Shown piece after piece: positions 1 to 32,465 of a DNA stretch of 32,465 bases (within the stretch, counting starts at the first letter, position 1; each line of letters starts with the position of its first letter). The notes under the pieces are model-generated. The model was not told the origin of the DNA. It saw nothing but the letters and a program-made list of their open reading frames with translations, and did not search any database. Origin of the DNA: Bacillota bacterium (lineage in GTDB: Bacteria > Bacillota > Dehalobacteriia > UBA4068); contig JAUNBC010000002.1 of NCBI GenBank assembly GCA_030527285.1, forward strand, positions 1 to 32,465. Reading direction: 5' to 3'. The translations under genes were made by a program, and so were the position numbers.

Positions 1-37
1 GGGCGGTTTTTTGTAGCGAACGCTTTGCGTTCGCTAC
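1..37 (+). other. Window-edge T-tract and perfect hairpin
   Basis: The first 12 bases look like the 3' arm and T-tract of a plus-strand terminator whose 5' arm lies outside the window. Directly after it, positions 13-23 and 27-37 form a perfect 11-bp hairpin with a 3-base loop. On the plus strand no T-tract follows the second hairpin. The arrangement would fit a plus-strand gene to the left converging on rpmA, but this cannot be confirmed from inside the window. Confidence 0.35.
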
Positions 38-53
38 TCACTAAAGTTGAACA

Positions 54-81
54 AAGACCCTCGTCATCAGACGAGGGTCTT
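54..81 (-). terminator. Terminator of the rplU-rpmA operon
   Basis: Positions 54-65 and 70-81 form a perfect 12-bp GC-rich stem with a 4-base loop, 20 bp past the rpmA stop. The minus strand continues with TGTTC rather than a long T run, so the U-tract is weak, but the stem and position fit an intrinsic terminator. Confidence 0.75.
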
Positions 82-101
82 GATCTGCGCTTATCAAGCC
101 G

Positions 102-350
102 TTAATAGACGGAGACTTGCTTCCTCTCTCTATCCTTGCGCTCAAATTTGACTTTGCCGTCTTTCATCGCGAACAGGGTATCATCCTTACCGATGCCGAC
201 ATTATTGCCGGGATGGAATTTGGTACCGCGCTGACGCACGATGATCGTACCGGCGTTGACCTGCTGGCCGTCGCCGCGCTTCAAGCCCAACCGTTGCGCC
301 GCTGAATCACGGCCGTTGCGGGATGAGCCGCCTGCTTTTTTATGAGCCAT
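102..350 (-). CDS. rpmA: Ribosomal protein bL27
   Basis: This is the 82-residue large-subunit protein L27, whose basic N-terminus reaches toward the peptidyl-transferase centre. The N-terminal [16 protein letters not shown] block and the later [18 protein letters not shown] segment are typical of the family. The ATG is preceded by a strong GGGAGGG ribosome binding site. It follows rplU by about 40 bp and is followed by a terminator, so the two form a short operon. The protein begins directly at the mature-type N-terminus. Most Firmicutes L27 proteins instead carry a short extension removed by the protease Prp, whose gene normally lies between rplU and rpmA; here both the extension and the gene are absent. 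Confidence 0.98.
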
Positions 351-390
351 ATATATCCCTCCCTTACAGGATAAAAATCATATTACTGTG

Positions 391-702
391 CTAATTGAGT
401 ATCTTTTCGATCTGCAGCTTGGTATAAGGCTGACGATGGCCGTTCTTGGTACGCACGTTTTTCTTGGGTTTGTAGTGAAAAACTACGATCTTCTTGCCCT
501 TACCGTGCTCGACGACCTTGCATTGTACCTTAGCGCCTTCGATATACGGCTTGCCGGTGATCAGCGTATCGCCGTCCAGCACCGCCAGCACCTTTTCGAT
601 ATCAATGCTGGAATCGGCTTCGGCCTCCAGCAATTCGACACGAATGATATCGCCCTCGGCGACTTTGTACTGTTTACCGCCTGATTCAATTATCGCGAAC
701 AA
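391..702 (-). CDS. rplU: Ribosomal protein bL21
   Basis: This is large-subunit protein L21, which binds 23S rRNA. The [17 protein letters not shown] start and the [16 protein letters not shown] end are family hallmarks. An upstream GTG at 711 is in frame, but it lies inside the GGGGAGG Shine-Dalgarno itself. The TTG at 702 sits about 8 bases after that site and gives a 103-residue protein starting MFAIIESGG, which matches the usual length and N-terminus, so I place the start there. It is the first gene of the rplU-rpmA operon and has a near-consensus promoter upstream. Confidence 0.97.
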
Positions 703-800
703 ATGTTGCACCTCCCCTACTTTTTAGATAGCCTCGCCCGAATAAGGTACCCGCTGTGCGAGAGCAGGATTTATCACCTTTAAGGTGCGGTATGGCAACA
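703..800 (-). promoter_or_regulatory. Untranslated leader of rplU
   Basis: About 100 nt separate the predicted transcription start from the rplU start codon. The leader contains a short perfect dyad at 775-787 (CACCTT and AAGGTG arms). L21 leaders are known regulatory RNAs in Firmicutes, so this may be an autoregulatory leader, but I cannot match it to the described consensus by eye. Confidence 0.35.
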
Positions 801-805
801 GCTGA

Positions 806-834
806 ATAATATCATGCAGGAGCGGCTATGTCAA
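806..834 (-). promoter_or_regulatory. Promoter of rplU-rpmA
   Basis: On the minus strand TTGACA (829-834) is followed by exactly 17 bases and TATTAT (806-811), a near-perfect housekeeping sigma promoter. The -35 box overlaps the stop codon of the upstream RNase E/G gene (831-833). Confidence 0.85.
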
Positions 835-2108
835 GAATTATTTTGCGCCAAACGGGAATAGCGTTCGCTGAGCACGCGCCCCTTGCCGCCGCAATGCGGG
901 CATTCGCTCTCGATGATCGCCGACAGGTCGTGGCCGATCTTTTTGCGCGTCATTTCCACCAGGCCCAACTGCGTCATGCCGAGTATCGCGGCGCGAATGC
1001 GGTCCTTTTTCAGCTCCTCCTCAAAGGCCGCCAGCAGCTTCTGCTTATCCTGCTCGTCTTCCATATCGATAAAATCGACGACGATGATGCCGCCGATATT
1101 GCGCAGCCGCAATTGACGGGCGATCTCCGTCATTGCCTCCATATTGGTCTTGAACACCGTGTCTTGCAAATTTCTCTCGCCGACATATTTGCCGGTATTG
1201 ACGTCGATGACAGTCAAGGCCTCCATTTGATCAAAGATGATATAGCCGCCGTGCTTGAGCCAGACCTTGCGCTTGAGCGCCCGCTCCAGCTGCTCCTCGA
1301 TATTATAATCAGCCAGCAGATTGCGGCTTTCACGCAGGCGCAGCTTATCGCCCAGCGCCGGCGCGATCTCGGCTATCGTCTCGGCCACGCGCGCATACGC
1401 CTGCTCATCCTCCACCACGATCGCATCCAGATCCTGCGGATTGCCGTCGCGGATAGCGCGTTTAAGCTGATCAAAGTCCTGGTACAGCAAGGACGGCGGC
1501 TGCGCCTTGAGCGCGCTGCCCTGAATACGCCGCCATTTTTTCAGCAGCGCCTTGAGCTCGGCAGCCAGCTGCGCGCCGTCAGCCTCGGCGGCCACGGTGC
1601 GCACTATCGCTCCCATATTGGCCGGCAGCGTCTCGCGCACCAGCTCCTTGAGCTGCTCGCGCTGCTGCTCGTCCTCGATACGCCGCGATACGGCGATATA
1701 GTCGCCGCAGGGCAGCAGCACCACAAAACGTCCGGCCAGCGACGGCTGCAGGGTAACGCGCGCGCCCTTGGTACCGGCGGGCTCCTTGAACACCTGCACT
1801 ATCACCTGCTGACGCGGCTTGACCAGCTCGGTGATGCTGCGTTCGCCTTTGCCCTCCTCGGCGGCGGAGCCCGGCGGCGCGGCCGTCACCGCGTCGTCGA
1901 CATACAAAAAGCTGTTCTTCTCCAAGCCGATATCAACGAAGGCCGCCTGCATACCCGGCAGCACGTTTTCGACCTCGCCCAGATAAATATTACCCAGCAA
2001 ATACTGATTATCGGCGCGCGGCAGCGATATTTCCGCCAGCTGCCCGTCCTCGATATAAGCGATGACCGTATCCGCGCCGTCGAACCTGACCAGCATTTCT
2101 TTTGTCAT
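831..2108 (-). CDS. rng: Ribonuclease E/G family endoribonuclease
   Basis: This 425-residue protein is a single-strand-specific RNA endonuclease of the RNase E/G family, acting in rRNA maturation and mRNA decay. An S1-like RNA-binding region (roughly residues 35-125) is followed by the catalytic core. The metal-binding aspartates are visible as D302 in VIDVNTGKY and D345 in VVDFIDM, spaced as in the family. C403 and C406 in CPHCGGKG form the zinc-link motif. There is no long C-terminal scaffold domain, so it resembles RNase G rather than full-length RNase E. The ATG has an AAGGAGG site that overlaps the stop of the upstream radical SAM gene, implying co-transcription. The same chromosome also encodes RNase Y (29761-31302). 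Confidence 0.95.
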   Translation of the reverse strand: MTKEMLVRFDGADTVIAYIEDGQLAEISLPRADNQYLLGNIYLGEVENVLPGMQAAFVDIGLEKNSFLYVDDAVTAAPPGSAAEEGKGERSITELVKPRQQVIVQVFKEPAGTKGARVTLQPSLAGRFVVLLPCGDYIAVSRRIEDEQQREQLKELVRETLPANMGAIVRTVAAEADGAQLAAELKALLKKWRRIQGSALKAQPPSLLYQDFDQLKRAIRDGNPQDLDAIVVEDEQAYARVAETIAEIAPALGDKLRLRESRNLLADYNIEEQLERALKRKVWLKHGGYIIFDQMEALTVIDVNTGKYVGERNLQDTVFKTNMEAMTEIARQLRLRNIGGIIVVDFIDMEDEQDKQKLLAAFEEELKKDRIRAAILGMTQLGLVEMTRKKIGHDLSAIIESECPHCGGKGRVLSERYSRLAQNNS

Positions 2109-2118
2109 AACAGCCTCC

Positions 2119-4689
2119 TTATGCCAATGGACACGGCTCGATCAACTGGCCGTCCTTTTCGATAAACAATCCCTGCCGCTCCGTATATTCGATCTGCGCC
2201 AGCGGCGCGATGATCGCCGCTATCTCCTGCGGACGCGGCGCCGCGCCGCGATCCAGCCGCAAATGGGCGATGATGCTGTCGCCGGTCACCGTCAGCCCCA
2301 CCAGGCTCTGCATCATGTCGATGCTGCGCTTGCCCTTGGGGCTGTCGCGCTCGATCAGCAATTCCGGCTCCTGACGCAGCTTCTGCACCGCCTGCTCGAT
2401 CTCGGCGGTGAGCGGCACGGCCAGCTTGATGCGATAAATGGCGTAATTGATCTCCGCCATCAACGACGGCAAGCCTCGATCCACGGCGACGGCGTTGAGC
2501 AGGCGCAGACCCGCGGGCAGCAGGCTGTCGAGCGTCCGCCACCAGCCGTCGGGCGGCTCAGCGGCGAAGTATATATCCACATACTCGGCGTCGCCGCGCA
2601 GGCCTACCGGATGCGCCGGCCCCCACGATAGCTGGATATGCGGATTGAACCCTTGAGTGAAAGCTACCGGCAGACCGCTGCGCCGCAGACCCTTCTCCAA
2701 AGCGGCCAGCAGATCGAGATGCGATAGCCATGCCATATCGCCCTGTATCGACAGACGGCAGCGCCAACGGCTGACAGCGGCAGCCGGCTTGACCGCTTGC
2801 CGCGGCGGCGGCGGAGCAGCGGCGGCGGCAGCCAGCCGCGTCTCTACGCCCAGCGCCGGACAAACGCCGCAACCCGAGCATTCGCCATGCCGGCAATCGG
2901 CGGTCAGCTGCGCCGCCCGGGCGCGCTGGTACTCGCGGTACAGCCAGCCCTCGTCGATACCGCAATCTATATGCCGCCACGCCAGCGGCGAATCCGCCTG
3001 ATACTCGGCGGCCGCGTATTGCTCTATGCTCAAGCCCTCGCCGGCAAAAGCGCTCCGCCACAGCTCGGCACGAAAATGCTCGCTCCAACCGTCAAAAATA
3101 CAGCCCGCGCGATAGGCGCGCAGCAATACCGCGCCCAGACGGCGGTCGCCGCGAGCAAAGGCCGCCTCTAACAGCGAGGCCGCAATATCGTGAAAATTGA
3201 CCGTCACCTGCCGCAGCGGCTTGAGCAGCTCCAATAACAGCTGCTGCTTATGCTGTAATTGTTCGGCGCCGCAGCCGCCCGCATACTGGAACGGCGTATG
3301 CGCCTTGGGCACGAAGGAGGCCACGCCGAGGGTGATCTTCAGCGGCTTGCGCGCCCCCGGAGGCCGCCAGGCGCGCGCCGCGGCGACGATCTGCCGGCAT
3401 AAGCCGGCGATAGCGGCGATATCCTCATCCTGCTCAAAAGGCAGGCCGATCATAAAATACAGCTTGATCGTGCTATAACCCTGCGAAAAGGCGGCGGCCG
3501 CCGCCGACAGTATATCCTGTTCGCTCACGCCCTTGTTGATCACGGCGCGCATCCGCTCGCTGCCGGCCTCCGGAGCCAGCGTGATACCGCTTTTGCGCAC
3601 CTGCTGCGTACGCGCCGCCAAACCCACGGAGAACGCGTCCACGCGCAGGGAAGGCAGCGTCACGCCCACGCCGCGCGCGCCGTGCGCGGCATGAAGCTGG
3701 TCGATCAGGCTGTCGATGCGGCTGTAATCGGCGCTGGACAGCGACAGCAGCGATATATCCTCATAGCCGGAGCAATTGATATTATCCGCCGCCTGCTGCA
3801 GTAGCAGCGGCTCGGATTTCTCACGCAGCGGCCGGTAGATGATACCGGCCTGACAGAAGCGGCAGCCATGGGTGCAGCCGCGCATCACCTCGACCACGGC
3901 GCGATCATGCACGGCCTTGACCTGCGGCAGTAGCGGCTGACGCGGGAAAGGCGCCTCGTCGATAGCGGCGATCACCCGCTTTTGCACGCGCGGCGGCGCG
4001 CCGTCTTGCGCAGTCAGGGAGCTGAAGCGGCCCCCGGCGTCGTAATGCGGCGTGTACAGGTTCGGCACATAGCAGCCGCCGATGGCGGCGGCGCGCGCCA
4101 GCAATTGCCCGCGGCCTATACCCTCGGCCTTGGCCTCGGCGCATAAACGCAGCAGCTCGATCAGGCTCTGCTCCGCCTCGCCGATCAGGAACAGGTCGAT
4201 GAAATCAGCCAGCGGCTCGGGATTGCAGGCACAGGGACCGCCGGCTATCACCAGCGGCTGCCCGCCGCCGCGTTCGGCCGCCAGCAGCGGCAGACCGGCC
4301 AGATCGAGCATCGCCAGCACATTGGTATAGCTGAGCTCATATTGCAGCGTAAAGCCGATAACGTCGAATTCGGCGGCCGGACTGCGGCTCTCCCATGAAA
4401 ACAGCGGCAGCCGGTATTCACGCATTTTGCCGATCATATCAGTCAGCGGCATAAAGGCGCGCTCCATCGCCAGACGCGGCTGACGGTTGACCGCCTCATA
4501 GAGCACGCGCAGGCCCAGATGGCTCATACCGATCTCATAGCTGTCGGGAAAAGCGAACAGCATCCGGCAATCCAGCTGCGCCGCGTCTTTGACAATGGCG
4601 TTATACTCGCCGCCGCCATATTGCCCGGGCCGCTCGACATAAGGGAAAACGCTGGTATTCAGTAATTGCTGTAATTGCGATCTATGCAA
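2119..4689 (-). CDS. Fused B12-binding-type radical SAM protein and DUF2344 domain
   Basis: This 856-residue protein joins two families often encoded as neighbours (TIGR03960 and TIGR03936/DUF2344). The N-terminal ~260 residues resemble a cobalamin-binding-like domain. The radical SAM core follows, with C272, C276 and C279 in the CX3CX2C cluster motif, and runs to about residue 500. A second cysteine group, C599, C604, C607 and C610, lies near the junction and may bind another iron-sulfur cluster. An Ala/Pro-rich linker leads to the DUF2344 part from about residue 642. The start is a TTG at 4689 with a GGAGG site six bases upstream. Its substrate is unknown to me. The constant pairing with RNase E/G in related genomes suggests a role in RNA or ribosome biology, which is inference. 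Confidence 0.9.
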   Translation of the reverse strand: MHRSQLQQLLNTSVFPYVERPGQYGGGEYNAIVKDAAQLDCRMLFAFPDSYEIGMSHLGLRVLYEAVNRQPRLAMERAFMPLTDMIGKMREYRLPLFSWESRSPAAEFDVIGFTLQYELSYTNVLAMLDLAGLPLLAAERGGGQPLVIAGGPCACNPEPLADFIDLFLIGEAEQSLIELLRLCAEAKAEGIGRGQLLARAAAIGGCYVPNLYTPHYDAGGRFSSLTAQDGAPPRVQKRVIAAIDEAPFPRQPLLPQVKAVHDRAVVEVMRGCTHGCRFCQAGIIYRPLREKSEPLLLQQAADNINCSGYEDISLLSLSSADYSRIDSLIDQLHAAHGARGVGVTLPSLRVDAFSVGLAARTQQVRKSGITLAPEAGSERMRAVINKGVSEQDILSAAAAAFSQGYSTIKLYFMIGLPFEQDEDIAAIAGLCRQIVAAARAWRPPGARKPLKITLGVASFVPKAHTPFQYAGGCGAEQLQHKQQLLLELLKPLRQVTVNFHDIAASLLEAAFARGDRRLGAVLLRAYRAGCIFDGWSEHFRAELWRSAFAGEGLSIEQYAAAEYQADSPLAWRHIDCGIDEGWLYREYQRARAAQLTADCRHGECSGCGVCPALGVETRLAAAAAAPPPPRQAVKPAAAVSRWRCRLSIQGDMAWLSHLDLLAALEKGLRRSGLPVAFTQGFNPHIQLSWGPAHPVGLRGDAEYVDIYFAAEPPDGWWRTLDSLLPAGLRLLNAVAVDRGLPSLMAEINYAIYRIKLAVPLTAEIEQAVQKLRQEPELLIERDSPKGKRSIDMMQSLVGLTVTGDSIIAHLRLDRGAAPRPQEIAAIIAPLAQIEYTERQGLFIEKDGQLIEPCPLA

Positions 4690-4711
4690 GATTAGCCTCC
4701 GATGCTTGCGT

Positions 4712-5521
4712 CTATATCAGCTTATCGCCGCGCAGCATTATCTCGCCCGCCACATGGCTGCCCAAGCCGTATTGCGCCGCCAGCTGCAAATACTCGATGT
4801 TCGCCGGCGGCAGGGCGCAGAGCGTGGCCAAAGTCATGTCGATGGCCACCGCGTCATGTCCGGCCAGCAGGCAATCCAAACGCGGCGGTTGGAAGGCGAT
4901 ATTGACGCTGCGGCAGTCGATGATGCTCAGATCGGGCGAGACCGCGCCGTAAATATCGACCAGCATCCGCTGCCGGTGTTCGTCGTCGCAGCCGGCAAAG
5001 GCCGGACAAGCGGCGGCGCAGTTGACGATAGCCCCGCCGAACAGCCGCCCCTCGCTAACGCGCAGTTTGGCGGCCGAGATCAACACGTCGTACAACGCCA
5101 GCGGCGCGGCGATATCCAGATGATCGGCGCTCAAGGCGTCGGCGCAAGATCGACGCACCGTACCGCGGGCGGAAAGGTCGATCAGCTCCGCGCCGCTCTC
5201 CGCCAAAGCCGCGTAGCCGCTATCCGTTAAGACCCGCGGCAGCGGGAAACCGGCTGCCGGACGCAGCGCCACGCCAACGCGCGCAGCTCCGGCGGCATAG
5301 ATCAGCTCGACCAGCGCCGCCAATAGATCGGGCGGGAAATGCACGCCCTGCGACGGCGGCGCGGGCAGGCATACGTCGCTGAGTATCAGCACGCTCTCGC
5401 CGGGCATGACAAAAAACTCCACTCCGGCCAACGGCTGCAATAGCTTTGTCAACAGCTCACGCTGTTCGGCTCGTTGTTCGGCGGCCGCTTCGGCGGCGCG
5501 CGCTACGGATATGACCGGCAT
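4712..5521 (-). CDS. DUF362 domain-containing protein
   Basis: This 269-residue protein of unknown function has the DUF362 pattern: a block resembling 'GVHFPPDLLAALVELIYAAGA' near the start, a central segment with ISAAKLRVSEGRLFGGAI, then DLSIIDC and LLAGHDAVAIDMTLA, and a C-terminal AAQYGLG. It has no separate ferredoxin domain. A longer reading frame begins at an ATG at 5569, but a promoter -10 box ends five bases before that ATG, so transcription would start on it. The ATG at 5521 has a GAGG site and yields MPVISVARAAE; I choose it. The gene ends 22 bp before the radical SAM start and probably leads a DUF362-radical SAM-rng operon. Confidence 0.85.
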   Translation of the reverse strand: MPVISVARAAEAAAEQRAEQRELLTKLLQPLAGVEFFVMPGESVLILSDVCLPAPPSQGVHFPPDLLAALVELIYAAGAARVGVALRPAAGFPLPRVLTDSGYAALAESGAELIDLSARGTVRRSCADALSADHLDIAAPLALYDVLISAAKLRVSEGRLFGGAIVNCAAACPAFAGCDDEHRQRMLVDIYGAVSPDLSIIDCRSVNIAFQPPRLDCLLAGHDAVAIDMTLATLCALPPANIEYLQLAAQYGLGSHVAGEIMLRGDKLI

Positions 5522-5573
5522 GATTACCTCGCTCGGAATATTGGCCGCCCTGCTGTTCAACGCGGCCATCCCT

Positions 5574-5602
5574 ATTATATAGCTTTATCTCTGATATTGC
5601 AA
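5574..5602 (-). promoter_or_regulatory. Promoter of the DUF362-radical SAM-rng operon
   Basis: On the minus strand TTGCAA (5597-5602), 17 bases, then TATAAT (5574-5579). The predicted transcription start falls near 5567, downstream of the ppdK terminator and upstream of the chosen DUF362 start. Confidence 0.75.
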
Positions 5603-5618
5603 TGCGCGCCGGATGATA

Positions 5619-5650
5619 AAAGCCCCGCCGTCAGCTGACGGCGGGGCTTT
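5619..5650 (-). terminator. Terminator of ppdK
   Basis: A 32-bp perfect palindrome centred at 5634/5635, 29 bp past the ppdK stop, with a GC-rich stem. The minus strand runs into TTTTATC after it, as in an intrinsic terminator. Confidence 0.9.
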
Positions 5651-5678
5651 GGCAATCAATAGCCGTGCGGTATCGGGA

Positions 5679-8306
5679 TCATTCGTCGGCGAGAGCCGCC
5701 TGCGCCGCCGCCAAACGGGCGATCGGGACGCGATACGGCGAACAGCTGACATATTGCAGGCCGATCTGATGGCAGAAGGCCACGGAGGCCGGATCGCCGC
5801 CATGCTCGCCGCAAATGCCGAGCTTGATGTCGGGGCGGGTGGCCTTGCCCTTTTCCACCGCTATCTTCATCAGCTGGCCTACGCCCTTGAAATCAACGCG
5901 GGCAAAAGGATCGCTCTCATAGATCTGCTTCTTGTAGTATTCGTCCAGGAAGGCTCCGGCGTCATCGCGGGAGAAGCCGAAGGTCATCTGCGTCAGGTCA
6001 TTGGTGCCGAAGGAGAAGAACTGCGCGGTCTCGGCGATCTCGTCGGCGACCAGACAGGCGCGCGGTATCTCGATCATCGTGCCGACCAGATACTTCATCT
6101 GCGCGCCGGCCTCGGCGATCACCTTATCGGCGGTAGCCTTGACGGTATCGGCGACATAATCCAGCTCTTTCTTCTCGCCGGTCAACGGTATCATGATCTC
6201 CGGTACGATATGCAGGCCATGCTTTTTGTTGACGGCGATCGCCGCCTCGATGATGGCGCGCGCCTGCATCTCGGCGATCTCCGGATAGGTGACGCACAGA
6301 CGGCAGCCGCGATGACCCATCATCGGGTTGAACTCATGCAGCTGTTCGCAGCGCGCCTTGACCTGTTCGAAGGTGATGCCCATATCCTTAGCCAGCAGCC
6401 GCATATCCGCCTCTTCCTTGGGCAGGAATTCATGCAGCGGCGGGTCGAGCAGACGCACCGTCACCGGCCGTTCCTGCATCGCCTCGTAAATGCCGATGAA
6501 GTCCTCGCGCTGCATTTCCAGCAAATAGCCGAGCGCCTTGCGGCGGGCGGGCTCGTCGGTGGCCAGGATCATCTCGCGCATCCTCGGGATGCGGTCCTCC
6601 TTGAAGAACATATGCTCGGTGCGGGTCAGGCCGATGCCCTCCGCGCCAAAGCTCACGGCATTGGCCGCGTCGCGCGGCGTATCGGCATTGGTGCGTACCT
6701 TGAGCTTGCGGTATTTATCAGCCCATTCCATAAAGCGGGCGAAATCGCCGGTGATAGCCACAGCCTGCGTCTTGACGTCGCCGGCATAGATCTTACCGGT
6801 GCTGCCGTCGAGCGAGATATAATCGCCCTCCTTAAAGCTATGGCCGCCCAATTCCAGCGTCTTGGCCTGCTCGTCTATCTTAGCGTCGCCGCAGCCGGCC
6901 ACGCAGCAGGTGCCCATGCCGCGCGCGACCACCGCCGCATGGGAGGTCATGCCGCCGCGCACCGTCAGCACGCCCTCGGCGGCGACCATACCCTCGATAT
7001 CCTCGGGCGAAGTCTCCAAGCGCGCCAGCACCACGCGCTCCTTGCGCTCATTATGCGCCTGCTTGGCGTCCTCGGCGGTGAAGTACAGCTTACCGGCAGC
7101 GGAACCGGGAGAGGCGGGCAACGCCTGACCGATCTGCTCGGCAGCCTTCAGCGCCGCCGGGTCAAAGGTCGGATGCAATACCTGATCGAGCTGCTTGGGA
7201 TCGACCTTGAGCAGCGCTTCTTTCTCGGAGATCATACCCTCGTCCACCATATCGACGGCGATCTTCAACGCCGCGGCGGCGGTACGCTTGCCGTTGCGCG
7301 TTTGCAGAAAATACAGCTTGCCATCCTCGATGGTGAACTCCATATCCTGCATATCCTTATAATGCTGCTCCAGACGATGGGCGATCTCCACGAACTCACG
7401 ATAAGCGGCGGGCATATCCTGCTCCAGCACCGAGATCGGCTTGGGCGTGCGGATACCGGCCACCACGTCCTCGCCCTGCGCGTTCATCAAGTATTCGCCG
7501 TAGATCTTATTCTCGCCGGTGGCGGGATTGCGGGTAAAGGCCACGCCGGTGCCGCTGGTATCGCCCATATTGCCGAACACCATCATCTGCACGTTGACGG
7601 CGGTGCCCCAGTCGCCGGGTATATCGTTCATGCGGCGATAGACGATAGCGCGGTCATTGTTCCATGAGCGAAACACGGCGGTGATCGCGCCCATCAGCTG
7701 TTCGTAGGGGTCGGCGGGAAAATCTTCGCCCAGCTTGGCCTTATACTCGGCCTTGAACTGGCCGGCCAGCTCCTTGAGATCATCGGCGGTCAGCTCGGTA
7801 TCGAGCTTAACGCCCTTTTTATGCTTCATCTCGTCGATCAGCTGCTCAAAATACTTCTTCCCGACTTCCATCACCACGTCGGAATACATCTGGATGAAGC
7901 GGCGATAGGAATCATAGGCAAAGCGCGGATTGCCGGTCTTTTTGGCAAAGGCCTCTACCACCTCGTCGTTCAAGCCAAGATTGAGGATGGTATCCATCAT
8001 GCCCGGCATCGAGGCGCGCGCGCCCGAACGCACCGATACCAGCAGCGGATTGTCGATGCTGCCGAATTTTTTGCCGGAGATCTTTTCCAGCTCCGCCAGC
8101 GCCGCTTCGATCTGCCGCTTGATCTCGGGAGAAATAGTCTTGCCCTGAGCGTAATAATCATTGCAGGCCTCGGTGCTCACGGTAAAGCCCTGCGGTATCG
8201 GCATACCCAGCTTGGTCATCTCGGCCAGGTTTGCGCCCTTACCGCCGAGCAGGCTTTTCATCGTCGCGTCACCTTCACGGAATTGATACACATACTTTGT
8301 TGCCAT
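5679..8306 (-). CDS. ppdK: Pyruvate, phosphate dikinase
   Basis: This 875-residue enzyme interconverts pyruvate, ATP and phosphate with PEP, AMP and pyrophosphate. An N-terminal ATP-grasp domain opens with the KSLLGGKGANLAEM motif. The phosphohistidine domain carries catalytic H456 in GGMTSHAAVVARG. The C-terminal PEP/pyruvate barrel contains GTNDLTQMTFGFSRDDA and C832 in CGEHGGDPASVAFC. T454, two residues before the histidine, is the position that a dedicated bifunctional regulator phosphorylates in plants and some bacteria. The ATG has a GGAGG site about 8 bases upstream. The gene is monocistronic, with its own promoter and terminator. It likely serves pyrophosphate-linked glycolysis or PEP synthesis in an anaerobe, which is inference. 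Confidence 0.98.
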   Translation of the reverse strand: MATKYVYQFREGDATMKSLLGGKGANLAEMTKLGMPIPQGFTVSTEACNDYYAQGKTISPEIKRQIEAALAELEKISGKKFGSIDNPLLVSVRSGARASMPGMMDTILNLGLNDEVVEAFAKKTGNPRFAYDSYRRFIQMYSDVVMEVGKKYFEQLIDEMKHKKGVKLDTELTADDLKELAGQFKAEYKAKLGEDFPADPYEQLMGAITAVFRSWNNDRAIVYRRMNDIPGDWGTAVNVQMMVFGNMGDTSGTGVAFTRNPATGENKIYGEYLMNAQGEDVVAGIRTPKPISVLEQDMPAAYREFVEIAHRLEQHYKDMQDMEFTIEDGKLYFLQTRNGKRTAAAALKIAVDMVDEGMISEKEALLKVDPKQLDQVLHPTFDPAALKAAEQIGQALPASPGSAAGKLYFTAEDAKQAHNERKERVVLARLETSPEDIEGMVAAEGVLTVRGGMTSHAAVVARGMGTCCVAGCGDAKIDEQAKTLELGGHSFKEGDYISLDGSTGKIYAGDVKTQAVAITGDFARFMEWADKYRKLKVRTNADTPRDAANAVSFGAEGIGLTRTEHMFFKEDRIPRMREMILATDEPARRKALGYLLEMQREDFIGIYEAMQERPVTVRLLDPPLHEFLPKEEADMRLLAKDMGITFEQVKARCEQLHEFNPMMGHRGCRLCVTYPEIAEMQARAIIEAAIAVNKKHGLHIVPEIMIPLTGEKKELDYVADTVKATADKVIAEAGAQMKYLVGTMIEIPRACLVADEIAETAQFFSFGTNDLTQMTFGFSRDDAGAFLDEYYKKQIYESDPFARVDFKGVGQLMKIAVEKGKATRPDIKLGICGEHGGDPASVAFCHQIGLQYVSCSPYRVPIARLAAAQAALADE

Positions 8307-8364
8307 ACTTCCTACCTCCGTTCATTCATAATACGATGACTTTCTATGGTCGTTATTGGATACA

Positions 8365-8406
8365 AGTATACTCTAATATTATACTCTACTATTACCATTA
8401 AAGCAA
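8365..8406 (-). promoter_or_regulatory. Promoter of ppdK with overlapping dyad
   Basis: On the minus strand TTGCTT (8401-8406), 17 bases, then TATAAT (8378-8383). A 6-bp inverted repeat, AGTATA at 8365-8370 and TATACT at 8380-8385, overlaps the -10 region and could be an operator. The leader to the ATG is about 65 nt. Confidence 0.75.
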
Positions 8407-8421
8407 GTGCGAATAAGCGCT

Positions 8422-10533
8422 TTATTCAACGATCTTGCTCAGATCGCCAATGGTCTGGGTCAGCTCGATGATCTTGTTCAGCAGGGCGATACGGTTCTCG
8501 CGCACCGCGGTATTCTCGTCCATGACCATCACCTGCTCAAAGAACTTGTCGATATACGGCGCCAGCTTGGCCTCGACCTCCAGCACCGTCTGATAATCGC
8601 CTGCCGCCAGCGCCGGCGTCACTATCGCTTCGATGCGCAATACCTGTTCGAGCAGCGCGTTCTCCGAAGCGTCCGCGAACAGCGCCGGGTCGATCTCGCG
8701 CAGCACGCGCTCGCCCTTATCGCGTGCCGAGCGCAAGATATTGGCCACGCGATTGACCGCCGCCAGCATCAGCGCAAAATCGCTGTGCCTGCGGTACTCG
8801 CTCAAGACCTGCGCGCGCTGCATCATCGCCAGCAGGCTGCCGTCACGCGCCGCCTCCGTTTCGCGCACCGCGTTGACGATATCGTAGCTGACGCCCGCTT
8901 CGGTGAGTATATTCTCGGCGCGCTGATTAAGGAAGGTGATGATATTGGCGACGCGCTCCTGGGCTCGCTCGATATCAACGCCCTTGGCGTCGGCGGCCAG
9001 CAGCTCCAGCGCATAAGGCAGCAGATCGCGGATGCGCAAATCAAGCTGATGGCGGACGATGATCTGCGCGCAGCCGACAGCGGCGCGGCGCAGCGCGTAT
9101 GGATCCTGCGAGCCGGAGGGGATCAGGCCGATGGCGAAAAAACCGGACAGGCTGTCGATCTTATCCGCCAAAGCCACGGCCACGCCGGCCTTGGTCTCGG
9201 GCAGCTCGTCGCCGGCAAAGCGCGGCAGATAATGCTCGCGTATCGCCTGCGCCACCTGACGCTCCTCGCCGGCGGCATTGGCATAATACTCGCCGATAAC
9301 GCCCTGCAGCTCGGGGAATTCATAGACCACGCGCGACGCCAGATCGGACTTGGCTAAATAGGCGGCGCGCCGGCACAGCTCGATCTCGCGCTCGCTGTAA
9401 CCGAGCTTGCCGCCGATGAAGGCGGACAGCTTGACGATACGCTCGACCTTTTGCCTGAGCGTGCCCAGCTTCTCATGGAACACCACCGCCGACAGCCCTT
9501 CGACGCGCCCGGCCATATCGTCCTTGATATCCTCGACATAGAAGAACTCCGCGTCGGCCAGACGCGCGCGCAGCACCTTCTCATTACCGGCGGCCACGAT
9601 ATCCAAATAGCGGCCGTCGCCGTTGCGCACGGTGATAAAATAAGGCAGCAACTTGCCATCCTTGCCATAGACGGGGAAATAGCGCTGCTGATCGACCATC
9701 GGCGTGGTCACCAGCTCCTCGGGTATGCTCAGATACTTTTGCTCAAAGCCGCCGTGCAGCGCCGTCGGGTACTCGACCAGATAGGTGACTTCCTCGATCA
9801 GCTCCTGGTCATGCTCGACATAGCCGCCCAAAGACGCGGCTTCTTTGTCGATCTGCGCGACGATCAGCTCGCGGCGCGCCGCCTGATCGGCGATGCAGTA
9901 ATTATCCGCTAACTTTTGCAGATACTCGGCGGGCTGCGCGATCTCGATATGCTCGGAGCCGAGCAGACGATGGCCGCGGCTGTAACGGTCAGCCGCCACG
10001 CCGGCGATCTCCAGCTCCAGCACGTCGCCGCCCAGCAGCGCTACCAGCCAGCGCACCGGACGGGCAAAGCGCACGCTATTGTAGCCCCAGCGCATCGGCT
10101 TGGGGAAATACAGCTTGTTGAACACGTTGAGCAGCAGCGGCGGCAGTAATTCGGCGGCAGGCTTGCCGATGCTCTTTTTGCGCGCGAACAGATAGGTATT
10201 GCCGGAGACGTCGCGGCGCAGCAGCTCGCTCTCGCTGACTCCTTGCCCGCGGCAAAAGCCCTCCAAGGCGCGGGTCGGCTTGCCCTCCGCGTCATAGGCC
10301 GCCTGCAGGGACGGGCCTTTTTGCTCGCTTTCCATATCGGCGGCGCGCTCGGCCAGCTGATCGACCAGCAGCGTCAGCCGGCGCGGCGTAGCGTAGATCT
10401 CCAGCCGCTGATAATCGAGGCCGGCCTCTTTGAGCGCGCTCTCGCATAGCTCGCGCATTTGCCTGACCGCCGGCGGCAGGAAGCGCGCCGGTATTTCTTC
10501 TAATCCTATCTCAAACAACAGATCCTTGGCCAT
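8422..10533 (-). CDS. glyS: Glycyl-tRNA synthetase, beta subunit
   Basis: This 703-residue protein is the large subunit of the bacterial alpha2-beta2-type glycyl-tRNA synthetase. It carries the tRNA-binding and anticodon-recognition parts. The opening KDLLFEIGLEEIPARFLPPAVRQ is diagnostic, and segments such as FHEKLGTLRQKVER and LADKIDSLSGFFAIGLIPSGSQDPYALRR are strongly conserved. Its ATG lies one base after the glyQ stop, with a GGGAGG site inside the glyQ end, so the two subunits are translationally close and presumably made in balance. The length is normal (about 690 residues in the family). Confidence 0.98.
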   Translation of the reverse strand: MAKDLLFEIGLEEIPARFLPPAVRQMRELCESALKEAGLDYQRLEIYATPRRLTLLVDQLAERAADMESEQKGPSLQAAYDAEGKPTRALEGFCRGQGVSESELLRRDVSGNTYLFARKKSIGKPAAELLPPLLLNVFNKLYFPKPMRWGYNSVRFARPVRWLVALLGGDVLELEIAGVAADRYSRGHRLLGSEHIEIAQPAEYLQKLADNYCIADQAARRELIVAQIDKEAASLGGYVEHDQELIEEVTYLVEYPTALHGGFEQKYLSIPEELVTTPMVDQQRYFPVYGKDGKLLPYFITVRNGDGRYLDIVAAGNEKVLRARLADAEFFYVEDIKDDMAGRVEGLSAVVFHEKLGTLRQKVERIVKLSAFIGGKLGYSEREIELCRRAAYLAKSDLASRVVYEFPELQGVIGEYYANAAGEERQVAQAIREHYLPRFAGDELPETKAGVAVALADKIDSLSGFFAIGLIPSGSQDPYALRRAAVGCAQIIVRHQLDLRIRDLLPYALELLAADAKGVDIERAQERVANIITFLNQRAENILTEAGVSYDIVNAVRETEAARDGSLLAMMQRAQVLSEYRRHSDFALMLAAVNRVANILRSARDKGERVLREIDPALFADASENALLEQVLRIEAIVTPALAAGDYQTVLEVEAKLAPYIDKFFEQVMVMDENTAVRENRIALLNKIIELTQTIGDLSKIVE

Positions 10534-10534
10534 G

Positions 10535-11446
10535 TTAATCCTCCCGCTTATCTAACTGTAATTGCGCGCGCAGGGCGGCGTCCTTGACTAATGGATAGCC
10601 CAAGCTCTCGCGCTGCTCCATATAGGCCTCGGCGCAGGCGCGCGCCAAATGCCGTACCCGCGCGATATAGCTTTGCCGCTCGGTGACGGAAATAGCGGAG
10701 CGCGCATCCAGCAGGTTGAAGGTATGCGAGCATTTGAGCGTATAATCATAGGCCGGCTGCGGCAGCTTGAGCTCGACGATGCGCAGCGCCTCTTTTTCGT
10801 ACATTTCAAACAGCTTGAACAGCATATCGGTATCGGCATGCTCAAAGTTGTAATGCGAATAATCGACCTCGTTTTGATGATGCACGTCGCCATAGCTGAT
10901 CTCGCCTACCCAGTTGATATCGTAGACGCTGTCCACCTCTTGAATGAACATCGCCAGCCGCTCGATGCCATAGGTGATCTCACCGGCTACCGGATGACAG
11001 TCGAAACCGCCGAATTGCTGGAAATAGGTGAATTGGGTGATCTCCATGCCGTCCAGCCAGACCTCCCAACCCAGACCCCATGCGCCCAAGGTCGGGCTTT
11101 CCCAGTTATCCTCGACGAAGCGAATATCATGCTGCTCCGGCTTGATGCCGATCTTTTCCAGCGATTGCAGATACAGCTCCTGAATATTATCCGGCGAGGG
11201 CTTGAGCAGCACCTGATACTGATAATAATGCTGCAGGCGGTTGGGATTATCTCCGTAACGGCCGTCGGTAGGACGGCGCGAAGGCTCGACGTAGGCGGCG
11301 TTCCACGGCTCCGGCCCCAAAGAGCGCAAAGCGGTGGCCGGGTTCATCGTGCCCGCGCCCTTTTCCGTGTCATAAGGCTGGACGATGATGCAGCCCTGCT
11401 CGCCCCAAAACTTGTTCAAAGCCAAAATGATATCCTGAAAATTCAT
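10535..11446 (-). CDS. glyQ: Glycyl-tRNA synthetase, alpha subunit
   Basis: This 303-residue protein is the class II catalytic subunit that forms glycyl-adenylate. It shows the family-specific [53 protein letters not shown] region and the [24 protein letters not shown] block. The ATG has a GAGGAG site. It is the first gene of the glyQ-glyS pair. The leader upstream is only about 35-40 nt from the predicted promoter, too short for the T-box riboswitch that often controls glycyl-tRNA synthetase genes in Firmicutes. Confidence 0.98.
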
Positions 11447-11488
11447 AGACAGTTCTCCTCATATATTAAATGTGCCCGAAGTCCGTAA

Positions 11489-11517
11489 ATTATCTATATT
11501 CTACCATTAACGCAAAA
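11489..11517 (-). promoter_or_regulatory. Candidate promoter of glyQ-glyS
   Basis: On the minus strand TTTTGC (11512-11517), 17 bases, then GATAAT (11489-11494), close to the glyQ start. The -35 area shares the block TTGCnTTAATGGTA with the ppdK promoter. The boxes are weaker than those of other promoters here. The rest of the 116-bp mtaB-glyQ gap shows no gene and no clear terminator. Confidence 0.5.
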
Positions 11518-11562
11518 CCCCTGCCATGGCGGTAAATGAAGTGCGCATCAAGCATAGCCGTA

Positions 11563-12852
11563 TCAAGCGCCGCTTGGACGCACGATCAGGCCATGCCCGC
11601 ACGCCCTCTCGCCGACGACCTCATAGGCCGCCCGCAGTTCGCCGTCCGGCAGCGGCAGCAGCAGCGGCAGATAATTGCCGCTATGGCCGCTGATATAATC
11701 ACAGCCGTCGATGTTTACCGGCTGCTCCGTCAGCAGCTCCAACTTGCGGCCGATGAAGCGCTCGACATAAGCGCGCTCCGTCTCGGCGCAGACGGCGCTG
11801 ATGCGCGCCGCCCGCTCCGCCTTGAGCGCGGCGCTGAGCTGGCAGGGCAAAGCCGCGGCGCGCGTACCGGCGCGGCGCGAATAGGGGAACACATGCGCCA
11901 AGGCAAAGGCGCATTGCCGCACGAAGGCCAGCGTCTGCGCATGCTCGTCCTCGCTCTCGCCCGGATAACCGGCGATGATATCGCTGCTGACGGCGATATC
12001 CGCATCCCAAGCGCGCAGCCGCGCCAGCAGCTCCGCGTACTGCGCCGTCGTATAACGCCGCCCCATCGCCGCCAGCGTCGCGTCGCAGCCGGCTTGCAGC
12101 GGAATATGCAGATGGCGGCATAGCTTGGGCTGCCGCTCAAGCTGCCGCAGCAGTTGCGGCGTGAATTGCTGCGGCTCGATCGAGCCGAGGCGCAGCCGGT
12201 GCAGCTCGGGCAGCGCGCACAGCGCGTCGATCAGCGCCGGCAGATCCTCGCCGTACGCGCCAATATGGATGCCCGAAAGCACGATCTCGCCATGGCTGCG
12301 CGCCAGCTGCCGCGCCTTGTCCACGGCCTGAGCCAAGGGCAGCGAGCGCACCGGCCCGCGTACATAAGGCACGATGCAATAATGGCAGAATTGCCCGCAG
12401 CCGTCCTCGATCTTCAAATAAGCGCGAGCGCGGCTCTGCCGGCTGACGCTGAATATATCGGCAAACTCGGTGACGGCGGCGATGTCGCCGACCGCGCTTT
12501 GCCGCCCCGCTCCGGCCAACGCCTGCTCCGCTAATTGCGGTAATTGCGCGCGCTCGGCCACGCCGGCGACGATATCCACGCCCGCGATGGCGGCCAGCTC
12601 CTGCGGCGCGCGCTGCGCATAGCAGCCGCATACCGCCAGCACGCTGTCCGGATGCTCACGGCGCAGGCGGCGTATCTGCGCCCGCGCCTTCTTATCGGCG
12701 ACATTGGTGACGGTGCAGGTATTGACGATCAGCAGCCGCGGCGCAGCCTTGTCCTCCGTCCAGCCGCGCTCGGCAAAAAGGGCGGCTATCGCGCCGCCCT
12801 CTTCCTGATTGACCTTGCAGCCGAAATTGAAAACAGCAAAACTCTTATCCAT
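11563..12852 (-). CDS. mtaB: tRNA N6-threonylcarbamoyladenosine (t6A37) methylthiotransferase
   Basis: This 429-residue radical SAM enzyme adds a methylthio group to t6A at position 37 of ANN-decoding tRNAs, giving ms2t6A. The N-terminal methylthiotransferase domain holds cluster cysteines C12, C46 and C77. The radical SAM cluster is bound by C152, C156 and C159 in CGQFCHYC. A C-terminal TRAM-like RNA-binding segment follows. The sequence GCKVNQEE and NTCTVTNVADKKAR identify the MtaB branch rather than MiaB or RimO. It starts 32 bp after the prmA stop and is the last gene of the heat-shock cluster. In many Firmicutes rsmE lies between prmA and mtaB; it is missing here. Confidence 0.93.
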   Translation of the reverse strand: MDKSFAVFNFGCKVNQEEGGAIAALFAERGWTEDKAAPRLLIVNTCTVTNVADKKARAQIRRLRREHPDSVLAVCGCYAQRAPQELAAIAGVDIVAGVAERAQLPQLAEQALAGAGRQSAVGDIAAVTEFADIFSVSRQSRARAYLKIEDGCGQFCHYCIVPYVRGPVRSLPLAQAVDKARQLARSHGEIVLSGIHIGAYGEDLPALIDALCALPELHRLRLGSIEPQQFTPQLLRQLERQPKLCRHLHIPLQAGCDATLAAMGRRYTTAQYAELLARLRAWDADIAVSSDIIAGYPGESEDEHAQTLAFVRQCAFALAHVFPYSRRAGTRAAALPCQLSAALKAERAARISAVCAETERAYVERFIGRKLELLTEQPVNIDGCDYISGHSGNYLPLLLPLPDGELRAAYEVVGERACGHGLIVRPSGA

Positions 12853-12884
12853 AGCAGCTCCGGCGGCGCAACGTACGCCGCGCT

Positions 12885-13829
12885 TTATTCATAGGCGGCC
12901 ACCGCCGCAAAGCTCACCCATTCGTCCTTCCGCCGTCCGCCGATGATCGCCAAACCGGCATTGACCAGCGCCTGCGCCACCGTCCCCGAGTATTGCTCCA
13001 ATACGCCGGAGCAGATGAACGTACCGCCCGGCGCCATGAAGCGGCTCACCACCCGCGCCAAGTCGCATAGCACCGGCGCGGTGATATTAGCCATCACCAG
13101 CTGGCATTTGTCGCGGCGCAACCGCCTTTGCAGCCGCTCGTCGGCTAAAAAATCGCTGATATATACGTCGCAGCTATCGGCGGGCAGCTGATTGATGCGC
13201 AAATGCTCGGCCACCGTATCCGCGCTGTGCTCGTCAATATCTATAGCCACGGCATGCGCCGCGCCGGCCTTCAACGCCGCCACCGCCAAGATGCCGGAGC
13301 CGCAGCCGATGTCCATGACGCTATGCCCCGACTCGAGGTACTGCTCGATCAGCTCCAGCATCATCGCCGTCGATTGATGCTGGCCGGTGCCAAAGGACAG
13401 CCCGGGCGCGACGTTGATCGCCGTGCGCTGCCCCTCGTACTCCTGCCACCACGGCTTGACCAGCCAGTTCTTGCCGATCTCCAGCGGGCGGAAGGCTTTT
13501 TTCCATTCGCTTTGCCAGTCGATATCGTCGATCAGCGACTGCGCGAGCGTATATTGCGGCTGTCCTGCCAGCTCGGCGGCTATCGCCGCCGCCGCCGCGC
13601 GACCCGTCTCGTCGTCGGCAAACAGGCAGCGCAGCGTCTGCCGGCTGTCGTCGATGGGCTGCCCGTCGAATACCGAGGCGTCCCAATCTCCGGCCTGCAA
13701 ATGCCGCTTGACCAGCGCCGGATCGTCGATCTCCACGCCGCTCGCGCCATAATGAAACAGCAAAGCCGCCAGCAGCTCATCGCTGCCCGCGGGTGCCGTG
13801 ATCTTCAATTCGATCAATCGCTCGTTCAT
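12885..13829 (-). CDS. prmA: Ribosomal protein L11 methyltransferase
   Basis: This SAM-dependent enzyme methylates ribosomal protein L11. The C-terminal Rossmann domain shows the SAM-binding VMDIGCGSGILAVAALKAGA motif (about residues 171-185), then VAIDID, and the NITAPVLCDL active-site-like segment. The N-terminal part is the L11-recognition domain. Two ATGs are adjacent at 13832 and 13829; the second has the better spacing to the AGAGG site and gives MNERLIELKIT, 314 residues. The gene follows dnaJ by 36 bp, a conserved Firmicutes order, so it is likely transcribed from the hrcA promoter. Confidence 0.95.
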   Translation of the reverse strand: MNERLIELKITAPAGSDELLAALLFHYGASGVEIDDPALVKRHLQAGDWDASVFDGQPIDDSRQTLRCLFADDETGRAAAAAIAAELAGQPQYTLAQSLIDDIDWQSEWKKAFRPLEIGKNWLVKPWWQEYEGQRTAINVAPGLSFGTGQHQSTAMMLELIEQYLESGHSVMDIGCGSGILAVAALKAGAAHAVAIDIDEHSADTVAEHLRINQLPADSCDVYISDFLADERLQRRLRRDKCQLVMANITAPVLCDLARVVSRFMAPGGTFICSGVLEQYSGTVAQALVNAGLAIIGGRRKDEWVSFAAVAAYE

Positions 13830-13865
13830 CATTACCTCTTTTTGCTGATAACGGAACGCCGCCGT

Positions 13866-14993
13866 CTACTTAAACATCTTACCGAACAATCCGCCGCCTT
13901 TTTTATCGTCGTTGTCGCGCTCCGCCGGCAGCTCGCCGAGCTGACGCAGCAGCTCCTTTTGCTGCTCGGAAAGCTTGGTCGGGGTCAGGACCTTTACCTT
14001 GACGTGCTGATCTCCGCGCCCATAGCCGCGCAGCTTGGGAAAGCCGCGCCCGCGCAGGCGGAAGGTGGTGCCGGTCTGCGTGCCCTCGGGTATATTCAGT
14101 TTGACCTTGCCCTCCAAGGTCGGTACGTCTATCTCCGTGCCCAAGGCGGCCTCGGAGAAGGACAACGGGAATTCGCACAGCACATTGTCGCCGTCGCGCC
14201 GGAAGAATTTATGCGGTTTTACCTTGATGTAAATATACAGATCGCCAAAGGGGCCGCCATTAGCGCCGCCGTCGCCTTCGCCGGCCATGCGCAGGCGCGA
14301 GCCGGTATCCACGCCCGGCGGTATCTTGACCTTGAGCGTGCGGCTGTTGCGCTGCCGCCCTGAGCCGGAGCATTGCGGGCAGGGCTCCTTGATGATACTG
14401 CCCGTTCCATGACAGGTCGGGCAATCGCGCACGGTCTGGAACTGGCCAAACGGCGTGCTCTGCGTCGTGCGCACCCGTCCGGTGCCGCCGCAGGCCGCGC
14501 ATTTTTCGCGGCTGGTGCCGCGCTTGGCGCCGCTGCCGCCGCAATGCTCGCAAGCCTCCATCCGTGAGACGGAGATCTCCTTTTCCACGCCCTTGGCCGC
14601 TTCCTCAAAGGTCACGGATATATCGGCGCGCAGATCGCTGCCGGCTTGCGGCGCATTAGGGTCGCGCGCTTGCGCGCCGCCGAAGCCGCCGCCGAAGAAG
14701 GTCTCGAAAATATCGCCGAAGCCGCCCGCGCCGCCGAAGCCGCCGCCAAAGCCGCCATAGCCCGCGCCCGGGTCATTGTGGCCGAACTGGTCATAACGGG
14801 CGCGCAGATTATCATCCGACAATACCGAATAAGCCTCCGATACTTCCTTGAATTTCTCCTCGGCGGTCTTGGAATCCGGGTTCAGGTCGGGATGATACTG
14901 CTTGGCCATTTTTTTATAGGCCTTTTTTATCTCCTCGGCGCTGGCGTCGCGCGAGACGCCCAGCACCTGATAATAATCTCGTTTATCTGCCAT
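13866..14993 (-). CDS. dnaJ: Chaperone DnaJ (Hsp40)
   Basis: This 375-residue co-chaperone delivers substrates to DnaK and stimulates its ATPase. The J domain contains the essential H34-P35-D36 motif. A Gly/Phe-rich linker follows (about residues 75-115). The zinc domain has all four repeats: [24 protein letters not shown] and CPQCSGSG. The C-terminal substrate-binding domains are complete, so this is a type I DnaJ. The ATG has a GAGGG site. The 68-bp gap from dnaK contains a GC-rich hairpin (15044-15059, 6-bp stem) that may affect mRNA processing. Confidence 0.98.
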
Positions 14994-15061
14994 GATACCC
15001 TCGTTGAAGCGGCTCAGGCGGACGGCGGCGGCCTATACCGCGCGCCGCCCGCCGGCGGCCG

Positions 15062-16915
15062 TTATTTATCGTCCTTGACCTCGTAATCCGCGTCGACAAC
15101 GCCGTCGTCGGCCGGCTGTTCGCCGGCATAGCCGCCGCCGAAATCGTTCGCGCCGTTGGCCTGCTGCTCGGCCTGCTGCTGCGCCGCCGCCTCGCCATAA
15201 ATGCGCTCGGTGATCTTATACAGAGCCTCGGCCAGCGCCTTGGTCTTTTCGTCGATCAGATTGCTGTCGTCGCCGGCCAAAGCATTGGTCAGCTCGCTGC
15301 GCGCCGCCTCAACGGCGGTCTTTTCTTCTTCTTTGACCTTATCGCCCAGCTCCTTGAGCGAGCGCTCCGATTGATAAAGCAGGCTGTCGCCCTGATTGCG
15401 GATCTCGATATTCTTCTTCTTCTCCTCGTCCTCGGCGGCGAAACGCTCCGCGTCGGCCATCATGCGGTCGATCTCGCTGTCGGAGAGGCCGGAGCTGGCG
15501 GTGATGGTGATATCCTGCTGCTTGCCGGTGCCCAGATCCTTGGCCGAGACGTGGACGATGCCATTGGCGTCGATATCGAAGCGCACCTCGATCTGCGGCA
15601 CGCCGCGCGGCGCGGGCGCGATGCCGGTGAGATTGAAGCGGCCCAGCGTCTTGTTATCGGCAGCCATCTGCCGCTCGCCCTGCAAAACGTGGATATCTAC
15701 CGAGGGCTGATTATCGGCGGCGGTGGAGAAGATCTGGCTCTTTTGCGTGGGAATGGTGGTGTTGCGGTCGATCAGGCGGGTAAATACGCCGCCCAAGGTC
15801 TCGATGCCGAGGCTGAGCGGAGTAACGTCGAGCAGCAGCACGTCCTTGACCTCTTTATTCAGGATACCGCCCTGGATAGCCGCGCCCAAAGCCACGCATT
15901 CATCGGGGTTGATGCCCTTATGCGGCTCTTTGCCGATGAGATTTTTGATCGCCGTCTGCACCGCCGGTATGCGCGTCGAACCGCCGACCAGCAGCACGCG
16001 GTCGATATCATTGGCGCTCAAGCCCGCGTCCTTCATCGCCTGCCGCGTCGGCCCGACGGTCTTTTCCACCAAATCGGCGGTCAGCTCATCGAATTTAGCC
16101 CGGGTCAGAACCACGTCCAAATGCTTGGGCTCGCCGTTTTGCTGGGTGATGAAGGGTAAATTGATATTGCTGGTCATCATGCCGGACAGCTCGCATTTAG
16201 CTTTTTCCGCCGCCTCGCGCAGACGCTGCATCGCCATCTTATCGGCGGCCAGGTCCACGCCGTCGCTGGCGCGGAATTCCTTGACCAGATAATCGACGAT
16301 GCGCTGATCGAAGTCATCGCCGCCAAGGAAGTTGTTGCCGGAGGTCGCCTTGACCTGAAACACGCCCTCGTCCAGCTCTAAGATCGACACGTCGAAGGTG
16401 CCGCCGCCCAAGTCGAATACCAGCACCGTATGCTCCTCGCTCTTATCAAGGCCATACGCCAGCGCCGCCGCGGTCGGCTCATTGATGATACGCAATACCT
16501 CCAGACCGGCGATCTTGCCCGCGTCCTTGGTCGCCTGACGCTGCGAGTCAGAAAAATAGGCGGGTACGGTGATAACAGCCTGCGTTACCGCCTCGCCCAG
16601 ATAGGCCTCGGCGTCGTTCTTGAGCTTTTGCAGGATAAAGGCGGATATCTCCGGCGGCTGATACTCCTTGCCGCCCATTTTTACCGCTACTTTCTTGCCC
16701 ATCTGCCGCTTGATCGACATTACGGTATTATCGGGATTAGTGACCGCCTGACGCTTCGCCACCTGACCGATCAACCGCTCGCCCTTGGCGAACGCCACCA
16801 CCGACGGCGTGGTACGCGCGCCTTCGGGATTGGGGATAACTATGGCCTCGCCGCCTTCCATGACGGCGACGCAGGAATTGGTCGTGCCTAAGTCGATGCC
16901 TATAACCTTACCCAT
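15062..16915 (-). CDS. dnaK: Chaperone DnaK (Hsp70)
   Basis: This 617-residue ATP-dependent chaperone begins with the ATPase domain, with [14 protein letters not shown] at the N-terminus, [30 protein letters not shown] and LVGGSTRIP. The substrate-binding domain follows with the [15 protein letters not shown] and NTTIPT segments. A helical lid and a Gln/Gly-rich tail end in [10 protein letters not shown]. The ATG is preceded by AAGGAGG. It lies third in the hrcA-grpE-dnaK-dnaJ order. Confidence 0.99.
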
Positions 16916-16956
16916 TAAGAATGCCTCCTTATATGATCACATTTGTTATCTGTATT

Positions 16957-16980
16957 ATTAACGGAAACAGCGCCGTTAAT
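16957..16980 (-). other. Hairpin between grpE and dnaK
   Basis: Positions 16957-16964 and 16973-16980 are perfect 8-bp complementary arms (ATTAACGG and its complement) around an 8-base loop, immediately after the grpE stop. No T-tract follows on the minus strand, so it is not a classical terminator. It could stabilise or direct processing of the mRNA; this is inference. Confidence 0.4.
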
Positions 16981-16983
16981 CTC

Positions 16984-17553
16984 TTAATTGTAAACCTGCA
17001 CAACGGCCGCGCGCAGCAGCTTATCATGCAGCATATAGCCCTTTTGCAGCACCATCGCCACCTTGCCCCGCTCCTCCTCCAGCTCGGCGGGCAGCTGCGC
17101 CACCGCCTGATGGAATTGCGGATCGAATTCCGCGCCCGCAGCCTCGATCTCGCTCATACCGGCGGCGCTCAACACCGCCAGCAGCTGCTTGCGTATCAAT
17201 TCCACGCCGGCTTTATCGGCCTCGCCGGTCATGGCCGCCAGCGCGCGCTCAAAATTGTCCAGCACCGGCAATAGCTGTTCGATCAAAGCGGCGGCGGCAG
17301 TCTGCGTTTGCAGCTCGCGTTCGGCAGCCGAGCGGCGGCGGTAATTGTCAAAGTCCGCCTGCAGGCGCAAAAAGCGCTGTTCGGCCTCGCCGTCCTCCTG
17401 CTGACGCTTGTTCAGCTCGGCGATCAATTCATCGTTCTCCGTTTGCAGCGCCGCGATGATCTGCTCCGGGCTTATCGCCGCTTTCGTTTCCTCCGCCGGC
17501 TGCTCCGTTTGCTGCTGCTGCTCATCGGTCATTGTCTGCTTGCTCTCGCTCAT
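16984..17553 (-). CDS. grpE: Nucleotide exchange factor GrpE
   Basis: This 189-residue protein releases ADP from DnaK. The N-terminal third is Glu/Gln-rich and low in complexity, followed by a long coiled-coil dimerisation helix with the family pattern RFLRLQADFDNYRRR. The C-terminal beta domain includes FDPQFHQAVAQLP and VLQKGYMLHDKLLRAAVVQVYN, ending as the family usually does. The ATG has a GAGGTGA site. The gene starts 13 bp after hrcA. Confidence 0.97.
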   Translation of the reverse strand: MSESKQTMTDEQQQQTEQPAEETKAAISPEQIIAALQTENDELIAELNKRQQEDGEAEQRFLRLQADFDNYRRRSAAERELQTQTAAAALIEQLLPVLDNFERALAAMTGEADKAGVELIRKQLLAVLSAAGMSEIEAAGAEFDPQFHQAVAQLPAELEEERGKVAMVLQKGYMLHDKLLRAAVVQVYN

Positions 17554-17566
17554 CAGCTCACCTCGG

Positions 17567-18601
17567 TCATTTATTCTTGTCTTCGATCGCGCGCGACATT
17601 TCCGCGGCGATGTACTCCATCAATGATACGGTCTTATCATAGCTCATGCGCGTGGGGCCGATCACGCCCACCGTACCGGCCTTCTTGCCGCCCACGAAAT
17701 AATTAGCCACCACCATCGAGCAGTCATCAACGCCGCGCATATCCAGCTCCTCGCCGATAGCCACGGTGATATGCTGGCCGCCGCCCAGATCGAGCAGCTT
17801 CTTCACCTGCGCCTCCTGCTCGAGGAAATCGAACACGCTGCGCAGCTTATCCACGTCGCGGAACTCCGGCTGCGCCAGCATGCGCCGCATACCGCCGGTG
17901 AACACCTTTTGCCCGGTCTGCTGGGTGCGCGCCTGCTCGAGCATTTCCATGGCCTGACGCAAACTGCGCTCCTGCAATTCCAGATCAGCCATTATATCCC
18001 TGAGATAATTATAGCTCACGCGGCTGATATCTATGCCCAGCAAATGCCGGCGCAATTTATTTTCTATCTGCGCCACCTGCTGCGGCGTGACGCTATGCGG
18101 CAGATCGATCAGCTTATGCCTGAGCAGGCCGGTGGAAGCCAGCAAAACCGCCAGCACCTTGTCCTCGCGTATTTGCACCAGCTGAATATTCTCCAGCGTA
18201 CCGCTGCCCTCGGCGGACATAGTGGCCAGCGCCGGATAATTGGTCAGCCGCGAGATCATATTGCAGGCCGAGCGCATGAATTCATCCATCTCGCTCAGCT
18301 CGTTCAAATGACTGACCAGCGCCTCCTTGATCTGCGCCTTCTCGGCATGCGTGAGCTTTTCCGGGCTCATCAGGTTATCGACGTAATAGCGATAGCCTTT
18401 GTCGGAAGGAACGCGGCCGGCGGAGGTATGCGGCTGCTCGATATAACCCTCCTCCTCCAGATCGCTCATCTCATTGCGAATGGTGGCGGGGGATACGCCG
18501 AGATCATATTTTTTGGCCACGGCACGCGAGCCCACCGGCTCGGCATTGGCGATATAATCCTTGATGATGGCGTTTAGCACCTGCTTTTTCCGCTCATCCA
18601 T
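17567..18601 (-). CDS. hrcA: Heat-inducible transcription repressor HrcA
   Basis: This repressor binds CIRCE operators and keeps the dnaK operon low at normal temperature; its folding depends on GroEL in studied species. The N-terminal winged helix shows ILNAIIKDYIANAEPVGSRAV-like sequence and SPATIRNEMSDLEEEGYIEQPHTSAGRVPSDKGYRYYVD, all family signatures. An in-frame GTG at 18625 lies inside the CIRCE element itself and precedes the AGGAGGTGA Shine-Dalgarno, so it cannot be the start. The ATG at 18601 gives MDERKKQVL and 344 residues, the normal length. The gene heads its own operon and so autoregulates. Confidence 0.97.
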   Translation of the reverse strand: MDERKKQVLNAIIKDYIANAEPVGSRAVAKKYDLGVSPATIRNEMSDLEEEGYIEQPHTSAGRVPSDKGYRYYVDNLMSPEKLTHAEKAQIKEALVSHLNELSEMDEFMRSACNMISRLTNYPALATMSAEGSGTLENIQLVQIREDKVLAVLLASTGLLRHKLIDLPHSVTPQQVAQIENKLRRHLLGIDISRVSYNYLRDIMADLELQERSLRQAMEMLEQARTQQTGQKVFTGGMRRMLAQPEFRDVDKLRSVFDFLEQEAQVKKLLDLGGGQHITVAIGEELDMRGVDDCSMVVANYFVGGKKAGTVGVIGPTRMSYDKTVSLMEYIAAEMSRAIEDKNK

Positions 18602-18618
18602 AATCCGGCTCACCTCCT

Positions 18619-18645
18619 TTAGCACTCACCGTCTTTAAGTGCTAA
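18619..18645 (-). promoter_or_regulatory. CIRCE operator
   Basis: The 9-bp arms at 18619-18627 and 18637-18645 with a 9-base spacer match the CIRCE consensus (TTAGCACTC-N9-GAGTGCTAA) with one mismatch. It lies just downstream of the -10 box, where HrcA binding blocks transcription. Confidence 0.97.
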
Positions 18646-18649
18646 CAGT

Positions 18650-18678
18650 AATATATACCGCTTTTTGGTAAATGTCAA
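18650..18678 (-). promoter_or_regulatory. Promoter of the hrcA operon
   Basis: On the minus strand TTGACA (18673-18678), 17 bases, then TATATT (18650-18655), followed directly by CIRCE. This is a vegetative sigma-factor promoter. Confidence 0.9.
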
Positions 18679-18712
18679 TAGGTCAGAAATGAAAATTTGA
18701 CCTTTTTTCACC

Positions 18713-18738
18713 AAAAAAGCGCCGCCCAAAGGCGGTGC
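18713..18738 (-). terminator. Intrinsic terminator at the end of the gdhA-hrcA intergenic element
   Basis: The minus strand forms a GC-rich stem from 18738 to 18719 with a TTTG loop and one A-C mismatch, followed by six T residues (18713-18718). It insulates the hrcA promoter from transcription coming from the gdhA side. Confidence 0.8.
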
Positions 18739-18756
18739 AACTTAGGGAGGCGTCGG

Positions 18757-18814
18757 TTTTCCGCAACTTGTTCGAAAAGCCCTGTGCAAACAGGGCTTTT
18801 TCTTATGCGGAAAA
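18757..18814. terminator. Nested bidirectional terminator-like hairpin
   Basis: An inner perfect 10-bp stem (18775-18784 with 18791-18800) flanked by A and T runs could terminate transcription in either direction. It is enclosed by a second 9-bp inverted repeat, TTTTCCGCA at 18757-18765 and TGCGGAAAA at 18806-18814. It lies 17 bp before the next terminator, so the minus-strand transcript would meet two stops in a row. Confidence 0.7.
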
Positions 18815-18824
18815 CTACGAAGTA

Positions 18825-18935
18825 TTTCTGCGGCGAGAAATTTCGGCGCAGGGCAAGGCGCAAAGCGCAGCAATAGACGGAGCCTATTGTGAGCATTTGC
18901 AACGCCGCACTGCGCCGAAAGAGCCGACGCAGAAA
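18825..18935. repeat. Long imperfect palindrome H1
   Basis: Complementary segments stay in nearly one register over 111 bp. The outer 8 bp are 18825-18832 with 18928-18935, the middle 11 bp are 18841-18851 with 18910-18920, and the apical 6 bp are 18871-18876 with 18884-18889, closing a 7-base loop. No credible gene overlaps it. It could be a structured RNA or an intergenic repeat unit; copy number elsewhere is unknown. Confidence 0.6.
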
Positions 18936-18947
18936 CGGCGTATCCCG

Positions 18948-19227
18948 AGGCACATTGAGCTCGAACCGACACGGTTTTGGAGCAAAATCAACGGCATCTG
19001 CCGCATCTATCGTCACTGCACGTAGGAACCGCTACGCACAGCGCCGATAGCTACGCCATCTGCTCGCCGATTTTGCTCCAAAACTCCTGCGTACCCCAGC
19101 GGGATGTATCGCCGTGCTGAGCAAGGCAGCGCGACGACGGCATACCGGTGGTATGTTTAGGAGCGCTAACGCAGCATAGTGCGGCGATACGCCCGCTGGG
19201 GCGTATTGGTTCGAGCCCAATGTGCCT
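18948..19227. other. Three-way-junction-like composite of nested inverted repeats
   Basis: The closing stem pairs 18948-18967 with 19208-19227, 20 positions with a single A-C mismatch. Inside it lie two long hairpins. H3 spans 18975-19083: its base is a perfect 15 bp (18975-18989 with 19069-19083), with further pairing at 19007-19012 with 19045-19050 and 19021-19025 with 19032-19036. H2 spans 19094-19201: pairing is 19094-19103 with 19192-19201, 19106-19114 with 19182-19190, and an apical 19141-19146 with 19150-19155. Together with H1 this fills most of the 669-bp gap between gdhA and hrcA, where I see no gene. Function is unknown; candidates are a structured RNA, a 3' untranslated element of gdhA, or a mobile intergenic repeat. 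Confidence 0.6.
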
Positions 19228-19294
19228 ATGCGCGCCGCCAAAAGCCGTCCGGAGGCGCTTGATCGCGTTAAAACTAAAGCTACGAGCGTTGAGA

Positions 19295-20638
19295 TTAAAC
19301 GATACCCTGAGCGATCATCGCTTCGGCAACCTTTACGAAACCGCCGATATTGGCGCCGTCAACATAGTTGATCGAGCCGTCGGCCTTTTTGCCGTATTCG
19401 ACGCAGGTCTCATGGATATTAGCCATAACGTGCTGCAGCTTCTCGATGACTTCGTCCTTAGTCCAGGACAGACGCTCGGAGTTCTGCGACATTTCCATGC
19501 CGGAAACAGCCACGCCGCCGGCGTTGGAGGCTTTACCGGGCGCGAAGAGGATGCCGGACTCATGGAACAGCTCGATAGCTTCGAGCGTGGAGGGCATATT
19601 CGAGCCTTCGACAACGGCTTTGCAGCCATTGGCGCGCAATCTCTTGGCGTCCTCGAGATCGAGCTCGTTCTGGGTAGCGGTCGGGCAAGCCACGTCGCAG
19701 GGAACTTCCCAAGCGCGATGGCCTTCGCGGTATTCGAAACCGAATTCGGTGGCGAAATCCTTGATCGGACGGCGATACACAGCCCACAGCGGCTTGAGGA
19801 ATTCAAGATGCTCGGCGGTGATGCCGGACGGCACATAGACGAAACCGGCCGGATCGGCGACGGTGACGCATTTGCCGCCCATTTTGTTGACGTTCTCGAT
19901 CAGGTAGCAGCCGACGTTACCGGCGCCGGACAGCGCAACGGTCTTGCCTTCGATGCCGCCCAAACCGGCCTTCTTCAGCATATGGTCGGCGAAATAAATA
20001 ACGCCGTAGCCGGTGGCTTCGGTACGGCCGAGGCTGCCGCCGAAGGGCAAGCCCTTACCGGTCAAAACGCCTTCAAAGCGGTTGACCAACTTCTTATACT
20101 GGCCGAACATGTAACCGATCTCACGGCCGCCCACGCCCAAGTCGCCGGCGGGAACATCGGTGTCGGGGCCGACATGGCGGAACAGCTCGCTCATGAAGGC
20201 CTGGCAAAATCTCATGACCTCGGCGTCGGATTTGCCGATGCCGTTGAAGTCGGCGCCGCCCTTACCGCCGCCCATCGGCAGGCCGGTAAGAGAATTCTTG
20301 AAGGTTTGCTCGAAGCCCAGGAACTTCAGCGTGCCCTGAGTGACATTAGGAGAAAACCGGCAGCCGCCCTTATAGGGGCCGATAGCGCTGTTGAACTGAA
20401 TACGATAACCACGGTTGACCTGAACCTGACCCTTGTCGTCGGTCCACGGTATGCGGAAGCTGACGACGCGTTCCGGCTCGACGATACGTTCCAGCAACGC
20501 ATCCGCCTGATAACGCGGATTAGCGTCGACGAACGGCGCCAGAGAGCCGATGACTTCTTCTACCGCCTGATGGAATTCAGGCTCCGCGGGGTTCTTGGCC
20601 TTGACGTTTTCCATAAATTTCTGGACATCAAAAGACAT
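19295..20638 (-). CDS. gdhA: NADP-type glutamate dehydrogenase
   Basis: This 447-residue enzyme interconverts 2-oxoglutarate plus ammonia and glutamate, the main ammonium-assimilation step in many anaerobes. The substrate-binding GLPMGGGKGGADFNG motif carries the catalytic lysines, and PAGDLGVGGREIGYMFGQYK follows. The nucleotide-binding GAGNVG motif is in the C-terminal half, and the C-terminal VSGMEMSQNSERLSW segment fits the hexameric small GDH family. The ATG has a GGGAGG site. It is monocistronic, with its own promoter and an operator-like dyad. The NADP assignment rests on overall family resemblance. Confidence 0.97.
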   Translation of the reverse strand: MSFDVQKFMENVKAKNPAEPEFHQAVEEVIGSLAPFVDANPRYQADALLERIVEPERVVSFRIPWTDDKGQVQVNRGYRIQFNSAIGPYKGGCRFSPNVTQGTLKFLGFEQTFKNSLTGLPMGGGKGGADFNGIGKSDAEVMRFCQAFMSELFRHVGPDTDVPAGDLGVGGREIGYMFGQYKKLVNRFEGVLTGKGLPFGGSLGRTEATGYGVIYFADHMLKKAGLGGIEGKTVALSGAGNVGCYLIENVNKMGGKCVTVADPAGFVYVPSGITAEHLEFLKPLWAVYRRPIKDFATEFGFEYREGHRAWEVPCDVACPTATQNELDLEDAKRLRANGCKAVVEGSNMPSTLEAIELFHESGILFAPGKASNAGGVAVSGMEMSQNSERLSWTKDEVIEKLQHVMANIHETCVEYGKKADGSINYVDGANIGGFVKVAEAMIAQGIV

Positions 20639-20657
20639 TGATATTCCTCCCTAATTT

Positions 20658-20675
20658 ACTATACTTGCGTATAGT
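20658..20675 (-). promoter_or_regulatory. Operator-like dyad in the gdhA leader
   Basis: Perfect 7-bp arms, ACTATAC and GTATAGT, flank TTGC, about 20 bp upstream of the gdhA start. It could be a repressor site or a short leader hairpin. The minus strand also reads TATAGT here, but no good -35 box lies upstream of it. Confidence 0.45.
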
Positions 20676-20737
20676 TATTGAACTGTTTTGACTGAAAAGG
20701 GCAAAAAAATTTTTCCCGCCCCTTATCCGCCATGATA

Positions 20738-20766
20738 ATTTTACTACTTTTAGCGGCCGAACACAA
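20738..20766 (-). promoter_or_regulatory. Candidate promoter of gdhA
   Basis: On the minus strand TTGTGT (20761-20766), 17 bases, then TAAAAT (20738-20743). This would give a leader of about 95 nt that includes the dyad at 20658-20675. Confidence 0.6.
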
Positions 20767-20838
20767 GCAAATGATGAATATTTCCAATTGTGCAACATCT
20801 TGGGTCAGAGCGGGCGCATCAGGTTCGCCCCATCCCTG

Positions 20839-23800
20839 CTATTGAATGATCAGATTGTCCGCGCCCACATAGTCGCCAAGCAGTTCCAGCACCCGTCCGT
20901 CCAGATCCGCGCCGGCGACACCGGGGAAGCTGTCATAGCGCTTCTCATCGGCGTAGTAGACGCGCACCGGCACCAGACCCGGCGCGGCCAGCAAATAGGA
21001 ACGCGCCTGTTCCAGCATGTCGCGGGCGGCGGCTGAGGGCAAACGCAAATACAGCTTGACCGGGCTTTTGACCTCATCAACGTTGAGCTCGGAATTAGCG
21101 CCGTTGACCTTGACCCGCGCCTTGACCAGCACCACCCGTCCTTCGATCAGCTGCTCCTGCAGCTGCTCGTAAGCGCGCGTGAATACGGTGCAGCGCGTAG
21201 CGCCGCGCGTATCCTCGAGCATGAAATTGGCCATCGGCGCGCCCTTCTTGGTGAAGCGCCGCGTCAGACCGCTGATGATGCCGGCGGCCGTCACCACGCT
21301 GCCGTCGGGCAACTGAGCGATAGCGGCGCTGTCGGCGTTGATCTTCTTATCCAGCTTATCCTGATACACGTCCAGCGGATGGCCGGACACGTAAAAACCC
21401 AAGGTCTCCTTTTCCATATCCAGCAATTCCTTGAAGCTGTACTCCGGCCGTATCACCATCTCCACCTGCGGTTTATGCGCCGCCGCGTCAAGACCGAAAT
21501 CAAACAGCGAGCTTTGCGCGGTATCCTGATCGGCGCGCAGTTTTTTTGACAGCTCCAAGGCGTTATCTATGGATTCGAGCAAGGTGGCGCGCGTCTCGCC
21601 AAAACAGTCCAAAGCGCCGCAGCGTACCAGGCTCTCCAGCATCTTGCGGTTGAGCGGGATGCGTTCGCATAGCTCGCCCAGCGAATTATAGTCGCCGCCC
21701 TGCTCGCGCTCCTCCACCAGCTGCCACACCGCCTCGCGGCCGACATTGCGCACCGCGCTCAGCGCATAGCGGATATTGCCGCCGGCCACGGTGAACTTGG
21801 CGCTGCTCTCATTGATATGCGGCGGCAGCACCTTGATACCCATGGCCTTGGTATGAGCGACGTATTTGGCCACCTGTTCGGCGGAGTCCATCACCGAGGT
21901 CATCATCGCCGCCATGAACTCGGCCGGATAATGCGCCTTCAGCCAGGCGGTGCGATACGAGACCAGCGCATAGGCGGCGCTATGGCTCTTGTTGAAGCCG
22001 TAATCGCCGAATTTCTCTAACTGGTCGAAAACGCCTTCGGCGATCTTTTTGCTGATACCCTGCTTGACCGCGCCATCGACAAAGGCGGCGCGATTGGCGG
22101 CCAATACCTCCGGCTGCTTCTTGCCGATAGCCTTGCGCAGCAGATCGGCCTGCCCCATAGTGAAACCGCCCATCACCTGCACCACGCGCATCACCTGCTC
22201 CTGATAGAGGATAACGCCATGCGTTTCCATCAGGATCGGCTCCAGACACGGATGCGCATAATGCACCGCTCCGCCATGCTTGCCGCGAATATAGTCGTCG
22301 ACCATGCCGCTGCCCATCGGCCCGGGACGGTACAAGGCCACCAGCGCGATGATATCACGGAAATGCTCAGGCTTGAGCTCGGTCATCACCTTGCGCATAC
22401 CGTCGCTCTCCAGCTGGAACACCGCCGCGCTTTCGCCGCGTGACAGCATCTCATAGGTATCCTTATCATCGAGCGGCAGCGTCGCCAGATCCGGCTGCGC
22501 GCCGGTAGAGCGCCGGATATTTTCCAGCGCGTCGTCGATCACCGACAGCGTGCGCAGACCCAGCAGATCCATTTTCAGCAGGCCGCAATCCTCCACCTGC
22601 TGCTTGGCGTATTGAGTGAACACGCTGCCGTCCTTGCTGTCGCGCTGCACCGGCATATACTCGATCAGCTCGCGCGCGGCGATCACCACGCCGGCGGCAT
22701 GCTTGCCGCAATGGCGCGGCATACCCTGTATCTTGGCCGCCAGATCGAGCAGCTCCCGTGATTGCGGATTGGTCTTGTACTCTTGCAGCAGATCAGGGCT
22801 TTTATCCAGCGCCTGCTCTATCGTCTTGACCGCCAGATCGTCTGGCATCAGCTTTACCACGCGGTCAACGTCGGCGTAGGGCATATCCAGCACCCGACCG
22901 ACGTCGCGCACCGCGCCCTTGCTCAGCATCACGCTGAAGGTGACGATCTGCGTGACCTTATCCGCGCCGTATTTCTCCACCAGATAATCGACGACCTCGC
23001 CCCGACGCAGATCGCAAAAATCCATGTCGATATCGGGCGGGCTGATGCGCTCGGGATTGAGAAAGCGCTCGAACAACAGATCATATTTGAGCGGGTCGAT
23101 ATCGGTGATGCCCAGACAATAGGCGATCAGCGAACCGGCGGCGCTGCCGCGCCCCGGCCCCACGGAAATGCCGTGCTCTTTGGCAAAATTGATCATATCC
23201 CAGACGATCAGGAAATAGCCCTGATAGTCCATCTTATTGATCACGCCCAGCTCGTACTCAAAGCGCTCGCGCACCTCGCCGGTGACCGTCTGATAACGCT
23301 GCCGCAAGCCCAGCTCGCATAGATGCCGCAGGTACGAAGGGATATCGAAGCCGTCCTGCACTTGATAGGGCGGCATATACAGCTGACCCAGCTCTAATTC
23401 GACGTTGCAGCGCTCGGCGATGCGCAGCGTATTGGCCAGCGCCTGCGGCTGCCCGGGGAACAGCGCCGCCATCTCCTGCTCGGTCTTGAGATAGAACTCG
23501 TCGTTAGGAAAACGCATGCGGTTTTCTTCAGCGCGCGTTTTGCCGGTCTGTATGCACAGCAGGATATCATGCATATCCGCATCGGAGGCGTCAACATAAT
23601 GCAAGTCGTTGGTAGCGACTAAGCCCAGCTCCAGCTCACGGGCGATCTCGATCAGCGCCGCATTGCTGATCTGCTCCTCGCGCAGGCCGTGGTTTTGCAG
23701 CTCGATGAAGAAATTATCCGCGCCAAAGATCTGCTTATACTCGGCGGCCAAGTCGCGCGCCGCATCAAGCTGACCGTTGAGTATCAGCTCCGGTATCTCG

Positions 23801-24216
23801 CCGGCGATGCAGGCCGAAAGGCAGATCAATCCCTCGCTGTATTGGCGCAGTAATTGATGATCGACGCGCGGCTTGTAGTAAAAACCCTCCAGAAATCCCA
23901 GCGATACCAGCCGACAGAGGTTTTTGTAGCCGGTATTATTCTCCGCCAGCAGCAGCAGATGGCAAGCGCTGTCGCCGATGCGGCCGCTGCGCGAATGGCG
24001 GTCGTTGCAGACATAGACCTCGCAGCCGATGATCGGCTTGATACCCTTTTTACGCGCCGCCTTATAAAAATCGACCACGCCGTACATCACGCCGTGATCG
24101 GTGATGGCGCAGGCCGGCATATCATAGTCCTTGACCCGCTGCAACAGCTGCTCGATGCGCGCCGCGCCGTCCAACAGGCTGTATTGCGTATGATTATGTA
24201 AATGCACAAAAGCCAT
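20839..24216 (-). CDS. dnaE: DNA polymerase III alpha subunit
   Basis: This 1125-residue protein is a replicative DNA polymerase catalytic subunit of the DnaE1 type. An N-terminal PHP domain starts FVHLHNHTQYSLLDG and includes CAITDHGVMYG. The polymerase core has the catalytic PDIDMDF motif with D395 and D397, and YRPGPMGSGMVDDYI. A helix-hairpin-helix segment and a C-terminal OB domain (about residue 960 on) follow. A longer frame opens at 24297, but the ATG at 24216 has an AAAGGAG site and the normal MAFVHLHNHT start. It follows radC by 10 bp, in an LCP-radC-dnaE operon. It could be the main replicase or a second polymerase beside PolC; the window cannot tell. Confidence 0.97.
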   Translation of the reverse strand: MAFVHLHNHTQYSLLDGAARIEQLLQRVKDYDMPACAITDHGVMYGVVDFYKAARKKGIKPIIGCEVYVCNDRHSRSGRIGDSACHLLLLAENNTGYKNLCRLVSLGFLEGFYYKPRVDHQLLRQYSEGLICLSACIAGEIPELILNGQLDAARDLAAEYKQIFGADNFFIELQNHGLREEQISNAALIEIARELELGLVATNDLHYVDASDADMHDILLCIQTGKTRAEENRMRFPNDEFYLKTEQEMAALFPGQPQALANTLRIAERCNVELELGQLYMPPYQVQDGFDIPSYLRHLCELGLRQRYQTVTGEVRERFEYELGVINKMDYQGYFLIVWDMINFAKEHGISVGPGRGSAAGSLIAYCLGITDIDPLKYDLLFERFLNPERISPPDIDMDFCDLRRGEVVDYLVEKYGADKVTQIVTFSVMLSKGAVRDVGRVLDMPYADVDRVVKLMPDDLAVKTIEQALDKSPDLLQEYKTNPQSRELLDLAAKIQGMPRHCGKHAAGVVIAARELIEYMPVQRDSKDGSVFTQYAKQQVEDCGLLKMDLLGLRTLSVIDDALENIRRSTGAQPDLATLPLDDKDTYEMLSRGESAAVFQLESDGMRKVMTELKPEHFRDIIALVALYRPGPMGSGMVDDYIRGKHGGAVHYAHPCLEPILMETHGVILYQEQVMRVVQVMGGFTMGQADLLRKAIGKKQPEVLAANRAAFVDGAVKQGISKKIAEGVFDQLEKFGDYGFNKSHSAAYALVSYRTAWLKAHYPAEFMAAMMTSVMDSAEQVAKYVAHTKAMGIKVLPPHINESSAKFTVAGGNIRYALSAVRNVGREAVWQLVEEREQGGDYNSLGELCERIPLNRKMLESLVRCGALDCFGETRATLLESIDNALELSKKLRADQDTAQSSLFDFGLDAAAHKPQVEMVIRPEYSFKELLDMEKETLGFYVSGHPLDVYQDKLDKKINADSAAIAQLPDGSVVTAAGIISGLTRRFTKKGAPMANFMLEDTRGATRCTVFTRAYEQLQEQLIEGRVVLVKARVKVNGANSELNVDEVKSPVKLYLRLPSAAARDMLEQARSYLLAAPGLVPVRVYYADEKRYDSFPGVAGADLDGRVLELLGDYVGADNLIIQ

Positions 24217-24226
24217 GTTTTCTCCT

Positions 24227-24925
24227 TTAACCGCCCAGCAGGTTTTTTTCGCTGAAGCTGAAGTATTGCATACCGACGGCGATGATATGATCGACAACGG
24301 TGATATTGATATCGCGCAGCAGCGCGTCGATATGGCGGGTCAGCTTGAGATCGGCGCTGGTCGGCCTGAGCGTGCCGCCGGGATGATTATGCGCCAGCAC
24401 CACGCGCTTGGCCTTATGCCGCAGCGCCGTCTCAGCGACGATGCGCGGATAAACAAATACCTCGTCGATAGTGCCGCGATTGATCATCGAGGCTTTGATC
24501 AGCCGGTTTTGCATATCGAGGCAGATCAGATAAAAGACTTCGTAATCGCAGCCAAGAAACAGGTCGCAGACATAGCTGCCGAGCGCAGCCGTATCGGGAA
24601 ACTGCTGACGCGGCTGATAACGGTCTAACTGATAGCTACGGAACAGATCGGGCAGCATCGTCAGCAGGCAGGCGGTATTCGCGCCCACGCCCGGCACCTG
24701 CAGCAGCTCCTCGTAGGCGGCGTCTAAAACGCCATGCAGCGAGCCGAAATGCGCGATCAGCCGATGCGCCAGCTCATTGGTGTCCTTGTAGGGCAGCGCA
24801 TAGAACAGCAGCAGCTCCAGCACCTGATGCGGCTCGAAGGAATCCAGCCCCTCGTTGAGATAACGCTCCTTGAGACGCTGCCTATGGCCGCCGTGCAGCG
24901 GCTTTTGCTTGCGCTCCTTGTTCAT
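24227..24925 (-). CDS. radC: RadC family JAB-domain protein
   Basis: This 232-residue protein has an N-terminal helix-hairpin-helix region with the VPGVGANTA motif, followed by the JAB/MPN metal-binding domain. H179 and H181 in HNHPGG, S190 and D192 make the JAMM motif, so the metal site looks intact. The family's biochemical role is unsettled; an old link to DNA repair is not firmly supported. Its AGGAG site lies in the end of the LCP gene and the ATG is 3 bp past that stop, so the genes are probably co-transcribed. Confidence 0.92.
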   Translation of the reverse strand: MNKERKQKPLHGGHRQRLKERYLNEGLDSFEPHQVLELLLFYALPYKDTNELAHRLIAHFGSLHGVLDAAYEELLQVPGVGANTACLLTMLPDLFRSYQLDRYQPRQQFPDTAALGSYVCDLFLGCDYEVFYLICLDMQNRLIKASMINRGTIDEVFVYPRIVAETALRHKAKRVVLAHNHPGGTLRPTSADLKLTRHIDALLRDINITVVDHIIAVGMQYFSFSEKNLLGG

Positions 24926-24928
24926 CCG

Positions 24929-25834
24929 TTACTCCTGTGCGCCAAAATACCGCAGCAGCATCTGCTGTCCGGCGGCCTCGTCCAGCCGCCAATAGCTGAC
25001 GCCGTCGATATTGGCGAAATCGCCGGCTAAGGTCGCCGCTTCCACCGACTCCGCCGGCGCGTCTTTCATCGCTATCGCCGCGCGCACGATCAGCGCCTTG
25101 CTCATATCGGTATCCACGGCCTCGAACAGGCGCGGCAATATCTGCGGCAGCTTGCGGTATATCCCCGGCTCGGACAGCTTGGCATACAGCGCCTTGAGCA
25201 GGTTCTGCTGCCGCGAAACGCGGGTGATATCGCCCAACTCGTCATGGCGGTAGCGAACGTATTGCAGCGCCTTCTCACCGTCAAGTAATTGCAGGCCGGC
25301 CTCGATGTCGATCAGGCCGTCATAGGTATGATAATACATCCGCTTGTCCACATTGATCTCCACGCCGCCCAGAGCGTCGATGATGCTCTCGAAACCGCCG
25401 AAATCGGTGAGCAGATAATAGTCCACCGGCACCTGCAAATTGCGCTCCACGGTATCCGTGAGCAGCTCCATGCCGCCATAGGCAAAGGAATGATTGATCT
25501 TGTCGCTGCCGTACCCCTCGATCTCCACCAGCGAATCACGCGGTATTGACAGCAGGAATAATTGCTGCGTCGCCGGACGCACATTGGCAAGGATGATCGT
25601 ATCGGCGCGCGGCGCGCCTGCAGCCAGCTGCGTATAATCGGAACCGACCAGCAACAGGTTAAAGCTGTCGTCGCTGACGATCATCCCCTGCTCGCGCGCC
25701 GCATCACGCGACGGTATCAAGGATGGGCCGAGAAAAAATATATACAGTAAATATGCCGCTGCCGCCAAAACGAGCAGCCATAACAGCGTTTTGAAAAAGG
25801 AATGCTTTTTTACACGGGGTTTGTTATTTGCCAC
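24929..25834 (-). CDS. LytR-CpsA-Psr family protein
   Basis: This 301-residue envelope protein has one N-terminal transmembrane helix (about residues 14-34) and an extracytoplasmic LCP domain. Key segments are NLLLVGSD, ADTIILANV, SIPRDSLVEI, KINHSFAYGG and YVRYRHDELGDITRVSRQQ. LCP enzymes transfer undecaprenyl-linked glycopolymers to peptidoglycan or other acceptors. The GTG start has an AGAGG site 8 bases upstream. It leads an operon with radC and dnaE, an odd mix of envelope and DNA functions. Its acceptor and polymer cannot be told from sequence. Confidence 0.93.
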   Translation of the reverse strand: MANNKPRVKKHSFFKTLLWLLVLAAAAYLLYIFFLGPSLIPSRDAAREQGMIVSDDSFNLLLVGSDYTQLAAGAPRADTIILANVRPATQQLFLLSIPRDSLVEIEGYGSDKINHSFAYGGMELLTDTVERNLQVPVDYYLLTDFGGFESIIDALGGVEINVDKRMYYHTYDGLIDIEAGLQLLDGEKALQYVRYRHDELGDITRVSRQQNLLKALYAKLSEPGIYRKLPQILPRLFEAVDTDMSKALIVRAAIAMKDAPAESVEAATLAGDFANIDGVSYWRLDEAAGQQMLLRYFGAQE

Positions 25835-25890
25835 TTCTTTTACCTCTATCCCGTAAAAATAGCGCTCGCGAACTAAACGAGTACCATATG

Positions 25891-25899
25891 ATTATACCA
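25891..25899 (-). promoter_or_regulatory. Extended -10 promoter of the LCP-radC-dnaE operon
   Basis: The minus strand reads TGGTATAAT, an extended -10 element with a perfect TATAAT (25891-25896), 57 bp upstream of the GTG start. No good -35 box is visible, which an extended -10 can tolerate. Confidence 0.6.
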
Positions 25900-25928
25900 T
25901 ATCCGCCGGCGGCTGTGGGCGAAAAACG

Positions 25929-25942
25929 AGCGATTTTGCGCT
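25929..25942 (-). terminator. Weak terminator-like hairpin after the CobS-like gene
   Basis: AGCG arms (25929-25932 and 25939-25942) form only a 4-bp stem, followed on the minus strand by CGTTTTT and on the plus strand by a run of T. It may terminate the CobS-like transcript, but the stem is short. Confidence 0.3.
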
Positions 25943-25947
25943 TTTTT

Positions 25948-26712
25948 TCATATCGTCTTGAGCAGCAGCGTTATCGACAGCCACACCGCCAAAAACAGGA
26001 TCTCTCCCCAGGCCACCGCTGCGCCATAGCAGCCGTCATCCAGCGCGCCGGCCGCGTTTAGCCGCCGCACCGCGAACAGGTAAATGCCCGCGGCTACCGC
26101 TAACAGCGCCGAATACAGAGTCAGCGAACTGAACGGCACGATGATCGCCAGCGCCAGGCCGGTGGAAAAAATGAAGCTGTTCTTGCTGAACTCGCGATGC
26201 AGCCAGCCGGGAAACACTGCCGGATAGGAATAGACCAGCCAGCACATGATCCAGCGCGAGAATACCTGCGCCGGTATCAGCAGTATAAACTGCGCATAAA
26301 AGAAGCGGTAAAAGCAATAGTAGATGAAAAACATGAACAGCAGCCAGCCGACGCCCCAAAACTTGCCGGCGCGTCCCAGCCGCCGGTAGTTTGGCCGCTC
26401 ATAATACTCGCCGTAATCAACGGCCATATTAGGCGGCAAACGCTTGGCGGTCAGGCCGTCGGCCACGGTCACCAGATCGCGCAGCATCACGCCGCCGCCC
26501 AGCATCACGTTGATCGCCACCAGCATCGCCGCCGCGCCGCTCGCCGGCATCACCACGAATAAGCGCGCTGCGAGATAGAGCAGCGCGCCGCATAGCAAGC
26601 CCAGCAACGGCAGCAGGCGCAGGGCGCGCGGCAGAGAATCATCCGCCGCCTTGATGCGCCGCGGTACCGGCATAAACGTCATTTTTGACAATAGCAGAAA
26701 GAACTCTTTCAT
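25948..26712 (-). CDS. Divergent CobS-like membrane protein
   Basis: This 254-residue integral membrane protein has about six hydrophobic segments and resembles adenosylcobinamide-GDP ribazoletransferase (CobS), which joins the lower ligand to cobinamide-GDP. The resemblance lies in the overall length, a PLLGLLCGALL first helix, a VADGL motif and the end segment GAAVAWGEILFLAVWL. Family CobS proteins carry an acidic D-x-x-A-D-x-x-D-G pattern; here it reads RDLVTVADG, so two of its acidic residues are lost. No other cobalamin gene is present. It follows the coiled-coil gene by 36 bp. It may be a diverged homologue with another substrate, or nonfunctional as CobS. Confidence 0.55.
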   Translation of the reverse strand: MKEFFLLLSKMTFMPVPRRIKAADDSLPRALRLLPLLGLLCGALLYLAARLFVVMPASGAAAMLVAINVMLGGGVMLRDLVTVADGLTAKRLPPNMAVDYGEYYERPNYRRLGRAGKFWGVGWLLFMFFIYYCFYRFFYAQFILLIPAQVFSRWIMCWLVYSYPAVFPGWLHREFSKNSFIFSTGLALAIIVPFSSLTLYSALLAVAAGIYLFAVRRLNAAGALDDGCYGAAVAWGEILFLAVWLSITLLLKTI

Positions 26713-26748
26713 TGCCTTTCGCCTCAGGATGGAGCCATAGACTTATTG

Positions 26749-27075
26749 CTATATTATTCCACCCCGACCGCTTTTTTCCTCTAAATCCTGCAAGCGCGTA
26801 TTGGCCTGCAACAGCCGTTTTGCCAGCGCGACGCTGCGCCGCTGCATACGCCCGCGTTCATCCTGCCAGCGCTGCTGCTGCTGCGCATGATCCTGCTGCA
26901 GCGCCTCCAGCATGCTCATCACCACGCGGCGGCTGATGCGCAGACTGTATATATTCTCCTCCAAACGGCGGATCTTTTCCTCATAACGCAAAATATCCTG
27001 CTCCAGACAGCTGATCTGCGTTTGGCTGTCCAGAGCGGATCTATCAACGCTATCGAACACAGGCACTTTATCCAT
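26749..27075 (-). CDS. Small coiled-coil protein of unknown function
   Basis: This 108-residue protein is not one I recognise. Residues about 18-100 are almost entirely heptad-like, rich in Leu, Gln, Glu and Arg, and predict one or two long coiled-coil helices. There is no signal peptide or membrane segment, so it is probably cytoplasmic. A TTG at 27081 is in frame but lies one base past the GGAGG site; the ATG at 27075 has proper spacing and gives MDKVPVFD, so I start it there. It precedes the CobS-like membrane gene and may be co-transcribed with it. Confidence 0.7.
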   Translation of the reverse strand: MDKVPVFDSVDRSALDSQTQISCLEQDILRYEEKIRRLEENIYSLRISRRVVMSMLEALQQDHAQQQQRWQDERGRMQRRSVALAKRLLQANTRLQDLEEKSGRGGII

Positions 27076-27097
27076 CGGCAACCCTCCTTCGGCTGAT

Positions 27098-27103
27098 ATT
27101 ATA
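27098..27103 (-). promoter_or_regulatory. -10 box upstream of the coiled-coil gene
   Basis: A perfect TATAAT on the minus strand lies about 23 bp before the start codon. No convincing -35 box is visible, so only the -10 is called. Confidence 0.35.
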
Positions 27104-27130
27104 TGCTAAAGAGAGGGTAAATATTTGCGC

Positions 27131-27949
27131 TCAGGCGCGAGGGCGATGCTCCGCTAAAACGCCCAATTGCGTGACCGTAGTGATACGGCAGCCGATCTCG
27201 CGGACGCCCGACACATGATAGTCGGAGCCGCCGGTCATCGCCAGCCGCCAGCGCCGCGCCAACTGCGCGTACTTGCGCTCCGCCGCGCGGTCATGCTCGG
27301 GGTGATAGACCTCGATGCCGCCGATGCCGGCTTCGACCAGCCGCGGTATCAGATTGTCCGGCACGTTCAGCCCCGGATGCGCCAGCACCGGCACGCCGCC
27401 GCCGCGCAACACCATATCCACCGCCTCCAGCGGCGACAGCTTGGGCCGCGCTACATAGGCCGGCATACCGCGCCCCAGCCATTTGCCGAAGGCCTCGCGT
27501 ATCGACGCACAATAGCCGCAAGCTACGAGCTCCTCCGCGATATGCGGCCGCCCCAGCGAGGCGCTGCCGCCGGCCTGCTCGCAAATACGCTCAAAACTCA
27601 GCGGCATACCCAACAGCGTCAGCCGCTCCACCATCTTTTCCAGGCGCCAGCGCCGTGCCTCCGCGATCTCCGCCAGCCGCTTATCGTCGCGCATCTTCCG
27701 CTCATCCAGCCAATAGCCGAGTATATGCACGTCGCTTTGCTGCTGCTCCGCCGACAGCTCGACGCCGGCGATCAGCGTGATCCCCAGCCGCTCGGCCGCC
27801 GCGTGCGCCTCGGCCACGCCGTTCAACGTATCATGATCGGTAAGCGCGCAGCCGAGCAGCCCCTTGGCCGCGGCGGCTTCCACCACCTGCGTCGGGCTGA
27901 GCTTGCCATCCGAGGCCGTGCTATGTATATGTAGGTCAAATCCGCTCAT
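27131..27949 (-). CDS. PHP-domain phosphoesterase (TrpH/YciV type)
   Basis: This 272-residue protein has the metal-binding PHP motifs in order: H7 and H9 in DLHIHS, D14 in SDG, D38-H39-D40 in TDHDT, E64 in GVELS, LAHPG in the second half and GGSDYH near the end. Relatives include E. coli YciV (RNase AM), which acts on 5' ends of RNA and on 3',5'-bisphosphonucleotides. A similar nucleotide or RNA end-trimming role is plausible but inferred. The ATG lies 12 bp past the dipeptidase stop with only a weak GGTG site, so translation is probably coupled to that gene. Confidence 0.88.
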   Translation of the reverse strand: MSGFDLHIHSTASDGKLSPTQVVEAAAAKGLLGCALTDHDTLNGVAEAHAAAERLGITLIAGVELSAEQQQSDVHILGYWLDERKMRDDKRLAEIAEARRWRLEKMVERLTLLGMPLSFERICEQAGGSASLGRPHIAEELVACGYCASIREAFGKWLGRGMPAYVARPKLSPLEAVDMVLRGGGVPVLAHPGLNVPDNLIPRLVEAGIGGIEVYHPEHDRAAERKYAQLARRWRLAMTGGSDYHVSGVREIGCRITTVTQLGVLAEHRPRA

Positions 27950-27961
27950 CTTCGCACCGTT

Positions 27962-28900
27962 TTATGCCGTTTGTCTGGGTAATAAATCCGTCAGCACGCG
28001 CCGCATATTCTCGCCCGCCACCTTCTCGATCACCGCCTCATCCACACCGGCGGCGCATAAAGCGTCATACAGCAGCGGCAGGGATTGCAGCCCCTCCATA
28101 CCGTCCGGCAGCTGCGTGCCGTCAAAATCGCTGCCGATGGCCACCGCCTCCGTACCGGCTATTCGCAGGGCATGGCGTATATGCGCGCCGACGGCGGCAA
28201 TATCGCGGCTCAAGCCGAGAAAATCGGGGACAAAGGTGACGCCGACCACGCCGCCGGCCTCCGCCACGGCCTTGAGCTGTTCGTCGTCAAGATTGCGGCG
28301 ATAGGGATGGAGCGCGTCGCAGCAGGTATGCGAGACGATAAACGGTTTTTTCGCCGCCCGCGTCAGCTCCCAGAAGCTGCGGCGGCTCAAATGCGCGCCG
28401 TCCACCACCACGCCCGACTGCTCGCACAGCTCGATCAGCTCCAGGCCGTCGGCGCTGATCCCGATATCTCCGGCGCAGCCTCCGGCATAGGAATTATCGC
28501 CGTTCCAGGTCAGGCCGATCATACGCAGCCCGCGCTCGATATAGGCTGACAAATGCTCGCAGCGAGCGCCGAGCGGCGACGCGCCTTCCATAGCGAGCAA
28601 CGCCAGCGGGCAGCTTGGCTCCAGCAGCTGCTCGCGGTACAGCAGCAGCCGCGGCGCAGCCGGCACGGCGGCGATATCGTCCAGCAGTAATTGCAGCAGC
28701 CGCCGGAAATGACCGGCCTCGCGGCCGGCATATTCGGCCTCGTCCGTCCACAGCGCCAGGACGGCGACGTCCAGATACCCGGCGATGCGCCGGTAGTCGC
28801 TGTGCGCCTGCGGCAGCTCGGCCAGGGACGGTTGTTTTAGCAGCCATAGCGGCGTATCGGCATGACAATCTATGCGCAGCGGCCTGGTCTTTTTACTCAT
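27962..28900 (-). CDS. Membrane dipeptidase family (M19) peptidase
   Basis: This 312-residue zinc peptidase belongs to the renal dipeptidase family, which hydrolyses dipeptides and sometimes beta-lactams. Metal and active-site motifs are present: H13 and D15 in DCHADTP, the glutamate in LLAMEG, the histidine in VVVDGAHLSRRSFWEL, the second histidine in VSHTCCDALHPYRRNLDDEQ, and GSDFDG. No signal peptide is seen, so it is likely cytoplasmic. A longer frame begins at 28942, but the ATG at 28900 overlaps the ymdB stop in an ATGA and has a GGGAG site, so the start is placed there. Confidence 0.92.
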   Translation of the reverse strand: MSKKTRPLRIDCHADTPLWLLKQPSLAELPQAHSDYRRIAGYLDVAVLALWTDEAEYAGREAGHFRRLLQLLLDDIAAVPAAPRLLLYREQLLEPSCPLALLAMEGASPLGARCEHLSAYIERGLRMIGLTWNGDNSYAGGCAGDIGISADGLELIELCEQSGVVVDGAHLSRRSFWELTRAAKKPFIVSHTCCDALHPYRRNLDDEQLKAVAEAGGVVGVTFVPDFLGLSRDIAAVGAHIRHALRIAGTEAVAIGSDFDGTQLPDGMEGLQSLPLLYDALCAAGVDEAVIEKVAGENMRRVLTDLLPRQTA

Positions 28901-29679
28901 AGCGACGGCTCCCAGAAATTGATCACTTCCAGAGCGGCGCATTTGCCGCGCTCGTCAATATCGAAGATGATACCGTTGAATTGCAGATCGCCCGCCGCCG
29001 CCTCGAAGCGCGGCGAGACGCCGGTCAAGAAGCGCTGCACGATGATCTCCCGCTCCACTCCAAGCACCGAATCACGCGGGCCGGTCATGCCGGCGTCGGT
29101 GATATAACCGCTGCCGCGCGGCAGGATGCGCGCGTCGTTGGTCTGTATATGCGTATGCGTGCCGACCATCGCGGCCACGCGCCCGTCCAGGTACCAGCCC
29201 AGCGCCACCTTCTCCGACGTGGCCTCGGCATGGAAATCGACGAATATCGCCGCGTCCGCGGCCTCCTCGAGACGGATGATCGCATCCATGCTGCGGAACG
29301 GGCAATCAAAGGAGGGCATGAACACGCGGCCGATGATATTGCATAACAGCAGCTTCCGCCCTTTGATCTCGAACAGCCGCCAACCTCTGCCCGGCGTACC
29401 CGGCGGATAATTGGCCGGACGCACGATATTCGGCTCGGAATCAATAAAGCTGAATATCTCCTTGTTATCCCAAGTATGATTGCCCATGGTGAAAGCGTCC
29501 ACGCCGATATCGGTCAGCTCATGCAGCAGCCGCCGGTTGATGCCGAAGCCACCGGAGCAATTCTCGCCATTGGCGATAGTGAAGTCGATCTGCTTTTCCG
29601 CCAACAGACGCGGTAAATGCTCGATCACCATTTTACGTCCCGGCGCGCCGTAAATATCACCGATAAATAATAGCCTCAT
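28897..29679 (-). CDS. ymdB: YmdB family metallophosphoesterase
   Basis: This 260-residue calcineurin-like phosphoesterase hydrolyses 2',3'-cyclic nucleotides in B. subtilis, where it affects biofilm and sporulation decisions. Metal ligands are visible in FIGDIYG, NGENCSGGFG, MGNHTWDNKEI, VDFHAEATSEK and GTHTHIQTND. Length and motifs match the family fully. It lies downstream of rny, the usual order; YmdB and RNase Y are functionally linked in B. subtilis. A terminator separates the two here. The ATG has a GGAGG site, and the stop overlaps the dipeptidase start. Confidence 0.95.
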   Translation of the reverse strand: MRLLFIGDIYGAPGRKMVIEHLPRLLAEKQIDFTIANGENCSGGFGINRRLLHELTDIGVDAFTMGNHTWDNKEIFSFIDSEPNIVRPANYPPGTPGRGWRLFEIKGRKLLLCNIIGRVFMPSFDCPFRSMDAIIRLEEAADAAIFVDFHAEATSEKVALGWYLDGRVAAMVGTHTHIQTNDARILPRGSGYITDAGMTGPRDSVLGVEREIIVQRFLTGVSPRFEAAAGDLQFNGIIFDIDERGKCAALEVINFWEPSL

Positions 29680-29724
29680 TACGCCTCCAGTATTCCGCGC
29701 GCTGCCGCCGTTCTGCGCATAGGG

Positions 29725-29750
29725 AAAAGGCTGTCCTGCGACAGCCTTTT
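29725..29750 (-). terminator. Terminator between rny and ymdB
   Basis: Perfect 11-bp arms (29725-29735 and 29740-29750) close a 4-base loop just past the rny stop, and the 3' arm ends in TTTT on the minus strand. Only 45 bp remain before ymdB, with no clear promoter, so ymdB probably relies on read-through. Confidence 0.8.
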
Positions 29751-29760
29751 GTTATTGCGC

Positions 29761-31302
29761 TTATTTGGCGTAATCGACGGCGCGGGTCTCGCGGATCACC
29801 ACGACCTTGATCTGCCCCGGATACTCCATCTCCGCCTCGATCTTCTTGACGATATCGCGGGCGGTGCGCGTAGCCATCAGATCGTCGATCTTCTCCGGCT
29901 GGACGATGATGCGGATCTCGCGGCCGGCCTGAATGGCAAAGGATTTCTCCACGCCGTCAAAGCTGTCGGCGATCTCCTCCAACTTTTGCAGCCGCTTGAT
30001 ATAGTATTCCAGCGACTCGCGGCGCGCGCCCGGACGGGCTGCGGAAATGGTATCCGCCGCCTGCACCAGCGCCGCCTCCAGCGATTCGACCTCGATATCG
30101 CCATGATGCGCCATGATGCAATGCAGCACCTCGGGGCTTTCCTTATACTTGCGCGCGATATCGGCGCCGATCACCGTATGCGAGCCTTCGACCTCATGGT
30201 CGATGGCCTTGCCGATATCGTGCAGCAGGCCGCCGCGCTTGGCCAGCGTGATATCCGCGCCCAGCTCGGCCGCCATCACCCCGGCCAAATGCGAAACTTC
30301 TATCGAATGCTTGAGCACGTTCTGTCCATAGCTGGTGCGGAACTTCAGCCGTCCCAGCAGTTTTATCAGCTCGGCGTGCAGGCCGTGTACGTTGGTGTCG
30401 AAAGTAGCCTGCTCGCCCTCGTCCCAGATGCGCTGCTCGACCTCCTTGCGCGATTTTTCGACCATTTCCTCGATGCGTCCCGGTTGGATGCGGCCGTCAA
30501 GTATCAGCTTCTCCAGGGCTACGCGCGCGATCTCGCGGCGTACCGGGTCGAAGCCGGACAGTATCACCGCCTCCGGCGTATCGTCGATGATCAGGTCGAT
30601 GCCGGTCAGCGTCTCCAGGGTGCGGATATTGCGCCCCTCGCGGCCAATGATGCGGCCCTTCATCTCCTCATTGGGCAGCGCTACCACGGATACCGTGGTC
30701 TCGGCCACATGATCGGCAGCCACGCGCTGTATCGCCGAGGCGACGATCTCGCGGGCGCGCTTCTCGCCCTCCTCGCGGGCGCTGTTCTCGATATCTTTGA
30801 TCAGTATCGCTGCTTCGTGCTTGATCTCGTCCTCAATGCTCGCCAGCAGTATTTGCTTGGCGGCGGCGGTGGTGATGCCGGAAATATCTTCTAATTCCTG
30901 CAATTTCTGCTGCTGCAATTCCTCGACCTTGGCGATCTTGGCTTCCAGGTCGCCGTCACGCTTACGCAAGGATTCCTCGCGGCGCTCGATGGCTTCGAGC
31001 TTGCGGTCGATATCTTCTTCCTTCTTCAGCAGCCGTCTCTCCTGATGCTGGATCTGATTCTGCCGCTCCTTGTTATCGCGGTCGGCCTCGGTGCGCAGCT
31101 GGTGTATCTCTTCTTTAGCCTCGAGCAAGGCTTCTTTTTTACGCGTCTCGCTCTCTTTTTTCGCGTCGATGAGTATTTTGACCGCCGCTTCTTCAGCGGA
31201 CTTGATGCTGGCTTCGGCCAGCTTTTTACGAATAAAGTATCCTATCGCCACGCCCAACAGGCAGGCGGCGATAACGATAATTCCCCAGACTAAACTGTTC
31301 AT
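29761..31302 (-). CDS. rny: Ribonuclease Y
   Basis: This 513-residue membrane-anchored endoribonuclease starts bulk mRNA decay in Firmicutes. One N-terminal transmembrane helix (about residues 4-23) is followed by a long charged coiled coil to about residue 200. The KH RNA-binding domain has [10 protein letters not shown] at 217-226. The HD catalytic domain contains H361-D362 in [17 protein letters not shown]. The C-terminal domain ends with [15 protein letters not shown], normal for the family. The ATG has a GGAGGTGA site. Expression seems to pass through a structured leader with a terminator 55 bp before the start codon. Confidence 0.98.
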
Positions 31303-31349
31303 GATTCACCTCCATAGTTGTAATAGTGCGGTTATCCGCGTATTTTTGC

Positions 31350-31379
31350 AAAAAAATAAACCGAGCAAAAACTCGGTTT
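31350..31379 (-). terminator. Terminator in the rny leader
   Basis: An 8-bp stem (31358-31365 with 31372-31379) with a 6-base loop is followed on the minus strand by ATTTTTTT (31350-31357). It lies between the leader promoter and rny, and would also end recX transcripts. The loop TTTTTGC is complementary to GCAAAAA just downstream (31344-31350), which could form a competing fold. Confidence 0.85.
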
Positions 31380-31383
31380 TGGC

Positions 31384-31470
31384 TATAGATGAAATTAGCC
31401 GGACTGATGGCGGCAAAATATATATGATTATCAACGAAGGACAATAATAATATATATAAAATCATCTATA
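31384..31470 (-). ncRNA. Candidate three-way-junction leader RNA upstream of rny
   Basis: On the minus strand the closing stem is 9 bp (31462-31470 with 31384-31392). The first arm pairs 31444-31457 with 31418-31431 with one mismatch, plus two G-U pairs. The second arm is GCCG/CGGC (31411-31414 with 31398-31401). The terminator hairpin begins five bases after the closing stem. A promoter, a junction-type fold and a terminator before a gene is the layout of a riboswitch or attenuator, or of a short standalone RNA. I cannot assign it to a known class. The region is far more AT-rich than its surroundings. Confidence 0.45.
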
Positions 31471-31515
31471 ACAAAAAATTCATAACTGAATTCAAAACAC
31501 AGTTTTTACACATAT

Positions 31516-31544
31516 ATAATAATATTTTTCAACTCCGTTGTCAA
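31516..31544 (-). promoter_or_regulatory. Promoter of the rny leader
   Basis: On the minus strand TTGACA (31539-31544), 17 bases, then TATTAT (31516-31521). It starts 12 bp after the recX stop and would begin transcription near 31509, giving about 150 nt before the terminator. Confidence 0.85.
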
Positions 31545-31555
31545 GGAAATAAAAA

Positions 31556-32131
31556 CTATTCGTTGTCTGAAAGAATGTTTTGCAGCGCCTGACGGATCAA
31601 AGCATAGGAAAAGCCCTTCCTTTGCAGCCGTGCCAGCAGTTTTTGCCGCTGCCGGTACTGCCGCGCGCCTTCGTCCATGCCGCCGCCATCATTGTCCGCG
31701 TCATCGTCCGCGCCGTCCCCGACCAAGGCCGCGCCGCCGCGCGATAATTGCCGGGCGATCAGCGTTTGCAGCGCCGCCAATTCCTGTTGCTCGCCGTACT
31801 CCTCATCCAGCGCCTGCTCGATCAGCGCCGCGTCTACGCCTTTATCCGCCAATTCGCGCGCGATCAGCCTCCGCCCGCGCGGGCTGTAATCGCGGCGGCT
31901 GCGCACAAAAGCCTGCGCATAGCGCAGTTCGTCCAGATAGCCCAGCCGCTTTAGCCGCTCCAGCGCCTCGGCCAAAGGCTGCGCCGCCGCGCCGCGCGCA
32001 CGCAGCTTATTGCACAGCTCCTGCTGCGAATACTCACGGCGCGACAAATAGGCCAAGGCTGTGGAGAATATTTTCTCCGGCGCCTCGGCCAAGTCTTGCT
32101 TTATGCCTTTTGCCTTATTCCGCGTCGTCAT
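31556..32131 (-). CDS. recX: Regulatory protein RecX
   Basis: This 191-residue protein modulates RecA filaments. It shows the three-helix RecX repeats: [23 protein letters not shown], then [21 protein letters not shown] and [22 protein letters not shown], and a last repeat [16 protein letters not shown]. An acidic, Gly/Asp-rich stretch of about 20 residues ([18 protein letters not shown]) interrupts the region before the last repeat and looks like a lineage-specific flexible insertion. Its ATG lies 17 bp inside the 3' end of recA in another frame, with only an AGG as a ribosome site, so translation is probably coupled to recA. Confidence 0.93.
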
Positions 32132-32465
32132 CCTGAAGCGCTTCGCTGCCGCTGACGCCGACCTTGATCAGCGATGATTGCGCCGCCTTCTCGCGTATCT
32201 GCAGCTCTACTTCCTTCATCACCTGCGGATTATTCTCCAGATATTCCTTGGCGTTCTCGCGGCCCTGACCGATGCGCTCGCCGTTATAGCTGTACCATGA
32301 GCCGGTCTTTTCGATGATCTTCATCTCCGAGGCGATATCCAGCACATTGCCGGAGGCGGAAATACCCTTGCCGTACATGATATCGAATTCCGCGACCTTG
32401 AACGGCGGCGCGACCTTATTCTTGACGATCTTGACCTTGGTGCGGTTGCCGATGATCTCGGTACC
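32115..32465 (-). CDS. recA: Recombinase RecA, C-terminal part
   Basis: The last 116 residues of RecA are present; the gene runs off the right edge. The fragment opens [36 protein letters not shown], the conserved end of the ATPase core, then the C-terminal domain with [22 protein letters not shown] and an acidic tail EALQDDDAE. RecA drives homologous recombination and the SOS response. Its promoter and any LexA site are outside the window. The 3' end overlaps recX. Confidence 0.98.

Follow-up and report, generated by a model that had tools for sequence, protein, structure and literature searches.

A probable composite of nested MITE-like palindromes in the gdhA terminator of a Bacillota genome

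Within the window analysed here (the whole stretch of 32,465 nt), the gap between gdhA (19295-20638, minus strand) and hrcA is almost wholly made of complementary arms, which raises the question of what it is, an undescribed structured RNA, a long gdhA 3′ UTR or a mobile palindromic intergenic repeat having been put forward by the initial annotation. That it holds no credible gene was borne out: ORFs of 47-102 aa within the gap had no Pfam match, a tRNA/tmRNA search of 18713-19227 returned nothing, so that a tRNA-like reading of GGTTCGAGCCCAAT was dropped, and Rfam gave no match at gathering cut-offs, only weak ones far below them. The claim that the pairing exceeds chance also held, with an RNA fold of 18713-19227 at −279.9 kcal/mol compared with −187.0 ± 6.7 in dinucleotide shuffles (z −14.0) and none of 100 shuffles reaching that energy. 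Folding 18730-19240 as single-stranded DNA gave a z of −13.7.

The gap resolves into two nested repeat units, A and B, set between the arms of a split terminator (strand is given where one is assigned):

18717-18726: left-hand half of the split gdhA terminator stem, AAGCGCCGCC, pairing with 19251-19260 with one mismatch
18730-19240, plus strand: unit A, the outer palindromic element, interrupted by B, with ends AGGCGGTGC ... GCGCGCCGCC and copies in the genome
18756-18815: side hairpin P2 of A, GTTTTCCGC ... GCGGAAAAC, from the fold and conserved in copies
18825-18935, plus strand: main hairpin P3 of A, a match to its own reverse complement at exactly these coordinates
18855-18904, plus strand: conserved core of A, AAGGCGCAAAGCGCAGCAATAG ... 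CTATTGTGAGCATTTGCAACG, near-identical in Burkholderiales palindromes
18947-19229, plus strand: unit B, nested in the right arm of A, with a 100% identical copy elsewhere and partial copies
18948-18973: left arm of the closing stem P1 of B, 88% complementary to 19202-19227
18974-19084: side hairpin P2 of B, 111 bp, GTTTT ... AAAAC, with a perfect 16-bp base and no match to the core model
19105-19191, plus strand: main hairpin P3 of B, core AAGGC ... AACGC, 37.7 bits under the covariance model R1 (E 2.9e-7)
19202-19227: right arm of P1 of B, pairing with 18948-18973
19230-19239, plus strand: right terminal repeat of A, GCGCGCCGCC, the same end as in other copies, beside A or B
19251-19260: right-hand half of the split gdhA terminator stem, GGAGGCGCTT, shortly after the gdhA stop codon (minus strand)

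The stems first described are thus real, and what changes is their grouping. The 111-bp imperfect palindrome matches its own reverse complement at 72% over exactly 18825-18935, and the two inner hairpins were recovered at 18974-19084 (73% self-match over the exact span) and, in the fold, at about 19094-19200. The closing stem stands but is longer than the 20 bp claimed, its arms being 26 nt. The palindrome and the supposed three-way junction are instead two nested repeat units, and the feature runs on past 19227, its outer element to about 19240, with the split terminator arm beyond it. As we read the sequence and fold, A and B are laid out alike: each is closed by a stem of about 25 bp and contains a side hairpin as well as a long main hairpin whose core has the form AAGGC...AACGC. 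The side hairpin begins 25-26 nt from the left end in both, has a GTTTT/AAAAC base, and measures 60 bp in A and 111 bp in B; minus the side hairpins, each unit is about 170 bp. P2 of A itself holds a terminator-like hairpin (about 18775-18801), whose loop is the insertion site in contigs C36 and C1.

A search of the bacterium's own genome (1.63 Mb, 40 contigs, 82% complete) with 18713-19240, a check of the kind that the initial annotation had proposed, returned 72 matches. About nine are near-full copies of A at 92-99% identity, and uninterrupted A with both ends, 230 bp long, lies at six loci. The left end of A occurs 18 times, against none for a reversed control pattern. As in MITEs, A carries terminal inverted repeats (AGGCGGYGC ... 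GCRCCGCCT), and both A (230 bp) and B (about 283 bp) are short, multi-copy and free of Pfam matches. B recurs in contig C1 over 285 bp at 100% identity, forming with the 3′ part of A an identical composite of 326 bp, and partially in C36, C40, C35, C12 and C15; its junction in the right arm of A reads CCC / B / GCGCGCCGCC. These counts are lower bounds, contigs starting or stopping inside A or B (C6:1-141; C40:22190-22250) as if the repeats broke the assembly. Contig C5 carries a simple form of A that lacks the core hairpin and has GCAG repeats at the join; it might equally well be an ancestor or a slippage deletion, and we draw no order of events from it. A few copies lie near gene starts, among them an internally deleted B-like palindrome (C12:16340-16421, L027) just upstream of a gene reading as uvrB.

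Copies in related genomes, which the initial annotation had also suggested seeking, were not found: neither A nor B occurs in 60 relatives, indicating that A was acquired in the bacterium's own lineage, and BLAST against 399 genomes of the phylum returned nothing for either except one 26-nt match to the A core, in G024. Phages gave no match to the whole unit and IMG/VR no core, and the plasmids of Cupriavidus and relatives share the core only, so that phages and plasmids were rejected as the source of the whole unit.

Where A lies follows a strict pattern. At gdhA, the A-run at 18713-18718 is a T-run when read on the gdhA strand, and the element sits within the gdhA terminator, so that a long gdhA 3′ UTR would be at most a by-product. 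All nine A copies with both ends lie between complementary arms, as in intrinsic terminators, the left arm typically having an A-run and the right one a T-run. Each site has arms of its own sequence, and 20,000 permutations of the flanks produced no set that paired as well as the real one. The same test on 31 Burkholderiales elements, serving as a negative control, showed no terminator preference (p=0.55). Most copies lie at the 3′ end of a gene, and many of them separate convergent genes. In C36, a composite of A and B′ splits the terminator hairpin that another A copy carries, and comparison with sister copies gives the empty site, CCCTGTGCAAACAGGG, and the filled site, CCCTGTGCA-[AGGCGG...CCGCCT]-CAAACAGGG, with a 2-bp duplication of CA. 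A second insertion occupies the same hairpin loop in C1, in the opposite orientation and with its far side lost. The target duplication is clear at C36 alone, the flanks elsewhere being A-rich.

BOX, RUP and SPRITE of pneumococcus are likewise short, non-coding, intergenic, enriched between convergent genes and inserted into one another, and SPRITE resembles a terminator (PMC3049150, PMC10969869). A and B share with such elements, as with bacterial MITEs, their short non-coding palindromes, convergent-gene gaps and nesting (PMC3049150, PMC10969869). Unlike BOX, RUP and SPRITE, every two-ended A copy is inside a terminator hairpin, and several phyla have the A/B core, flanked by unrelated terminal repeats. 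The choice of target is closer to that of IS1272, which targets inverted repeats (potential stem-loops) irrespective of their sequence (PMC5678879), just as the A target is a stem-loop whatever its sequence (nine of nine terminators, all differing). IS1272 nevertheless replaces its target stem-loop and encodes a transposase (PMC5678879), whereas A keeps the arms and encodes no protein. Searches of the bacterium's own 82%-complete assembly for PF13751 (the proxy for IS1182-type transposases) and PF01609 were empty, so that no IS1182-like or IS4/IS5-like transposase was found there.

Could such copies have been kept by the host as bidirectional terminator modules, functional at convergent genes? 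Their position at gene 3′ ends and the terminator-like hairpin inside P2 of A agree with this, but the flanking terminators pre-existed, and truncated and nested copies, with none in family relatives, look like recent spread, leaving such adoption improbable. Movement of REP/REPIN elements by a RAYT (Y1) transposase is still more improbable. A and B do resemble REP/REPIN-RAYT systems as dispersed, high-copy intergenic palindromes with conserved mismatches, REPIN-like in general form, yet A/B-type cores occur without a nearby RAYT, in units of 160-280 bp, and the GTAG/CGTC tag was not seen. The sole Y1 trace in the bacterium's own genome, at a contig end (C16:5-109, L161), is a truncated fragment that reads as IS200-type TnpA and not RAYT. 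No full core lies within 1.5 kb of any of 25 Y1 genes (in 14 of 18 Burkholderiales genomes), and no Y1 RAYT gene flanked by the repeat was found in either the own genome or the Burkholderiales set.

The core of A extends well beyond this genome. Cupriavidus plasmids match it at 84-86% over about 69 bp, and a pattern scan of named genomes found at least 119 stretches; among the matches listed, titles naming a group were all betaproteobacterial or of broader Pseudomonadota. In the Burkholderiales cores even the positions that the pattern did not fix hardly vary, and the left core arm of A is identical to Duganella and Herbaspirillum copies over 31 nt. The Burkholderiales elements are mostly about 160 bp whatever terminal repeats they carry. 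Like A they have a near-identical core, a long imperfect palindrome and short direct repeats at the ends; unlike A they have other terminal sequences, no side hairpin and no terminator preference. No published name for them was found. Several of their ends seem to resemble those of IS5; the IS5 end compared is multi-copy in E. coli, which is no proof of kinship.

The covariance model R1 was built from 42 Burkholderiales cores and A, B being left out. It scored P3 of A (18837-18924) at 79.8 bits, A itself being part of the model. Across the 399 genomes of the phylum it matched in the bacterium's own genome, G342 (five), G109 (two), G070 (two) and G097 (one, doubtful), the last of which (L249) looks like an ordinary terminator and was not counted. 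Further matches were on one clostridial plasmid, from Subdoligranulum, and one from Streptomyces. Read on the reverse strand, these palindromes reached only about 20 bits, and the side hairpin of B was unmatched, so that R1 does more than detect long hairpins. The five G342 copies (L247, L252, L255, L257, L259) carry the same core in palindromes that measure about 160 bp and whose ends read GGGACTATCAA ... TTGATAGYCCC. On the plasmid of Streptomyces sp. ADI95-16 (L264:1140-1312), the core of a palindrome of about 164 bp has diverged (GGAGGAGGGAG ... CGACCGACGACAACG), and relatives of this element are present in 54 Streptomyces plasmid records.

Covariation in the core stems, for which the initial annotation had called, proved strong and beat all controls. 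In 32 Burkholderiales elements, 28 pairs show double changes, shuffles reach none of the measures, and sliding the register lowers the paired share from 94% to about 40%; in 15 diverse members all controls were beaten again. The core helices are thus kept by compensating changes across three bacterial phyla. The proposal of an undescribed structured RNA is upheld as far as a structured element with covarying pairs goes, and no further, since such pairs fit a functional structured RNA but do not separate it from folded DNA.

A structured non-coding RNA family, in which core and covarying stems would work as RNA (a regulator, say, or a processed 3′-UTR RNA) and the repeats would be paralogues, would account for the covariation and the conserved internal loops. 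It would also suit the Burkholderiales copies between tandem genes (L042-L160), whose core is opposite the gene strand in 25 cases versus 7 (p=0.002, with rough ORF calls and related copies included). Both examined Cupriavidus plasmid copies, however, share the strand of their neighbours, contrary to that bias, and palindrome covariation can also arise from a constraint on folded DNA or from template switching. Together with the empty Rfam search, the multi-copy state, the terminal inverted repeats, the nesting and the patchy distribution, this makes an RNA family unlikely, though somewhat less so than adoption as a terminator.

The third candidate of the initial annotation, a mobile palindromic intergenic repeat, is the one favoured by the many near-identical copies at the 3′ ends of genes, by the nesting and by the one site known both filled and empty. 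The gap is probably a composite of non-autonomous, MITE-like palindromes, with A in the gdhA terminator loop and B nested in A, moved in trans by a putative transposase that prefers hairpin targets: the units are repeated, with fixed ends, terminator flanks, nesting, one filled/empty pair and, elsewhere, a conserved core with covarying stems. The gdhA intrinsic terminator would have taken up A in its loop, and B, a relative of A, now lies within the right end of A. Both would be copied in trans by the putative transposase, which may prefer hairpin-forming targets and probably recognises the folded form of the element, as cruciform or single-stranded DNA, because the core is constant while the ends vary. 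Insertion into a terminator loop is probably harmless and so tolerated, because on the gdhA strand the left repeat could still fold with the target arm into a hairpin ahead of the T-run. Terminator sites could partly represent survivors of harmless insertion, but the Burkholderiales negative control argues against survival alone. Neither a transposase with matching ends nor a longer element with the ends of A was found in the 82%-complete assembly, and the Burkholderiales element ends formed no long pair among the matches listed.

More tentatively, and with the balance somewhat against it, the core could define a family of structured mobile elements, about 160 bp long, widespread and so far undescribed, with members in Burkholderiales, several Bacillota-type genomes and Streptomyces. 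Common machinery would read their conserved internal loops, whether in folded DNA or in RNA, and the terminal repeats could change freely; here one branch would have added a side hairpin and come to prefer terminator hairpins. Exact core strings retrieved no relevant paper in the literature open to full-text search, and subscription papers, outside that scope, may hold an earlier description. Strict terminator-loop location, nesting and a cross-phylum core are what is unusual in A and B, a real, repeated and mobile-looking feature. That unrelated ends enclose a single core, conserved and covarying, suggests that some bacterial MITEs may be unified by internal structure and not by terminal repeats. 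The preference for terminator loops is a clean example, from nature, of hairpin-directed insertion; it would also account for spread through a compact genome with genes left unbroken. For annotation, highly stable, covarying intergenic folds may be mobile palindromes instead of regulatory RNAs.

The gene order hrcA-grpE-dnaK and the presence of RNase Y suggest that the genome is Bacillota-like. Upstream of hrcA, 18619-18645 reads TTAGCACTC-N9-AAGTGCTAA, a CIRCE-like operator with one mismatch to the consensus.
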